This document shows, one piece after another, positions 1-64,000 of a stretch of DNA of 64,000 nucleotides (its first letter is position 1; the number at the start of each line of letters is the position of its first letter). This stretch comes from Kaiparowitsia implicata GSE-PSE-MK54-09C. Lineage in GTDB: Bacteria > Cyanobacteriota > Cyanobacteriia > Elainellales > Elainellaceae. The notes beneath the pieces were generated by a model. The model was not told the origin of the DNA and ran no database searches. It saw only the letters and a program-made list of their open reading frames with translations. The position numbers were made by a program, and so were the translations under genes. The stretch covers positions 124,001-188,000 of the forward strand of contig JAHHHI010000056.1 in assembly GCA_019359435.1 (NCBI GenBank), given 5' to 3'.

Positions 1-31
1 CTTTATGCCCTTAGAGAGGGAGATTGCCTAA
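1..31 (+). CDS. 3' end of an upstream gene, possibly the antitoxin partner
   Basis: A reading frame enters from the left edge and stops at TAA 29-31, directly before the TTG start of the next gene at 32. Only the last eight residues are visible (MPLEREIA). A short gene whose stop abuts a DUF5615 gene is usually a DUF433-type antitoxin. That is known from family context, not from anything visible here, so the call is tentative. Confidence 0.35.
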   Translation, partial: FMPLEREIA

Positions 32-379
32 TTGCGCTTTTTGGTTGATGAAAATACGGGAGTTGTCGTGTCCCGGTGGTTGAGAAGTCTGGGGCATGAG
101 GTCTTCTCGATATATGAAGAAGCCCGAGGTACCGATGACGACACAATTCTGCGAAAAGCATTTGATGAGAACTGGATTTTGATCACCAGTGATAAAGATT
201 TTGGGGAGAAGGTCTACCGAGAAAGACAGCCTCACCGAGGAATTATCTTTCCGAGGCTTGAGGATGAACGCTCTGCCAATAAGGTTGCAGTTCTACAAAG
301 CTTGTTGGAAAGCTATCCTGACCAGCTTTCTGACAATTTTGTGGTAGCCACTGCGAAAAGGGTTCGTTTTGCAAAATAG
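32..379 (+). CDS. DUF5615 family PIN-like protein (toxin-type)
   Basis: A 115-residue protein with the DUF5615/PIN-like layout: an N-terminal FLVDENT motif with the first acidic residues, a central ITSDKDFGE motif with the second acidic cluster, and a RGIIFPRL strand near residue 70. These acidic residues match the metal-binding site of PIN-fold RNases. The family is usually the toxin half of small toxin-antitoxin pairs. Translation probably starts at TTG 32, immediately after the stop of the preceding frame, which indicates a coupled two-gene operon. The length is normal for the family. The RNase activity is inferred. Confidence 0.8.
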   Translation: MRFLVDENTGVVVSRWLRSLGHEVFSIYEEARGTDDDTILRKAFDENWILITSDKDFGEKVYRERQPHRGIIFPRLEDERSANKVAVLQSLLESYPDQLSDNFVVATAKRVRFAK

Positions 380-541
380 ATTATTTGCACGGCATCCAGC
401 GGAACATAATCTGGTGCGATGCCTGGGTTAGACCCACCCCTACCCTTCCCAAGAGGGGATTTGCGGTCTAGGGCTTGCTCACTGCGATCGCTTCCAGCCC
501 ACTACGATCGCGGTTTAACATCAAGGCTCAGGGACTTCCTC

Positions 542-1120
542 TTATGGCTCCAGCATCACGTCTTCGTACAGAGCAGCGATAGTATCGGTAAAGCCAATGC
601 TCTCCAGGCAAAACGTGGCTGTTTCAGGAGTGGCTTCGGGCCTGTAGTACTGCAACACCCACAGCCCCGCCTGATTGCGGCGAAAGCACTCCACCCGCTG
701 GTGGCGCGTGTTGATCAACACGTATTCTTCTAAGCTCTCCAGAGATTGATAGTCGGCAAACTTGTCGCCCCGGTCAAAAGCCTCCGTAGACTCAGACAGC
801 ACTTCCACCACCAGCTTAGGAAAGCGCTTATAGCCCGCAGTCTCCTGATCGCGCGGGTCGCAAGTCACCATCACATCCGGGTAGAAAAAGCGGTTACAGG
901 CCTCAATGCGGGCCCTCATATCAGAGATATAGACCCGACAGCCCGTGCCGCGCACATGACTGCGGAGCAGGGCAAACAGATTGCCCGCAATGGTGACATG
1001 TCCATCACTAGCGCCCGCCATGGCAAAGACTCTCCCGTCAAAGTACTCATGTTTAACGGGGCTTTCAGCTTCGAGCTGAAGGTAGTCTTCGGGGGTGAGA
1101 TACTGCGGCGAGGCGATCAT
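542..1120 (-). CDS. Uma2 family PD-(D/E)XK endonuclease-like protein
   Basis: A 192-residue member of the Uma2 family (DUF820), which is strongly expanded in cyanobacteria. It starts with the typical LTPEDYLQLE segment. The core has the FYPDVMVTCD strand (catalytic-type Asp near residue 80) followed by LVVEVLSEST, with the second acidic residue, and the DKFADYQSLESLEEYVLI helix-strand. These are the PD-(D/E)XK features of the family. Uma2 proteins are assumed to be nucleases, but their substrates are not known. The gene is convergent with the toxin-like gene and divergent from the first AraC gene. It looks complete. Confidence 0.88.
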   Translation of the reverse strand: MIASPQYLTPEDYLQLEAESPVKHEYFDGRVFAMAGASDGHVTIAGNLFALLRSHVRGTGCRVYISDMRARIEACNRFFYPDVMVTCDPRDQETAGYKRFPKLVVEVLSESTEAFDRGDKFADYQSLESLEEYVLINTRHQRVECFRRNQAGLWVLQYYRPEATPETATFCLESIGFTDTIAALYEDVMLEP

Positions 1121-1198
1121 GGCGTTGAAGTCAACCTAGTGAACCTGCAACTATAGTAAGCCTATTCTCTAGGGCGTATGCTTGACGCGTTAGTCAAA

Positions 1199-1217
1199 AC
1201 AAATGAGAATTACTCCC
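1199..1217 (+). promoter_or_regulatory. Fur-box-like TGAGAAT motif upstream of AraC gene 1
   Basis: The sequence ACAAATGAGAATTACTCCC resembles a Fur-type operator. It shares the core TGAGAATNA(C/T)TC with sites before the other AraC genes (6855-6875, 24433-24459). It lies about 45 bp before the TTG start at 1249. The assignment to Fur is inferred. Confidence 0.5.
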
Positions 1218-1248
1218 AGTAAATCGTACTATTCTGGACATCTCACCG

Positions 1249-2220
1249 TTGACTGTCTCGATCACCGAGTCTGACTATCAGACCCTTTGGCAACCCCAAT
1301 CGCTGTCGCCTAATTCTGCGCCCAATTCTGCGATGGAAGTGATAAAAATCTCCACCCAGTGGGGGCAGGGCCAACAGCAGTGGTTTAATTTGCGGCAGAT
1401 GGATCTGCTGATTCAAGACTATGTGTTTCACCAAGACTTGCAGGTGGTGCGGATCGAAGCCTCGCCGGGTTGTTTAGAGTTTGGCTTTCAGGTGTTGGGG
1501 GGCAGTTATGCGGCTCGCCTGCCGGGGGAGAGTTTTATTCAAGATGGGCCAATGCCCTCCCGGTCGCTGCGGGAGCATGGGGGCGAGCGGGTACTACAGG
1601 TAGATATCCATCTTGAGTCGGCGACGTTGCTGAGTAGTTTTTTGCCCGATCAGGCTCTGAGTCTGCCCCTCCGCAATTTAATTGAGCGGCCTGGGGGCCA
1701 GCCCTTTATCCACAGGGGCGTGACCACGGTGGCGATGCAGCTGGCGCTGAGGCAACTGCTGGATTGCCCCTACCAAGACATCATGGGCTCGATGTATCGC
1801 GAAAGTAAATGCTGGGAGCTGATTGCCCTCAAGCTGGAACAACTGCTAGCCCCCCAGCGCATACCCCCCAGCCCCCTGACCGCTGACGATGTCGATCGCA
1901 TCTATGCTGCTCAGCAGATTTTGCGGCAAAACTGGCAGCAGCCGCCATCGCTGCTCAGGCTAGCGCGGCAGGTCGGGTTAAATGACTACAAGCTGAAGCA
2001 GGGATATCGCCAAGTGTTTGGCACGACGGCCTTTAAAGACCTGTGGCACTACCGCATGGAACAGGCGGCCCATCTGCTGCTACAGGGTCAGTACAGCATT
2101 CAAGAGGTGGCGCTCATGGTGGGCTATGCCAAGTCGAGTAATTTTGCGGCGGCCTTTCGCCAGCGGTTTGGCCTCAGACCTAAGGAGTATCAGCGACAGG
2201 GGGGCACAAAATCCGTTTAG
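1249..2220 (+). CDS. AraC family transcriptional regulator (PchR-like), module 1
   Basis: A 323-residue regulator with a long N-terminal sensing region and a C-terminal AraC double helix-turn-helix from about residue 220. The first HTH contains LLRLARQVGLNDYKLKQGY. The second contains IQEVALMVGYAKSSNFAAAF, followed by the diagnostic FGLRPKEY. The TTG start is supported by alignment with paralogue 2: MTVSITESDY matches MTISLSQQDY. Related PchR-type proteins activate siderophore receptor genes when bound to ferric siderophore. The stop codon (2218-2220) lies inside the direct-repeat operator of the next gene. Three paralogues follow at 6933, 16604 and 24524. Confidence 0.92.
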   Translation: MTVSITESDYQTLWQPQSLSPNSAPNSAMEVIKISTQWGQGQQQWFNLRQMDLLIQDYVFHQDLQVVRIEASPGCLEFGFQVLGGSYAARLPGESFIQDGPMPSRSLREHGGERVLQVDIHLESATLLSSFLPDQALSLPLRNLIERPGGQPFIHRGVTTVAMQLALRQLLDCPYQDIMGSMYRESKCWELIALKLEQLLAPQRIPPSPLTADDVDRIYAAQQILRQNWQQPPSLLRLARQVGLNDYKLKQGYRQVFGTTAFKDLWHYRMEQAAHLLLQGQYSIQEVALMVGYAKSSNFAAAFRQRFGLRPKEYQRQGGTKSV

Positions 2221-2289
2221 CAGTCGAAAGAATCCGTTGACCAGTCTGCGATCGCACCTCCCTCTCTACCTTCTCCGGTAATCTTCTTG
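2204..2289 (+). promoter_or_regulatory. Direct-repeat operator and promoter of receptor 1
   Basis: Two half-sites with an AATCCGTT core have their TCC at 2212 and 2233, exactly 21 bp apart. The first overlaps the AraC stop codon. A -10-like TAATCT at 2279-2284 runs into the CTTCTTG block (2283-2289), 46 bp after the second TCC. The same arrangement precedes the other three receptors. A 21-bp spacing is what AraC-type activators use on tandem half-sites. Binding is inferred. Confidence 0.72.
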
Positions 2290-2319
2290 CTATTGATTCT
2301 TGTTAAAGGGGGAGTGGAG

Positions 2320-4899
2320 ATGGTGGATGCTCGGATTTTGTGGTTAAGCCTGGGGTTGGCCGGAGTGTTGGGGGCAACAGCGACGTCTGCAAAAGCTGAG
2401 GCCCAGCCCCAGGTTGGTCTGACGTCAGAACTCGTGCCTCACATTGCCCAGACCGAGCCCATCACCATCAGAGGAGTCACCCTTGTCCCCGACGCTGCGG
2501 GTTTAGTCATTCGCCTAGAGACAAGCGGTGATCTAGCCCCAGTCGTCAGTCGTCAGGTCTTAGGGAATGCCTTGATTCTCGACATTCCCAATGCGGTGCT
2601 GGCCCTGCCGGACGGTGATGATTACCAGGCCAGCACTCCCGCTGAGGGCATTGCCTTTGTCACCCTGACCAATCAACCCGACAACCAGGTGCGGTTGGCG
2701 ATTACTGGCACCACAGGCGTCCCCATCGCCACGCTGAGCGGCGGGCCATCGGAGTTGGCCATTCAGATCACCCCAGGCACCGCCAGCGGTGAGGCGGCAC
2801 CTGAAGCGGCGATTCAGGTGGTAGTGACGGCCACCCGCACCGAAGAAGACCTGGCTGACTTGCCCCGCTCGGTCACGGTGATCACGCGAGAGGAGATCGA
2901 AGCGCAAGCCACCTTGACCCGCAACTTGCCCGATATTTTGGGGCAGCTGGTGCCGGGGCTGGCCCCACCCACCCAAAGCTCTAGCAACCTGACCCAGACC
3001 CTGCGGGGCCGAGAGCCTGCGGTGCTGATCGACGGGGTGCCCCAGCTCACCAACCGCCGTTTCTTTGGCGAACTGCGCACCATTGATCCAGCTTCGATTG
3101 AGCGCATTGAGGTGGTGCGGGGGCCGAGTGCGGTCTACGGCGGCGGGGCTACCGGCGGCGTGATCAATATCATCACCCGCGCCCCCAGCGATCAGCCGTT
3201 TACAGCGACTACTGAAATTGGCTTTGATGCCGCCTTAAATAGCGCGTTTCTGACCAGCGACAGCGTGGGCAATGTGCAGCAGCAGACCTTCTCGGGTCGG
3301 GTTGACCAGCTCGACTACACCCTGGCCCTGGGCCGCAGCTACAGCGGTCTGTTCTACGATGCGGCAGGCGATCGCATTCCGGTGGAAAGCACCGTCGATA
3401 TCTCCAACGCCAGCACCTTAAACGGGCTGGGCAACCTGGGCTTCGACATCGACGACAACCAGCGGCTCCAGCTCTCGGTGAACTACTTTCGCGATCGCGT
3501 CGGCACCGAATTTTTGTCAGACCCGATTGTAAACGACATTCCAGGGGTGCAAACGTCACGGGTGTTAGAGGTTCCCGGTCGCCGCTTTGAGGGCACCCGC
3601 TCCCCTGGCTCAGAAAACTGGGTAACCAGCCTCAGCTACCGCCATCAAGACCTGCTGGGCAGCGAGGTCGATGCCCAACTCTACTACCGCGACTACACCT
3701 CCTTTAGCATCCCCTTCGACCAGCGCGGCAATGCCAATATCAATGCCCTGATCCGAGCTCGGCTAGAGCAGAATGTCTGGGGCAGCCGCCTTGGCATTGC
3801 CATCCCCCTGGGGGAAGCCGTCGGGCTGTTTTGGGGGGCTGACTACGCCCGCGAGAGCAACTCCCAATTTTTTGAGACTTTTGACTCAGACGCCTTTGAC
3901 GCTAGCGACGAGCGCGTCTTTCAGCTCAACGGCAGACTGGACGAAGTGCCCCGCTACACCCTCGACAACCTGGGCCTGTTTGCCCAACTCCAGGGGGATG
4001 TCAGCGATCGCTGGCTGCTCAGCGGCGGGCTGCGCTACGAAAACATTGGCTTTGGCGTCGGCGATTACACCACCCTGGAGGGGGTACCGATCACGGGCGG
4101 ACGGCTCAACTTTAGCGACACGGTGTTCAACCTGGGCACGGCCTACGGTGTCGATGACCACATCACCCTGTTTGCCAACTTTGCCCAGGGCTTTTCGGTG
4201 CCCGACCTGGGCCGGGTAATTCGTGACCCCGACAACCTGCCCACCCAGACCATTGCCGCCGACCTGCGCCTGGGCCAGCCCCAAAAAGTCGATAACTATG
4301 AAATTGGGGTGCGCGGCGCTTGGGATCAGATCCAGGTGTCGCTGAGCGGGTTCTTTAACTACTCTGCTTTAGGCTCAACCCTGCGCTCCGATCCCAACAA
4401 TCCCCTGGTCGTCAATATCGTGCGGGCGCCCCAGCGCAACTACGGCCTAGAGGCCACCCTCGATGTCCAGCCCTTTGACGACATGAGGGTAGGGGCCACC
4501 CTCAGCTGGTCTGACGGCGAAAATGACGAAGACGGCGATGGTGAGTTTTCGCCCCTGAGCAACCGGTTTATATCCCCCCTCAAGCTCACCACCTACGTAG
4601 AACACCAGGCCACACCCGGCTGGCGCAATCGCCTGCAAATGCTGGTCTCAGGCAGTCGCGATCGCTCCTTTGACGCTGGCGTTGACGATGGGGCGATCGA
4701 AACCTACGTCGTCGTCGACTACATCAGCAGCGTGCAGCTCGGCCCCGGCACCCTCAACATTGGCATTCAAAACCTGTTCAATACCCAGTACTCGCCCGTG
4801 TTCTTTCAATGGGCTGCCGGTCAATCAGGAGACTTCGACTCCTTTGGGGCGGCGGGTCGGGGCCGCAGCCTCACCCTGGGATACTCTTACACCTGGTAG
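2320..4899 (+). CDS. AMIN-domain TonB-dependent siderophore receptor, module 1
   Basis: An outer-membrane ferric siderophore receptor. ATG 2320 was chosen over the upstream TTG 2287 because GGAGTGGAG lies just before it and a signal peptide follows (LWLSLGLAGVLGA, cleavage near AKAEA). An AMIN domain spans about residues 47-153. The plug spans about 165-289, from VVVTATRTEED to the GGVINIITR end motif, and includes IERIEVVRGPSAVYGGGATG. A 22-strand-type barrel runs to the C-terminal aromatic residue (YSYTW). AMIN domains N-terminal to the plug are typical of cyanobacterial receptors. The next gene starts 2 bp after the stop, so the two are probably co-transcribed. The siderophore specificity cannot be read. 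Confidence 0.94.
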   Translation: MVDARILWLSLGLAGVLGATATSAKAEAQPQVGLTSELVPHIAQTEPITIRGVTLVPDAAGLVIRLETSGDLAPVVSRQVLGNALILDIPNAVLALPDGDDYQASTPAEGIAFVTLTNQPDNQVRLAITGTTGVPIATLSGGPSELAIQITPGTASGEAAPEAAIQVVVTATRTEEDLADLPRSVTVITREEIEAQATLTRNLPDILGQLVPGLAPPTQSSSNLTQTLRGREPAVLIDGVPQLTNRRFFGELRTIDPASIERIEVVRGPSAVYGGGATGGVINIITRAPSDQPFTATTEIGFDAALNSAFLTSDSVGNVQQQTFSGRVDQLDYTLALGRSYSGLFYDAAGDRIPVESTVDISNASTLNGLGNLGFDIDDNQRLQLSVNYFRDRVGTEFLSDPIVNDIPGVQTSRVLEVPGRRFEGTRSPGSENWVTSLSYRHQDLLGSEVDAQLYYRDYTSFSIPFDQRGNANINALIRARLEQNVWGSRLGIAIPLGEAVGLFWGADYARESNSQFFETFDSDAFDASDERVFQLNGRLDEVPRYTLDNLGLFAQLQGDVSDRWLLSGGLRYENIGFGVGDYTTLEGVPITGGRLNFSDTVFNLGTAYGVDDHITLFANFAQGFSVPDLGRVIRDPDNLPTQTIAADLRLGQPQKVDNYEIGVRGAWDQIQVSLSGFFNYSALGSTLRSDPNNPLVVNIVRAPQRNYGLEATLDVQPFDDMRVGATLSWSDGENDEDGDGEFSPLSNRFISPLKLTTYVEHQATPGWRNRLQMLVSGSRDRSFDAGVDDGAIETYVVVDYISSVQLGPGTLNIGIQNLFNTQYSPVFFQWAAGQSGDFDSFGAAGRGRSLTLGYSYTW

Positions 4900-4901
4900 C
4901 C

Positions 4902-5892
4902 ATGCCCGCCTTCTCCTGTGCTGACGAATCGTGCCAGGCGGCAGAATCGCCCATCGGCAGTGCCGCCCACCACGCCGCCTACGTGGTGCTGGAATGCCCG
5001 CCCCCGTGGCCCAGCGACGACTTGAGCGCCCCCCCAATTCCAGAAGCCCTGAGGCAGTTGAGCCACAGCTTAACCCCCAGCGGTCAGCGCGTCCGCTGGT
5101 TGCTGGTGCACGCCCCCCACGATCCCCCGGCCGAGGGCCTGCGCCTCTCGGTCTTTCAGCAGCCGTCAGGTTTATCCGAGGGCTATCACCAGCAAGCCTT
5201 TCAGGTGCCCAGCCTAGAGGCAGCGGCCCCGGTGATTCGGGCCGCTCTGAGGGGGCAGCCCGTCACCGATTGGCAAGTGGCGAATTCTTACCGGGAGCTG
5301 TTGATTTGCACCCACGGCAGCCACGATCGCTGTTGCGGGCGTTACGGTCTGCCCTTCTACCGGCAAGCCCTTACCCTGCTCAGCGAGGCCCAACAGCAGA
5401 ACGTGCGGATCTGGCAGGCCAGCCATTTTAGTGGTCATCGCTTTGCCCCCACCGTTCTGACCTTTCCCGACGGTCGCTACTATGGCCGCCTCAATCTCGC
5501 CGCCCTACGGGTGTTGATCAACCGCCAAGGCAACCTGCAAACGCTCATGCCCTGCTACCGGGGCTGGGGAATTTTACCCGACCCCGGTAGCAGGGCATGA
5601 GCGGGATCTCTGGCTGCGCCACGGCTGGGCCTGGCTAGGGCACCGCATTCAGTCCAAAATTTTGGCGCAGACCCCAACCCACACGGAGATTGAGCTAGTG
5701 GCCCAGTCGCCTACCGGAGCCTGTACCCGCTACGGCGGCGTGGTCGCAGCAGATTGCCAGCCCCCTTTAATCCTCCACGGGGAGTGCAGCAGTCGCCCCG
5801 ACGAAGTCTACGAATTCCCTCAGTTTGAGCTGATCGACCCGATTTCAATCGACCCAATCTCAATCGTCCCCATTACCGACCCGGCCTGCTGA
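4902..5892 (+). pseudogene. Sucrase/ferredoxin-like (Apd1/Aim32-type) thioredoxin-fold Fe-S protein, frameshifted
   Basis: The frame from ATG 4902 (2 bp after the receptor stop) ends early at TGA 5598-5600, after 232 residues. The rest of the family sequence (ERDLWLRHGW and onward) continues in the +1 frame to 5892. One extra base near 5580 explains the shift. Corrected length is about 329 residues, normal for the family. The candidate [2Fe-2S] ligands are present: C136 and C145 (C-x8-C) and H175/H179 (HFSGH), the bis-His pattern known for Apd1-type proteins. These lie before the shift, so a truncated product could keep the cluster. The role in reducing ferric siderophore is inferred from the neighbours. 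The shift coincides with the inverted repeat at 5542-5603; a sequencing error is possible. Confidence 0.82.
5542..5603. repeat. Perfect 22-bp inverted repeat at the frameshift site
   Basis: Left arm 5542-5563 and right arm 5582-5603 are perfect reverse complements separated by 18 bp. The core is CATGCCCTGCTACCGGGG and its complement. The repeat lies inside coding sequence. The right arm encodes PVAGHE in the downstream frame, and the frame changes between the arms. Confidence 0.95.
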
Positions 5893-5895
5893 CCT

Positions 5896-6804
5896 ATGCG
5901 ATGGATTGCCCTAGCTTTTGTTGCCCTAATGGCCGCGCTCTGGCTCAACGCCTGCGGTGGCCCCACCCCTCTCTCTGATCAACCGCCCGCCGCAGGACGC
6001 CAGATCGAGCACGCCATGGGCACCACCCAGGTGCCCGACTCGCCGCAGCGGGTCATTACCCTCGACTACAGCGCCCTAGAAGGAGTGCTCGCCCTGGGCC
6101 TCACCCCCGTGGGCACTGTGCTCAACGGGGGGCTAACGGCCCAGCCCCCCCATTTACAGCCGTACCTGAGCGGGGTTGAAACCATTGGTTCCCCCACCCA
6201 GCCCAACCTAGAGAAAATCCTGGCCCTCAAGCCCGACCTCATTTTGGGCAGTCGAGCCTGGGCCGAAGGGGTCTATAGCGCCCTGACCCCGATCGCCCCC
6301 ACCGTCTTTACCGCCGACATTAACGAAAACTGGAAAACCGACTTTCAATTCTACGCCGAGGCGTTAAATCGCCCGGAACAAGCGGCAGCGGCAATGGCCG
6401 CTTACCAGCAGCGATTAGACGAAATCCGCCAGCCGCTGCGCCCCCTGACCGTATCCGTCGTGCGGGTCTTGCCCGGCAGCCTGCGCCTTTACCTCAAGAC
6501 CTCGTTCATTGGCCAAATCATCGCCGATGTCGGGTTAAGTCGTCCTCCGGCCCAAGACAAAGCCCTCTACAGCCAAGAAATTTCTCAAGAACAGCTAGCT
6601 CTAGCCGACGGCGACGTGATCTTCGCGATGACCATAGGCAGCGATGAAGTCGACGCCCTCGCCGAACTGATGGACACCCCCCTGTGGCAGCAACTGCAAG
6701 CCGTGCGTAACGACCGACTCTACCCCGTGGGCGACCACTGGCTCGGCCCAGGGCTGCTATCGGCCCAGGCCGTGCTGGATGATTTGGCCGAAAAACTCCC
6801 GTGA
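5896..6804 (+). CDS. Iron-siderophore ABC transporter substrate-binding lipoprotein, module 1
   Basis: A 302-residue class III (FecB/FhuD-type) periplasmic binding protein. The N-terminus is a lipoprotein signal with lipobox LNAC (Cys20). The mature part has the family start HAMGTTQVPDSPQRVITLDY, the LEKILALKPDLILG motif, the IAPTVF segment and the C-terminal PLWQQLQAVRNDRLYPVGD helix. It would be membrane-anchored and carry a ferric siderophore from the receptor to an inner-membrane transporter. The gene follows the damaged ferredoxin-like gene by 3 bp. No FecCD permease gene follows, so the transporter partner must lie elsewhere or be the exporter-fold ABC genes of this region. Confidence 0.92.
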   Translation: MRWIALAFVALMAALWLNACGGPTPLSDQPPAAGRQIEHAMGTTQVPDSPQRVITLDYSALEGVLALGLTPVGTVLNGGLTAQPPHLQPYLSGVETIGSPTQPNLEKILALKPDLILGSRAWAEGVYSALTPIAPTVFTADINENWKTDFQFYAEALNRPEQAAAAMAAYQQRLDEIRQPLRPLTVSVVRVLPGSLRLYLKTSFIGQIIADVGLSRPPAQDKALYSQEISQEQLALADGDVIFAMTIGSDEVDALAELMDTPLWQQLQAVRNDRLYPVGDHWLGPGLLSAQAVLDDLAEKLP

Positions 6805-6854
6805 GCAGCGCGGCTGCCCCCCGCCCTAGCCCATTTAGCTGCACCGCTGACATA

Positions 6855-6875
6855 CTTGAGAATGATTCCTATCTA
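6855..6875 (+). promoter_or_regulatory. Fur-box-like TGAGAAT motif upstream of AraC gene 2
   Basis: CTTGAGAATGATTCCTATC contains the shared TGAGAATNA(T/C)TC core, 76 bp before the ATG at 6933. The match to a Fur box is moderate and inferred. Confidence 0.5.
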
Positions 6876-6932
6876 GGATAGAGTGTAAAGCATCGGCATC
6901 TTTCAGCCTTGCCGCAGCTCTGGCCAATACTC

Positions 6933-7904
6933 ATGACGATTTCCCTATCTCAGCAAGATTACTGGGCACTATTTGAAGCCACCGCAGCCCCAGACGCTCA
7001 CACAGCGGCGGGCGAGCAGATCACGCTCTATCCCACGCAGATGGGGCAGGGGTATGTGAACACCTGGCAGTTGCGACCTGGCTTTACCCTAGACATCGCC
7101 GACTATCAGCTCCATCAGAATGTCATCACCCACTCAGATGACCGTGAGCATCCTCTGGAATATACCTTCTACCTGTCTGACCCAGAACGGGCTCCCGCCT
7201 CTCCTATACCCTACAACCTCTATGGCAGCGGCATGGCACCGGGCGAATCAAGGAAAAAAGAAGCAAATCGACGCAGCCATTGGGTCAGTGTTCACCTAGA
7301 GCCCGAGGTCTTTCGCGCCGTTGCCGGATACCCAGATGGCGATCTGCCTGTGGCCCTGCGCCACTTAATTGGCGATGTCAATCAGAAATACTACCTCCGT
7401 CCGGGACAGGCAACCCCCGGAATGCAGATCTCACTGCAGCAGATCTTGCAGTGCCCATACCAGGGCTACACCCGGCGAATGTTCTTGGAAAGCAAAGTCT
7501 TAGAACTGATAGCCTTAATTTTGGAGCAAGAGATTGCGGCGCGAGACGGAAAACACCCGTTAGTAAATCTAAAACCCGACGATGTTGATCGCCTCCACTG
7601 GGCCAGAGAGGTTTTGCACCAGAATTTAGATCAGCCCCTCTCCTTAGCGCAGCTTGCCCGTCAGGTGGGGCTAAACGAATGCAGCTTAAAGCAGGGCTTT
7701 CGTCAGCTCTTTGGCACGACGGTGTTTGGCTATTTGCGCCAGTGCCGCATGGAGCGAGCCCGGTTGCTGTTGCTGGAGGGGCGCATGAATGTGGGGGAGA
7801 CAGCCCAGGCCGTTGGCTATACCAGCCGGAGTCGATTTGCAGCGGTGTTTCGCAAGACGTTTGGGGTCAATCCCAAGGCGTTTTTAGCCCAGCGCTGGCA
7901 GTAA
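6933..7904 (+). CDS. AraC family transcriptional regulator (PchR-like), module 2
   Basis: A 323-residue paralogue of the module 1 regulator. ATG 6933 is preferred to TTG 6909 because MTISLSQQDYWALFEA then aligns with the starts of the other three. The C-terminal double HTH contains LAQLARQVGLNECSLKQGF and VGETAQAVGYTSRSRFAAVF, ending FGVNPKAF. The effector domain has the HPLEY motif that paralogue 3 also carries. Unlike the other modules, a Uma2 gene on the opposite strand (7917-8495) separates this gene from its presumed target operator and receptor. Confidence 0.92.
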   Translation: MTISLSQQDYWALFEATAAPDAHTAAGEQITLYPTQMGQGYVNTWQLRPGFTLDIADYQLHQNVITHSDDREHPLEYTFYLSDPERAPASPIPYNLYGSGMAPGESRKKEANRRSHWVSVHLEPEVFRAVAGYPDGDLPVALRHLIGDVNQKYYLRPGQATPGMQISLQQILQCPYQGYTRRMFLESKVLELIALILEQEIAARDGKHPLVNLKPDDVDRLHWAREVLHQNLDQPLSLAQLARQVGLNECSLKQGFRQLFGTTVFGYLRQCRMERARLLLLEGRMNVGETAQAVGYTSRSRFAAVFRKTFGVNPKAFLAQRWQ

Positions 7905-7916
7905 TTTCGGATTTTT

Positions 7917-8495
7917 CTACGACAAAATTCCATCCAGGGGCAGCACGAACCCTGGCAACACTGACTCGCCCGATAGCTGCGTTGGAGAATTCAACACCTC
8001 GATGGGTTGCCCCTCGCGATAAATGTCTACCTGCTGCTCATAGGGGTTGAGCAACCAGCCCAACTGCATACTATTCTCCAGATACTCCTGCATCTTGGCT
8101 CGCACGGTGCTGAGATCATCATTGGCAGAACAGAGCTCAATCGCAAAATCTGGACAAAGCGGTAAAAATCGGTTGGGATCAGGGCGGAGCGCCTCCAAAC
8201 GCTCTCGTTTAACCCAGGCGGCATCGGGCGACCGAATGGCGCCATTTGGCAAGATAAACCCGGTTGACGAGTCAAACCCAATGCCTGTGCCATCGGCATC
8301 CGCCCAGTTGCCTAAACGCTGAGCCAGTCTAAAGTTGCGGTTTCCCGTTTCCCATCCGGTGGGCGGCATAATGACTAGTTTCCCTTCAGCGGTGCGCTCT
8401 AGGCGCAAATCCCGATTAACCTGAGCGAGCTGATAAAACTGCTCATCGCTCAGGTGAATGTTTGCGGTTTCCATCTCTAAAACGAGGGGAATCAT
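7917..8495 (-). CDS. Uma2 family PD-(D/E)XK endonuclease-like protein, inserted in module 2
   Basis: A 192-residue product from the preferred ATG at 8495; an upstream in-frame start at 8564 would run into the receptor operator. Family features are LSDEQFYQLAQVNRDLRLER, the IMPPTG motif, RSPDAAWVKRERL with the acidic residue, and PDFAIELCS, then the SMQLGWLLNP strand. The gene lies head-on between AraC gene 2 and the operator of receptor 2. Other modules have no gene there, so this one was probably gained later. Cellular function is not established. Confidence 0.87.
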   Translation of the reverse strand: MIPLVLEMETANIHLSDEQFYQLAQVNRDLRLERTAEGKLVIMPPTGWETGNRNFRLAQRLGNWADADGTGIGFDSSTGFILPNGAIRSPDAAWVKRERLEALRPDPNRFLPLCPDFAIELCSANDDLSTVRAKMQEYLENSMQLGWLLNPYEQQVDIYREGQPIEVLNSPTQLSGESVLPGFVLPLDGILS

Positions 8496-8540
8496 GGGCC
8501 GAACCTGTCGCTGAGTGTGACCCGATTTTAACTTGCCCAT

Positions 8541-8627
8541 GCAGACATTCCGCTTTGGGCGCAAAGTATTCCGGCTTAGGCGCGGTCTGCTGTATCGTCC
8601 CCTGGCTATCTTCCGCTATGCTTCTTG
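8541..8627 (+). promoter_or_regulatory. Direct-repeat operator and promoter of receptor 2
   Basis: Half-sites CATTCCGCTTTGGGCG and GTATTCCGGCTTAGGCG have their TCC at 8549 and 8570, 21 bp apart. TATGCT (8617-8622) and CTTCTTG (8621-8627) follow, 47 and 51 bp after the second TCC. A TTATTCTCA (8632-8640), reverse complement of the TGAGAAT motif, lies just downstream. This conserves the layout of the other modules despite the upstream Uma2 gene. Confidence 0.72.
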
Positions 8628-8722
8628 ACACTTATTCTCACTGAGAGGCCTTGACCCTGTGCACTTGGCTCGGGGTACTGAACCTCTACAGTTTTGATTT
8701 TGACAACGTGGTGTGGAGAGGA

Positions 8723-11311
8723 ATGATGAATCAATTTCGGGGTTTGGCGTTGATGCTGAGTGGAGTCTCGGTGCTGGTAGCGACGGCTGCCCCAGCAGAG
8801 ATCAATGCTGGAGATATAGAAGCAGCCAACCCTGACGGCATAGAAGAGCCAACCCGTGCAGGCGACTCTACCCCGCCGTCTGATTCTCCAATCTCACTAT
8901 CTGAGCTTGACCAGCCCGCCACGACGGTCGCCGAGTGGATAGCGCAGATGGAGCCGTCGGCCATTCAGGTGACGGGGGTGCAGGTGAATGTCACCGATAC
9001 TGGGCTAGAGATTACCTTGGAAACTGATGCGCCGTTGACCACGCCTTCCACGTCGGTAGTGGGTAATGCCTTGATTGCCGAGATTTCCAATGCGGTGCTG
9101 GCCCTGCCCGATGGAGATGCCTTTGAGCAGTTTGGCCCGACGGAGGGGATTGCGCTAGTGAGCGTGACGAATCTGCCCGATGGCCGGGTGCGAGTCTCAA
9201 TTACGGGAACGGATGCACCACCCCAGGCGCAGGTGAGTACAGAAGCAGGGAATTTGGTGTTGAGTGCGGTGCCAGGCATGGCTCAGGTAGGGGATGCTGA
9301 TGACGCGATTCAGATTGTGGTGACGGGGGAGCAGGACAGCTACCGTGTGCCCAATGCCAGCACTGCCACTCGAACGGATACACCGATTCGTGAGATTCCT
9401 CAGTCGATTCAGGTAATTCCTCGTCAGGTAATTGAAGATCAAAATGCAAACACCCTAGAAGAAGTTCTTCGCAACGTCAATGGGGGTGGCGCACGTGGAT
9501 TCGGTGGATTCTTTGGCCGGGGAATCTTTACGGATGGTGCCACAAGAGCTAATAACAATTCTAGATACGTTCCAAATCTTGGTAATGTTGAACAAGTGGA
9601 AGTTCTTGATGGACCAGCATCAGTGCTATATGGTCAAGGAGGTCCCGGTGGAGTAGTAAATCTGGTGACTAGACAACCACTCCGCGACCCATTTTATGAA
9701 ATTGAAGGTACTATTGGCAGCTATGACGATTACCGAGGCAGCCTTGATTTAACAGGCCCCCTCAACGACAGTGAATCAATCTTATATCGATTGAACATCA
9801 ACTACGAGAACTCCGGTTCGTTTATTGATTTTGTAGATAATGAGGAATTGGCTGTTTTTCCAGTTCTGGGTTTTGAGTTGGGCGAAAACACGGATCTGGT
9901 GCTAGAGGGAAGTTATGAGAGGCAATCTTCGGTAACTACAACAGCCGTCGGTTTGCCTACCATTGGCACTATTGTCACCAATCCTTTAGGAGAAGTCCCT
10001 CGTTCTCGATTTCTAGGAGAACCAAACGATGGATTTAACTCTACTGCAATTAACGTGGGTTATCGGCTCGAACATCAATTCAATGAAGATTGGACACTGC
10101 GGAATCGATTGAGGGCCACTTTTGTAGATTTTTCAAATCGTGGATTTCGTGCAGATAGACTTGGGGCAGATAATCGAACTGTGATTGGCGGTGCCTTTGA
10201 TTCGCGGGTTGATGATGAACTCTACACCATGCAAACTGAAGTATTGGGAGAGGTGCAAACTGGCATCGTGCAACACGATCTACTGGTAGGCTTAGAGCTT
10301 CAGCGCTCTGTTGCACGAGCCCGCCGTGACTTTCCAGCCGGGACGCGATCAATTGATTTGTTCGATCCGGAATACTTAAGTGAATCTGAGTATGATGCAT
10401 TTTTTGGAGACTTTGAACCAACCGCTGGCGAGGATACGACAAGTCACACAATTGGGATTTACGCTCAAAACTTGCTATCCATTGGCGAACAAGTCAAAAT
10501 CCTTCTAGGAGGTCGCTTCGATCAGGTATTTCAAAATACTGAAGGAGTACCAGGACTCACAACATTTATTACGGGAGACTCAGAGTATAGCGAACCTAGT
10601 GCTTTCAGTCCTCGTGTGGGTATTGTCTATCAGCCAGTCGAGCCAGTTTCTCTGTATGCAGGCTGGAGCCGCTCTTTTGAACCGCAGACTAGCATCGATA
10701 GAGAAGGAAATCCATTTGTGCCGATTAGGGGTGAGCAGTTTGAAGTCGGGGTAAAAACTGAGTTTCTCGATGGCAGACTGGCAGCCAATCTGGCGGCCTA
10801 CCAAATTACCCGCCAAAACGATTTCCTCCCCGATCCCGTCGATCTTGCCAATTTCAGTATCCAGACTGGGGAACAACGCAGTCGAGGGATTGAGTTTGAC
10901 GTAGTCGGAGAACCCCTACCGGGTTTGAGGTTAATTGCAGGGTATGCCTACACCGACAGCATAGTCACTGAAGGAACTCCAGATGTTGAGGGCAATCAAC
11001 GCGTTAATGTCCCCGAACATCAAGCGAATCTCTGGGCAGTTTATGAAATTCAATCAGGAGCTTTAGAAGGGTTAGGCTTGGGGGCTGGTTTGTTTTTTGT
11101 GGGCGATCGCCCTCGCGATCCACAGAATACGTTCACCATACCCAGCTACTTGCTGACCAATGCACTAGTTTATTACAGGCGAGACAACTGGCGCGTACAG
11201 TTGAATGTTGATAACTTGTTTGATGTGAGATATTTCCCAGATCGAACCAATATTGGTGTAGCAGTAGGCGAACCATTGACAATTCGTGGAACAGTTGCCG
11301 TGAATTTCTAG
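8723..11311 (+). CDS. AMIN-domain TonB-dependent siderophore receptor, module 2
   Basis: An 862-residue outer-membrane receptor. The start MMNQFRGLALMLSG has GGAGAGG just before it, and a signal peptide follows. The AMIN domain lies at about residues 80-185 and the plug at 194-318, with IREIPQSIQVIPRQVI, VEQVEVLDGPASVLYGQGGPGG and VVNLVTRQP. The barrel ends in VAVNF. The plug is of the FhuA/FpvA siderophore-receptor type and differs from the other three receptors (EQDSYRVPN insert, GPASVLYGQGGPGG). Base composition changes after the AMIN domain: a hand count gives 58% GC at 9061-9120 and 35% at 9541-9600. The plug and barrel may therefore be of foreign origin. Confidence 0.94.
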   Translation: MMNQFRGLALMLSGVSVLVATAAPAEINAGDIEAANPDGIEEPTRAGDSTPPSDSPISLSELDQPATTVAEWIAQMEPSAIQVTGVQVNVTDTGLEITLETDAPLTTPSTSVVGNALIAEISNAVLALPDGDAFEQFGPTEGIALVSVTNLPDGRVRVSITGTDAPPQAQVSTEAGNLVLSAVPGMAQVGDADDAIQIVVTGEQDSYRVPNASTATRTDTPIREIPQSIQVIPRQVIEDQNANTLEEVLRNVNGGGARGFGGFFGRGIFTDGATRANNNSRYVPNLGNVEQVEVLDGPASVLYGQGGPGGVVNLVTRQPLRDPFYEIEGTIGSYDDYRGSLDLTGPLNDSESILYRLNINYENSGSFIDFVDNEELAVFPVLGFELGENTDLVLEGSYERQSSVTTTAVGLPTIGTIVTNPLGEVPRSRFLGEPNDGFNSTAINVGYRLEHQFNEDWTLRNRLRATFVDFSNRGFRADRLGADNRTVIGGAFDSRVDDELYTMQTEVLGEVQTGIVQHDLLVGLELQRSVARARRDFPAGTRSIDLFDPEYLSESEYDAFFGDFEPTAGEDTTSHTIGIYAQNLLSIGEQVKILLGGRFDQVFQNTEGVPGLTTFITGDSEYSEPSAFSPRVGIVYQPVEPVSLYAGWSRSFEPQTSIDREGNPFVPIRGEQFEVGVKTEFLDGRLAANLAAYQITRQNDFLPDPVDLANFSIQTGEQRSRGIEFDVVGEPLPGLRLIAGYAYTDSIVTEGTPDVEGNQRVNVPEHQANLWAVYEIQSGALEGLGLGAGLFFVGDRPRDPQNTFTIPSYLLTNALVYYRRDNWRVQLNVDNLFDVRYFPDRTNIGVAVGEPLTIRGTVAVNF

Positions 11312-11493
11312 TTGTTTATCACTTGACGCTCACAAATAATTCCAGAGAAATGATTGGCAACCTTGCTTACTTCGACCTAGGACTTTTCCTGCAAAATACA
11401 CGTAGGAGTTCAGTCGTCACAGTAGCTCGCGCACCACAGAGTCTGACCTATTCAATCTCTTGGTCAATCAACGTGAAGGAAGGGGCATAGTCG

Positions 11494-12537
11494 ATGGGCG
11501 ATCGCACATTAGTCAGCGGCAAAGTGACTCAAATACTTTGGCAACTGATGTTAGCAGTACTTGCCTTCATTTTAGTGACGGCTTGTGGTGCCGATCCTTC
11601 TCGAGTCAGCACTGTTCATAGCCCAGATGCGACTCAAACTGCTCCTTCCGACACTGTTCGCCTCGTTAAGCACATGATGGGTGAAACCCAGGTTCCAGCC
11701 AATCCGCAACGATTGATTACCCTAGATCCAAATCTCTTAGCTACCACCCTGGCATTGGGAATTCAGCCTGTTGGGTCTAGCGCCTCGGTCGAAATTGACG
11801 GACGGACTGGTTTAGGCCCAATTCAACCCTATCTTGACAATTATGCTCAGGAGTTGACGATTCTTGGGTATGAAGGCGTGATTAACTTGGAAAAAGTCTT
11901 GCTGGTGAAGCCCGATCTAATTTTGGGGAATCACCACTACGAAGCAATTTATGAACAGCTATCGCGAATCGCCCCTACCATCCTCTACGACTATAGGGAG
12001 AATAACTTTAGATGGAAAGATCTTACGAGATTTTTCGCTAAAGTTTTGGGGAAATCTCAAGAAGCCGAAAAACTGTTGAATGACTATCACCAGCGTATAC
12101 AAGAGTTGAGGAGAAAACTGGGTTTAGGTGTAGCCTCTTCAGAGGAAAATCACGTCTCAGACATTCAGGTATCTGTGATTATTCCAGATTTCAATGGTGT
12201 ACGTCTTATGCACAGGGATATATTATCTGGCAGCGTCTTGAAAGATGTTGGTTTGTCTCGTCCACCCGAACAAGATAGAGATGGATCCCAATCGTTTGTA
12301 TCCTTTGAGTTTATTCCTCAAACGGATGGCGATGTAATTTTTGTAGTCTCAAATAGAGATAAAGATAGCTTGGATCTGGTCGATCAATTACAGAACCACC
12401 CTCTCTGGTCTCAATTGGAAGCAGTTAAACAAGACAAAGTATATCTAGTGGATGCAGAAAATTGGTCTGGCACCGATATTGTGAGAGCCAATCTTATTCT
12501 GGATGATTTGTTCGAATACTTACTTGACGAGGAATAA
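11494..12537 (+). CDS. Iron-siderophore ABC transporter substrate-binding lipoprotein, module 2
   Basis: A 347-residue FecB/FhuD-type binding protein with a long N-terminal segment and the lipobox LVTAC. Family motifs are HMMGETQVPANPQRLITLD, LEKVLLVKPDLILGN, IAPTILYDY, VLKDVGLSRPPEQD and HPLWSQLEAVKQDKVYLVD. Like the barrel of receptor 2, the gene is visibly richer in A and T than the module 1 and 3 counterparts, consistent with joint acquisition. It is separated from the receptor by 182 bp and stops 5 bp before the next gene. Confidence 0.92.
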   Translation: MGDRTLVSGKVTQILWQLMLAVLAFILVTACGADPSRVSTVHSPDATQTAPSDTVRLVKHMMGETQVPANPQRLITLDPNLLATTLALGIQPVGSSASVEIDGRTGLGPIQPYLDNYAQELTILGYEGVINLEKVLLVKPDLILGNHHYEAIYEQLSRIAPTILYDYRENNFRWKDLTRFFAKVLGKSQEAEKLLNDYHQRIQELRRKLGLGVASSEENHVSDIQVSVIIPDFNGVRLMHRDILSGSVLKDVGLSRPPEQDRDGSQSFVSFEFIPQTDGDVIFVVSNRDKDSLDLVDQLQNHPLWSQLEAVKQDKVYLVDAENWSGTDIVRANLILDDLFEYLLDEE

Positions 12538-12542
12538 ACCCA

Positions 12543-12911
12543 GTGTCAAAACATCTTCTGTTTGTTTGTAAATCCTGCAACGCCAAGTCTGATCAAGACC
12601 AGACCGCAGGCCCATCTGAGGGCATTAAACTGTTGAATCAACTCCAAACTCAGCATCAAGTCCAACCCTATCCAGCCGATCTCGACATTCGCGAAGTTGG
12701 CTGCCTCTGGACGTGTAGCCAACCCTGCGCCGTCGCCTTCTCCGCCCCCGGCAAAGCCACCTACCTCTTCACCCAAGTTCCCGCCACCGCCGCGCCCGCC
12801 TTGCTCACCTTTGGCACCCTCTACCGCGACAGCAAAGACGGCACCATTCCTTGGAAGCAGTTTCCTGAAGTGCTCCAGTCAGCCAGCGTCGCCAAAATCC
12901 CAGCGGTATGA
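12543..12911 (+). CDS. DUF1636 family thioredoxin-fold ferredoxin-like protein
   Basis: A 122-residue protein starting at GTG 12543, 5 bp after the binding-protein stop. It carries C9-x2-C12 and C54-x3-C58-x3-C62 (GCLWTCSQPC), the cysteine arrangement of DUF1636 proteins, which resemble thioredoxin-like [2Fe-2S] ferredoxins. No function is established for the family. It occupies the module position that a sucrase/ferredoxin-like protein takes in modules 1 and 4, so an electron-transfer role in releasing iron from siderophore is a reasonable but untested inference. GC content is higher than in the preceding gene. Confidence 0.8.
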   Translation: MSKHLLFVCKSCNAKSDQDQTAGPSEGIKLLNQLQTQHQVQPYPADLDIREVGCLWTCSQPCAVAFSAPGKATYLFTQVPATAAPALLTFGTLYRDSKDGTIPWKQFPEVLQSASVAKIPAV

Positions 12912-12929
12912 AACCCAGCAGATCGAGCG

Positions 12930-13787
12930 TTAGGCTTGCTCTAGCCATTGCGTCAAATCCGACAGAGAGCTAAAGTCCAGCAAAGCCTCACCGAGGGCTT
13001 CGAGTTGCTCTATAGAGAGGGCAGCAAGGCGGGTGCTCAAGTCCTCTGGCACCGCTCTAAACCGACGGGTCAACTGACGCAGAATCAGCGATCGCTCTCC
13101 TTCCTGTCGTCCTTCCTGTCGTCCTTCCTGTCGTCCTTCCTGCCGTCCTTCCTGTAGAAATTCTTCTCGCCACTCCTGATAAATGACAGACTGCTCCACA
13201 ATTTCTCTCCTCAGAACTTGATTGATGACATCCTTCTCCAATGTTAACCCAGCCAAAATCCCGGCTGACGCAGCAACGTTGCTTTGCACTTGCCGGTCTG
13301 AAATCGCATCAATGCGAGATGCCACTTGCCGCAGCGTTTGACTGGGGTCTGAGGTTTGGGTGAGCACCGCCAGGGGCAATAACCCGGTTGACTCTAGAAA
13401 CGCCTGCGTGGGCTGCTCCCACAGGCGAATAACCTCAAATTCATGGCGAGTTCCGGGAATCTCAAATGCGGTCTGATAAACCAGGTCAGACCTTGAGGGC
13501 GTGAGATAAATGACCACCTGCTGCATCTGCTTTTGCGGAAATCGTCGATAGACCCTCAGACGGTAGTCTGCCATTCTAAAGGCCATGGTGGCGTCTGGTT
13601 CTGTCTGGAACTCAATTTGTAGGACTATCGGGTCTGAAGCCAGCAAAATCAGCGAGTCGGCTCGGATGGGTTCCAGGGATAATTCGGTGGGGCTGAGTTT
13701 GGTTAAGGCAATGGGTGCACCCAGTAGCCAGGTGGCAAAGTCGGTCGGAAAATTCTCCGCAAGAAATTTGCAGGTGGGGTCGAACAT
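12930..13787 (-). CDS. Rpn/PD-(D/E)XK nuclease family protein with DUF4351-type C-terminus
   Basis: A 285-residue protein of the cyanobacterial Rpn-like group (DUF2887/DUF4351 type). It starts MFDPTCKFLAENFPTDFATW. The nuclease core has DSLILL and VLQIEFQTEPD (catalytic-type E and Q), then MAFRMADYRLRVYRRF. The C-terminal part holds an EGRQ tandem repeat followed by a helical DUF4351-like tail with LIQR-type features (LILRQLTRRF, LSTRLAALSIEQLEALGEALLDF). Members are linked to recombination-promoting nucleases or transposase remnants. It is an accessory gene, convergent with module 2. Confidence 0.85.
   Translation of the reverse strand: MFDPTCKFLAENFPTDFATWLLGAPIALTKLSPTELSLEPIRADSLILLASDPIVLQIEFQTEPDATMAFRMADYRLRVYRRFPQKQMQQVVIYLTPSRSDLVYQTAFEIPGTRHEFEVIRLWEQPTQAFLESTGLLPLAVLTQTSDPSQTLRQVASRIDAISDRQVQSNVAASAGILAGLTLEKDVINQVLRREIVEQSVIYQEWREEFLQEGRQEGRQEGRQEGRQEGERSLILRQLTRRFRAVPEDLSTRLAALSIEQLEALGEALLDFSSLSDLTQWLEQA
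13099..13155 (-). repeat. 12-bp tandem repeat encoding EGRQ units
   Basis: Unit CCTTCCTGTCGT occurs about 4.7 times (one unit has CCGT). It encodes the repeated EGRQ tetrapeptide in the linker of the Rpn-like protein. Twelve bp is a multiple of three, so copy-number change keeps frame. Confidence 0.9.
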
Positions 13788-13885
13788 GGAGCAATCCTAT
13801 CAGATGATCCAGACACAGACATGAGGCGCGATGGGCATCTCGACCGACTTACTAACGGTGCCCAAATGATTTAGAAGAACTAGCT

Positions 13886-14383
13886 TCAAAGACTGTCACG
13901 ATACTCTGACAGCACCGCGACAATCTGAGTTAACACAGCCCGATTTTGCTCTGAAGGGTCGGCCAAAAAGTTCAAGAGTGCAAGATCTCGTTCAACTTCG
14001 ATTCTAGTTCGGCGAGTCTGGCGTTCTGCCTCTTCAATTCGTTGAGCCTCTGCTCGTGCTTGATCCTCGACTCTTCGTTGCTCTTCTGCGACTCTTCGTT
14101 GCTCTTCTGCAACTCTTCGTTGCTCTTCTGCAAGCCTCTCAGCCTCTGCTCGTGCCTGGCGGTCTGTTTCTCGATTTCGACGGTTCCACTCAACGCCGAG
14201 ATTAACCACTGCCACCAAGAAGGCTGCCACAGTGAGTCGGTTGCTCCAGCGGCGGGGGTCTGTGAGTTGCCCGAGGAGAACGAAGTCGTTTTTGTCATAG
14301 AACCTCAGAAAGGCAATGCTGATAACCAGTAGAGTAAGACTGGTGCCAGGTAAGAGGGCAAGTAGATTAATCCATCGACTCAT
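13886..14383 (-). CDS. Small membrane protein with coiled-coil heptad repeat
   Basis: A 165-residue protein of no recognised family. Two hydrophobic segments are seen: LLALLPGTSLTLLVISIAFL near residues 7-26 and LTVAAFLVAVVNLGV near 50-64. A charged coiled coil follows (about 66-135), including three copies of AEEQRRV. The C-terminal segment ends ALLNFLADPSEQNRAVLTQIVAVLSEYRDSL. The heptads fit a coiled coil exposed on one side of the membrane. It lies between the Rpn-like gene and the first ABC exporter. No function can be assigned. Confidence 0.7.
   Translation of the reverse strand: MSRWINLLALLPGTSLTLLVISIAFLRFYDKNDFVLLGQLTDPRRWSNRLTVAAFLVAVVNLGVEWNRRNRETDRQARAEAERLAEEQRRVAEEQRRVAEEQRRVEDQARAEAQRIEEAERQTRRTRIEVERDLALLNFLADPSEQNRAVLTQIVAVLSEYRDSL
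14070..14132 (-). repeat. Three 21-bp tandem repeats encoding AEEQRRV
   Basis: Unit ACTCTTCGTTGCTCTTCTGC plus one variable base occurs three times. It encodes one coiled-coil heptad per unit, so copy-number change lengthens the coil by whole heptads. Confidence 0.88.
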
Positions 14384-14461
14384 CAGAGCTGATCCCAGTA
14401 GACCTCTAGTTTAATTCATCGTTTGCATTAACGTCGGCTCCGCCCTCCACAAAGCCACGGT

Positions 14462-14503
14462 ACAAAAACTCCGTTGAGCCGCCAAAAAAATCCGTCTGGG
14501 GCT
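14462..14503 (+). promoter_or_regulatory. Direct-repeat operator upstream of ABC exporter 1
   Basis: Half-sites ACAAAAACTCCGTTGAGCC and CCAAAAAAATCCGTCTGGGG have their TCC at 14470 and 14491, 21 bp apart, as at the receptor operators. The exporter start lies 144 bp beyond the second TCC. No clear -10 was chosen because the spacer is low-complexity. Confidence 0.65.
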
Positions 14504-14530
14504 CCTGGGGGGGGTGGGGGAGTGGGAGAG

Positions 14531-14613
14531 TAGTTTTGAGTTCTTAGTTTTGAGTTTTGAGTTCTCACGGAAGTGAACCTATTCAAAACTCAACATTCAA
14601 AACTTAAAACTGA
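14531..14613. repeat. TTTTGAGTT/AACTCAAAA inverted simple repeats
   Basis: Repeats of AGTTTTGAGTT on the left side (14531-14562) face AAAACTCAAC and AAAACTTAAAACT on the right side (14583-14611). They can form an extended AT-rich hairpin in the leader of ABC exporter 1. Confidence 0.7.
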
Positions 14614-14634
14614 AACCTCAGTATTCATCCCCCC

Positions 14635-16536
14635 ATGCCTTCCATCTGGCAATTACTCTGGCAACTGATCCGCTACGCCCAGCGGCTCTACTGGGTTGAT
14701 ACCCTACTGTGGCTCTGTATTGCGGGGCTGCCCATTTTGCCGGGGCTGTTGATTCGCGAATTTTTTGACAGCCTTACCGAGCAGTCTCGGCTAGACGGGT
14801 CGCCGGGGGTATGGGTGGCGCTGCTGTTGGCGACGGGGCTGGCGCGGGTGGTGGCGATTTTTTTGGGGCGGATCACCAAAACCCAGCATCGGTTTTTGAT
14901 CAGTGCCTTGGTGCGCCACAATCTGCTGCTGGGGCTGCTCAACCGCCCCGGCGCTGAGCTAGCGACAGGCAACACCTCCCCTGGGGAGATGCTGAGCTTT
15001 TTTCGTGATGACGCCAGCCAGATTGAAGACAATGTGGTGGGCACCAACGAGATCTTGGCCGAGGCGGTGTTTGCCGTGGTGTCTATGGCGCTGATGCTGA
15101 GCGTCAATGCCAGAATGACGCTGCTGGTGTTTTTGCCGCTGTGCCTGATTACGGCGATTGTGCGGCGGGCCGAGCATCGCCTGAAGCGCTACCGCCGGGC
15201 CAGCCGCCAGGCCACCCAGCAGGTGACGGGGCTAATTGGCGAAATGGTGACGGCGGTGCAGGCGATTAAGGTGGCCGGGGCTGAGGCCCAAATGCTGGAA
15301 GAATTGCAAGGAAGGTGCGATCGCCGCCGTCAGTTCATGATCCGCGACCAGGTGTTCAGCGCCATCCTCAACTCCGGCTTCGAGAGCATTCTCAGCCTCG
15401 GCACCGGCCTCATTCTGCTGCTGGCCGCCCCCAGCCTTGGCCCTCAGGGCACCCTTACCCTCGGCGACTTTGCCCTGTTTATCTACTACCTCTCCTTTAT
15501 CACCTTTTTCTTCGGCTTCCTGGGCAGCTTTCTCGCCGTTACCAAGCAGAGCGAAGTATCGTTCGAGCGCATGGGGGGCTTGGTGGGAGTAGATCAGCGG
15601 ATGGGTGGATGGGTGGATGAGTCCCGCCCATCCATCCATCCACCCATCCACCCTCTCACCCATCCCCACCCCCTCTACCTCAAACCCATCCTCGGCTCCC
15701 AGCCGGCCCTTCCGGCTATGCCTCAACCGCCAGAGACCGAGGCGCTGCAAGCAATCCGGGTGGAGGGGCTGACCTACCGCTATCCCGGCAGCGACGCGGG
15801 CATTACCGATGTCAGCTTTACCCTGCCCCAGGGCGGCTTGACAGTGATTACCGGACGGGTGGGCGCGGGTAAAACCACCCTGCTGCGGGTGCTGCTGGGG
15901 CTATTGCCGATGCAGTCGGGGGCACTGTTTTGGAATGACCAGCAGATTCACGACCCGGCCAATTTTCTGGTGCCGCCTCGGGCGGCCTACACGCCCCAAA
16001 TTCCGCAGCTCTTTAGCACTTCGCTGCGGGAGAATCTGCTACTGGGTCTAGACGAGGCGGCTGCCCCTAACCGCTTAGAAAAGGCGATCGCCGCCGCCGT
16101 CTTCGACCAAGACCTAGCCACCATGCCCAACGGCCTCGACACCCTGATCGGCACCCGAGGCGTGCGCCTCTCCGGCGGCCAAAAGCAGCGGGCCGCCGCC
16201 GCCCGCATGCTGCTGCGCCAGCCCGCCCTGATGGTCTTTGACGACCTCTCCAGCGCCCTCGACGTGGAGACCGAACAGCGCCTCTGGCAACAATTATTTG
16301 ACAGTGAAGACGTGAAGCATAGTGAAATCCTTTCCACCCATCCACCCATCCACCCATCCACCCTTTACCCCTTTACCCCTTCACCTCTTCACCCCACCAC
16401 CCCACCACCCCATCACTCCCGCCCCACCTGCCTCGTTGTCTCCCACCGCCCTGCCGTACTCAACCGGGCTAACCAAGTGCTCTTTTTGGAAGCGGGTAGC
16501 GTGGTCGATCGCACTACCAGCCCACCATTGACGTAA
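14635..16536 (+). CDS. Exporter-fold ABC transporter, fused permease/ATPase 1
   Basis: A 633-residue half-transporter: a transmembrane domain with hydrophobic segments through about residue 310, then an ATPase domain. Walker A is GRVGAGKTT at 407, the signature LSGGQ at 512, Walker B LMVFDD at 532-537 and the H-loop His at 604. The residue after the Walker B Asp is Asp, not the usual catalytic Glu, which suggests one degenerate ATP site. Two low-complexity inserts made of a CATCCACC minisatellite lie at about 323-345 (TMD-NBD linker) and about 565-595 (between Walker B and the H-loop). It is a likely heterodimer partner of the gene at 21643. A role in siderophore export, or IrtAB-like import, is inferred from context. 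Confidence 0.88.
   Translation: MPSIWQLLWQLIRYAQRLYWVDTLLWLCIAGLPILPGLLIREFFDSLTEQSRLDGSPGVWVALLLATGLARVVAIFLGRITKTQHRFLISALVRHNLLLGLLNRPGAELATGNTSPGEMLSFFRDDASQIEDNVVGTNEILAEAVFAVVSMALMLSVNARMTLLVFLPLCLITAIVRRAEHRLKRYRRASRQATQQVTGLIGEMVTAVQAIKVAGAEAQMLEELQGRCDRRRQFMIRDQVFSAILNSGFESILSLGTGLILLLAAPSLGPQGTLTLGDFALFIYYLSFITFFFGFLGSFLAVTKQSEVSFERMGGLVGVDQRMGGWVDESRPSIHPPIHPLTHPHPLYLKPILGSQPALPAMPQPPETEALQAIRVEGLTYRYPGSDAGITDVSFTLPQGGLTVITGRVGAGKTTLLRVLLGLLPMQSGALFWNDQQIHDPANFLVPPRAAYTPQIPQLFSTSLRENLLLGLDEAAAPNRLEKAIAAAVFDQDLATMPNGLDTLIGTRGVRLSGGQKQRAAAARMLLRQPALMVFDDLSSALDVETEQRLWQQLFDSEDVKHSEILSTHPPIHPSTLYPFTPSPLHPTTPPPHHSRPTCLVVSHRPAVLNRANQVLFLEAGSVVDRTTSPPLT
15601..15667. repeat. 8-bp minisatellite hairpin inside ABC exporter 1 (linker)
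   Basis: Three ATGGGTGG-type units are followed by a complementary CATCCACC tract, giving an inverted structure. The tract is translated in frame as GGWVDES and PSIHPPIHP. Confidence 0.9.
16332..16419. repeat. CATCCACC-type tract inside ABC exporter 1 (ATPase domain)
   Basis: Four CCACCCAT units degrade into CCCTTTAC and CACCACCC repeats. They are translated as HPPIHPST, TPSPLHP and similar. The tract enlarges the segment between Walker B and the H-loop to about twice its usual length. Confidence 0.85.
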
Positions 16537-16546
16537 TTTATTGACA

Positions 16547-16580
16547 GCAATTCTCAAGAAATCTACGATGAGAGTTTACC
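16547..16580 (+). promoter_or_regulatory. Fur-box-like motifs upstream of AraC gene 3
   Basis: GCAATTCTCAAG (16547-16558) holds the reverse complement of TTGAGAAT. CGATGAGAGTTTACC (16566-16580) holds a degenerate forward copy. Both lie within 60 bp of the ATG at 16604. This is weaker than the site before AraC gene 4. Confidence 0.4.
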
Positions 16581-16603
16581 GCTGTTAAGACGAGATAGAA
16601 CGC

Positions 16604-17617
16604 ATGGCGACACCTTCGCAAAGCAGCCCTCATATTCTGTCGCAGGCTGACTATTGGGCGCTGATTCAGGCGAATGTCTGCCAACCGCAAGGCTCTACTG
16701 CATCAGAAGCGTTTGATATTACCTATGCCTATCCGGCGCAGTTGGGCCAGGGCTATGTGAGAGAAATCAAACTGCGGCAGGGGCTGGAACTGGCGATCGC
16801 AGACTATCAGCCCCATCAAGCCGTCATCACTGAAGTACCCGACCGGGAGCATCCCCTAGAATACGAATTTACCCTAGTTCGAGAGTCGTCGAAGGCCAGC
16901 TTTGAATCGGAGTGTTATTTCTTTTCGGGCAGTGGTTTAGCAGAGCGTGATGTTTGCCATCATGAACGAGATCTGCAAGTGCTAGACGTGAGCTTTCATC
17001 TGGAGCCTGAGCTGTTTTGTGCCTGGATGGGCGATCGCCTAGAGCAAGCAGCACCCCCCGTTAAAGCCTTGGTCGGCGACCTCAACCAGGCTCGCTACAC
17101 CTACGCCGCCTCTCCCACCGTGGCGATGCAGGCGGCTATACAGCAAATTCTAAACTGCCCCTATACGGGCCTGACCCAGCAAATTTACCTGGAGAGCAAA
17201 GTTTGGGAACTGATGGCCTTGCACCTGGAGCAAATGTTGCACCACCAGCCCGATCAGCCCCGTAAACAGACCCTCAAGCCCGACGACATTGAGCGGCTTC
17301 ACTACGCCAAGGAGATCATCAAGCAGCAGCTCAACACCCCCCCCTCGCTAAATGGGTTAGCCCGCCAGGTTGGCTTAAATGAATTTACCCTGAAGCAGGG
17401 GTTTCGCCATCTGTTTGGCACCACGGTATTTGGTTGCCTCCACCACTACCGCATGGAACGCGCCAAGACATTATTGGCCGATGGCCGTCTCAATGTCACC
17501 GAAGTGGCCCGCGATGTGGGGTTTACCAATCGAGGGCATTTTGCCGCTGCCTTTCGCAAAAAGTTTGGCGTTAATCCTAAAACCTACTCCCTGACGGCTA
17601 GAGAGCAGGCGGGCTAA
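16604..17617 (+). CDS. AraC family transcriptional regulator (PchR-like), module 3
   Basis: A 337-residue regulator from ATG 16604. The N-terminus contains LSQADYWALIQANV, the effector domain contains DREHPLEYEF, and the C-terminal HTH pair includes LNGLARQVGLNEFTLKQGF and VTEVARDVGFTNRGHFAAAF with FGVNPKTY at the end. The nearest of the four by motif is the module 2 protein. The stop codon 17615-17617 lies inside the direct-repeat operator of receptor 3. It lies 67 bp after ABC exporter 1. Confidence 0.92.
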   Translation: MATPSQSSPHILSQADYWALIQANVCQPQGSTASEAFDITYAYPAQLGQGYVREIKLRQGLELAIADYQPHQAVITEVPDREHPLEYEFTLVRESSKASFESECYFFSGSGLAERDVCHHERDLQVLDVSFHLEPELFCAWMGDRLEQAAPPVKALVGDLNQARYTYAASPTVAMQAAIQQILNCPYTGLTQQIYLESKVWELMALHLEQMLHHQPDQPRKQTLKPDDIERLHYAKEIIKQQLNTPPSLNGLARQVGLNEFTLKQGFRHLFGTTVFGCLHHYRMERAKTLLADGRLNVTEVARDVGFTNRGHFAAAFRKKFGVNPKTYSLTAREQAG

Positions 17618-17699
17618 AAATTCCGGGTTTGGATCAAAAAATTCCTGCTGCTGATCAAAGCGATCGCCCATAGCCTTCTGCCATCCAGTAAGCTTCTTG
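17614..17699 (+). promoter_or_regulatory. Direct-repeat operator and promoter of receptor 3
   Basis: Half-sites AAAAATTCCGGGTTTGGATC and AAAAAATTCCTGCTGCTGAT have their TCC at 17622 and 17643, 21 bp apart. TAAGCT (17689-17694) and CTTCTTG (17693-17699) follow at 46 and 50 bp. The second half-site has TCCTG instead of TCCGG. Confidence 0.7.
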
Positions 17700-17777
17700 C
17701 AAGTGAGTTGCAATTGAGCCTGTGGGCAAAACGCCTGCTGGCTCTGATGTTTGGTGGCCGTTTTGGTGGGTGGAGTG

Positions 17778-20417
17778 ATGAATCAACGACAGCGATCGAC
17801 TTGGGTGGCGGGGGCTCTGCTGGTGCTGATGGCTGGCCCAGCTTGGGCCGAGGCAACGCCAGAGCTTGAAGGTCAGGGGGCAAATGTTGTGACCGAAGTG
17901 CCCCGTGGCGGAGCTACGGTGCAGGAGAGTGAAAGGGCGGCAGAACCCTCTCTGCTCAGCCAGGTTGAGCAACCTGCCACCACGATAGATGAATGGTGGG
18001 CTGAAATTGCCCAGGCAATGGCCCAAATTACGGCGGTGAGGCTCAATCCTACCGCTGACGGCGTGGAGGTGGTTTTAGAAACGTCGGCGGAGCTAGCCGC
18101 GTCGTCGTCGGTGGTGGGCAATGCGCTGATTGTGGATATCGCCAACGCAACCCTGGCGCTGCCAGAGGGCGGTGAGTTTCAGGCCGCCAACCCGACTGAG
18201 GGCATTGCGTTGGTGAGCGTGGTGCCGCTGGGGGATGGGGTGCGAGTGGCGATCACGGGTGCAGAGGCTCCCCCCACTGCGGCAATTAATGCAGCGGCGC
18301 AGCGCTTAGTGTTGTCTGTCGCCAGAGGTACGGCAACGACTGCCTCTGACGAAGAGGCCATTCAGGTAGTAGTGACAGCTACCCGCAGTGAGGCAGAGAC
18401 AACGACGATTCCCCGGTCGGTGACGGTGATTACCCAGCAGGCGATTCAGCAGCAGACCTCCCTCAGCCGAGATTTGAACGATATTTTAGGGAACCTGGTG
18501 CCGGGCTTAGCCCCCTCCTCAGAACGGGCGTTTACAGCGGCTTCGCTGCGGGGCCGGGATGCCGCCATTTTGATCGATGGGGTGCCGCAGAATGTCAATA
18601 ACCGCGACTTTGACCGCGAGCTGCGCACCCTCGACCCCAGCATCATTGAGCGCATTGAGGTGGTGCGCGGCCCCAGCGCCATCTACGGGGGTGGGGCGAC
18701 CGGCGGCATTATCAACATCATTACGCGGCAGCCCGACGAGGCTGACGTTAGTGCCACCTCAGAGGTGAGCGTCAATTCGGCCCTGGGGAGTTTGCAGGCT
18801 GAGAGTTTTGGCTACTTTGCCCGGCAGACGGTCTCGGCTAGGAATGGCAATGCTGACATTCTGGCTTCACTGTCGCGGGCTGATGCAGGGGGGCTGTTTG
18901 ATGGACAGGGCGATCGCATTCCCACCGTCCAGGGCACCGACGAGAATGAAAATGTCGCGCTGCTCACCCGCCTGGGCTACAGGCCCGATGACAACCAACG
19001 CCTCCAGTTCTCCCTCAACTACTACCGCGAAAGCCGCAACAGCGACGTGATCGCCGACCCCAGCGTCGATGATGCTGACCCCGGAGAACGTAAGGCCAGC
19101 GCCCTCCAGATCGGACAGCTCCGCTTTCCCGAAGGGGGCGGTCCCCAGGCCGATCGCAACCTGGTCTTAAACCTAAGCTATCGCCACGACAATGTGCTGA
19201 ACGGCAGCCTTGATAGCCAGCTCTACTACCGCGACAACTCGACCCGCAGCGACCCGCGCGATCGCAGACCTCGGCCCTTCGGCATTTTCCAAGGAAATCT
19301 AGAGTCTGAAAACTGGGGCGGTCGCCTGGGCCTAAACACCCCCCTGGGCGACTCCCTGAGCCTGCTGTGGGGCGCTGACTACAACCACGAAACCACCGCC
19401 AACACCTTTAATCTGTTTGACCCCAACGCCTTCGATGCCAGCAATGGCCGGGTCAACCGGTTAATCGAGCAGCGCCCCCTGGTGCCGCCATACACCCTCA
19501 GCAGCCTGGGGCTGTTTTCTCAGCTCCAGTGGCAGACCACCGACTGGTTGCAGCTGTCGGGCGGCCTGCGCCACGAGCGCATTGGCTTTTCGGTGGGCGA
19601 CTACACTACCTTTTTTGGTGACCCGATCGCAGGGGGCGATCGCAGCTTTAGCGACACCGCCTTCAACGCTGGCGCAGTGGCCGATGTCACCCCCGAAATC
19701 AGCCTATTCGCCAACTTTGCCCAGGGCTTTTCGGTGCCTGATTTTGGCGTGGTGCTAGGCTTTGCCGACCCCGACTTCACCGTCAATTCAGACGTGCAGG
19801 TCAACCAGCCCCAAAAAGTCAGCGAGTATGAAGTCGGCATTCGCGGTAACTGGAACACCGTGCAGGCGTCAATCTCAGGGTTTTACAACACCTCTGAGTT
19901 AGGCTCTACCTTTGTGTTTGATGACGACACTGGCCTCTACGACCTAGTCCGAGCACCGGAGCGGGTCTACGGCCTAGAGGCCACCCTCGATGTGCAGCCC
20001 AGCCCCACCTGGCGCTTGGGCACCACCCTCAGCCTGATCGGCGGCGAAGCCGATCTAGACGACACTGGCGAATTTACCGCCATCAGCAGCACCCGCATTC
20101 AACCCCTCAAGCTCACCGCCTATGTAGAAAATGAAACCCTGCCCGGCTGGCGCAACCGCCTCCAACTGCTGTATGTGGGCAGCCGCAGCGCCGCCTTTGA
20201 CGCCGAGGTTGACCCCAGCCCGATCAACAGCTACGCCGTGGTGGATTTGATCAGCAGCGTCGATGTCGGCCCCGGCACCCTCGCCATTGGGATCAACAAC
20301 CTGTTTGACACCCTCTATTTCCCCGCCTACGCCCAGCGCACCGCCGGGTTTTCTAACACCTTTAACAGTGCTGGCTCTGGGCGACGGGTGTCGGTGGGGT
20401 ATCGGGTGACGTTTTAG
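17778..20417 (+). CDS. AMIN-domain TonB-dependent siderophore receptor, module 3
   Basis: A 879-residue outer-membrane receptor from ATG 17778, with GGGTGGAG just before it; TTG 17751 is a weaker alternative. A signal peptide ends at AWAEA. The AMIN domain spans about residues 84-181. The plug spans 195-319 (VVVTATRSEAETTTIPRSVT through IERIEVVRGPSAIYGGGATG to IINIITRQP). The barrel ends in GYRVTF. It is clearly closest to receptor 1 over the whole length (NLVPGLAPSS, FANFAQGFSVPD, GLEATLDVQP), pointing to a duplication. Composition is uniform, unlike receptors 2 and 4. Confidence 0.94.
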   Translation: MNQRQRSTWVAGALLVLMAGPAWAEATPELEGQGANVVTEVPRGGATVQESERAAEPSLLSQVEQPATTIDEWWAEIAQAMAQITAVRLNPTADGVEVVLETSAELAASSSVVGNALIVDIANATLALPEGGEFQAANPTEGIALVSVVPLGDGVRVAITGAEAPPTAAINAAAQRLVLSVARGTATTASDEEAIQVVVTATRSEAETTTIPRSVTVITQQAIQQQTSLSRDLNDILGNLVPGLAPSSERAFTAASLRGRDAAILIDGVPQNVNNRDFDRELRTLDPSIIERIEVVRGPSAIYGGGATGGIINIITRQPDEADVSATSEVSVNSALGSLQAESFGYFARQTVSARNGNADILASLSRADAGGLFDGQGDRIPTVQGTDENENVALLTRLGYRPDDNQRLQFSLNYYRESRNSDVIADPSVDDADPGERKASALQIGQLRFPEGGGPQADRNLVLNLSYRHDNVLNGSLDSQLYYRDNSTRSDPRDRRPRPFGIFQGNLESENWGGRLGLNTPLGDSLSLLWGADYNHETTANTFNLFDPNAFDASNGRVNRLIEQRPLVPPYTLSSLGLFSQLQWQTTDWLQLSGGLRHERIGFSVGDYTTFFGDPIAGGDRSFSDTAFNAGAVADVTPEISLFANFAQGFSVPDFGVVLGFADPDFTVNSDVQVNQPQKVSEYEVGIRGNWNTVQASISGFYNTSELGSTFVFDDDTGLYDLVRAPERVYGLEATLDVQPSPTWRLGTTLSLIGGEADLDDTGEFTAISSTRIQPLKLTAYVENETLPGWRNRLQLLYVGSRSAAFDAEVDPSPINSYAVVDLISSVDVGPGTLAIGINNLFDTLYFPAYAQRTAGFSNTFNSAGSGRRVSVGYRVTF

Positions 20418-20560
20418 GAGGGTGGATGGGTGGATGGGTGGATGGGTGGATGGGTGGATGGGTAGAGACTATTGACTATCCATCTCTGACCCCCAATCAT
20501 CAACTACTTACCCATCCACCCCCTACTCGCCCACTCGCCCACTCATCCACCCGCCCACTC
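20418..20560. repeat. Intergenic 8-bp minisatellite (GGTGGATG)n with complementary tract
   Basis: About five GGTGGATG units start one base after the receptor 3 stop. They are followed, after a short spacer, by ACCCATCCACCCC and CGCCCACTC repeats, which could fold back. The tract fills most of the gap to the binding-protein gene. Confidence 0.9.
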
Positions 20561-20574
20561 CCCCACAACGACCT

Positions 20575-21537
20575 ATGACTTTAAAAACCTGGCTACTGCA
20601 TGGCCTGCTCGTGGTGCTCGTGGCGATGGGGGCGATCGCCTGTCAGACCGCCCCTACCGCCAACTCTGCGCCCGCTGACTGCCGCATGGTGTCACATCCC
20701 CTGGGGGAAACCTGTGTGCCCCTACAGCCCCGTCGGGTGGTGACTCTGGATCACACCACTGCGGGCAATCTGCTGTCGCTGGGGGTAACACCGGCTGGGG
20801 TCGCAAACAATCTGCTCCCTCAGATTGCCGAGCTGATCCCCGACGTGCCGCGAGTGGGCCAGAGCGATCAGATCAACCTGGAGGCCCTAGCCGTTCTACA
20901 GCCCGATTTGATTATTGGGAACGCCTGGGAGATGGAAGGCACCTACGATAAGCTGTCGGCGATCGCCCCCACCGTGGCCTTTGAGATGCAGACCACCGCC
21001 GCCTGGCAGCGGCCCTTTCGCTTTCACGGCCAGGTGCTGGGGCTAGAGGCCGAGGCCGAGGCGGTGCTAGGGCAGTATCGGCAGCGCGTAGCGGCCTTGA
21101 GCAACCAACGAGGAGAACCGCCCGTGCAGGTTTCCCTGGTGCGGGTGATGGCCCAGTCGGGTCAGATTGGGCTATATCTAAAGAACTGCTTTGGCGGGTC
21201 TATTTTGGCCGATATCGGCTTTGAGCGTCCCCCCTCTCAAAATGAAGGCACCCCAGATCAGCCGCCGTTTTCAAAACTGATTAGCCGCGAGGCCATGGCC
21301 CAGGCCAATGGCGATGTGATCTTACTCTCCACCTTTGGTGCCACCCCAGAGATTGCCGCCGCCGCCGAGGCCGAGTTAGATCGCCTGAAAATCGACCCCC
21401 TTTGGCGATCGCTCAAGGCCGTGCAGCAAAACCAGGTGTATTCGGTGGGCCATTACTGGGGGGCAGGCAACAGCCCCCTGGCGGCGGAGTGGGTGCTAGA
21501 TGACGTAGAGCAGTATTTGTTGCAGGCTACCAGCTAG
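20575..21537 (+). CDS. Iron-siderophore ABC transporter substrate-binding lipoprotein, module 3
   Basis: A 320-residue FecB/FhuD-type binding protein. The lipoprotein signal has lipobox AIAC (Cys23). Motifs are HPLGETCVPLQPRRVVTLDH, LEALAVLQPDLIIGNAW, IAPTVAFEM, ILADIGFERPPSQN and DPLWRSLKAVQQNQVYSVG. It sits between receptor 3 and ABC exporter 2, and the operator of the exporter begins 4 bp after its stop. As in the other modules, no permease gene is attached. Confidence 0.92.
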   Translation: MTLKTWLLHGLLVVLVAMGAIACQTAPTANSAPADCRMVSHPLGETCVPLQPRRVVTLDHTTAGNLLSLGVTPAGVANNLLPQIAELIPDVPRVGQSDQINLEALAVLQPDLIIGNAWEMEGTYDKLSAIAPTVAFEMQTTAAWQRPFRFHGQVLGLEAEAEAVLGQYRQRVAALSNQRGEPPVQVSLVRVMAQSGQIGLYLKNCFGGSILADIGFERPPSQNEGTPDQPPFSKLISREAMAQANGDVILLSTFGATPEIAAAAEAELDRLKIDPLWRSLKAVQQNQVYSVGHYWGAGNSPLAAEWVLDDVEQYLLQATS

Positions 21538-21540
21538 GAG

Positions 21541-21610
21541 CCAAAAACTCCGGCTAAGCGCCAAAAAACTCCGGCTAGGAGGCCTCTTCGCGCTTAATTC
21601 TGGCTATGCT
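21541..21610 (+). promoter_or_regulatory. Direct-repeat operator upstream of ABC exporter 2
   Basis: Half-sites CCAAAAACTCCGGCTAAGCG and CCAAAAAACTCCGGCTAGGA have their TCC at 21549 and 21570, 21 bp apart. This is the cleanest pair in the window. TATGCT at 21605-21610 equals the -10-like box of receptor 2 but lies 11-12 bp nearer, about one helical turn. Confidence 0.72.
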
Positions 21611-21642
21611 GCCCTTACGGGTTTGCTGCATTGTGTCTTGGT

Positions 21643-23454
21643 ATGGGTACTTCTCGGTCGTTTTATCGCCAACTGCTGACCACGTATCTCCGCCCTTTGC
21701 AACGGCAGGTGCTGTGGCTGGCGCTGACGCTGCTGGGCAGCATTGGGCTCCAGGTGCTCAATCCGCAGCTGTTGCGCTACTTCATTGATGCCGCCGTTGC
21801 CGCAGCGCCGCAGCGAGTACTGGGGCTGGTGGCCCTGGGGTTTGTGGCGATCGCACTGGTGCGCCACGGTCTGGCGATCGCCGCCACCTACTTTGGCGAA
21901 ACCATCGCCTGGAGCGCTACCAACACCCTGCGCCTCGACCTGGCCCGCCATACCCTCAACCTCGACTTAGCTTTTCACAAAGCCCACACCCCCGGTGAGC
22001 TGATTGAGCGGGTCGATGGCGATGTCGATGCGCTTTCCCGCTTTTTCTCTCAGTTTGTGCTTCAGGTGGTAGGCAACGGCCTGCTGGTGGTGGGCGTATT
22101 GGCGGTGCTCTGGTGGGAAGACTGGCGCGCCGGACTGGGCCTCAGCCTTTTTGCCCTGGTGGCCCTAGGCGTTTTGGCCCGTCTGCAAGCCCTGGCGGTA
22201 GCACCCTGGCGCACCTACCGCCAAATTAGCGCTGAGTTCTACAGCTTTGTGGCCGAATACCTCAGCGGCCTCGAAGATATTCGCGCCAATGGGGCGGTCG
22301 GCTACGTGATGCATCGGTTTTACCGCATTCTCCGCCGCTGGCTGGCCGTCTTTCACCGCGCCCGCTTTACCAGCACCCTGCTGTGGGGCAGCACCGTGGG
22401 GCTGTTTACGATGGGCAATGCGATCGCCCTCGCCCTCGGGGCCTACCTATGGAACCGCAACGCCATCACCATCGGCACCGTCTATCTGCTGTTTTACTAC
22501 GCCACCCTGCTCCAAGACCCGATCGAGCGCATTCGCGAAGAACTCGAACAGTTTCAGCAAGCCGCCGCCAGCCTGCAACGCGTTCAAGACCTGCTCAGCC
22601 ACCGCAGCCAGCTTCGCCCCGGCGGGCAAGCGGTGCTGCCCACTGGCCCGCTGTCGGTGAAGTTTGATGGGGTGTGGTTTGGGTATGGGGAAAAGGGTGT
22701 GGATGGGTGGATGGGTGGATGGGTGGATGGGTCGGACTCATCCACCCGCCCACCCATCCACTCATCCACTCTTCAAAACCTCACCCTCCACCTCCCCCCC
22801 GGCCAAGTCCTCGGTCTGCTCGGTCGCACGGGCAGCGGAAAGAGCACCCTGGCCCGGCTGCTGCTGCGGCTCTACGATATTCAGCGGGGCGAGATTCGGC
22901 TCGGCGGGGTCGATATTGCCCAGCTGCCCCAGGCGGCGCTGCCCCACCATGTGGGTTTTGTCACTCAGGATGTGCAGATCTTTCAAACCACGGTGCGAAA
23001 CAATCTGACCTTTTTTAATGCCCACATTGCCGACCCAACGATTTTGCAGACCCTAGACGATCTGGGGCTGCTGCCCTGGCTGGAGGGGCTACCCCAGGGG
23101 CTAGATACGGAGCTGGGGGCCGATAGCGGTGGGCTGTCGGCGGGGCAGGCGCAGCTGCTGGCCTTTGCCCGAGTGTTTCTTAAAAATCCGGGCCTGGTGG
23201 TGCTGGATGAGGCGTCGTCACGACTCGACCCGCTGACGGAGCAGCTGATTGAGCGGGCGGTAGATCGACTCTTGGAAAATCGCACCGGCATTATCATCGC
23301 CCATCGGCTGAAGACGGTGGAGCGGGCTGACCAAATTTTGATTTTGGAGAAAGGGCAGGCGGTGGAGTACGGCGATCGCAGCGCCCTAGCCCAAGATCCC
23401 CAGTCGCGGTTTGCGCGCCTGCTCAGGGCGGGTGCGTTGCTCCCCCTGGGGTAG
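21643..23454 (+). CDS. Exporter-fold ABC transporter, fused permease/ATPase 2
   Basis: A 603-residue half-transporter from ATG 21643. The transmembrane domain runs to about residue 320. The ATPase has Walker A GRTGSGKST at 394, a variant signature LSAGQ at 498, canonical Walker B LVVLDE at 518-523 and H-loop His 554. It has the catalytic Glu that ABC exporter 1 lacks, so the two probably form a heterodimer with one consensus and one degenerate site. A minisatellite insert of about 22 residues (GVDGWMGGWVDGS and following) lies at about 353-375, between the FGYG strand and the next strand before Walker A. Context suggests siderophore transport; direction is not determined. Confidence 0.88.
   Translation: MGTSRSFYRQLLTTYLRPLQRQVLWLALTLLGSIGLQVLNPQLLRYFIDAAVAAAPQRVLGLVALGFVAIALVRHGLAIAATYFGETIAWSATNTLRLDLARHTLNLDLAFHKAHTPGELIERVDGDVDALSRFFSQFVLQVVGNGLLVVGVLAVLWWEDWRAGLGLSLFALVALGVLARLQALAVAPWRTYRQISAEFYSFVAEYLSGLEDIRANGAVGYVMHRFYRILRRWLAVFHRARFTSTLLWGSTVGLFTMGNAIALALGAYLWNRNAITIGTVYLLFYYATLLQDPIERIREELEQFQQAAASLQRVQDLLSHRSQLRPGGQAVLPTGPLSVKFDGVWFGYGEKGVDGWMGGWVDGSDSSTRPPIHSSTLQNLTLHLPPGQVLGLLGRTGSGKSTLARLLLRLYDIQRGEIRLGGVDIAQLPQAALPHHVGFVTQDVQIFQTTVRNNLTFFNAHIADPTILQTLDDLGLLPWLEGLPQGLDTELGADSGGLSAGQAQLLAFARVFLKNPGLVVLDEASSRLDPLTEQLIERAVDRLLENRTGIIIAHRLKTVERADQILILEKGQAVEYGDRSALAQDPQSRFARLLRAGALLPLG
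22700..22771. repeat. 8-bp minisatellite hairpin inside ABC exporter 2
   Basis: About four GGATGGGT units (22700-22732) are followed by TCCACCCGCCCACCCATCC-type complementary units. Both halves are translated in frame (DGWMGGWVDG, STRPPIHSST). The tract lies in the N-terminal part of the ATPase domain. Confidence 0.92.
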
Positions 23455-23459
23455 AGCGC

Positions 23460-24335
23460 CTAAAGAGTATCGGGGTCGATACCTAGCTCCTTCAATTTCT
23501 CGGCAAGGCGATCGGCCCGCTGGCGCTCTGTCTCAGCCCGCTGGCGCTCTATCTCGGCTCGCTGGCGTTCTGTTTTGGCCTGCTGGCGCGCTGCGGCTTG
23601 CCCTTCTGCCCCGGTGGGGAAAATTTGCCCCTGCGGGTCGCACCATCTCAGCCAGAGTCTAGAGGTCTCTTCTTCAAAGGGGCCTTGCCACAGGGTTAGC
23701 CCTAGGCCAATGCCGTCTAACCAGACAGATTCTCCCGGGCTGGCAATGCCGGGGGGTGGGGTGAGTTCGGCATAGCCGGTGGGGGAGATAGTCCACACGC
23801 GTAGCAGAGCGCCCTGCATGTCTGACTCCCCCTGGAGCTGCCGGAGGGGGTCAAACACCACGTAGTAGGGCACCCCAATTTGGGCATAGATGTCTTTTTT
23901 GCCCCGTGCTTTGCCCCGGCGCTGGGACTTTGGGCTCAGGGAGAGTTCGTCGCCTTCTTGATTAGACACAATCTCAATGCAAACATCGGGGACTTTGCCA
24001 AATTGCCAAACGAAGTAGGTGCGATTGTCCCGTTGGGAGAAGTCTTCTGCCCGTTTGACTCCCAGACTGAGCAGCACATCGGGAACGATCGGGTCACCCT
24101 TGAGCTGGTAAAAAACCCCAACATCGGCTTCGGCAATAAAGGGCAGCGGGATAGCCTGAGCACTGTAGAGCGCGTCAATGAGCAGCCGTTGTTGCTGGGC
24201 CGACTGGAAGTTATCCACGGGGAGGTCGTCTTCAATCACGAGATGGCTGGTATCGATCGCCGTGACGATGCCCTCAGGATGCTCATCTGAGTACTCGACG
24301 GTATGAGTCGCTGTTTTGATCAGTTCTTGCGTCAT
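23460..24335 (-). CDS. Uma2 family endonuclease-like protein with coiled-coil tail
   Basis: A 291-residue Uma2 member of the longer type. The core has VPDVLLSLGV, then KVPDVCIEIVS with acidic residues, and KKDIYAQIGVPYYVVFDP. The C-terminus (about 250-291) is a charged coiled coil of RQRAE(I/T)E units ending DRLAEKLKELGIDPDTL, common in cyanobacterial Uma2 proteins. It lies tail-to-tail with ABC exporter 2 (6-bp gap) and separates modules 3 and 4. Function in the cell is unknown. Confidence 0.88.
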   Translation of the reverse strand: MTQELIKTATHTVEYSDEHPEGIVTAIDTSHLVIEDDLPVDNFQSAQQQRLLIDALYSAQAIPLPFIAEADVGVFYQLKGDPIVPDVLLSLGVKRAEDFSQRDNRTYFVWQFGKVPDVCIEIVSNQEGDELSLSPKSQRRGKARGKKDIYAQIGVPYYVVFDPLRQLQGESDMQGALLRVWTISPTGYAELTPPPGIASPGESVWLDGIGLGLTLWQGPFEEETSRLWLRWCDPQGQIFPTGAEGQAAARQQAKTERQRAEIERQRAETERQRADRLAEKLKELGIDPDTL

Positions 24336-24432
24336 GGCTAGCCATTAATACCAGGCGACCGACTTAGCTGACTTCAGTATATCCCAGGGGCATGGGGCGG
24401 TTGGCTGGTCAGTAGGGTTGACGGGCGATCGC

Positions 24433-24459
24433 AAATAAATGAGAATAACTCTTATTTGG
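24433..24459 (+). promoter_or_regulatory. Fur-box-like palindrome upstream of AraC gene 4
   Basis: The best of the TGAGAAT sites: AAATAA (24433-24438) and TTATTT (24452-24457) bracket ATGAGAATAACTC (24439-24451), which resembles tandem Fur hexamers. It lies about 70-90 bp before the ATG at 24524. Confidence 0.6.
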
Positions 24460-24523
24460 CTGCCATTGAATAAGGCAAGATTCTTTGGGAGCAAAAGCCT
24501 AAATCTTTCTTAGCACCAGCATT

Positions 24524-25522
24524 ATGGCAACTACCTTATCGAGTGCCGACTACAAACATCTGTGGGAAGCAGCCAATCCCTCGCCCTCGCCATCCACCGC
24601 TTTCCTGGGCTACTGCGAGTGGCAAGAGGTCATTCCTGCGTCCTTGGGGCAGGGCACTATTCAGCACATTCAGCTGCGAGAGGTTCAGCTGAGTCTGTTC
24701 AGCTATCGGCTGCACGACGATCTCTTTGTGGCTGAACAAACTGGGGAAGACTCGGGTGCAGAGTATGAATTTGGATTCAACCTCTCAGGCAATCGCAGCG
24801 GTAAACGCACCGGAGAAAACTTTCTGCATTGGGGCTGTGGAGACGCAGAAGAAAATTGGGTCTGGCAGACCTACGCTAACGACCCGGTGCTGAAGGTAGA
24901 CATTCATCTGAGGTCGGCCACTGGGCTGATGCCGTTAATTGCAGACTCGCTAGAGGAACTGCCTGCGGCGATAAGACAGTGCATCGAAGCCGACGATGGG
25001 CGCTGGTTTAGTGAGGTCAATGTGATTACCCCCGCGATGCGATTAGCCCTAGAGCAAATTTTGCACTGCCCGTTTCAAGGTAAAACAAAGCAGATTTATT
25101 TAGAGGGCAAGTGTTTGGAGCTGATTGCCCTAAAGCTGACTCAGCTACAAGCGTCTCAGCCCTGCTCAACTGCTTTGGGCAGCCTGAATAGCGATGATAT
25201 TGATCGCATCCACGCCGCCCAGAGAATTTTGGTTGAAAATCCAGACAATCCGCCCTCGCTAATGGAGTTGTCCCGCCGGGTGAGCCTCAACGACTACAAG
25301 CTCAAGGTCGGCTTTAAAGCAGTATTTGGCACGACGGTCTTTGGCTATCTGCACCGCCACCGGATGGAGCTGGCGCGGCAAATGCTGAGCGATCGCCGCC
25401 TGAATGTGAAGGAAGTGGCCCAGGCGGTGGGCTATGCCAACCAAAGCCGCTTTGCTGCCGCCTTTCGCAAGCAGTTTGGCGTCAATCCCAAAGCCTATCT
25501 CTTAAACAAGAAATCCGGCTAG
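24524..25522 (+). CDS. AraC family transcriptional regulator (PchR-like), module 4
   Basis: A 332-residue regulator from ATG 24524 (MATTLSSADYKHLWEA). The effector part has EYEFGFNLSG and LKVDIHLRSAT, most similar to the module 1 protein. The HTH pair includes LMELSRRVSLNDYKLKVGF and VKEVAQAVGYANQSRFAAAF, ending FGVNPKAY. The stop codon 25520-25522 lies inside the first half-site of the receptor 4 operator. Confidence 0.92.
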   Translation: MATTLSSADYKHLWEAANPSPSPSTAFLGYCEWQEVIPASLGQGTIQHIQLREVQLSLFSYRLHDDLFVAEQTGEDSGAEYEFGFNLSGNRSGKRTGENFLHWGCGDAEENWVWQTYANDPVLKVDIHLRSATGLMPLIADSLEELPAAIRQCIEADDGRWFSEVNVITPAMRLALEQILHCPFQGKTKQIYLEGKCLELIALKLTQLQASQPCSTALGSLNSDDIDRIHAAQRILVENPDNPPSLMELSRRVSLNDYKLKVGFKAVFGTTVFGYLHRHRMELARQMLSDRRLNVKEVAQAVGYANQSRFAAAFRKQFGVNPKAYLLNKKSG

Positions 25523-25590
25523 GGCGAAAAATGATCCGGATAGGAGCGATCGCCCCCGTCCACACCAGTCAGTTTCCCGGTATCTTCTTG
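25506..25590 (+). promoter_or_regulatory. Direct-repeat operator and promoter of receptor 4
   Basis: Half-sites ACAAGAAATCCGGCTAGGGC and CGAAAAATGATCCGGATAGG have their TCC at 25514 and 25535, 21 bp apart. TATCTT (25581-25586) and CTTCTTG (25584-25590) follow 46 and 49 bp downstream. A TTGAGAATACTTC motif (25588-25600) overlaps the expected transcription start, so Fur-type repression could act here too. Confidence 0.72.
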
Positions 25591-25648
25591 AGAATACTTC
25601 TTAGCAACGATGAGTTGCGGTCTAATCTCAAGCGGTGTGGGGAAATCA

Positions 25649-28402
25649 ATGAAAATCGGTTTGCAGAATCGGGATAACGGCAAATTTGGGGCTGGAATGC
25701 TGATGCGGTTCTCGCCTAGAGAAGCAGCGCAAATGCCCTTTTTAGTGGGTCTTTGGGTAGTTGCGGCCCTGGTTGTGATCCCTGAACCCGTGCGAGCAAC
25801 CGAAGCCGTTGCCACCCCGCCCACTGAGGTAGAACCCATTACCCCGGATGAAGTGCCGCAGGCATCGGCGGCTGCCCCAGGAGCGGTGGCTGCCCTGAGT
25901 GACCTAGAGCAGCCAGCGACAACGGTGGCCGACTGGATGACTCAAATTGCTCAGTCTGTGGTGCAAATTACGGATGTGCGGGTAGAGACCACCGAAGCGG
26001 GTTTGCAGGTGGTGCTAGAAACGGCAGCGGGGGAGCTGTCGGCACCCACGACGCGATCGCTCGGTAACGCCCTAATCGCCGAATTTCCTAATGCGGTGCT
26101 GGCCTTGCCTGATGGGGGAGAATTTGAGCAGTTTAGCCCCGCTGAAGGCATCGCCCTGGTAACGGCGACGAACCTAGCTGGCGACACAGTGCAGGTGACT
26201 ATTACTGGGGTAGATGCGGCCCCCACCGCAGCGGTGAGTGCTGGGGCTGAGGAGTTTGTTCTGAACGTGGTACCAGGATCTGAAACCAATGCAGTTACGC
26301 AAGACGATGCAATTCAGGTGTTAGTTACAGCCACTCGTCGAGAAGAACCGCTCGATCGCATTCCCAGATCGGTAACGGTGGTTGAACGAGAAGACATTGA
26401 GCAGCAGGCCAGCATCAACCGCAATTTGAGAGAGATCTTAGCACTCGAAATTCCTGGGTTTGGGCCTCCAAACCAAAGTCGCAATGAATTTGGGCAGCGC
26501 CTACGAGGACGGGGATTTCAGGTTTTAATCGATGGGGTTCCTCAAAACTCTAATGCAGGAGCACGAGCACTTAACTCAATTTCTCCTGATGCGGTTGAAC
26601 GAATTGAAGTCATTCGTGGTCCCAATGCAATCTATGGCGCACAGGCAACAGGTGGAACAATCAATATCATTACCCGTAGACCTAGCAATGAACCCATTGC
26701 AGTAACAGTCGAAGCAGGTTTGACGACCTCCGCTGCTAGCAACTCTTTTTTTGAGGGAGACAGCATTGCAAATTACGGGCGGTTGGGTGTGTCGGGCACA
26801 TTGGAAAATTTCGATTATGGGCTGTCTGTATCAAGAGAAGAGGTGAATGGCTTCTATGATTCACAGGGCGATCGCATCTTTCATGAACGGCCCCTGGACG
26901 ATAGTTTGAATTGGAATATCTTAGGGACATTTGGTCTCAATTTAGGTGCGGATCAGCGTCTGCAATTATCGGCCAATCACTATGACAGCACTCAAAACTC
27001 TAACTACATTGTCGATCCAAGTGTTGATGAGTTCCCAGTCGGCACTCGAACGACAAGAGGTATTCGCGTTGAAAATTTAGAATATATCGGCGTGAACGAA
27101 CCGCGTGACGAAAATACCTTTGTTACCTTAACCTATACCCACGGCAACTTGTTGGGTAGTGAAGTGCAAGCTCAAGCCTACTACACAACTAGGAATGGTA
27201 TATTTGCCAGACCCGGAGATGACAGAGGTGGTATTTTTGACGCGCTTACTGCATTTGAGAACGATTTTCAGAACTGGGGTGGACGATTGCAAATTGCAAC
27301 TCCTCTGTTTATCAATACCAACTTGCTCTGGGGTGTTGACTATAACAACGACACAAATGAAAGCATTATCAACATTGGTGATCCTGAAGAATTTGATGCA
27401 ACAAGCGGCAGAGTTTTTCGTAGGATTGGGGAGCGCACGTTTCTCCCACGTTATACCCTAGAAGAGCTTGGTTTATTTGGACAATTGGATTGGGATATTA
27501 CCGATCGATTTCTTCTCAGTGGTGGAGCGCGTTATGCCAACATATATGCCAGCATTCCAGATTACACGTCAGGGTTGGCGCCACAAGAAGTGTTTCCCGG
27601 CATTGCGCCTCGTCAGGATATTGAAGGGGGCACTTTAAGCTTTGATGATGTGCTGCTCAACATTGGTGGAATTTATCGCATTACGGATGAACTAAGCCTA
27701 TTTGCCAGCTTCAGCCAGGGGTTTTCCATTCCGTCCCTGAGCGATACATTGGGGATTCCACCCGCTGGCTTTTCGGTAGAAGGCGGATTTGTGCAGGTCG
27801 AGCCACAGAAAGTTGATAACTATGAAATTGGGATACGCAGCGAATTAGGAAATCTGCAAGCGTCCTTGTCTGGTTTTTATAGCTATTCTGTATTGGGTGC
27901 ATTTCGGGTGGACACGGTAGGGCGATTTGAGACAGGGCGATCGCCCCAGCGAAACTATGGCGTCGAAGCAACCCTAGATTGGCAGCCCGGACAAACCTGG
28001 CTACTGGGTACAACGGCAAGTTGGCAAGAAGGCGATCGAGGAGATGATTCAGGAGAGTTTGTAGCTATTCAAACACCTGAAAGTTCACCGTTTAAGTTAA
28101 CGGCCTATATTGAAAATCAAACTACACCAGGATGGCGAAATCGATTACAAGCCTTGCTAGTGGGCGATCGTGATCGCGCATTCAATGATGGAATAGATCG
28201 TGCTCCCTACGAAGGCTATGTTGTGGTTGATTTTATTAGCAGTGTTCAAGTTGGATCTGGAACGTTAAATATTGGCATTGAGAACTTGTTGAATGAAGAC
28301 TACTCCACTATCTACAATCAGTTTAGTAGTTTCTTTGCTAATTCCAGAAACGCTCCAGCTAGAGGCAGAACTCTCAGCGTCACCTATCGGATTACTTTCT
28401 AG
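25649..28402 (+). CDS. AMIN-domain TonB-dependent siderophore receptor, module 4
   Basis: A 917-residue receptor from ATG 25649, preceded by GTGGGGA at good spacing; ATG 25610 would overlap the TTGAGAAT site region. The hydrophobic signal is PFLVGLWVVAALVVI near residues 30-45. The AMIN domain lies at about 107-207 and the plug at 220-344 (LVTATRREEPLDRIPRSVTV, VERIEVIRGPNAIYGAQATG, TINIITRRP). The barrel ends in TYRITF. GC content falls after the AMIN domain: a hand count gives 60% at 26101-26160 and 40% at 27061-27120. The binding-protein gene follows after 15 bp. Confidence 0.94.
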   Translation: MKIGLQNRDNGKFGAGMLMRFSPREAAQMPFLVGLWVVAALVVIPEPVRATEAVATPPTEVEPITPDEVPQASAAAPGAVAALSDLEQPATTVADWMTQIAQSVVQITDVRVETTEAGLQVVLETAAGELSAPTTRSLGNALIAEFPNAVLALPDGGEFEQFSPAEGIALVTATNLAGDTVQVTITGVDAAPTAAVSAGAEEFVLNVVPGSETNAVTQDDAIQVLVTATRREEPLDRIPRSVTVVEREDIEQQASINRNLREILALEIPGFGPPNQSRNEFGQRLRGRGFQVLIDGVPQNSNAGARALNSISPDAVERIEVIRGPNAIYGAQATGGTINIITRRPSNEPIAVTVEAGLTTSAASNSFFEGDSIANYGRLGVSGTLENFDYGLSVSREEVNGFYDSQGDRIFHERPLDDSLNWNILGTFGLNLGADQRLQLSANHYDSTQNSNYIVDPSVDEFPVGTRTTRGIRVENLEYIGVNEPRDENTFVTLTYTHGNLLGSEVQAQAYYTTRNGIFARPGDDRGGIFDALTAFENDFQNWGGRLQIATPLFINTNLLWGVDYNNDTNESIINIGDPEEFDATSGRVFRRIGERTFLPRYTLEELGLFGQLDWDITDRFLLSGGARYANIYASIPDYTSGLAPQEVFPGIAPRQDIEGGTLSFDDVLLNIGGIYRITDELSLFASFSQGFSIPSLSDTLGIPPAGFSVEGGFVQVEPQKVDNYEIGIRSELGNLQASLSGFYSYSVLGAFRVDTVGRFETGRSPQRNYGVEATLDWQPGQTWLLGTTASWQEGDRGDDSGEFVAIQTPESSPFKLTAYIENQTTPGWRNRLQALLVGDRDRAFNDGIDRAPYEGYVVVDFISSVQVGSGTLNIGIENLLNEDYSTIYNQFSSFFANSRNAPARGRTLSVTYRITF

Positions 28403-28417
28403 GAGTAGAAAGCATTA

Positions 28418-29482
28418 ATGAGAAAGATGATTCGCAAGTATCAATGGCAATACTTCTGGCAAGGCGCTAGGTGGTTTGTTCTATGCATTATGACAACAAC
28501 CATCATTAGTTTGTCAGCGGCATGTACCCATCAATTCTCAACTCCGCCACTCTCTTCAAACGACTCACCTCAATCCATTGATTGTCAAGCCATACGACAT
28601 GCAGGGGGTGAGACGACTATTTGTGGTGAACCTCAAAAAGTCGTTGCACTGGAACCGAAGGTGCTTAGTATGATGCTGGCGCTTGATGTTCAACCCGCTG
28701 CATATGCAGATACAGATGTATGGGCTGAGCAGAAATTCGATAATCCTAGTCAGCAAATTCCTTACCTTGGTCAGCTCGTCACAAATCAACCTATTAGCTT
28801 AGGTAGTCGAAGTAATCCTTCTTTGGAAACCCTATATTCACTCAAACCAGATCTGATCCTGGGCATGAAATTTCAGGAGAATAAGCTGTTGTCTACTATT
28901 GCTCCGACTGTACTGATAGATAACACGGAGGAAGATTGGGAGAAAAACATTCAGGTTTTGGCTAAAGCGCTCCGCCAAGAGGATAAAGTGCAACAAGTTA
29001 TTGCTTCACATGAACAACAACTAGCTGAAGTTCGCACTAAATTAGCCCCACTCGTCAATACTCATCCGCGTATTTTAAATGTGATTTGCAGCCAACTGAT
29101 GGATTATATCGAAATTGGATATAGCGGAGATTCGGTAAAGCTTCTCGAGGAAATTGGGTTTCAAGCTGTGTTGCTTGATGATGTAGAACGAAGGCCGGGA
29201 GTACGACCCCAAGTCACCATTGAAACCCTATCGCAACTAGATGCAGACATTATCATTGTCCATACTTGGCTGGATGATTGGGATGGGGACTCTACTTATA
29301 GCGTCCCGCTAGAAGCACTTAAACGAAAATGGGCTAATAACCCTCTTCTACACGGGTCACGAGCATGGGAAGAAAATAGAGTTTACTTTGTTGATCATCG
29401 CGCCTGGGGCAGTGTAATTGGTGGACCTATCGCTGATTCTCTGATCTTAGAGCAGTTGCCCAAACTATTACTTTCATCCTGA
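28418..29482 (+). CDS. Iron-siderophore ABC transporter substrate-binding lipoprotein, module 4
   Basis: A 354-residue FecB-type binding protein with a long charged N-terminus (MRKMIRKYQWQYF) before the hydrophobic segment and lipobox LSAAC. Motifs are RHAGGETTICGEPQKVVALE, LETLYSLKPDLILGM, IAPTVLIDN, LLEEIGF and the HGSRAWEENRVYFVDHRAWG end. It shares the AT-rich composition of the receptor 4 barrel, so the pair may have been acquired together. Cognate permease genes are absent. Confidence 0.92.
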   Translation: MRKMIRKYQWQYFWQGARWFVLCIMTTTIISLSAACTHQFSTPPLSSNDSPQSIDCQAIRHAGGETTICGEPQKVVALEPKVLSMMLALDVQPAAYADTDVWAEQKFDNPSQQIPYLGQLVTNQPISLGSRSNPSLETLYSLKPDLILGMKFQENKLLSTIAPTVLIDNTEEDWEKNIQVLAKALRQEDKVQQVIASHEQQLAEVRTKLAPLVNTHPRILNVICSQLMDYIEIGYSGDSVKLLEEIGFQAVLLDDVERRPGVRPQVTIETLSQLDADIIIVHTWLDDWDGDSTYSVPLEALKRKWANNPLLHGSRAWEENRVYFVDHRAWGSVIGGPIADSLILEQLPKLLLSS

Positions 29483-29596
29483 TAAAATACTGCGCTGGAA
29501 GAGAAAATTGGTGGGAAGAAATGCATAGCTTTCATCTACCTCCTAATTACTCATGGCTAAAACTAAAAGAGCTGACAGATACAGGAAGGTTAGTTT

Positions 29597-30456
29597 ATGA
29601 AAAATATCTTCTGCGCCGAGCAGTCTCAGCAATCTGGCGTCGATATTGTCGGTACCGCCTCTGAACACAGACTCTACGTGGCGATCGCCTGCCCGCCCCC
29701 CTGGACACCGCGTGAGTTAGAGTCTCCCGGCATCCCTGAGCACCTGCGCGAACTCGTTAGAGCCATTGGCGACGACTACAATCGCTACCAAACCCGCTTC
29801 TTACTCATCCACAACGAGCCCTTAAAGCAGGACAACCTCACCCGCGTGCTAGTCTTCCGCAAACCCTCCGGCTTCGCCAGCGCCTACGACAAGCAAGAAT
29901 TTCATCTAGCCAGCATTGACGAAGTGGCTCCCCTGGTGCGGCAGGTGGTGATGGGCGAACCGCTCAGCGCTACCCCAATGGAAGTGCCAACTCGCGACAT
30001 TTTGGTCTGCACCCACGGCAGCCGCGATCGCTGCTGTGCCCGCTTTGGCAACCCCATCTATCAGTAAGCCCTAAAATATCAGTAAGCCCTAAAAATTGTA
30101 AAAGAGCGATCGCTCCAAAACACCCGCATCTGGCAAGCCAGCCACATCGGTGCCACCGCATAGCCCCCACCGCCGTCACCTTTCCCGATGCCCGCTACTA
30201 CGGCTATCTAACCGCAGAATCGCTGACGGCAATTCTCACCCAGAGCGGCGATCTCAGCTGGGTCAGCCAGCAGTATCGAGGCTGCGGCCTCCTGCCCTGG
30301 GCTGCGCAGCACCTAGAGCGAGAGCTGATGATGACCCACGGCTGGCCCTAGTTTGGCTATGCTCTAGAGAGCCGAGTGCTCGCCCACAATGACGATGAAA
30401 ACATCAACCAGGTAGAGCTAGCGGTAGACCGAGGGGCAGACGATGGCGATCGCTAA
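29597..30456 (+). pseudogene. Sucrase/ferredoxin-like (Apd1/Aim32-type) Fe-S protein, degraded copy
   Basis: The first 156 residues are intact and include CTHGSRDRCC (C-x8-C ligand pair). The frame is then broken by TAA codons inside an 18-bp tandem duplication (30059-30094), by a frameshift near 30150 that separates RIWQASHIG from HRIAPTAVTFPDARYYGYL, and by an in-frame TAG near 30350 after HGWP. The homologous sequence can be followed to TAA 30454-30456. It is a paralogue of the gene at 4902 and ends module 4 as that gene sits in module 1. Several independent lesions make a sequencing artefact unlikely. Confidence 0.88.
30059..30094 (+). repeat. 18-bp perfect tandem duplication in the pseudogene
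   Basis: TATCAGTAAGCCCTAAAA occurs twice in a row (30059-30076, 30077-30094). Each copy carries TAA at the position where relatives have a Gln codon. Confidence 0.95.
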
Positions 30457-30720
30457 CCGAGCGACGGTTACCTTATCTAAGATTTTGCACCAACTTCAAC
30501 AAGGGGTTGCCAAAGGATCAAAAAACTGAAAGAAAGGGCGTAAGAAAAATCATCGGACGGTTATGGAAACCATCAACCTCTGCCCAGTTGGGCTTAGCGA
30601 GAATGCTGCAAGATCTGAGATATCCTATATCCACGCAGGGGTTAGGGGGGGGCTGTTAACTCGCCTCCTAATATCCGTTTCAACGTTCAACCGAATCACT
30701 ACCCACACAAACGTTTACGT

Positions 30721-31899
30721 ATGACTGTTTATTGGCTGCTAGCCCTATCCGGTTTGGGTTTTTTGTCGGTGGTGTTTGCTGAATTGGTGCGCGATGGGTA
30801 TCACATTGCGGGACATTATTGGCCGCCGATTCAGCGCTACCACATGCTGCACCACAAAGCCTATCGCCGCGACCTGTCAATGGTGAGTGTCGAGGCGTAT
30901 TGCAAGGCTCAGCTTTATAATGATGTGCCAGAGGCGATCGCCATGATCGTCGCTGGAGCCGCCTTAGCTCTGGTCACCCAACTGTCGGTGTTGTGGATTG
31001 GCTGTGTGTACTCGCTGGGGTTTTTGATGACCGCAGTGGGGCGATCGCAGGGGTGGCTGCTGGCGACCGACCTTACCCACAAGCCTGGAGCGTTAGACAC
31101 TATTCCGTCCCAGTGGACAGTGAATCGCACCTATCATTGGCGACACCATTTTGACCAGGGCACTGCTTACTATTGCGGCCATTTCACCCTTATGGATCAG
31201 GTGTTGGGTACAGCGCTATCTCTCAAAGGCAAAGTCATTGGCATCACTGGCGCGTCGGGGTCGCTGGGGCGGGCGCTCACGGCTGAACTCCAGCGGCGGG
31301 GCGCAAAAGTGGTGGCGTTTACCTCATCCACCGAGGCTTGGTTTGAGGAAGGTATCGACGTCATTCAATGGCACACTGGGGCAGAAGAGGCGCTGGCCGA
31401 GCGGCTGCAAACGGTCGATATTTTAATTCTCAATCACGGGCTGAATGTTCATGGCGATCGCACCTTCGACGCCATTCAGCGCTCCTTTGAGTGCAACACC
31501 ATCTCAGTGTGGAAGCTGGCAGAACTGTTTCTCAGCACGGTGCAAGCCTCTGAGCACAAAGCGCTAAAAGAGCTGTGGATCAACACCTCCGAAGCGGAGG
31601 TGAATCCTGCCTTTAGCCCGCTCTATGAGCTCTCAAAGCGCACCCTCGGCAACCTCATCACCCTGCGGCGTCTAGATGCCCCCTGCACTATCCGCAAGCT
31701 GGTTTTGGGGCCGTTTAAGAGCAACCTGAACCCCATTGGTGTGATGTCGCCTGAGTTTGTGGCGCGGGGCATTGTGTTTTTGGCTCAGCGCGATATCCGC
31801 AACATCATCGTCACCATCAACCCGCTCACCTATGTGGCGTTTCCGATCAAAGAACTGTTCCAGACGCTGTACTTTCGGCTTTGCTCGCGAACGAAATAG
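30721..31899 (+). CDS. Bifunctional sterol desaturase / short-chain dehydrogenase
   Basis: A 392-residue fusion. The N-terminal half (1-165) is a fatty-acid-hydroxylase/sterol-desaturase-like membrane domain with hydrophobic segments at about 4-22 and 72-105 and histidine clusters YHIAGH, HMLHHK and YHWRHHF as possible diiron ligands. The C-terminal half (from about 170) is an SDR domain with the nucleotide motif GITGASGSLG and an active-site-like region INTSEAEVNPAFSPLYELSKR containing Y-x3-K. The fusion is a known cyanobacterial family; the substrate is not known. The gene follows a 260-bp non-coding stretch after the pseudogene and marks the return to core genes. Confidence 0.85.
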   Translation: MTVYWLLALSGLGFLSVVFAELVRDGYHIAGHYWPPIQRYHMLHHKAYRRDLSMVSVEAYCKAQLYNDVPEAIAMIVAGAALALVTQLSVLWIGCVYSLGFLMTAVGRSQGWLLATDLTHKPGALDTIPSQWTVNRTYHWRHHFDQGTAYYCGHFTLMDQVLGTALSLKGKVIGITGASGSLGRALTAELQRRGAKVVAFTSSTEAWFEEGIDVIQWHTGAEEALAERLQTVDILILNHGLNVHGDRTFDAIQRSFECNTISVWKLAELFLSTVQASEHKALKELWINTSEAEVNPAFSPLYELSKRTLGNLITLRRLDAPCTIRKLVLGPFKSNLNPIGVMSPEFVARGIVFLAQRDIRNIIVTINPLTYVAFPIKELFQTLYFRLCSRTK

Positions 31900-31992
31900 C
31901 CCACTGTTGAGATGTCGCAATTAGAGAGGCTGATTTGTGAACTAACTGCAAACACTAGACGGTGGCATTCAGGCCATGACTTGGGTCTATAG

Positions 31993-32787
31993 CTATAGGC
32001 TCAAGACTAGTTGCAGTCCAGCTTCTGGCTTCGCTTCATCAGGAATCGGTTCGGGGTCAGCCTGCATTGCAGGGCAGTAGCGGGCATAGGCGCAGCGATC
32101 GCACTGTCCACCAGGAAACGGCACCCACTTATGGTCATAGCGCAGCTGTACCGCTAAGTCGGCAATCATCGCTTCCACCCGTTGCCGATGCTCGTTGGTC
32201 ACTTCGTAACTAATTTTTTCAGACGAGCGCAGATAGATCACGCTGAGCCGTTTTAGATCCCGCTGATAGCGTTGCTCTAGCGCTAGGTAGTAGAGCCCGA
32301 TCTGCAGGTCTATTTCATCGGGCAGGGTTAAGTCAGAGTCTTTGCTCGATTTATAGTCAATCAGCTCCAGCCCTTCGTCCAAATAGTCTAAGCGGTCGTA
32401 GCGCCCCGACAGCACAAATTCTAGGTTTTCCACTTGCAGCGTTCCCTGAATGCGCCCCTCCACCGCAACCGGACGCCGCATCGCAGATTCTGACTGAATG
32501 AAGGAGGTGTAGTAGCGCTGTAAGATCGCTCGCCCCTGGGTGACTTGCGCGGGCGTTAGGCCATTGAGCTGCTGCCCCCAGCACTGTTCAACCCAGTCTA
32601 AATGGGGAATTGCGTCGTTGTAGTGCCAGTCTTGATAAATGTGGGCGAGTGCTTGATGCAGCGATGTTCCCAATGCGGCAGAGCTAAAAAAAGCAGCGCC
32701 CGGCACCCTCCGTTCGTAGCGAAAGTAGTAGGATAGCGGGCACCGATAGTAGGTTTGCAGCTTTGCGGCAGATAGAATATAGGTCAT
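31993..32787 (-). CDS. RecB/Cas4-like PD-(D/E)XK nuclease
   Basis: A 264-residue protein of the PD-(D/E)XK family resembling Cas4 and AddB C-termini. It begins LSAAKLQTYYRCPLSYYFRY, with a possible Fe-S cysteine. The nuclease core has VLSGRYDRLDYL, then LELIDYKSSK (D-x-K catalytic residues), then the DLQIGLYYLALEQ helix with the conserved Gln and Tyr. The C-terminus has CDRCAYARYC, three cysteines that with the N-terminal one could bind [4Fe-4S]. No cas genes or CRISPR repeats are near, so a general DNA-repair role is more likely. Confidence 0.87.
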   Translation of the reverse strand: MTYILSAAKLQTYYRCPLSYYFRYERRVPGAAFFSSAALGTSLHQALAHIYQDWHYNDAIPHLDWVEQCWGQQLNGLTPAQVTQGRAILQRYYTSFIQSESAMRRPVAVEGRIQGTLQVENLEFVLSGRYDRLDYLDEGLELIDYKSSKDSDLTLPDEIDLQIGLYYLALEQRYQRDLKRLSVIYLRSSEKISYEVTNEHRQRVEAMIADLAVQLRYDHKWVPFPGGQCDRCAYARYCPAMQADPEPIPDEAKPEAGLQLVLSL

Positions 32788-33067
32788 ACAGAACGCCTGG
32801 ACGCAGGTGCCGGGAACTCAACTTCAGGACGCACTCTATGGGTGCCGTCCGGCTCCTATGATGGCACTATATCTAGCGTCACGCTAGAGTACAGGTGGTC
32901 TAATGCCGGGTTGAAATGGGCGATCGCACCCCTCATCCCATGTCGCCCGATGTCGTCTATTGCCGCTGTACCCGTCTACTGCACGTGCTTGGTGCCCATC
33001 CTCAACCTCACGGCGCATCGCTGCATCCCTGCGCATCCTTTGAAACCTCTACCCCATTGATTCGTCC

Positions 33068-34246
33068 ATGCTCAGCACCATAAAAGACATTGCTGCAAAG
33101 CTAGCGCCACGTCTCATCGAAATTCGTCGCCACATCCACAGCCATCCTGAACTGAGCGGGCAAGAATACCAAACGGCTGCCTACGTCGCTGGGGTGCTGT
33201 CGTCCTGTGGGCTGCATGTGCAAGAACTGGTGGGAAAAACCGGAGTCGTTGCAGAACTGGCAGGCAGCGGGGAGGATGCGCGGCTGCTGGCCGTCCGCAC
33301 AGATATGGATGCGCTGCCCATCCACGAGCGCACCGATCTGGACTTTAAGTCGCGATCGCTCGGCATTATGCACGCCTGTGGCCACGATGTGCATACGACA
33401 GTGGGGCTAGGAACGGCAATGGTGCTGGCGCAGATGGGCGTGCTGCTGCCTGGCACCGTACGATTTTTGTTTCAACCTGCAGAAGAAACGGCTCAGGGTG
33501 CCAGTTGGATGATCCGGGATGGCGTGATGGAAGATGTCACCTCGATCTTTGGGGTGCATGTGTTCCCCACAATTCCGGGGGGTTCGGTGGGCATTCGCTA
33601 TGGAGCGCTCACCGCTGCCGCCGATGACCTAGAGCTGATGATCACCGGAGAATCTGGGCATGGGGCGCGCCCCCACGAAGCGATAGACGCGATTTGGATT
33701 GCCTCTCAGGTCATCACTGCCTTGCAGCAGGCCATCAGCCGGACTCAAAATCCGCTGCGACCTGTGGTGCTCACAATTGGACAAATTCAGGGCGGTCGCG
33801 CGCCCAATGTGATTGCCGATCAGGTGCGGATGTTGGGTACGGTGCGATCGCTCCATCCTGAAACCAGCGCCAATCTGCCCGAATGGATTGAGCACATTGT
33901 CGCTAGCATCTGCGCAACCTACGGCGCAAAATATACTCTCAACTATCGTCGGGGTGTGCCGTCGGTGCAAAACGACCCCGGCTTAACGCAGATCATGGAG
34001 GCAGCAGCTTCTGAAGCCTGGGGGGGCGATCGCGTCCAAATCTTGCTAGAACCGTCTCTCGGCGCTGAAGATTTTTCCCTTTACCTTGATCATGCCCCCG
34101 GCACCATGTTCCGTCTTGGCGTTGGCAACCCCGACCGCCCCAATTACCCGCTGCACCATCCTCAGTTTCTGGTTGACGAAGCCGCTATTGTTACAGGCGT
34201 CGTCACGATGGCCTATGCGGTCTACAAATATTGGTCGACCCCTTAG
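33068..34246 (+). CDS. M20 family amidohydrolase (N-acyl-amino-acid/IAA-amino-acid hydrolase type)
   Basis: A 392-residue metallopeptidase of the M20D group. Motifs in order: IRRHIHSHPELSGQE, the AVRTDMDALPIHE metal-binding segment, MHACGHDVHTTVGLG, FQPAEETAQGASWMI with the catalytic Glu, the dimerisation domain with GESGHGARPHEAIDAI, and LGAEDFSLYLDHAPGTMFRLG with metal ligands. It would hydrolyse an N-acyl amino acid in the cytosol. Length and motifs are complete. ATG 33068 is the only good start. Transcribed alone. Confidence 0.92.
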   Translation: MLSTIKDIAAKLAPRLIEIRRHIHSHPELSGQEYQTAAYVAGVLSSCGLHVQELVGKTGVVAELAGSGEDARLLAVRTDMDALPIHERTDLDFKSRSLGIMHACGHDVHTTVGLGTAMVLAQMGVLLPGTVRFLFQPAEETAQGASWMIRDGVMEDVTSIFGVHVFPTIPGGSVGIRYGALTAAADDLELMITGESGHGARPHEAIDAIWIASQVITALQQAISRTQNPLRPVVLTIGQIQGGRAPNVIADQVRMLGTVRSLHPETSANLPEWIEHIVASICATYGAKYTLNYRRGVPSVQNDPGLTQIMEAAASEAWGGDRVQILLEPSLGAEDFSLYLDHAPGTMFRLGVGNPDRPNYPLHHPQFLVDEAAIVTGVVTMAYAVYKYWSTP

Positions 34247-34556
34247 GTCGTCCCCCAATCTCAGAAAGTCACCCTAAGTTAGCGTGAGTTCGATAGCGCT
34301 ATTTCCCTCGTCACGGAGCGGCACGGTTTTAACTCAGCCTCCAATGCCGGGGGGCAGCAAGGTGCAAAGGAAAAAATTCCATGCGTACGACTGAAACCCT
34401 TGGTGTTCAGACCTTTCATTGGGTGCATCCCGCTTTTATGGCCCTTAGCCTTGAATGTCGGTTTTCTTTTTCCTCTAGTGAAGAAGGGCCAGAAGATGAG
34501 GCCACTGGCGCTGGCATTATTGAGATGCGCTCTGAAATGGCGTTGGGGCGATCGCC
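34247..34556. other. Intergenic stretch between amidohydrolase and rhomboid genes
   Basis: No supported gene. A frame starting at ATG 34381 (82 codons) has AAGGA upstream but runs into the 3' end of the rhomboid gene and matches no family I know. It is more likely not coding. Confidence 0.5.
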
Positions 34557-35261
34557 CTACCGAGCGGGTTTACTAAACAGCCCTAAAAGCGGCCCTAAAA
34601 TTGCGCCAAATACAAACCCGCCAGCATGAGCCCAATAGGCCACACCGCCAGACTCCATTCCCACATTCGTTTGGGTAGAGAGGCCAGCCACCCCATAGAG
34701 CGCCTGCATCACAAACCAAAAGCCCAAAAAGTAAAAGGCGGGAATGCGGAACGGCAGCAGCACAATCCCCAACGGCACTAGGGTCAGAATGCGAGCTCGA
34801 GGAAACTTCAACACATAGGCACCCATGACCCCGGCGATCGCCCCGCTGGCACCCAGCGACGGAATGCTCGAGCCAGAGGAGAAAAACCACTGCGTCAGCC
34901 CGGCCAATACGCCACACAGCAAATAAAATAACAAATACTTACTGCGGCCTAGTTCTTCTTCAATATTGTTGCCAAAAATCCACAGGTAGAGCATGTTGCC
35001 TGCAATGTGCAAAAAGCCTCCATGCAAAAACTGCGAGGTAATGAGCGTAATCCACTCTGGCAGGCCATCGCTGCGCTCTAGATTGCCCTCAAAGCTCGCG
35101 GTCAGATCACGGGGAACAATCGCCCAAGTTTGAAAGAACTGCTCTAGCTGTTCTGACGACAGCGACAGCTCATACACAAACACCAGAATATTGATCAGGA
35201 TTAGCCCATACGTGATGTAGGGCGTGATGCGAACTGGATTGTCATCGCGAAGGGGAACCAC
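34557..35261 (-). CDS. Rhomboid family intramembrane serine protease
   Basis: A 234-residue polytopic membrane protein. The first membrane segment is ITYGLILINILVFVYEL. A loop segment carries LTSQFLHGGFLHIAGNMLYLWIFG in two parts; the His and Asn of this loop and helix are conserved in rhomboids. The catalytic Ser is in GASGAIAG and the catalytic His in YWAHAGGF. Rhomboids cleave substrate helices within the membrane. The size matches bacterial rhomboids of this type. The substrate is unknown. Confidence 0.92.
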   Translation of the reverse strand: MVPLRDDNPVRITPYITYGLILINILVFVYELSLSSEQLEQFFQTWAIVPRDLTASFEGNLERSDGLPEWITLITSQFLHGGFLHIAGNMLYLWIFGNNIEEELGRSKYLLFYLLCGVLAGLTQWFFSSGSSIPSLGASGAIAGVMGAYVLKFPRARILTLVPLGIVLLPFRIPAFYFLGFWFVMQALYGVAGLSTQTNVGMESGGVAYWAHAGGFVFGAILGPLLGLFSKPAR

Positions 35262-35561
35262 AGGGCAGCATCCTAATTTTTGTCTTATCTACCGTACAGC
35301 ATTGCAATAAATCTGCAAGAGAATACCATGCAATATCAAGAATGTACGGCATTATGCCCAAATCCCAAAACTTTCCTAAGGAAGAATTTTCTGTCACAGA
35401 ATTTTCTGTCATTGAGTGATGCAGATCTGACCCAAGGAAGGGCGATCGCCCCACCCACACCTCTCCCCATTTGCTCCATTTCTGCACCGCAGCCAGTACG
35501 TAGAGACAGCACAACACGATACCGTGTGAAGAAACCCAGTCCTAGGATTTAACAGACCCAT

Positions 35562-36764
35562 ATGACTTCAACGGCTTCATCGCTTGATCGATTGGCTCAG
35601 CATCGGCAGCAGTTTCCGGCACTGCTCACCAAACACTATTTCAACTATGGGGGGCAGGGGGTATTGCCCGAGTCGGCGATCGCCGCTATTGCGCAGGCGC
35701 ACCACAATAGCCAGCAGCAGGGGCCATTTTCTACCCAGGTGAACCAGTGGATGAGTCAGGAAATGGCGCAGACCCGAGAGGCGATCGCCCACCAGCTGCA
35801 CGTGTCTCCCCACACCATCAGTCTTACCGAGAACGTCACCATCGGCTGCAACATTGTGCTCTGGGGCATCGACTGGCAAGCGGGCGACCATCTGCTGCTC
35901 ACGGATTGTGAGCATCCGGGCGTGGTAGGGGCTGCATTGGAACTGCAACAGCGGTTTGGCATTGAGGTCTCTATCTGCCCCATGATGGAGACCCTAAACC
36001 AGGGTGATCCTGCGGCGGTGATTGCTCAGCATTTGCGGCCCACCACCCGATTGGTCGTCCTCAGCCACATTTTGTGGAATACCGGGCAGGTGTTGCCGCT
36101 GCAGGCGATCGTGGCGCAGTGTCACCAGTTTAGGGATGAATCAGGGGGCGATCGCCCGCCCGTTCGGGTTTTGGTGGATGCAGCCCAGTCGATCGGCGTG
36201 CTGCCGCTTGACCTCGAGGCTCTCGGCGTCGATGCCTATGCCTTTACTGGTCATAAATGGCTCTGCGGCCCCGCAGGTCTTGGCGGCCTATATCTCAGCC
36301 CTGCGGCACGCGAGGTCATTCGCCCCACCATGATTGGCTGGCGCGGCGTCACCAAGAACGCCCAGGGTCACCCCACTGGCTTTAGCACCGATAGCCAGCG
36401 ATACGAAATCGCCACCTCAGACTTTACGCTCTATGGAGCCCTCAGAGGAGCGATCGCCCTGCACGACCAATGGGGAACATCCCAAGACCGTTATCAGCGC
36501 ATCTGCCAGCTCAGTAGCTATCTCTGGCACCAGTTACAAGACATGCCTCAGATTACCTGCCTGCGAACCACTCCTCCAGAAGCCGGGCTGGTCTCATTTA
36601 CCATTGCCAACACCCCCCATGCCCCCCTTGTCTCCACGCTGGAGCAAAAGGGGTTTCTGCTGCGCACCATTCTCGAGCCCGACTGCATTCGCGCCTGCGT
36701 CCACTACCTAACGCTCGAACAAGAAATCGACCAGCTTATTCAAGCTCTCCGTCAACTGCTTTGA
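35562..36764 (+). CDS. Class V aminotransferase-fold PLP enzyme (cysteine/cystine C-S lyase-like)
   Basis: A 400-residue enzyme of the NifS/isopenicillin-epimerase fold. HFNYGGQGVLP-type N-terminus (KHYFNYGGQG), SLTENVTIGCNIVLWG, VLVDAAQSIGVLPLDLE (Asp contacting the PLP ring) and the Schiff-base lysine motif FTGHKWLCGPAGLGGLYLS are present. A cysteine desulfurase active-site loop with catalytic Cys is not evident, which fits the cyanobacterial C-DES-type lyase better than NifS/SufS. C-DES releases sulfide and pyruvate from cyst(e)ine; that identity is inferred. ATG 35562. Confidence 0.85.
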   Translation: MTSTASSLDRLAQHRQQFPALLTKHYFNYGGQGVLPESAIAAIAQAHHNSQQQGPFSTQVNQWMSQEMAQTREAIAHQLHVSPHTISLTENVTIGCNIVLWGIDWQAGDHLLLTDCEHPGVVGAALELQQRFGIEVSICPMMETLNQGDPAAVIAQHLRPTTRLVVLSHILWNTGQVLPLQAIVAQCHQFRDESGGDRPPVRVLVDAAQSIGVLPLDLEALGVDAYAFTGHKWLCGPAGLGGLYLSPAAREVIRPTMIGWRGVTKNAQGHPTGFSTDSQRYEIATSDFTLYGALRGAIALHDQWGTSQDRYQRICQLSSYLWHQLQDMPQITCLRTTPPEAGLVSFTIANTPHAPLVSTLEQKGFLLRTILEPDCIRACVHYLTLEQEIDQLIQALRQLL

Positions 36765-36800
36765 TGCTGCTAGGCAACGTGGGTTTAACATGAATTCGAT

Positions 36801-36999
36801 CGCGGGGTTCCAACCCCGCGCCGGAGCGCTGGAGCAACAAGAAACCGTGCCGCTCGCAGGCAGCACGGTTTTAGGACTATGCCGAACGAACAGTCAATTC
36901 AAGACACACTCACCCGTTTCGTGGGCCATGCCCAATGAAGGAAGATGGCGCATAAAACGATTTGAGGCACCCCGCATTGCGGAGTGCCTCAAATCGTTT
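36801..36999. terminator. Cluster of three hairpins between convergent genes
   Basis: Three stem-loops follow the PLP-enzyme gene: CGCGGGGTTCCAACCCCGCG (36801-36820); a 9-bp stem AAACCGTGC/GCACGGTTT (36842-36850 and 36863-36871) followed by one more T; and a 16-bp perfect stem (36955-36970/36984-36999) starting AAACGATTTGAGGCAC with an inner CCGC/GCGG stem. The second resembles an intrinsic terminator. The third lacks a T run and may be a palindromic repeat element or a bidirectional terminator. Confidence 0.7.
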
Positions 37000-37055
37000 C
37001 AACCTAAACTGAATTACCCAAACTAAGGATATTTGCAAACCCCTTAGTCTTCGAG

Positions 37056-37436
37056 TTAGTCTTCGAGCTGGGCAGAGGGGACTTCAATCGCAGATACATC
37101 TACCGTGCCCGGCGGCGTCACCCGCAGAAACTGCCCGCCTTCTATCTTGAGCACCTCGCTACAGTTGGGGCAGCGAATTTGAGCATTGTTAATTCCGATA
37201 GACGGGGTTCCACAGACCGGGCACTGATCTTCTACAACATTGCGTCGCAACCACCAGCGAAACCCTAACACTGCAATCACTGGGGCCACCAACAGCAAAA
37301 CCATCAATGCCAAAAAAGACTTTACCAACCAGCCCAGCCCAATAGACCCCAGCAGCCAAATTACGGCAAAAATGGCTATCCAGCTCCCAAGCCCAGATAG
37401 ATTCAATTGCAATTTAGAAAACTGAGGATGATTCAT
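37056..37436 (-). CDS. Conserved cyanobacterial membrane protein with zinc-ribbon
   Basis: A 126-residue protein with two adjacent hydrophobic segments (about 17-37 WIAIFAVIWLLGSIGLGWLV and 40-60 FLALMVLLLVAPVIAVLGF), then a cytosolic zinc-ribbon-like domain with CPVCGTPSIG and CPNCSEVLKIEGG (two CxxC pairs). This fits a small conserved cyanobacterial family without known function. The downstream neighbour is convergent and the upstream glycosyltransferase is on the same strand but 138 bp away. Confidence 0.8.
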   Translation of the reverse strand: MNHPQFSKLQLNLSGLGSWIAIFAVIWLLGSIGLGWLVKSFLALMVLLLVAPVIAVLGFRWWLRRNVVEDQCPVCGTPSIGINNAQIRCPNCSEVLKIEGGQFLRVTPPGTVDVSAIEVPSAQLED

Positions 37437-37574
37437 TGCAACCTCCTACGGGCAAGGGCATAATCACGAATGTTCGATTCATACTATCAGCATACCGAGA
37501 CAACCCCACCTCGCCCAGGACAGATCTCCGAACTCAGCCCATAAATCGAAAACTTAACTGCATTTTGACTTACT

Positions 37575-38771
37575 TTAAGCTTGCGAGGAAAGAATATTCT
37601 GCAGGCGATCGCCAAATGCGGCTTGACCGAACTGGGCGATCGCCCGCTGCCTTAACCATTGGCCATCACAGCGGCGATCGCCCTCACCCCCCTGCTGCCG
37701 CACGTCCAACTCCGCGAGCACATTGATGCAGGCATCTGCCACCGCTGCCACATCCCGATGGGGCACTCGCCATCCCAACTCCCCATCCATTAAGGGATCA
37801 GCCGATCCATCTGCATCGCCCGACACCACAGGCACCCCGCAGGCCATCGCTTCTAGATACACAATGCCAAACCCTTCCTGCGACGGCATCACATACAGAT
37901 CGGCTAAGCGGTAATGCTCCACCAAGTCAGCCACGGGAACAAACCCTGCAAAGACCACGCGATCAGCAACCCCTAGCGATGCCGCCAACTCGGCCAGCCG
38001 TGGCTGATCGTTGCCCCGCCCAATCACCAAGTATTTAACCGTAGGGTAATGCTGAACGATCTGGGGCAGCGCTCGCAGGGTCATATCTACCCCCTTGTAT
38101 GGGTCACCCACCCACAGCCGCGCTACGGTAAGCAGCACCCGACACCCAGCCAGTCCGTAGCGGTCTAACAGTTGTGGAGAGGCTGTCCCTTGACTGTAGC
38201 GATCGCCGTCTACCATACACGGCAGTCGATAGACCCGCTGCGGTGAAACTTTGTTGTTATGGCAGAGGCGATCGCCCGTATAGCGGCTAATTGTCCATAC
38301 CTGGCTAGCACCCCGCAAGGCCCAGCGATAGACCAGCGGCAGGGGATTCCACACCTCTTTCCCATAGGTCATCACCGCATACCGCAACCGCAACAGCCAC
38401 GCCATCAGCCCGACCACTGGGGCTAGGTTAATATGTCCACACACTACTAAGCCGGGATGCGTGGCCCGCAGATGCTGCCACAGAGCGCTCATCATCCGCA
38501 CCCGATCTACCGCAGGGTTTCGAGTTTTAAACCCCACAAACTGGATCTCGTGACCCCAGGGGCAGGTCGGTGGGCGATCGCCATCCCGCAGCGCCAACAC
38601 TGTAATTGGACGGTGGGCCTGCACAGTAGTACAAGTGCGGAGCACATCCTGCACGTAGGACTGAATCCCCCCTTCATGGCCAAACACTTCCAAAAACACA
38701 AATGTAATCGGTGCATCCTTCCGAAAGGAAGACTCTGGCTTGCGCTGACCTGCATAGGATGCCGCCATCAA
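37575..38771 (-). CDS. Glycosyltransferase family 4 protein
   Basis: A 398-residue GT-B-fold glycosyltransferase. The N-terminal domain has FGHEGGIQSYVQDVL, the acceptor-side glycine loop. The C-terminal domain has LLTVARLWVGDPYKGVDMTL, then YLVIGRGNDQPRLAELA and the E-x7-E motif EGFGIVYLE with ACGVPVVSGDADGSAD. It would transfer a sugar from a nucleotide sugar to a surface polysaccharide or lipid. Its start overlaps the stop of the anti-sigma-type gene by 4 bp (ATGA), so the two are translationally coupled. Confidence 0.9.
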   Translation of the reverse strand: MMAASYAGQRKPESSFRKDAPITFVFLEVFGHEGGIQSYVQDVLRTCTTVQAHRPITVLALRDGDRPPTCPWGHEIQFVGFKTRNPAVDRVRMMSALWQHLRATHPGLVVCGHINLAPVVGLMAWLLRLRYAVMTYGKEVWNPLPLVYRWALRGASQVWTISRYTGDRLCHNNKVSPQRVYRLPCMVDGDRYSQGTASPQLLDRYGLAGCRVLLTVARLWVGDPYKGVDMTLRALPQIVQHYPTVKYLVIGRGNDQPRLAELAASLGVADRVVFAGFVPVADLVEHYRLADLYVMPSQEGFGIVYLEAMACGVPVVSGDADGSADPLMDGELGWRVPHRDVAAVADACINVLAELDVRQQGGEGDRRCDGQWLRQRAIAQFGQAAFGDRLQNILSSQA

Positions 38772-39331
38772 CGATGCACCTCAGACCGGCTTGTAGCAAG
38801 GGACGTATGATGCTTCACCAGCCATAGACAATTACCACCCTGGCGACAGCGTTGATACTCGGCCTGGTCTGCAAGACGACGTAGCAAAAACCAACCATAT
38901 CCACCCAATCGCAGCGTCCCTGGAGCGGGCTCTTTCAGGGTGTTAGGGTCAAACGGTTCGCCGTGATCCCAGATCCGAATTTCAATTCGGTCGTCCCACA
39001 GCGCCAAATCAATTTTAATTTCTGTATCAGCAGGCAAGGATTTATGGGCATGGCGCACCGCGTTCGAAAAGCCTTCTACCAAAGCTAACTGCATCGGATA
39101 GGCTTGCTGTTTCAACCAAACCAGGCGACACCCGCTCCGAGCGCAAAATTGCTGAAACCAATCCTCAATAGAGTTGAGGACTCGCAAATCACTACGAACA
39201 ACCAAACTTGTTTGACGATACACAAGCAGATCGAAAACGCTAAGGGGCGTGCAGCTAGATACAGTAGAAGACCCAAGGATGAGGACTAAGGCGCACAATA
39301 CCCTACGCCCTGAACAAAAACATCGCCACAT
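38768..39331 (-). CDS. Anti-sigma-factor-type histidine-kinase-like ATPase (RsbW-like)
   Basis: The open frame is 187 codons from ATG 39331. Similarity starts only near residue 40 (LVVRSDLRVLNSIEDWFQQF), so the real start may be an internal GTG or TTG around 39230. The HATPase_c features are QLALVEGFSNAVRHAHK (N-box), IEIRIWDHGEPFDPN (G1) and LGGYGWFLLRRLADQAEY (G2). Such proteins sequester anti-sigma-antagonist partners or act in light/stress signalling. The 4-bp overlap with the glycosyltransferase gene suggests control of surface polysaccharide synthesis, an inference. Confidence 0.82.
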   Translation of the reverse strand: MWRCFCSGRRVLCALVLILGSSTVSSCTPLSVFDLLVYRQTSLVVRSDLRVLNSIEDWFQQFCARSGCRLVWLKQQAYPMQLALVEGFSNAVRHAHKSLPADTEIKIDLALWDDRIEIRIWDHGEPFDPNTLKEPAPGTLRLGGYGWFLLRRLADQAEYQRCRQGGNCLWLVKHHTSLATSRSEVHR

Positions 39332-39557
39332 CAGGATGTCTTTTAACCATTTACATCCCTACGTGCAACAGATCAAGGCAGCAGTCTAAAGGAACAGTCG
39401 ACTGCAAAACAAACTATTTGACATGCGAAATCGGGCTTGAGTAGATATAGCGATCTCGCCACTCTCCTAGTCCGCGCAGCATCCAGTTAAAGGCACCCCA
39501 TACACAGATTACCTGGGCTAAACCCAACGTGCAACAGCACAGTTTGGCTTGATACTA

Positions 39558-39683
39558 GGGGCTGTCATCAATTAGCCTCTGATATCCCAGAAATCAACAG
39601 TCACACCCCCTAGCCTGGTTTTTGGGTCGAGCGTGGCAACGCTCATAGCATAAGACGTTTGGTTGGAATTGATGACACGCCCC
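39558..39683. mobile_element. Small TIR-bounded element (MITE-like) between anti-sigma and petD genes
   Basis: GGGGCTGTCATCAATT at 39558-39573 faces AATTGATGACACGCCCC at 39667-39683, an inverted repeat of 16-17 bp with one gap. The 126-bp unit has no coding capacity. The tips resemble those of some IS5-group elements as I recall them. No clear target duplication was seen. The rest of the 532-bp gap 39332-39863 shows nothing else I can name. Confidence 0.55.
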
Positions 39684-39863
39684 AGCCCCGTGCTTAAAAC
39701 CAAACCCAAATTCACAACACCTCAAAAAACAAAGACCCTGAATGGCCAATGCAAGCAAACGCCATCCAAGATCTTCAATTTAAGTCGCCAGAAAAGGCTC
39801 TAGCTAGAATCCTAAGGACAACCTGGGTTCAGGATTGGAGCAATCCCTCGACCAAACTTAAGC

Positions 39864-40346
39864 CTAAAACAAGCCTAGGGTTAAGGATTTGTCAATGGGC
39901 AGCGTAGCACCAATGCCAAGCCAAAGCGTCACTACAGTACCAAACAAGAACACGCTGGTTGCCACAGGGCGACGAAACGGATTCTGAAATTTGTTCACGT
40001 TCTCAATGAACGGGATCAACATCAAGCCCAAGGGAATTGCAGATTGCAGCGCCACACCCAATAGCTTATTGGGCACAACTCGTAGAATTTGGAAAGCGGG
40101 ATACAGATACCACTCTGGCAAAATCTCAAGCGGCGTAGCAAACGGATTAGAAGGCTCACCCACTAATGCGGGGTCAAGAACCGCAAGCGCTGTAACGCAG
40201 GCGATCGTCCCGAGAATCACCACCGGGAAAATGTAAAGAAGGTCGTTAGGCCAAGCGGGCTCACCATAGTAGTTGTGACCCATGCCTTGCTTAAGCTTTT
40301 CGCGCAGAGCTGGGTCACTCAAGTCCGGCTTTTTAATCGTTGCCAT
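39864..40346 (-). CDS. petD: Cytochrome b6-f complex subunit IV
   Basis: A 160-residue protein, the normal PetD length. It opens with [20 protein letters not shown] and [18 protein letters not shown]. The conserved PEWY quinol-site motif is present ([16 protein letters not shown]), and three transmembrane helices are seen. It works in the thylakoid cytochrome b6f complex in electron transfer from plastoquinol to plastocyanin. petB lies 153 bp upstream on the same strand, the standard cyanobacterial petBD order. Confidence 0.98.
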
Positions 40347-40499
40347 AGTACAAGTGCTCTCCTTATCGTTAAAGGCCGACTCGCTTTCGCCTGTCAGCCA
40401 GTGGTCATCGCTGCTGTGGATAGCTGAGTTGGCGAGCGGCAGTCTAGAGACTCACTCCCAACCTATCAACAACAGCCTAAATCAAAATCATTGCAAGGC

Positions 40500-41168
40500 T
40501 TAAAGAGGCCCAGAAATACCCTGCTTGCGAATCATCAGGAAGTGCATCAGCATAAACACGGCGATCGCCCAAGGCAATACAAACGTGTGCAGGCTATAGA
40601 AACGAGTCAACGTGGCCTGACCAACACTTGTACCACCGCGAATAAACTCGGTCATCAAGGAGCCGACCACTGGAATCGCTTCAGGCACACCAGACACAAT
40701 CTTGACAGCCCAGTAGCCGACCTGATCCCAAGGGAGAGAGTAGCCTGTTACCCCAAAGGAAACAGTGATCACCGCCAGAATAACGCCAGTCACCCAAGTC
40801 AACTCACGGGGCTTCTTGAAACCACCGGTTAGGTAAACCCGGAACACGTGCAGAATCATCATCAGCACCATCATGCTGGCAGACCAGCGATGGATAGAAC
40901 GAATCAACCAGCCGAAGCTGACCTCATTCATCAGGTACTGAACTGACGCGAACGCCTCAGTCACACTGGGTTTGTAATAAAAGGTCATCGCAAACCCAGT
41001 GGCGAACTGGATGACGAAGCACGTCAGCGTGATGCCGCCCAAGCAATAAAAGATATTTACGTGGGGAGGAACGTATTTGCTGCTGATGTCATCAGCTAGC
41101 GCCTGGATTTCCAGCCGTTCCTGAAACCACTGATAGGTCTTTGAGTCAGTTACTTGCTTAGTAAACAT
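40500..41168 (-). CDS. petB: Cytochrome b6
   Basis: A 222-residue protein from ATG 41168 ([15 protein letters not shown]); an upstream ATG at 41222 would add 18 non-conserved residues and give an abnormal length. The haem-ligand histidine pairs lie in [10 protein letters not shown]...ILHVFRVY and SLHTFVLPW...LMHFLMIR. Cys35 for the covalent haem c-type attachment is in IFYCLGG. Four membrane helices. petD follows on the same strand and ctpA is divergent with about 250 bp between, an arrangement seen in other cyanobacteria. Confidence 0.98.
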
Positions 41169-41418
41169 GAAGCGAGAATTCCAAGCTATGTTGCTATTTC
41201 TAACGAATGTAACACAGCCCAATAGCTTTTTGACAGCAGGAAAAGGCTTTTCACCATTGGGCTTGACCGCATCTTCTGAATCGGGTCAAGACTCTGTTGA
41301 GTGCCTGAAATTTTATTAATTTTGTTTAAATATGCTGAGAATGCTGAGATTAATAAACCAAGGGATGCGATCCCGACGACCCTAGCGCATCCTCAGCGAT
41401 GCCGTTTAAGATGAGCGT

Positions 41419-42675
41419 ATGAGAAATCACGTCACGTCTGCTATCCGCATCGGTCTACTGCTGTTGCTGCCGTTGGTCTTTGGGTTTACGACCTGGGCAA
41501 CCGATGCAAGTGCCTTTACCGAAGAACAGCGCTTGTTGAGCGAGGTGTGGCGGCTGGTAGACCGAGCCTATGTGGATGACACCTTTAATCACCAAAACTG
41601 GTGGCTCGTCCGGCAGCGAGCGTTGAAGCAACCGCTCCAAACCAGGGACGATACCTATGGCGCTATTCAGAAAATGCTGGCGAGCCTAGACGATCCCTAT
41701 ACTCGCCTGCTGAAGCCAGACCAATACCGCAGCTTGCAGACCAATACCTCAGGAGAGTTGACGGGTGTAGGGCTACAGATTACCCAAGATGCTGATACTG
41801 GGGCATTGAGCGTGATTGCCCCTATTGACGGGTCGCCTGCTGCAACCGCAGGGCTGCAAGCGCGCGATCGCATCCTCAAAATCAACGGGGTGTCTACTGT
41901 AGAGTTGACCTTAGACGAAGCGGCAGAGCGGATGCGAGGGCCAGTTGGAAGTCAGGTCACGTTAACCATTGCCCGAGACGGGGTAGCTGACCAAGACGTG
42001 ACGCTACGGCGCGATCGCATTACCCTAAACCCGGTCTATGCTGATTTGAGAATGCAAGCTGATCAGGCACTGGGCTACATCCGACTGACTCAGTTCAACG
42101 CTAACGCCGCCGCAGAAGTCGCCCATGCGATCGATCGGCTAGACCATCAGGGTGCTGAAAGCTTTGTGCTAGATTTGCGAAACAATCCAGGTGGGCTGCT
42201 GCAAGCAGGCATCGACATTGCTCAGCTTTGGCTCAACCAAGGAACGGTGGTTTATACCGTGAACCGGGATGGCATTCAAGATAGCTTTACGGCCTTGGGA
42301 CGGGCGCTGACAGATAAGCCGTTGGCGGTGCTGGTGAACCAGGGAACGGCCAGTGCCAGCGAGATTCTAGCCGGGGCATTGCAAGATAACGGTCGCGCCC
42401 GACTGATTGGTGAACGCACCTTTGGCAAGGGATTGATTCAGTCGCTCTTTTCGCTATCTGACGGGTCTGGGTTAGCCGTCACTATTGCTCGGTATGAGAC
42501 ACCCAACCATCACGATATTAATAAGCTGGGGATTATGCCGGATGAAGTGGTGCCGTTTGAGCCGATCGCCCGCAGCCAGATTGGGGCAGACGATGACCCC
42601 CAATATTTAGCGGCAGCGGAGTGGCTGAGCAAACAGTCTGCCTCTCTTGTCGCATCGTCTGTTCCTGCGTTGTGA
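41419..42675 (+). CDS. ctpA: Carboxyl-terminal processing protease (D1 maturation)
   Basis: A 418-residue S41A serine protease. The N-terminal signal peptide (IGLLLLLPLVFGFTTW, cleavage near DASAF) directs it to the lumen or periplasm. A PDZ domain lies at about 105-190 (GVGLQITQD, SPAATAGLQARDRILKINGV). The catalytic Ser is in GTASASEILAGAL and the catalytic Lys in GERTFGKGLIQ. CtpA removes the C-terminal extension of precursor D1, needed to assemble the oxygen-evolving complex. Divergent from petB, which supports CtpA rather than CtpB/C. Confidence 0.93.
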   Translation: MRNHVTSAIRIGLLLLLPLVFGFTTWATDASAFTEEQRLLSEVWRLVDRAYVDDTFNHQNWWLVRQRALKQPLQTRDDTYGAIQKMLASLDDPYTRLLKPDQYRSLQTNTSGELTGVGLQITQDADTGALSVIAPIDGSPAATAGLQARDRILKINGVSTVELTLDEAAERMRGPVGSQVTLTIARDGVADQDVTLRRDRITLNPVYADLRMQADQALGYIRLTQFNANAAAEVAHAIDRLDHQGAESFVLDLRNNPGGLLQAGIDIAQLWLNQGTVVYTVNRDGIQDSFTALGRALTDKPLAVLVNQGTASASEILAGALQDNGRARLIGERTFGKGLIQSLFSLSDGSGLAVTIARYETPNHHDINKLGIMPDEVVPFEPIARSQIGADDDPQYLAAAEWLSKQSASLVASSVPAL

Positions 42676-42768
42676 GCCAGCTTGCGGAATGGTTGGTCAG
42701 TGGATCGGGGTAGGTTTTTAACCTATAGGCTTCAATGAACTAGCTCGGCGAACTGTAGGGTGAGTGAA

Positions 42769-44028
42769 ATGGTTGCTAAGAGTCGCACATATCACGACCC
42801 GCTGCACGGCGCAATTGTGCTAGATTGCCGCGACCCGATCGAAGCCCTAATCATTCAGCTGATTGATACACCAGAGTTTCAGCGGTTGCGTCGGATTCGG
42901 CAGTTGGGGGTGGCTGGGCTCACGTTTCATGGCGCTGAAAGCTCGCGGTTTACCCATTCGCTAGGGGTGATGGCGATTGCCCGCCGCGCCTTCGATCACG
43001 TTGTTCAGGGCCATCCAAATTTAGCCCCCTATCGAGCTGCGGTGCTCTGTGGGGGGCTGCTGCATGACATTGGGCATGGCCCTTTTAGCCACACCTGCGA
43101 AGATATTTTTGGCAGCCAGCACGAGCACTGGACGCTGCGAATTTTGGCCGAATCCCTGCCGGTGCGGCAGTTGCTGGATGGACATGATCCACAACTGCTG
43201 CATCAGCTAGAGCAGATTTACACCAAACAACACCCTATCCCACTGGTGTGGCAGTTGGTGTCTAGCCAGTTGGACTGCGATCGCCTCGATTATCTGATGC
43301 GCGATAGCTATTTCACCGGGGCTTCCTACGGCAGGCTAGATCTCGATCGCATCTTAATGGCGCTTAACTACGACCCTGATAGCCAGCAGCTCGTGGTGGC
43401 AAACAAGGGGCTCGCAGCCATTGAGCATTACCTGATCGTGCGCTACTTTATGTATGCTCAGATTTATAATCATGCCAAAAACATTGCGGCTACATGGCAG
43501 TTGGGGCAAGCCTTTCAGCGTGCGCGCGAGCTGTATCGTGCAGGGCAGATCTTAGCCGATGAGACGGTGTCAGCCTGGCTAGCGGGCAATTGCGATCATC
43601 TGCCTTTAGAGCACTATCTCGCCGCAGACGATGGCGTGTTTTTCTATCACTTACAGCGATGGCAGGACCATTCTGATCCCGTGTTAGCGGATTTATGTCG
43701 CCGTTTTGTGAACCGCAACCTGTTTAAAGCGACGGAGGTGAGTGCGATCGCCCCAGCCCAGCAGACTGAGCTGCTGCAAATGCTGCACCACAAGCTAGAA
43801 CAGATAGGATTTGTGCCCGGTTACTACAGCACCATCTGCCAAACTTCTAGTAGTGGCTATACGCTCTATCAGCGCGGTATCAAGCTGCTCACACCCCAGG
43901 GTCTGCAAGAAATCAGCGAGCGATCGCCCCTGGTTAAAACCCTAACTCAACCCCTCAATCGCACTTGGCTCGTCTATCCTGCAGAGTTTCCGGTATCTCC
44001 CTTACTTGCGCCCTTGCTCAACCCATGA
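42769..44028 (+). CDS. HD-domain phosphohydrolase (dNTPase-like)
   Basis: A 419-residue protein of the HD superfamily similar to SAMHD1/dGTPase-like bacterial proteins. The metal-binding residues are in SRFTHSLGVMAIARRAF (first His), LCGGLLHDIGHGPFSHTCE (HD pair) and SSQLDCDRLDYLMRDSYFTG (last Asp). The N-terminal DPLHGAIVLD and the EFQRLRRIRQLGVAGLTFHGAESSRF-type segment are typical. It would cleave phosphates from nucleotides; the substrate is not shown. ATG 42769 is preferred, GTG 42760 is possible. Follows ctpA by 93 bp on the same strand. Confidence 0.9.
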   Translation: MVAKSRTYHDPLHGAIVLDCRDPIEALIIQLIDTPEFQRLRRIRQLGVAGLTFHGAESSRFTHSLGVMAIARRAFDHVVQGHPNLAPYRAAVLCGGLLHDIGHGPFSHTCEDIFGSQHEHWTLRILAESLPVRQLLDGHDPQLLHQLEQIYTKQHPIPLVWQLVSSQLDCDRLDYLMRDSYFTGASYGRLDLDRILMALNYDPDSQQLVVANKGLAAIEHYLIVRYFMYAQIYNHAKNIAATWQLGQAFQRARELYRAGQILADETVSAWLAGNCDHLPLEHYLAADDGVFFYHLQRWQDHSDPVLADLCRRFVNRNLFKATEVSAIAPAQQTELLQMLHHKLEQIGFVPGYYSTICQTSSSGYTLYQRGIKLLTPQGLQEISERSPLVKTLTQPLNRTWLVYPAEFPVSPLLAPLLNP

Positions 44029-44153
44029 AGCAACATTCCCGCACCCAACCAGGCAGGCAACTTAACAGGAAGACAACGCAGACTTAAAATGCCAGAGGCG
44101 TGATCCCCGGTGATATAAGATGAGTAAAAGAATCGATCCCAGGTTCATCCGCC

Positions 44154-44744
44154 ATGACTCACGCAACCGATATTGCAACCTTGGCTCGCTGGATGGCGGC
44201 AGATTTCAGCAACCAAGCGCAAGCTTTTGAAAACCCACCGTTTTTCGCCCATATTCGGGTCTGCATGCGCCCATTGCCTCTAGACCTTCTATCAGGTGTG
44301 GGGCTTTTTGTGGAGCAAGCTTACGATTTCACCCTAAATGATCCCTATCGTCTGCGGGTATTGAAGCTAATTCTGACGGGCGATCGCATCGAGATCGAAA
44401 ACTATACCGTGAAAGATGAAACAGAGTTTTATGGCGCATCTCGCGATGTGCTGCGATTGACGAACCTGACTGCCGATCATCTCCAAAAGCTACCCGGCTG
44501 CAACATGATTGTGGAATGGACAGGGCACAGCTTTAAAGGCTACGTAGAACCCGGAAAAGCCTGCAAAGTCATCCGAAAAGGTCAGGAAACCTACCTCGAT
44601 AGCGAATTTGAAATCGACGCTGATCACTTTATCAGCCTTGACCGAGGGCGCGATCCCAGCACGGATGAGCATGTATGGGGGTCAGTAGCCGGGCCGTTTC
44701 ACTTTGTCCGCTGGGCCAGTTTTGCGGACGAGGTGAGCATCTAG
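44154..44744 (+). CDS. cpcT: Phycobiliprotein chromophore lyase CpcT/CpeT
   Basis: A 196-residue protein matching the CpcT/CpeT family from end to end: LARWMAADFSNQAQAFENPP, FAHIRVCMRPLP, FVEQAYDFTLNDPYRLRVLKL, CNMIVEWTGHSFKG and DEHVWGSVAGPFHF. CpcT attaches phycocyanobilin to Cys-153 of beta-phycocyanin (and the beta-phycoerythrocyanin equivalent). It is cytosolic and acts in phycobilisome assembly. Phycobiliprotein structural genes are not in the window, as is common for this gene. A strong hairpin follows at 44785. Confidence 0.93.
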   Translation: MTHATDIATLARWMAADFSNQAQAFENPPFFAHIRVCMRPLPLDLLSGVGLFVEQAYDFTLNDPYRLRVLKLILTGDRIEIENYTVKDETEFYGASRDVLRLTNLTADHLQKLPGCNMIVEWTGHSFKGYVEPGKACKVIRKGQETYLDSEFEIDADHFISLDRGRDPSTDEHVWGSVAGPFHFVRWASFADEVSI

Positions 44745-44784
44745 CGACACCTCCTAGATGCTCTCAAAGCTCAAGCTTGCACCA

Positions 44785-44823
44785 GATGACACGGCGAATT
44801 CTGCCTCAGAACGCCGTGTCATC
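44785..44823 (+). terminator. Hairpin after cpcT
   Basis: A 12-bp perfect stem GATGACACGGCG (44785-44796)/CGCCGTGTCATC (44812-44823), with an inner TTCTG/CAGAA stem. There is no T run, so termination efficiency is uncertain. Confidence 0.65.
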
Positions 44824-44856
44824 CTATCGGGGTTGAATCGAAAGAATGCAGACAAA

Positions 44857-44887
44857 AACATCTGAATGTATGTTCAGATGTTATAGT
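44857..44887 (+). promoter_or_regulatory. SmtB/ArsR-type operator and promoter of smtA
   Basis: A 12-2-12 imperfect palindrome (AACATCTGAATG, TA, TGTTCAGATGTT; 10 of 12 positions pair) at 44857-44882 resembles SmtB operators, which repress smtA until zinc binds. TATAGT (44882-44887) is a -10 box that overlaps its edge. No smtB gene is visible next to it. Confidence 0.8.
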
Positions 44888-44967
44888 AAAAGTACTTCAA
44901 CTGGATGCAGAAGTGTGGAATTTCCATAGTTCTGGTTCCACCCAGGTTACTCACAAAGGAGACTCCC

Positions 44968-45132
44968 ATGGCAACCGTGACTCAAATGAAATGCGCCTGC
45001 GAACCTTGTCTCTGCGTCGTTCATCTCGAAGATGCAGTGCACAAAGATGGTAAGCACTACTGCAGTGAAGCCTGCGCCGAGGGCCATCCAAACGGCCATG
45101 GCGATTGTGGGCACACTGGCTGTAGCTGCTAA
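44968..45132 (+). CDS. smtA: SmtA-type bacterial metallothionein
   Basis: A 54-residue zinc/cadmium-binding protein. ATG 44968 is chosen because AAAGGA lies 8 bp upstream and MATVTQMKCACEPCLC then aligns with known SmtA; the longer frame from 44905 adds unrelated residues. Nine Cys and several His occur in the family order: KCACEPCLC, HYCSEACAEGH and CGHTGCSC. The zinc-finger-like CSEAC part and the four-metal cluster fold are known for SmtA. Regulation by the SmtB-type operator upstream is likely. Its terminator is at 45240. Confidence 0.95.
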   Translation: MATVTQMKCACEPCLCVVHLEDAVHKDGKHYCSEACAEGHPNGHGDCGHTGCSC

Positions 45133-45239
45133 TAAAATCGTGAGTTGGGGAGACGCTTGCGTCCTCTATAGAGCTAACGTTGATAGAACCGTCAATTTGA
45201 GAGTGCCATTTCAGCTTTGCCTTGCGGAGCTGAAATGAC

Positions 45240-45280
45240 AAAAACTTACGCCCTTTGCTTTGCAGAGGGCGTAAGTTTTT
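45240..45280. terminator. Rho-independent terminator after smtA, bidirectional
   Basis: A 15-bp perfect stem AAAAACTTACGCCCT (45240-45254)/AGGGCGTAAGTTTTT (45266-45280) with an 11-nt loop and a T run. It can serve smtA and the convergent gene at 45326. A smaller stem, TTTCAGCT/AGCTGAAA, precedes it (45209-45236). Confidence 0.88.
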
Positions 45281-45325
45281 ACATTGGTTAACTGTTTGCC
45301 TAGCATTGTGAAATGCGTTTGCACC

Positions 45326-45736
45326 TTAACGCATGAGTGGACTGCCGTGATGGTGAATCAAGAACCATGACGCTCCCATTCGCTCAAACACATTGGTGGC
45401 GATAGATTTAGCCTCTAGGCGACGGGCACCCACCACCTGCATAATAGACTCCACTACCACCACCACAGCGAGACTGCCGGAGATTTCCGAAGACTTCACT
45501 TGCACATCCACCTCAAGATAGTGAGTGTTGTGAAAAATCTGTTCCCAAGAGTCGTGGATATTGTCCCATCCCATCAAAACGCCGCGCCCAGGGTGAACAC
45601 ATAGACACCCCGTTCCCTTAGACCACACCTCGCTCATGGCGTCGATGCTGCGCTTTTCAAATGCTCGATAGAAGGCTTCGTTGGCGGCTAAGACTGCATC
45701 AATGCCCTGTCTAATATCCCGTTCAATGTTTCTCAT
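45326..45736 (-). CDS. SnoaL/NTF2-like domain protein
   Basis: A protein of about 136 residues from ATG 45736 (MRNIERDIRQGIDAVLAANE); an upstream ATG at 45778 would add 14 residues that look unconserved. It has the cystatin-like NTF2/SnoaL_3 features: ANEAFYRAFEKRSIDAMSEVW, the CLCVHPGRGVLMGWDNIHDSW segment and the final SWFLIHHHGSPL strand. Family members include enzymes and binding proteins of varied function, so only the fold is claimed. It is convergent with smtA across a shared terminator. Confidence 0.82.
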   Translation of the reverse strand: MRNIERDIRQGIDAVLAANEAFYRAFEKRSIDAMSEVWSKGTGCLCVHPGRGVLMGWDNIHDSWEQIFHNTHYLEVDVQVKSSEISGSLAVVVVVESIMQVVGARRLEAKSIATNVFERMGASWFLIHHHGSPLMR

Positions 45737-45856
45737 GCTTTCGTCCGGCAACCTGCCTGATGCATTGTCAGAAGGCACCGCCTGTGAGCGATCGCCCTCT
45801 AACTATCGGGATCTGTCTCACAGGACTTATCCCATCTGCCTTCAATGTGAACGGGA

Positions 45857-45949
45857 CTAGATCATCTTGATGCTTCGCAGCACAAAATACATGCCAAAAG
45901 CAGCCCCAGCCGCGCCAACCAAAATCACCAAATATAAGACTGATGCCAT
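45857..45949 (-). CDS. petL: Probable cytochrome b6-f complex subunit PetL
   Basis: A 30-residue frame too short for routine gene finding. AGGAG lies 8 bp before its ATG (complement of 45947-45949). The product MASVLYLVILVGAAGAAFGM-YFVLRSIKMI is a single membrane helix with a positively charged tail, the plan of PetL (short helix ending LRxxKxI/L). PetL stabilises the b6f complex. Other tiny single-helix photosynthetic subunits are possible alternatives, so confidence is moderate. Confidence 0.6.
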   Translation of the reverse strand: MASVLYLVILVGAAGAAFGMYFVLRSIKMI

Positions 45950-46328
45950 GTTTCGATACTCCTAGACAATCTGATCGCTGTTTTCTCAGGCTGTGATGAA
46001 CGCCAGTCTGCGGGTTTCGTTGTTTCAAACGTTAACGGGAAATCTCGATTGAACGATTTGCGTGAAATCTAACAAACTTTGAGATCAAGCGCAGACCCTA
46101 ACAAGCTTTCTGGCATTACCGCATGACTTATATTGAACCATCAAAGCGGGATCACTTCCACAGCAGACTAGGCCAGTGAATGCTCGCGCGGCAATCCTTG
46201 ACGGCTTAGGGTCGGGCGTGCTGCTTTGGACTGGCCTGCCACTCCCAGCGGCAGGATAGGTTAGATGGATTGCAGGTGCGATAATGGTCGGTACGCTGAA
46301 CCATTGAGCAAAACAGGTAGAACCATCC
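45950..46328. other. Intergenic region upstream of petL and aroB
   Basis: Divergent promoter region of the small membrane-protein gene (-) and aroB (+). A GATAAT at about 46280 could be the aroB -10 box. No conserved gene or RNA is seen. Confidence 0.5.
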
Positions 46329-47444
46329 ATGAAGTCGGTGATTACGGTTGATGTGCCCCAGGGCAGCTATGAGGTGGCGATCGCCCCAGGCAGTCTTGAT
46401 CACTTAGGCACTTGGATGCAGCCGCTAGGGCTAGGGCGCAAGGTGCTGCTGGTATCAAGCCCACCGATTTTTAAGCATTATGGGGAGCGGGCGATCGCCG
46501 CCCTGAACCAAGCTGAGTTTGATGTAGCATCGGTGCTGCTGCCTCCCGGCGAACGCTACAAAACCCCAAAAGCTCTGCAAAAAATCTACGACGCAGCCCT
46601 ACAGCATCGACTTGAGCGCTCCTCTACGGTTGTGGCGCTGGGTGGCGGGGTAATGGGTGACATGGCGGGTTTTGCAGCGGCGACCTGGCTGCGGGGCATC
46701 GCCGTCGTTCAAGTGCCCACCACGCTGCTGGCAATGGTCGATGCCTCCATCGGCGGCAAAACGGGCGTCAACCATCCCCAGGGAAAAAACTTAATCGGAT
46801 CCTTTCATCAACCGCGCTTGGTGCTGATTGACCCAGAGGTGCTGCACACGCTGCCCGGACGCGAGTTTCGCGCAGGGATGGCAGAAGTGATCAAATACGG
46901 CGTGATTTGGGATGCCGACCTATTTGAGCAACTAGAACGCACACCCAGGCTCGATCAACTCCGGGCGCTCTCTCCCGAACTGTTGCACACGATTCTGACC
47001 CGCTCTTGTCAAGCCAAAGCCCATGTCGTTAGCCAAGATGAGAAAGAAGCTGGCTTACGCGCCATCCTCAACTACGGCCATACCATTGGGCACGCCGTAG
47101 AAAGCCTAACGGGCTATCGCGTCGTGAATCACGGTGAAGCCGTGGGCATCGGCATGGTGGCCGCAGGGGCGATCGCCACCCAACTTCACCTTTGGGACGC
47201 CGACGCTACTCAGCGACAGCACGCCCTAATCGCCAAAACTCACCTGCCCACCTGTCTCCCCTCCGGCATAGATCTTGACGCGATTCTCGCCAGTCTGCAA
47301 ACCGACAAAAAGGTAGAAGGTGGCAAAGTTCGCTTTGTGCTGCCGACTCGTATCGGCCACGCCATCGTCACCGACCAAGCGACCCCAGACGTGATTCGCC
47401 CGGTTTTAGAACACCTGCGGGCAGAGGCAGAAGTCAGGCCGTAG
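46329..47444 (+). CDS. aroB: 3-dehydroquinate synthase
   Basis: A 371-residue enzyme of the shikimate pathway that converts DAHP to 3-dehydroquinate with NAD and a divalent metal. Motifs: [20 protein letters not shown] (nucleotide binding), [28 protein letters not shown] with the metal-binding Glu, and [11 protein letters not shown] with metal-binding His residues. Length is normal. The cytosolic enzyme gene is transcribed with 105 bp before scpB, possibly a shared transcript. Confidence 0.97.
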
Positions 47445-47549
47445 CGGTTAGCCGTGAATGGAAAATTCAGAGCCTGAACCCTCCCACTCAATCTCTAAAC
47501 TCTTCGCCCTTCCACCTTTCAACATTCAAGCCCTCCCGCCCTATACCCA

Positions 47550-48107
47550 ATGCCCCGCCTTGCCAGCAAGCTCGAAGCCATTCTCTACCTCAAAGGTCAG
47601 CCGTTGCCCGTTACCAAGCTGGTGGAGTATGCAGCCCGTAGCCGCAGCGAGGTCGAGGATGGGCTGATTGAGCTAATGGCGGAGTATGCCCACCGCGACA
47701 CTGCGTTAGAAATTGTAGAAACTCCCGATGGCTACTGCATGCAGCTGAGAGAAGAGTTTCAGGATTTGGTGCATTCGCTGGTGCCCGTGGATGTGGGATT
47801 AGGAGCGTTGCGAACCCTAGCGGCGATCGCCCTCAAAGGGCCACTTACCCTAACCGCGCTGGTAGAACTGCGAGGCTCTGGCGCATATCAGCATGTGCAG
47901 GAGTTGGTAGAGATGGGCTTTGTGAAAAAGCGTCGCAAAGCCGAGACTCGTTCATCCTGGCTGCAAGTAACCAACAAGTTCTATCAATACTTTCAGGTTG
48001 ATAAATTGCCGACGATTCAGCCTGTCAGCAGCTCTACGTCTGATGCGGATGATAAAGCTGCGAACGATAATACTGCGGATGACGAATATGAAGCCGAGGT
48101 AGAGTAG
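47550..48107 (+). CDS. scpB: Segregation and condensation protein B
   Basis: A 185-residue protein with two winged-helix domains: LASKLEAILYLKGQPLPVTKL at the start and the ALRTLAAIALKGPLTLTALVELRGSG segment with QELVEMGFVKKRRK in the second. ScpB binds ScpA and SMC in chromosome condensation. The C-terminal 25 residues are acidic and low in complexity, as is common. A MITE-like element begins 9 bp after the stop. Confidence 0.92.
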   Translation: MPRLASKLEAILYLKGQPLPVTKLVEYAARSRSEVEDGLIELMAEYAHRDTALEIVETPDGYCMQLREEFQDLVHSLVPVDVGLGALRTLAAIALKGPLTLTALVELRGSGAYQHVQELVEMGFVKKRRKAETRSSWLQVTNKFYQYFQVDKLPTIQPVSSSTSDADDKAANDNTADDEYEAEVE

Positions 48108-48116
48108 AGCATTATT

Positions 48117-48240
48117 AACGTCAGTTCGGGTTGAGAGGGTTTTGGGGCATCGCGCGACGCGCGATGCCCCAAAACCCTTAATGTGCCGTACGCGTCGCGT
48201 ACGGCACATTAAGGGTTTGAGCTTATCCCGAACTCAGGTT
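48117..48240 (+). mobile_element. 124-bp palindromic MITE-like element, copy A
   Basis: It is bounded by imperfect terminal inverted repeats, AACGTCAGTTCGGG and the complement of AACCTGAGTTCGGG (12 of 14). Inside are two long hairpins: 48136-48155/48159-48178, and 48172-48193/48197-48218. They share the AACCC segment, so only one can form at a time. Copy B is the same length in the opposite orientation. No transposase is encoded. Confidence 0.85.
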
Positions 48241-48272
48241 AATTATTGAACATTGCAGGCTAATACGGCACG

Positions 48273-49415
48273 TTATGCACGGCGCTGCGCCTGTTTGAGG
48301 GCATCGATGATATGAATATTGGCTTTGGGAAAGGGGTATTGCGCCAAGTCATCCACCGTTACCCAGCGCACTTCATCACATTCCAAGGGTTGCGGTTCGC
48401 CTGTGAGATGGCGGCAGTGGTGCACATTGAGGGTGACTCGAAAGTGAGAGTAGGCGTGGTTGACCGTAATTAGGCGATCGCCCACCTCCACATCGATTCC
48501 CAATTCTTCTTGAATTTCGCGGCGAATGCACTGCTCCACCGTTTCCCCCGGCTCTAACTTGCCACCCGGAAACTCCCACAGTCCTCCCAGCAGCCCCTCT
48601 TGGCGGCGACGGTCAATGAGAATTTGACGCTGCTCATTCCAAATCACCGCCACACCAATTTGCTTATGGGGCAAGGGCGGGCGCTGGTCAGAGTGGGGAA
48701 GTTCGTGTTGCATGGCACGGGCATAGGCACGACAGTGGACAATCCAAGGACATCGGTCACATGCGGGCTGCTTGGGGGTGCAAACCGTGGCACCCAAATC
48801 CATCAAGGCTTGATTAAAATTGCGCGGTGACTCCTGATCGAGCAGCGTTTCTGACCACTGCCAGAGTTGGCTGAGCGCTCGACTGGGCGATCGCTCCAGC
48901 GCGACTAGCCGTGCCAGCACTCGCTTTACATTACCATCCAAAATGGGAACCGGCTGGTTAAAGGCTGCACTGAGAATGCCGCCCGCCGTGGTGCGCCCAA
49001 TGCCAGGAAGGGCGATCGCCCCGGCCAACGTCGATGGAAACTGCCCCCCATGATCGTGCACCACCTGCTGTGCCGCCCGGTGCAAGTTGCGGGCTCGCGC
49101 ATAGTAGCCTAGCCCTTCCCACTGTTTCAGCACCTGCTCTTGGCTAGCGGCAGCCAGATCTGCCACCGTCGGAAACATAGCCAACCATCGCTGATAGTAG
49201 GGAATTACGGTCTTTACCTGGGTTTGTTGCAGCATAATTTCCGAAATCCAAATCGCATAGGGATCTCGGCTATTTCGCCAGGGCAGCTCTCGCCCCTGCT
49301 GGGCGTACCAAATCAACAGCCGTTGACGCAGCTCAGATACGGCAACAGTCGACCAATCCAATAGGGGATCAGCCGACTGCTGCGTAGGTAAGTTTGGTAA
49401 TTTGCGAGACGGCAC
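48273..49415 (-). CDS. mutY: A/G-specific adenine glycosylase
   Basis: A 380-residue base-excision repair enzyme that removes A opposite 8-oxoG. ISEIMLQQTQVKTVIPYY carries the catalytic Glu region, the helix-hairpin-helix is LPGIGRTTAGGILSAAF, the catalytic Asp is in ILDGNVKRVLARL, and the [4Fe-4S] ligands are C-x6-C-x2-C-x5-C (CTPKQPACDRCPWIVHC). The C-terminal NUDIX-like domain (GGLWEFPGGKLEPGE, REIQEELGI) gives 8-oxoG recognition. Complete. It is convergent with scpB across MITE copy A. Confidence 0.96.
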   Translation of the reverse strand: MPSRKLPNLPTQQSADPLLDWSTVAVSELRQRLLIWYAQQGRELPWRNSRDPYAIWISEIMLQQTQVKTVIPYYQRWLAMFPTVADLAAASQEQVLKQWEGLGYYARARNLHRAAQQVVHDHGGQFPSTLAGAIALPGIGRTTAGGILSAAFNQPVPILDGNVKRVLARLVALERSPSRALSQLWQWSETLLDQESPRNFNQALMDLGATVCTPKQPACDRCPWIVHCRAYARAMQHELPHSDQRPPLPHKQIGVAVIWNEQRQILIDRRRQEGLLGGLWEFPGGKLEPGETVEQCIRREIQEELGIDVEVGDRLITVNHAYSHFRVTLNVHHCRHLTGEPQPLECDEVRWVTVDDLAQYPFPKANIHIIDALKQAQRRA

Positions 49416-49424
49416 AATCAGTCG

Positions 49425-49799
49425 CTAGGCATCGGGGTCAGAGTCAACAGGCTGGAGCGATCGCTCAAACCCTAATCGCTGTTCAGCATTTCGCAAAAAG
49501 TAGCCACTCATCATCGCCGAGGCTAGCAGCCGCCCCAAGTGCTCGCGACTGGTCGTTACGCTGACATCAAAACCATCCGACGGCAACCCGCCCAGCAGCC
49601 CTATAATGTTGCGCTCCATCACCTGAAACACTTCGGTGCTTTCTGGCTTCGAAAGATGAGAAACAGTGTCAGGGCGCATGGTTTGCACATAGTGCCACAA
49701 GTGGTTGTTTGACTCACCACTGTTGAAGAGTTCAGAACGTATGTTGGTTGAGTTATCCACTGCACAAAACCTCATCTGGGCGTAACAAATCGTAGTCAT
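49425..49799 (-). CDS. DUF760 family protein
   Basis: The frame is 124 codons from 49799; a GTG at 49760 (VDNSTNIRSELF) is a likely alternative start, giving 111 residues. The DUF760 core runs LWHYVQTMRPDTVSHLSKPE, VFQVMERNIIGLLGGLPSDGFDV and TTSREHLGRLLASAMMSGYFLRNAEQR. The family is found in cyanobacteria and plastids and has no established bacterial function. It ends 10 bp before mutY on the same strand, so it may be co-transcribed. Confidence 0.85.
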   Translation of the reverse strand: MTTICYAQMRFCAVDNSTNIRSELFNSGESNNHLWHYVQTMRPDTVSHLSKPESTEVFQVMERNIIGLLGGLPSDGFDVSVTTSREHLGRLLASAMMSGYFLRNAEQRLGFERSLQPVDSDPDA

Positions 49800-49949
49800 A
49801 ATCTATCAAGCCCAGACCCCAAATGGCAGTCGGCAGAGCCGAACCTAAATGGGGGGGTATTCCCCCTTCATTCCTGCAATCCAGATACAGCAACCGCTCC
49901 GGTTCACCAATACGAAGGCTGTCAAGCCTAGAGTTAACGCGGCGCTCGC

Positions 49950-51548
49950 CTAAGCGGTCGCTGAGACTTGAAGCGTAGAGGGTTTGGAGCGATCGCCCTG
50001 AAGCTCTATCCCACGACCATTTACAGCCAAATGGCGCACGATCAAATACACCGCCTCCACGTCATCAGGTGCCTCCGCTTTTGCCGCCAGCGTTGCCAAA
50101 TCCAACGGCTGATCCGCAGCAGCCAGCGCGTGCACAATCCGCTGCTGCAACGACAGCACCGAAGCCGCCGCCTTTTTGCCCGCCTCTACCCCAGGCTGAT
50201 GGTAAGCATTGACATTCACCAACGACGCATACAGCCCCACCGCCCGCTCATACAGCGCAATCAGCGCCCCCACAATGCGCGGGTTCACTTGGGGAATGGT
50301 GATCGTGATGGAATCGCGCTGGTTCTCGTATAGCGCTTCGCGTGTGCCCTGCAACAGCCCCGAGAGGTAGTCACCACTGGTGACTCCAGGCTCTACCTCC
50401 AGAGCCTGGCCCTCTTTCTCCGGTCGATCTTCGAGCACTTCGATAAACGTGGCAAAAAAGTTCGCGACTCCTTCCCTCAACTGCTGCACATAGGCATGCT
50501 GATCTGTCGAGCCTTTATTGCCATACACCGCTATCCCTTGGTTTACGGTGTTGCCGTCTAGGTCTAATTCCTTACCCAAAGATTCCATCAACAACTGCTG
50601 CAAATAGCGGCTAAACAGCAGCAGACTGTCTTTATAGGGCAAAATTACCATGTCTTTTTCGCCCTTGCCATTGCCGCTGGCATACCAACAGAGCGCCAGC
50701 ATCGCGGCGGGGTTCTGTTTCAACTCAGGAATGCGGGTGGCCTTATCCATTTCCTGTGCCCCGGCCAACATGCCGCGAATATCGATACCTTGAAGCGCGG
50801 CGGGCAGCAGCCCGACTGCCGAGAGTTCTGACGTGCGCCCCCCAATCCAATCAAACATCGGAAACTCTGCCAGCCAACGGTCTGCAGTCGCCAAGTTTGA
50901 CAACTTGCTGCCGCTCATGGTGATCGCAACTGCATAGTTCGAAAAATCTAGCCCGTGCTGCTCATAGACATGCTTCACTTCTAGCAGGCCGTTGCGAGTT
51001 TCGGGCGTGCCGCCAGATTTGCTGGTAATAAGAACGAGGGTAGAAGAGAGGCGTTTCCCCAACCCTGTCAAGACCCGCCCGATTCCTGCCGGGTCAGTAT
51101 TATCAATAAAGTGAATCTGCATGGGCGGCGTGGCAGGCGCTAGGGCCTCGGCCACAAACTGTGGCCCCAAGGCTGAGCCACCAATGCCTACCGACAGCAC
51201 ATCGGTAAACTTAGCCGCATCCGGTGGCTTAATTTCGCCAGAATGCACTTGCCCCACAAAGGTTTCAATCTGTTCTAGCCCATCTAGGATCTCGCGGCGC
51301 AGGTTAGGGCTAGGGGCTAGATCGGGGTCGCGCAGCCAGTAGTGCCCCACCATGCGGTTTTCGTCAGGATTGGCGATCGCCCCCTTCTCCAGTTCATCCA
51401 TCGCAGCGAATGCTTGGTCAAACTTGGGACGTAGAGCCTCCACCAGATCAGCATCAAACCGCATCCGGCTAATGTCGAGGTACAGATTCAGACCGCTGTG
51501 GAAGTATAGCCAGTCTTGATACCGTTCCCAAAGCTGTGTTGCATTCAT
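49950..51548 (-). CDS. pgi: Glucose-6-phosphate isomerase
   Basis: A 532-residue enzyme interconverting glucose-6-phosphate and fructose-6-phosphate. SIS-domain motifs: [57 protein letters not shown] and the [17 protein letters not shown] segment with the catalytic His. The length and N-terminus ([13 protein letters not shown]) match cyanobacterial Pgi. Cytosolic; serves glycolysis, the oxidative pentose phosphate path and glycogen metabolism. Confidence 0.97.
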
Positions 51549-52026
51549 CGGTTAATCCTATCTATAAAGTGCAAGAGATATGTCAGGTTCTAACCCGTGC
51601 GCCCATCACTCAGAAGCACGCACAATGTAACCCCTTGGGGTGCAGTTGGGCCAGCAGTGTCGCCTCACGGCCCTTTCCTTGAATAGGTTCGACTCGATTA
51701 AAGGTGCGAGTCTAGCCTAGTCTATACGCACATTCTGACTGATTGGGGCTTGTCCCTATACTGCCTGAAAACCCTACCTCTGGGCGGTAACTCATAAGAC
51801 GAACATGCCTAGGACAGGACTGGGGCTGGCCCAGGCTTTTCTCATCTATATGATCGAGATGAGGCGGGAATCCCCCCGTTTGCTCACGCCTTGTTCCGCG
51901 ATCGCCCTATCGCGGGGCGATCCACGGTATATTAGAAAAAAGTTACGAAATGTAACCAGAGACTTTATTCCTTAAGGTTTCATTTCCCGCTACCATACAT
52001 CGTTAAGGTTTTTGAGCATTCCAGCC
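51549..52026. other. Divergent promoter region pgi / TPM-domain gene
   Basis: 478 bp without a gene. It holds an interrupted palindrome around CCGCGATCGCC at about 51896 and AT-rich sequence from 51925 to 51990 that likely includes the promoter of the + gene. A GGTTCGACTC near 51687 is not part of a tRNA cloverleaf. Confidence 0.5.
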
Positions 52027-52830
52027 ATGGTAAAAATTGCAGCACGGAAGGGTGTGGTGTGGCTAGTAGCGGTGCTACTGGCGGTGACCAGTTGGGCGAT
52101 CGCCCCTACAGCCTACGCCTACGACAATCCTGAACTGCTGCCCACGTCACCCACCAACGTGATTGATTTGGCAGACTCGCTCACCAGCATTCAGCAGCAA
52201 GAACTAGATGATCACCTCAGCCAGTTTGAGCAGCAAACCGGGTGGAAGCTCCGCGTATTGACCCAGTTTGACCGCACCCCAGGTCGCGCCGTGAAGGATT
52301 TTTGGGGTCTAGACGATCACAGTGTGCTGCTCGTGGCTGACGCACGCGGCGGCAACCTGCTCAACTTTAGCGTCGGCGACGACCTCTACGACCTGTTGCC
52401 TCGCACGTTTTGGATTGAGCTGCAAACTCGGTATGGCAATCAATTTTTTGTGCGCGACAGTGGCGAAGATGGCTCCATCATTGAGGCGCTGCAATCTATC
52501 GAAACCTGTCTGGCGCGGGGTGGCTGCAACGTCGTTCCCGGTCTGCCTCGCGAACAGTGGATTTTGACCTTGATCACCTCTGTGCTGGGAGGTGTGATCT
52601 GCGGCTTTGCGGCTCAGCCCCGCCGCCCAGGTCAAGTGTTTGCCTGGCAATGGGCTCTCATTTTTTCGCCACTGTGGGGCATTTTGTTCATTGCCTTTGG
52701 CATTGGCCCAGTGGTGACTCGCACGTCTGATTGGTTGCCGCTCATGCGGAATGTGGCGGGGTTTGTGATGGGGTTGCTGGTGGCCTACCTATCGCCAACC
52801 TTCACCAACTCCTCTTCTCCCGAATCATAA
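52027..52830 (+). CDS. TPM-domain membrane protein (TLP18.3/Psb32-like)
   Basis: A 267-residue protein from ATG 52027 (TTG 52012 is a weaker alternative). The signal or anchor is VVWLVAVLLAVTSWAIA with cleavage near AYAYD. The TPM domain spans about 38-160 (VIDLADSLTSIQQQELDDHLSQFEQQTGW in two parts, DHSVLLVADARGGNLLNFSVG). Three hydrophobic segments follow. In plants and cyanobacteria the soluble relatives take part in photosystem II repair; whether this membrane form does is inferred. Confidence 0.85.
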   Translation: MVKIAARKGVVWLVAVLLAVTSWAIAPTAYAYDNPELLPTSPTNVIDLADSLTSIQQQELDDHLSQFEQQTGWKLRVLTQFDRTPGRAVKDFWGLDDHSVLLVADARGGNLLNFSVGDDLYDLLPRTFWIELQTRYGNQFFVRDSGEDGSIIEALQSIETCLARGGCNVVPGLPREQWILTLITSVLGGVICGFAAQPRRPGQVFAWQWALIFSPLWGILFIAFGIGPVVTRTSDWLPLMRNVAGFVMGLLVAYLSPTFTNSSSPES

Positions 52831-52941
52831 GTGCTGAAGGGATCTGCGGCCCACCACCCGAAAGGCCTGGCTCAATCTGTGGCTCGGCTAGGCCAGAAAT
52901 GTGCCAGTATTAAAAGTCAAATGGAGTAGCTCAGGGCTGTT

Positions 52942-53571
52942 ATGGAGTGGCACGTGTCAGACGCTCAAAGTCTCCGCATTATTGACCGCGAGATGGGTGA
53001 GCATAGCTTTTCACCTGCGGAATATGAAATTGTGCGTCGGATTATCCACGCCACAGGCGATTTTGACTACAAATCTCTCATTTGTTTTTCAGAACAGTCT
53101 CTTCAAGCCGGTGCAGCGGCATTAGCGGCCCGCAGCACTATTGTGGTAGATGTGCCGATGGTGCAGGTGGGCATTGCCCCTTTGATTCAAAACACGTTTT
53201 CGAACCCGGTATATTGCAGTATGGATGCGCTGACCCGGCCCCAGCGAGAAAAGACCCGCGTGGCCTGGGGCATTGAAACGCTGGCGCGGCGATATCCTGA
53301 AGCGATTTTTGTGATTGGGCAAGAGCAAACTGCATTAACGGCACTGGTTGAGCTGATTGAGACGGAAGAGATTCGTCCGGCGCTGGTGATTGGAACCCCG
53401 GCTGGCTTTGTGGGGGTAGATGTGGCGATCGCCCGACTTACCGATTCTCTGATTCCCCACATCCGCATTGATGGACGCAAGGGCAGTGCGGTGGTGGCGT
53501 CTGCCATTGTGAATGGCCTGGTGGATTTGGCCTGGCAAGCCTATGGCAAAGAACCCAATGCCTTGAACTAA
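52942..53571 (+). CDS. cobH: Precorrin-8X methylmutase
   Basis: A 209-residue CobH/CbiC enzyme of cobalamin synthesis that moves a methyl group to make hydrogenobyrinate or cobyrinate. Features: IRRIIHATGDFDY-type segment (VRRIIHATGDFDYKSLI) with the conserved His, VVDVPMVQVGI, REKTRVAWGIETLA, IVIGQEQTAL-like FVIGQEQTALTAL, IGTPAGFVGV and GRKGSAVVASAIVNGL. Complete. The product feeds B12-dependent enzymes such as the nrdJ reductase in this window. Confidence 0.95.
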   Translation: MEWHVSDAQSLRIIDREMGEHSFSPAEYEIVRRIIHATGDFDYKSLICFSEQSLQAGAAALAARSTIVVDVPMVQVGIAPLIQNTFSNPVYCSMDALTRPQREKTRVAWGIETLARRYPEAIFVIGQEQTALTALVELIETEEIRPALVIGTPAGFVGVDVAIARLTDSLIPHIRIDGRKGSAVVASAIVNGLVDLAWQAYGKEPNALN

Positions 53572-53780
53572 TGGCCTCAGTTCCGGGTCTATTTTGTCTC
53601 AACGTTTTCTACGTTTGGGACTATTCAGGATCTGTAACGGAGCAGCGTAAGGGCGATCGCCCGAGGTCAGCCATTTGTCAGCCATTTGTCAGCAGTTGAG
53701 GATATAGGCGCACACTGTTCCTAAAAAAGCGCTAGCGTAGCAGATGGGCTGATTTAGCCCCATCTGTTTTGGTTTGTCCC

Positions 53781-55430
53781 ATGTCTAGAAGTCCCTTAAT
53801 TGATATTGTTCGCCGCAGTTTTCGGCTGAGCCAGCTTTCTGCTCAGACACAAATTCCTGTTGATGAACTGGATGAGATGCTGCGAGTGGAGCGATCGCGC
53901 CGACAAATCCTCCAAGCTGGCATTCTAACGGCAGGGGCATTGGGCACCCGCAGCCTCCTCTCGGCCACACCACCCCATGCCGCAGCCGCAGCGACTCGTG
54001 ACGCAGCCAACATTTTGGTCGTGGGGGCTGGTGTGGCAGGGCTCACCGTGGCCTATCGACTGCGGCAGGCAGGCGTGGCGGTAGACGTGATAGAAGCCAG
54101 TTCCCGCATTGGTGGCCGCCTCCGCAGCATGAGCAAGCTCATGGGCAGCGACGATGTGGTGGAACTGGGGGGTGAGTTTATCGACACGCAGCACACCGCT
54201 GTGCGCGCTCTAGCGGCAGAACTCGGGCTAGAGATGGCAGACTTGCGCCAAGCCGACGCAGGGCTAGAACCAGAGGTGTTGTATTTTGGGGGTCAGCGCA
54301 TCTCCCATGCGCAAGTGGTTCAGGGATTCTCTCCCTTGGCGGCCCAAATTACTCAAGACTTACTCGCGCTGGGCAGTTTTGCCGGAAGTCGCTCCATTAC
54401 TTATCACGCGGTCACCTCGACTGCTCGTCGGCTCGATCAACTCTCTCTCGAAGACTATTTGGATACTGCCTCGGTAGACCCGGTGATCAAAGAGTTGGTG
54501 CGGGTCGCCTATGTCACTGAGTATGGCCGCGATGCCGATGCGCAAACCTGTCTCAACATGCTGTGCCTGATTGGGGCAGAGGTGGGCCAGTGGAGCACCT
54601 ACGGCGTCAGCGATGAGCGCTGGCATATTGTGGGCGGCAATGAGCAACTTCCTCAGGCACTTGCCCAGCGAGTCGAGCGGCTAGTAGAAACCGATACTCG
54701 ATTGGAATCGTTGCAAGAGACGGGCGATCGCCGCTATCGGGCAAGCCTGTGTCATGATCACACCCCCATTGAGCGCACCTATGATGCCGTGGTGCTGGCG
54801 GTGCCCTTCTCAGTTTTGCGCCAAGTCAACCTGGATGTGGCGCTGCCCGAGGTGAAGCAGCGGGCGATCGCCCAGCTGGGCTATGGCACCTGTAGTAAGC
54901 TGGCGGTGCCGTTTCAGGAACGCATTTGGCGCGATCGCTACGGTTCTACCATCAGCCTCTATACCGATCTCGCGTTACAAAATACCTGGGAAAGCGCCCG
55001 TTACCGCGTCGGGCCTAGTGGCTGGGTCACTAATCTCCGAGGAGGGCGCGAAGGCTTAAACCTAGCAGCCCATAGTCCCGATGCTCAGGCCGAGGCATTC
55101 ACCACCGATCTCAACGCCGTTTTTCCTGGCATCGACCAAGTCAGCCGGGGCACGGCACTGCGAGCGGTGTGGTCTGCAGAGCCCCATGCCCTCGGCTCCT
55201 ATAGCTGCTACCTGCCGGGCCAGTGGACCCGCTTTGGCGGGGCAGAAGGGGAGCCAGTAGACAACCTGTGGTTTGTGGGTGAACACTGCTCGTTGGATTC
55301 GCAAGGCTATATGAATGGGGCAGTAGAAACGGCTGAAACTGCCGCCCAGGGCATCCTAAGACGACTAAGCCAGACTACAGGTCGTTCACAGGCTCACCCA
55401 CCTGTTAATTCCCAGATTAATTCAACCTGA
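53781..55430 (+). CDS. FAD-dependent amine oxidase, TAT-exported
   Basis: A 549-residue flavin monoamine oxidase-type enzyme from ATG 53781. A twin-arginine-type signal (ERSRRQILQAGILTAGALG) lies near residues 38-56, preceded by an unusual 35-residue extension. The FAD motif is ILVVGAGVAGLTVAYRLRQAG, then ASSRIGGRLRS. The C-terminal FAD-contact region is NLWFVGEHCSLDSQGYMNGAVETAE. It would oxidise an amine or amino acid outside the cytosol; the substrate is unknown. The stop TGA 55428-55430 lies inside MITE copy B, so the last residues were changed by the insertion. Confidence 0.88.
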   Translation: MSRSPLIDIVRRSFRLSQLSAQTQIPVDELDEMLRVERSRRQILQAGILTAGALGTRSLLSATPPHAAAAATRDAANILVVGAGVAGLTVAYRLRQAGVAVDVIEASSRIGGRLRSMSKLMGSDDVVELGGEFIDTQHTAVRALAAELGLEMADLRQADAGLEPEVLYFGGQRISHAQVVQGFSPLAAQITQDLLALGSFAGSRSITYHAVTSTARRLDQLSLEDYLDTASVDPVIKELVRVAYVTEYGRDADAQTCLNMLCLIGAEVGQWSTYGVSDERWHIVGGNEQLPQALAQRVERLVETDTRLESLQETGDRRYRASLCHDHTPIERTYDAVVLAVPFSVLRQVNLDVALPEVKQRAIAQLGYGTCSKLAVPFQERIWRDRYGSTISLYTDLALQNTWESARYRVGPSGWVTNLRGGREGLNLAAHSPDAQAEAFTTDLNAVFPGIDQVSRGTALRAVWSAEPHALGSYSCYLPGQWTRFGGAEGEPVDNLWFVGEHCSLDSQGYMNGAVETAETAAQGILRRLSQTTGRSQAHPPVNSQINST

Positions 55431-55547
55431 GTTCGGGATAAGCTCAAACCCTCAATGTGTCGTGCGCGACGCGCACGACACATTGAGGGTTTTGGGGCAC
55501 CGCGCGTCGCGCGGTGCCCCAAAACCCCCTTAACCCGAACTGACGTT
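55424..55547 (-). mobile_element. 124-bp palindromic MITE-like element, copy B
   Basis: The reverse-complement orientation of copy A, with identical termini (AACCTGAGTTCGGG ... CCCGAACTGACGTT) and the same two overlapping hairpins. AATTC occurs immediately outside both ends, a candidate 5-bp target duplication; copy A has no equally clear one at the same tips. The element supplies the stop codon of the amine oxidase gene. Confidence 0.85.
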
Positions 55548-55733
55548 AATTCACAGAGGGGAACGCCCGCTCAGACGGTATAGTAATCTCCAAATCCTGA
55601 AAAGATGCTTAAAACTCTGCACGGTCACGGCATCGAGTTTGTAAACTTATTTAAATAGTTGAGCATATATACTTAAGCGCTGGTGCAGCAATCGTGACGA
55701 GCGATCGCACCTCAGCGCTGGTTTCCCGTGACC

Positions 55734-56282
55734 ATGAAATCAATGAGCGCTCGCGATCTTCTGGATGCCTATGCGGCAGGCCAGCGCGATTTTAGCAATC
55801 TCGACCTGCAACACGTCGATTTATTTGAATGCACCCTTCAAGACATTGTTCTGCAAGGCTGCGATTTGCGTGGTGCTTACTTCGCCTATGCCAATCTCAG
55901 CCGCGCTAATTTAAGCGGCACCAATCTCTCTGCTGCCGAACTGAGCAATGCGCGATTGCAGTCTGTCAACTTGGCCGATGCCGACTTGAGTGGGGCTAAT
56001 TTGTCTCGCGCAATCCTAGCCTATGCAAACCTGCAACGCGCTGTGCTCATCAAGGCCACCTGCCAAACTAGTGACTTTAGCTGTGCCGATCTGTCCTACG
56101 CTGACCTGTCCTATGCTGACCTGACCCAGGCCAATTTAGAGCGATCGCACCTGCACCATACCAAGCTCAGCGGCACTTGCCTCTTTCGCGCCCAGGGCAT
56201 CGATTTGAGCGAGGCCGACTGCGATGACCGCACCATCTTTCCCAGCGGCTACCGGGAGGCCAGCGAGCAGGAATTATTGTGA
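55734..56282 (+). CDS. Pentapeptide repeat protein
   Basis: A protein of about 182 residues from ATG 55734 (GTG 55728 and ATG 55743 are alternatives). The start MSARDLLDAYAAGQRDFSNLD is a typical capping segment. About 20 A(D/N)LSX pentapeptides follow, such as ANLSR, ANLSG, ADLSY. They form a right-handed quadrilateral beta-helix. The family is large in cyanobacteria and usually of unknown function; some members mimic DNA or bind partners. A second copy with the same kind of cap is at 58766. Confidence 0.88.
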   Translation: MKSMSARDLLDAYAAGQRDFSNLDLQHVDLFECTLQDIVLQGCDLRGAYFAYANLSRANLSGTNLSAAELSNARLQSVNLADADLSGANLSRAILAYANLQRAVLIKATCQTSDFSCADLSYADLSYADLTQANLERSHLHHTKLSGTCLFRAQGIDLSEADCDDRTIFPSGYREASEQELL

Positions 56283-56434
56283 ATTTGATAAAGCGCTGAA
56301 TGCGCTAGTTTGAATTCGATTGGAGTGAACCCGCTGCACCAGCGAAAACTAGGGATGGAGAGGTGGAGTGTTTTCATCCTCGCCATCCATCTCTATACCT
56401 AATCTTCAAACCCTAGCCCTTAACCCTGTAACCC

Positions 56435-58129
56435 TTAACCCTTAATCACCAACCCTAAATCCGTAACGGCACCGAGACTGCTAGACGAGACTAGGGCAGC
56501 GTACTTTGCCAGCACGCCACGGGTGTAGCGCGGGGTAGGCGGGTGCCAAGCGGCGCGGCGGCGAGCTAGCTCCTCGTCGGGCACATTGAGCTGAAGTAGG
56601 CGAGCATCGGCGTCGATCGTGATGCGATCGCCCTCTTGCACGAGGGCAATGGTACCGCCCACATAGGCTTCGGGAGCCACATGCCCCACCACCATGCCAT
56701 AGGTGCCACCCGAGAAGCGCCCATCCGTGATCAACCCCACCGAGTCCCCTAACCCTGCGCCGATAATGGCGGAGGTGGGCGCTAGCATTTCGCGCATACC
56801 CGGGCCACCCTTTGGCCCTTCATAGCGCACCACAATCACATCCCCCGGCTGAATCTTGCCCGCGAGAATAGCATCCAAACAGTCTTCTTCAGATTCAAAT
56901 ACTCGGGCTGGGCCAGTGACCTGGCGTTTTTTGATGCCCGTCAGCTTGGCGACAGCACCCTCCATTGCTAGATTGCCCTTAAGGATGCCCAAGTGACCCT
57001 GAGGGTAGACGGGGCGGCTCCAGGGGCGAATCACATCCTGATCGGCACGGGGCTCAGCGGGGATATCGGTCAACAGTTCCGCAACCGTTTGCCCAGTGAC
57101 GGTGATGCAGTCGCCATGCAGCACGTCATGGGCTAACAGCATTTTCATCACCTGGGGAATGCCCCCGGCCCGGTGCAGGTCAGTCGCAACATAGGTTCCC
57201 GAAGGTTTTAGGTCGCACAGCACCGGCACCCGGGCGCGGATGGTCTCAAAGTCGTCTAGCGTTAGGGGCACATTCGCGGCATGGGCGATCGCCAAAAAGT
57301 GCAGCACTGCATTAGTCGATCCACCCACCGCCATAATGACCGAGATGGCATTTTCAATCGACTTGCGGGTGATGATGTCGAGCGGGCAACGGTTATTGCG
57401 AATCGCTTCAACGACCACCTTGCCCGCCAGCGCCGTGTTCTCCGCCTTTTCGGCATCTTCTGCCGACATCGTGGAGGAATACATCAGGCTCATCCCCATC
57501 GCCTCAAACGCCGACGACATGGTGTTGGCCGTAAACATGCCGCCGCAGGAACCCGCACCAGGGCACGCGTGGCGCTCAATTTCGGCTAGGGTCTCCGCGT
57601 CAATCTTACCCGCGCTGTACCGCCCGACCGCCTCAAAGGAACTCACCACCGTTAGGTCGTTGCCGCCGTAGTGCCCCGGCTTGATGGTGCCGCCATAGAC
57701 AAAGACCGCCGGAATATTCATGCGGGCGATCGCAATCATCGCACCCGGCATGTTCTTGTCGCAGCCGCCAATCGCCAGCACCCCATCCATGCTTTGCCCA
57801 GTGCAGGCCGTTTCGATGGAATCGGCAATCACATCCCGCGACACGAGGGAGTATTTCATCCCTTCGGTGCCCATAGAAATTCCATCACTAATGGTGATGG
57901 TGCCAAATAGCTGCGGCATGCCGCCCGCATGACGAATGCCCGCCTGCGCTTCGTCTGCTAGGGGCGCAATGCCCATATTGCAAGGTGTAATCGTGCTGTG
58001 CGCACTCGCCACGCCCACAATAGGTTTCATAAAATCTTCATCGCGAAACCCTACCGCTCGCAGCATGGCCCGGTTCGGGCTACGCTGCACACCTTGAGTA
58101 ATCGCTTGGCTCCGTTGATTGTCAGCCAT
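56435..58129 (-). CDS. ilvD: Dihydroxy-acid dehydratase
   Basis: A 564-residue Fe-S enzyme of branched-chain amino acid synthesis. Motifs: [33 protein letters not shown] with a cluster Cys, [20 protein letters not shown] with a further ligand, and the C-terminal [15 protein letters not shown] and [20 protein letters not shown]. It converts 2,3-dihydroxy-isovalerate and -methylvalerate to the 2-oxo acids. Complete and of normal length. It lies between two pentapeptide genes on the opposite strand. Confidence 0.97.
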
Positions 58130-58765
58130 CCTACAACATCCTTAACAACAGTCGTAAACAGTAGTTTTGCCTGGTAGTCCTAACCAGGTAGCCTTCGTGA
58201 CGGAATGTGCGATCGCCCTATCTCAATAGCATGCCATCAGCAGCCTGATTCTCGTCTCGAATCCCCCATCAATCAAGGCTAACTCAGACCTTTGCAGCCT
58301 CGACCTCTGCAATCATCCGGGGGTATCGCCCCCCACCGCTAACGGCAACCCATGCCCTCAAGATGGAAGCAACGCCCTTATGGCAGCGCGACCCATGGTT
58401 GACTCGGCAAGACCCTGTGGTTGAACTCGATGCATGAAATGCTTAGGTGGCTAGGCCATTGTTCAGACAGGCTTACGCTATCTAACCATTCGTTCAAAAT
58501 CAATCGGTACCAGTCATGGATGTGACCCAAGTCCACTCTTGACAGAGCTTCTATTTTTCCACATCTTGCGGCCATCCCCAGCAGTTCAGCAGAATGAGCC
58601 TGAAAAATATCGGGTACTCGGGCGTACTGTTGCTCACTATATTGAGAGCCTAGCTGTCCGGATTTTACTCGCTGGGGGGTGAATCTTTCCCAAGTTAGTG
58701 CGATCGCCCTTTGCAGACTGGGCACCCTAAAGCCAATACGAGAGCCCTCTCCAGGTCTGACGGTT
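58130..58765. other. 636-bp intergenic region ilvD / pentapeptide gene 2
   Basis: Holds the ilvD promoter side and the leader of the + gene. A 115-codon frame on the - strand (58378-58725) matches no known family and has no good ribosome site, so I do not call it a gene. Nothing else stands out. Confidence 0.5.
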
Positions 58766-59605
58766 ATGAATGTAGACGAACTGAAGAATCACTACGTGTC
58801 AGGCATCCGCGATTTTCGCGAGAGCGACTTCATCGGAGCTGACCTGAGTGGGCAAGACCTAAGAGAAGTGAATCTGCGGCGGGTAAACCTCACCGGAGCC
58901 AATCTCAGCCACGCCGACCTGAGCTTTGCCAACCTGCGAGAAGCCAACCTCACGGGTGCCAACCTGCGCGGCGCGAACCTCAGCCGCGCCAACTTGATTG
59001 GGTGTGAACTGTTGCGCGCCAACCTGTCTGACGCCAATCTAACTGAAGTGGGCCTGCGGGGTGCCAAACTGGTAGATGCGATCGCCCAATCCGCCAACTT
59101 CACTGGGGCCAACCTGGCAGAAGCCATTCTCGATCGACTCGATCTAACCAAAGCTGACCTCAGCGACGCCAGCCTCAATCGCTCCAAGCTAGTCGGCGTC
59201 AACCTCAGCTATGCCAACCTAGAAAACGCCAACCTCTCCAACGCCAACCTCAACGAAGCCAATCTAGAGGGCGGCTACTTGGTCTGCGCCATCTTGCAGG
59301 GAGCCAGCCTAGAGGAGGCAAACCTGCGAGATGCCGACCTCAGCCGCGCCCGCGTCAGCAGCGCCAACATGATCAATGCAAACCTGGTCAACGCCAGCCT
59401 CCGGGGCACCAACCTTAGCTGGACGTCCTTGCGTGGGGCGAACCTATGCAAGGCCAACCTCTACCGCGCTAACCTCAACTGGGCCAACCTGAGCGAAGCT
59501 GATCTCACGGAAACAGTCTTGATTAGCGCCAAGATCTACTGCGTCAACTTCCAAAACACCAACCTGTCCGGCACTCTCATGCCCGACGGTGTCCCCCACA
59601 TGTAA
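58766..59605 (+). CDS. Pentapeptide repeat protein
   Basis: A 279-residue protein from ATG 58766 (MNVDELKNHYVSGIRDFRES); the longer frame from 58679 adds sequence that does not resemble the family cap. About 48 tandem A(N/D)LXX units follow almost without a break (ANLTG, ANLRG, ANLSR, ANLSN), predicting a long beta-helix rod. The cap DELKNHYVSGIRDFRESDF resembles the start of the copy at 55734. Function unknown. Confidence 0.9.
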   Translation: MNVDELKNHYVSGIRDFRESDFIGADLSGQDLREVNLRRVNLTGANLSHADLSFANLREANLTGANLRGANLSRANLIGCELLRANLSDANLTEVGLRGAKLVDAIAQSANFTGANLAEAILDRLDLTKADLSDASLNRSKLVGVNLSYANLENANLSNANLNEANLEGGYLVCAILQGASLEEANLRDADLSRARVSSANMINANLVNASLRGTNLSWTSLRGANLCKANLYRANLNWANLSEADLTETVLISAKIYCVNFQNTNLSGTLMPDGVPHM

Positions 59606-59607
59606 AG

Positions 59608-59634
59608 GGTTTGGGGCACGGCGTGCCCCAAACC
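59608..59634. terminator. Hairpin between convergent pentapeptide and nrdJ genes
   Basis: A 12-bp perfect stem GGTTTGGGGCAC (59608-59619)/GTGCCCCAAACC (59623-59634) with a 3-nt loop, then GTTCCTT. It probably ends both convergent transcripts. Its stem resembles the GGTTTTGGGGCAC stem of the MITE-like elements. Confidence 0.72.
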
Positions 59635-59654
59635 GTTCCTTGTCTGAACAGAGG

Positions 59655-61826
59655 CTACTTCGTTTCAGGCAACATGCACTTGTCGCTGTCGCAGCCCGCA
59701 GGCCCAGCTTCCATCAGCTCGCCCGAATCATAGCGGGTGAGTGCGGTATAGAAGTCTGCCGTCTGCTGCCGCTGCACCACTGCTGCACTCAACTGCTCAA
59801 AGGTGGCTTTGCTGATTTTTTCAAAGGGCAACCGGGGGAACGGGGCATTAAACCGAGCTAGCAGTGCCGCGCTGATGTAGCCTTTGTCTTGGGCGATCGC
59901 CCCATAGATGGCCTGGGCCAGCGGCTCAATTTCCGCCTCATTGAGTTCAATCGTGGCGCTGGTGTTGTGGGCCGTGTAATGGGTCTGCACCTGCATATAG
60001 AAATCGAACTGCGCCAGCGCCGAGAATTTTTCGATCTCAATCTCGTCGGCACCGGGCAGGTTTGCCCAGGGCACTTCTACGGGAATTTCGACCAGCCACT
60101 CGGTACAGCGTGGATCAAACGGATCGTCGAGCAAATTGCCCTGATCGTCTTTGTCCGACTGCGAGGGCACAATGCTATAGCCGTAGTCCATACAGGCGAG
60201 CGCCACCGGGTCGTTTTTGCGGAAGGTGATGCGGCGGATAAAGCGCTGTGCCTTGGGCGGGTGCCATCCTGGCGATGCCCCCGTGAGCAGAGACTTGGTG
60301 CCTGCAGGCTGCACCGTCGTGCAGCGGTTGGGCCGCTTTAACCCGTGGCGATCGCAATAGTCTCCCACCACGCGATGCACAACTTCTTTCCAGCGGCTCA
60401 GGTATTCTTGCTCCTTGGCTTTAAACGCCATGCCAGTGATGGTGTCGGGGCGTCCGGCCTCCCACCACCGCAACCACTCCACCCCAAACGCATTGACAAA
60501 GAAGTCAAACAATCCAGTAAAAGAGACCCCCACAATGGGATCGTCTAACCGCGACTGTTGGTAGCGCGGTTCTTGAAACTGATGGTTGAGCAATGCCGCT
60601 ACCGACAGCGCCCCAGCAGTAAACGCCTCTTCCTGCTCCTTCAGATTTTGCGGATCAAGCTGGTTGAGGTGAATTTCGGCCAGATTGCAGTGAAAATTCT
60701 GCCCAATAATTTCGCCACAGGGGTTTAGGCCATAGCGGCCTAAACCCTGAGCCCGGCGCTCTGCTTCTCCCGCCCACTGAATGGCGCCCTCACCCGAATA
60801 GAATTGCTTGCGAACGGCCTCGGTGCAGTCCTCTAGCGTCGGCTTGCGGTGAAAGACACGGGTGTGATTTGCCATGCGCAGCGCATCTCGCTCGGGGTCA
60901 ATGCGCCAGTTGCCCGCGTCATCCTGCATCCACAGGTTTTCTTTCGCGCCTGCGGCGATCGCATCCTCACTATCAAACTGTCGCATTCCGGCACTGCGTC
61001 GAATGTTGCCCGCAACTACACAAGCCGCTGCTTCATCGATCAGCAGGCAACACTCGATAGAGTTTAGCTGTCGCCCAATGGCTTTGTTGAGAATCAACGC
61101 ACAGCGCTCATACAGCCCTGGCAGTCGAATGGGGTTCGCCATCCCCCCAAAGCCTTTGAGCCGCTCACCTGCAGGACGAACGCTGCCGAGGTCTATCTCG
61201 ACCGTAACCTCACCCGTGACGGATGGATCGGTCGACAGTTCTAGCACCGTCTGGTAAGACGACACCCAGCCCTGGCGACTATCCCCCACGCGGATCAGGA
61301 TGCGATCGCCCTCTCTCACCACGTCTGTCTTCGGCAAGCGTTGCTCAGCGGGCACCGCACCAATGTCTTGAATCACCGACACATTCAAGCGATTGCGAAT
61401 CGCAGGCAGTTGAGCAATATATTTAGGTTCCAGCACGGCTCCAGTGCCGCAGCCCATCATCGCCAAATCCATCATCAGCCCAAAGGCACGCCAGTCCACT
61501 ACGTTGGTGCTGGTGCAGTTATAGGCTCCAGAAAAGTTCTCTGGGTTGGCAGCCCACTCCGTCCCGCCAACCCACAGCCACCGTCCCGACGGCAGGCTTT
61601 TGATTTGGCGCTGCATGCGGCTCAGCAAATCTGCTTCGGCAGGAGTGAGATTGCCGAGTTCGGCGATGCCGCGCAGGGTGCGATCGCACACCTCATCCCA
61701 GGTTTCTCGCATCCCCTCCGTCTTCTCTCCCCGGCGGCTATAAGTGCGATAAAACACAGAATTGGCAGCGGGGGCCGAGTCAGGAAACGGGCTAGTCTGA
61801 CGCAGACGATCAATATTTTGAACCAT
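59655..61826 (-). CDS. nrdJ: Adenosylcobalamin-dependent ribonucleoside-triphosphate reductase
   Basis: A 723-residue monomeric class II reductase of the Lactobacillus leichmannii type. NCTSTNVVDWRAFGLMMDLAM and MGCGTGAVLEP mark the N-terminal barrel. The active-site Cys with Glu is in GLNPCGEIIGQNFHCNLAEI. The C-terminal redox pair is in GCDSDKCMLPE (C-x4-C). It makes dNTPs without oxygen, using vitamin B12. No intein interrupts the gene although related cyanobacterial genes often carry one. Confidence 0.94.
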   Translation of the reverse strand: MVQNIDRLRQTSPFPDSAPAANSVFYRTYSRRGEKTEGMRETWDEVCDRTLRGIAELGNLTPAEADLLSRMQRQIKSLPSGRWLWVGGTEWAANPENFSGAYNCTSTNVVDWRAFGLMMDLAMMGCGTGAVLEPKYIAQLPAIRNRLNVSVIQDIGAVPAEQRLPKTDVVREGDRILIRVGDSRQGWVSSYQTVLELSTDPSVTGEVTVEIDLGSVRPAGERLKGFGGMANPIRLPGLYERCALILNKAIGRQLNSIECCLLIDEAAACVVAGNIRRSAGMRQFDSEDAIAAGAKENLWMQDDAGNWRIDPERDALRMANHTRVFHRKPTLEDCTEAVRKQFYSGEGAIQWAGEAERRAQGLGRYGLNPCGEIIGQNFHCNLAEIHLNQLDPQNLKEQEEAFTAGALSVAALLNHQFQEPRYQQSRLDDPIVGVSFTGLFDFFVNAFGVEWLRWWEAGRPDTITGMAFKAKEQEYLSRWKEVVHRVVGDYCDRHGLKRPNRCTTVQPAGTKSLLTGASPGWHPPKAQRFIRRITFRKNDPVALACMDYGYSIVPSQSDKDDQGNLLDDPFDPRCTEWLVEIPVEVPWANLPGADEIEIEKFSALAQFDFYMQVQTHYTAHNTSATIELNEAEIEPLAQAIYGAIAQDKGYISAALLARFNAPFPRLPFEKISKATFEQLSAAVVQRQQTADFYTALTRYDSGELMEAGPAGCDSDKCMLPETK

Positions 61827-62164
61827 GGCAGTTTAATGTGTGGAATCCGTGAGGAGCAGTAAGACCCTATAGATGTGGTGGTCACGCTCTAAAGCACACA
61901 CTATATAAGCTAATTCTAGAAAATTCAACCGCTTAGGGTTGGGTTAGCGTGATGGCGAAGTTGCGGGCAGCAGTGGAGTGGGTGCATTCCCGTCTACTCG
62001 TCATCCTCTGACCTGCCAGCGGGGTGTATGGGGAATGCGTCATGTATCGGAGCGTTGACGTTGATAGAATGGCCTGAGGCGACCTGCATCCGCTCACATT
62101 TCGTCTCCTCAGATCCATACCCTTAGATTCATTACCCACAGTCCATCATCCCCGTTCCATCACT
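61827..62164. other. Divergent promoter region nrdJ / hisG
   Basis: 338 bp with no gene. I looked for a cobalamin riboswitch before nrdJ; only a GACCTGCC-like fragment on the wrong strand is present, so none is called. Confidence 0.5.
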
Positions 62165-62827
62165 ATGATCACTATTGCGCTGCCCAAGGGCGGGCTGCTA
62201 AAAGACAGCATTCAGCTGCTCAAATCACTGGGCTATGACTTCAGCGCGTTTCTCGACCCGGCAAACCGCCAGCTTGAGATTTGGGATGCCAGCCATCGCG
62301 CCAAGGGGTTGATTGTGCGAAACTATGACGTGCCTGTGTATGTGGAGTATGGGCAAGCACAACTGGGCATTGTGGGCTACGACATCTTTCGCGAAAAGCA
62401 GCCCCGTGTGGCGCATTTAGTGGATTTAGGCTTTGGTCAATGCCGCCTGTCTGTGGCGGTGCAGGCATCCAGCCCCTATCGCTCAGCGCTGCAACTGCCA
62501 CCCCACTGCCGCATCGCCTCCAAGTTTGTGCGCTGCGCCCATGAGTACTTTCAGAGCATTGATCTGCCCGTCGAAATCGTGCCGCTATACGGCTCGGTTG
62601 AGCTGGGGCCTATTACAGGCATGTCAGAAGCCATTGTCGATCTGGTCGCAACCGGGCGCACCCTGCAAGACAATAATCTGATAGAAATTGAGACGCTATT
62701 CGAAAGCACCGCTCGGCTGATCGCTCATCCCCTCAGCTATCGCCTCCAGCAAGATGGGCTGCCAGAGCTGATTGAGCAGATTCGCCAGCAGACTCTCCCA
62801 CAGAGAGCGATCGCCCGCTCTCTCTAG
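62165..62827 (+). CDS. hisG: ATP phosphoribosyltransferase, short form
   Basis: A 220-residue enzyme for the first step of histidine synthesis. It starts [19 protein letters not shown]. Features are [21 protein letters not shown], the phosphate loop [14 protein letters not shown] and [22 protein letters not shown] (PRPP-binding). It lacks the C-terminal regulatory domain, so it is the short HisG that needs HisZ, which is not in this window. Cytosolic. Confidence 0.95.
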
Positions 62828-62947
62828 AACGTCAGGTCGGCGAATGCCGAAAACTGCGCTCTTGGACGCACGCGCTCTATCAGTTTTGCCGCCCCGGTCT
62901 ATATCGCCCAGCCTAGCGGCGGCAACGGCGGCAATCGAGGCTATCCA

Positions 62948-64000
<1,053 letters not shown>

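Follow-up and report, generated by a model that had tools for sequence, protein, structure and literature searches.

The Suc_Fer-like (PF06999) gene considered here lies in a stretch of 64,000 nucleotides of Kaiparowitsia implicata DNA (the window), which belongs to a 215 kb contig (C56) of a draft genome of 6.7 Mb in 109 contigs. Its start codon, ATG 4902, comes two bases past a gene for a TonB-dependent receptor, and its 3' neighbours encode a PF01497-type periplasmic binding protein and an AraC regulator. The match to PF06999, a family of the Apd1/Aim32 type (97.8 bits against a gathering score of 34.9; profile positions 2-191 of 191), is placed entirely 5' of a frameshift. No solved structure of any relative of the protein was found by sequence. 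The contig contains at least four Suc_Fer-like copies, the broken gene among them; the frames of two other copies (L032 and L042) are open, and the paralogue at 29606-30297 has decayed into a pseudogene that contains in-frame stops, a change of frame and a short tandem duplication in which TATCAGTAAGCCCTAAAA occurs twice.

The upstream frame is sound through YRGWGILP-D-P (the final P being CCC 5583-5585), and the next frame picks up at E-R (GAG CGG from 5599) and stays open up to TGA 5890-5892, the net shift being +1 nt. Both frames joined (4902-5889) amount to about 329 codons, inside the range of the homologues, whose single open frames are mostly about 315-360 aa. The sequence-only reading had described a perfect 22-bp inverted repeat at this frameshift, and this description holds: the two arms are exact reverse complements, with 22 of 22 bp paired, and the frame changes between 5585 and 5599 (Table 1). 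The stem is composed of 4 bp (GGGG/CCCC), 13 bp and 5 bp (CGCTC/GAGCG), and the tract at 5586-5598 is the exact reverse complement of 5547-5559. As DNA, the hairpin has a folding energy of -33.4 kcal/mol (z -12.7) and, as RNA, of -58.2 kcal/mol (z -13.1). The longest perfect arm obtained in 1500 codon shuffles of the same gene was 14 bp, against the 22 bp observed; perfect 22-bp arms are far beyond chance. No terminator was found at the palindrome site.

Table 1. Features of the broken Suc_Fer-like gene and its palindrome (positions in the window)
Feature	Position	Strand	Remarks
Suc_Fer-like (PF06999) ORF	4902..5600	+	shortened product of 232 aa, entire Pfam domain inside
Left arm (probable donor)	5542..5563	+	CGCTCATGCCCTGCTACCGGGG; in-frame TLMPCYRG
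Core, 13 nt, putative template for the right arm	5547..5559	+	ATGCCCTGCTACC; from sequence and inference
Loop, 18 nt	5564..5581	+	upstream frame codes for conserved WGILP
Right arm (probably derived)	5582..5603	+	CCCCGGTAGCAGGGCATGAGCG; CCCC + 13-nt copy + GAGCG
13-nt tract, probable source of the +1 shift	5586..5598	+	GGTAGCAGGGCAT; from homologue comparison and inference
Premature TGA of the upstream frame	5598..5600	+	within the right arm
C-terminal part of the same gene, +1 frame	5599..5892	+	ERDLWLRHGWAWL...; homologous to relatives, GC3 0.73

Inverted repeats with perfect arms of at least 18 bp were surveyed in 1.95 Mb of the genome. Among the 73 recovered, most of them short-looped and outside long open frames, the repeat at 5542-5603 stands alone in falling within a conserved coding region; of the rest, two (L190 and L230) touch open frames of at least 200 codons, near the edges only. 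An assembly-wide palindrome artefact was considered and rejected, as every other inverted repeat is outside long open frames, unless it sits at the edge of an open frame. Genome-wide, with up to three mismatches allowed, the arm sequence has no copy beyond these two sites. Elsewhere in the window, inverted repeats of 16-23 bp, perfect or nearly so and with loops of 1 nt, are found at 48136-48218 and 55446-55527, in both cases in adjacent pairs, and at 59605-59637; they belong to two families, AAACCCT[T/C]AATGTG[C/T]CGT[A/G]CGCG and AGGGTTTTGGGGCA[T/C]CGCGCG, both of which recur genome-wide, mostly outside long open frames. Simple repeats of the GTGGATGGGTGGATGG type are present on both strands (15596-15676, 20410-20570 and 22696-22780) and form several inverted repeats, one of them within a 462-codon open frame.

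All named homologues found are cyanobacterial, and no relative above 49% protein identity was detected in a DNA search of 60 relatives, in a protein search of 36 genomes of the family and 390 of the class, or in two scans of a collection of 84,980 species. Across 87 homologues, the consensus at the site is YRGW[GS]ILP-x-[PAS]-L-Q-V-L-E-R-E, with Y, R, G, L, Q and E unvarying. This comparison confirmed that relatives have another sequence in place of the right arm's PVAGHE: their equivalent is x-[L/I/M/V/A]-Q-x-x-E, most commonly LQVLE, and the Q and E of the replaced site are found in 87/87, as is the YRG of the left arm. Where 13 nt are present here, the homologues use 12 nt to encode LQVL or a similar motif, and the LQVL-type motif has become VAGH. 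The distance between the conserved residues on either side differs by just 1 nt, and sequence was therefore replaced rather than inserted. The possibility had been raised that in orthologues this palindrome accompanies an unbroken frame; the palindrome occurs in 0/87 homologues and this frame shift likewise in none, all of them running through the site in one frame.

As the left arm codes for the invariant YRG and the right arm has lost the invariant Q, the left arm is taken as the donor and the right arm as its copy, in agreement with the direction of copying proposed earlier. The left arm looks ancestral, to judge from this conserved YRG and from the LM-x-CYRGW that is also present in a distant homologue (L014). 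The ends of the right arm may predate the event, because one coincides with the codons that precede LQVL and the other with the conserved E-R. In the homologues the two sites are only weakly complementary, which speaks against the explanation preferred below, though GAGCG and CGGGG occur at the homologous sites in some. Passing from a homologue-like ancestor to the observed arm takes at least 4-5 edits; with local codon usage the typical number is about 10 (minimum 5), compared with about 13.5 for shuffled targets. This gap makes some complementarity before the event plausible, but part of it may only reflect arm ends that are still ancestral. Each of the edits would have to yield the exact complement of the left arm.

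We consider it probable (roughly 80%) that a quasipalindrome-templated template-switch mutation made the hairpin, eliminated the motif and shifted the frame, shortening the gene. During such an event, the nascent 3' end would copy the loop and CCCC, fold back and pair with the GGGG of the left arm; the 13 nt then copied would be the reverse complement of 5547-5559, and synthesis would return to the normal template via the GAGCG/CGCTC homology. The 12 nt coding for the conserved LQVL-type motif would thereby be overwritten by 13 nt, yielding the perfect 22-bp stem and the +1 frameshift. The GGGG/CCCC and CGCTC/GAGCG segments would be the natural switch and return homologies; their shortness, 4 and 5 bp respectively, is a point against this reading. 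Whereas the perfect arms, the shift, the replaced motif and the conserved donor are plain from the sequences compared, we infer the single event, its switch points and the ancestral quasipalindrome alike. The motif's replacement by an exact left-arm copy, the passage from 12 to 13 nt and the +1 change of frame all support the template-switch mechanism that the sequence-only reading had put forward; the observation is real, and a mutational mechanism already known accounts for it well.

The part of the gene beyond the break is still recognisable by comparison with the homologues (identity about 33% across 80 residues, E ~1e-12) and its GC3 is unchanged (0.73, with 0.76 in the upstream part), so that the change looks recent: either coding constraint on the gene stayed normal until a short time ago, or the additional base is erroneous. 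The shortened product retains the Suc_Fer domain and the upstream conserved Cys and His, and about 100 C-terminal residues are lost. Because the homologous tail and its GC3 suggest a gene that worked until recently or works even now, and because a strong hairpin and a C run are present at the site, we weighed a history in two steps, in which VAGH replaced the motif in frame, by template switching or otherwise, and the extra base came from a later slip or from a sequencing or assembly error; the gene may then be intact. We regard this history as unlikely, since the extra base is itself within the perfect pairing and one copy event covers both changes with no need for a second. A one-base error would not by itself account for an invariant motif having given way to an exact left-arm copy.

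It is much less credible that the entire palindrome arose as an artefact of the library or the assembly, that is, a fold-back chimera, even though it was seen in a draft assembly of 109 contigs. Fold-back chimeras are not known to rejoin the original sequence after 22 bases; here the tail carries on as the same gene after the palindrome, and a second case within a conserved gene is absent from the 1.95 Mb surveyed. A programmed +1 shift of the ribosome at the hairpin or at GCA-UGA, giving a full-length protein, would have the direction needed, with the stop sitting in the stem, and any +1 shift there gives back the length of the homologues; however, the hairpin and the shift are absent from all homologues, the invariant Q would be lost even so, and the site is unlike the prfB signal in slip codon and spacing, all of which makes this reading very improbable. 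We give similarly little credence to the hairpin as a working element, whether for a programmed +1 frameshift or as a reversible template-switch hotspot toggling between truncated and full-length forms of the ferredoxin-like protein. The many intergenic perfect inverted repeats of the genome could suggest a dispersed palindromic element inserted into the gene, but this candidate was rejected as practically negligible, being contradicted by an arm unique genome-wide at up to three mismatches and by a flank spacing kept to within 1 nt.

If the template-switch reading is right, this locus is a clear natural cyanobacterial case in which one event covers the loss of a conserved motif, the perfect hairpin and the indel that breaks the gene, where ordinary annotation would record a frameshift pseudogene and tally a number of separate changes. 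Such a case also indicates that a palindrome placed at a break in the frame can serve to distinguish templated mutation from random decay. Among the papers searched, none joined quasipalindrome, pseudogene and frameshift.

The closest known systems are those of E. coli, in which quasipalindrome mutations are templated by one arm (PMC6357072, PMC7202029) and "universally perfect the palindromic sequence", frameshifts included (PMC6357072). At the thyA hotspot and in the lacZ QP5/QP6 reporters (PMC6357072, PMC7202029), as proposed here, one arm serves as template for the other, the palindrome is perfected and an indel alters the frame of a coding gene; an 18-bp quasipalindrome in a reporter is close in size to the cyanobacterial one. 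In E. coli, however, the ancestor is known and the event was observed, whereas the cyanobacterial ancestor has to be reconstructed across about 45% protein identity, and in the cyanobacterium the copied core would replace an entire 13-nt stretch, unlike in E. coli. The homogenisation of inverted-repeat arms in Saccharomyces cerevisiae (PMC8604942) is likewise a natural switching between arms in coding DNA with clustered amino-acid changes, but the yeast cases were found between strains and reported as multinucleotide substitutions, and in the cyanobacterium the frame is shifted and the product truncated as well. The origin of RNA hairpins by template switching (Monttinen and Loytynoja, PMC8794818) similarly involves one reverse-complement copy that creates a perfect stem; those hairpins are a maintained RNA structure, whereas the cyanobacterial one is apparently damage to a gene.
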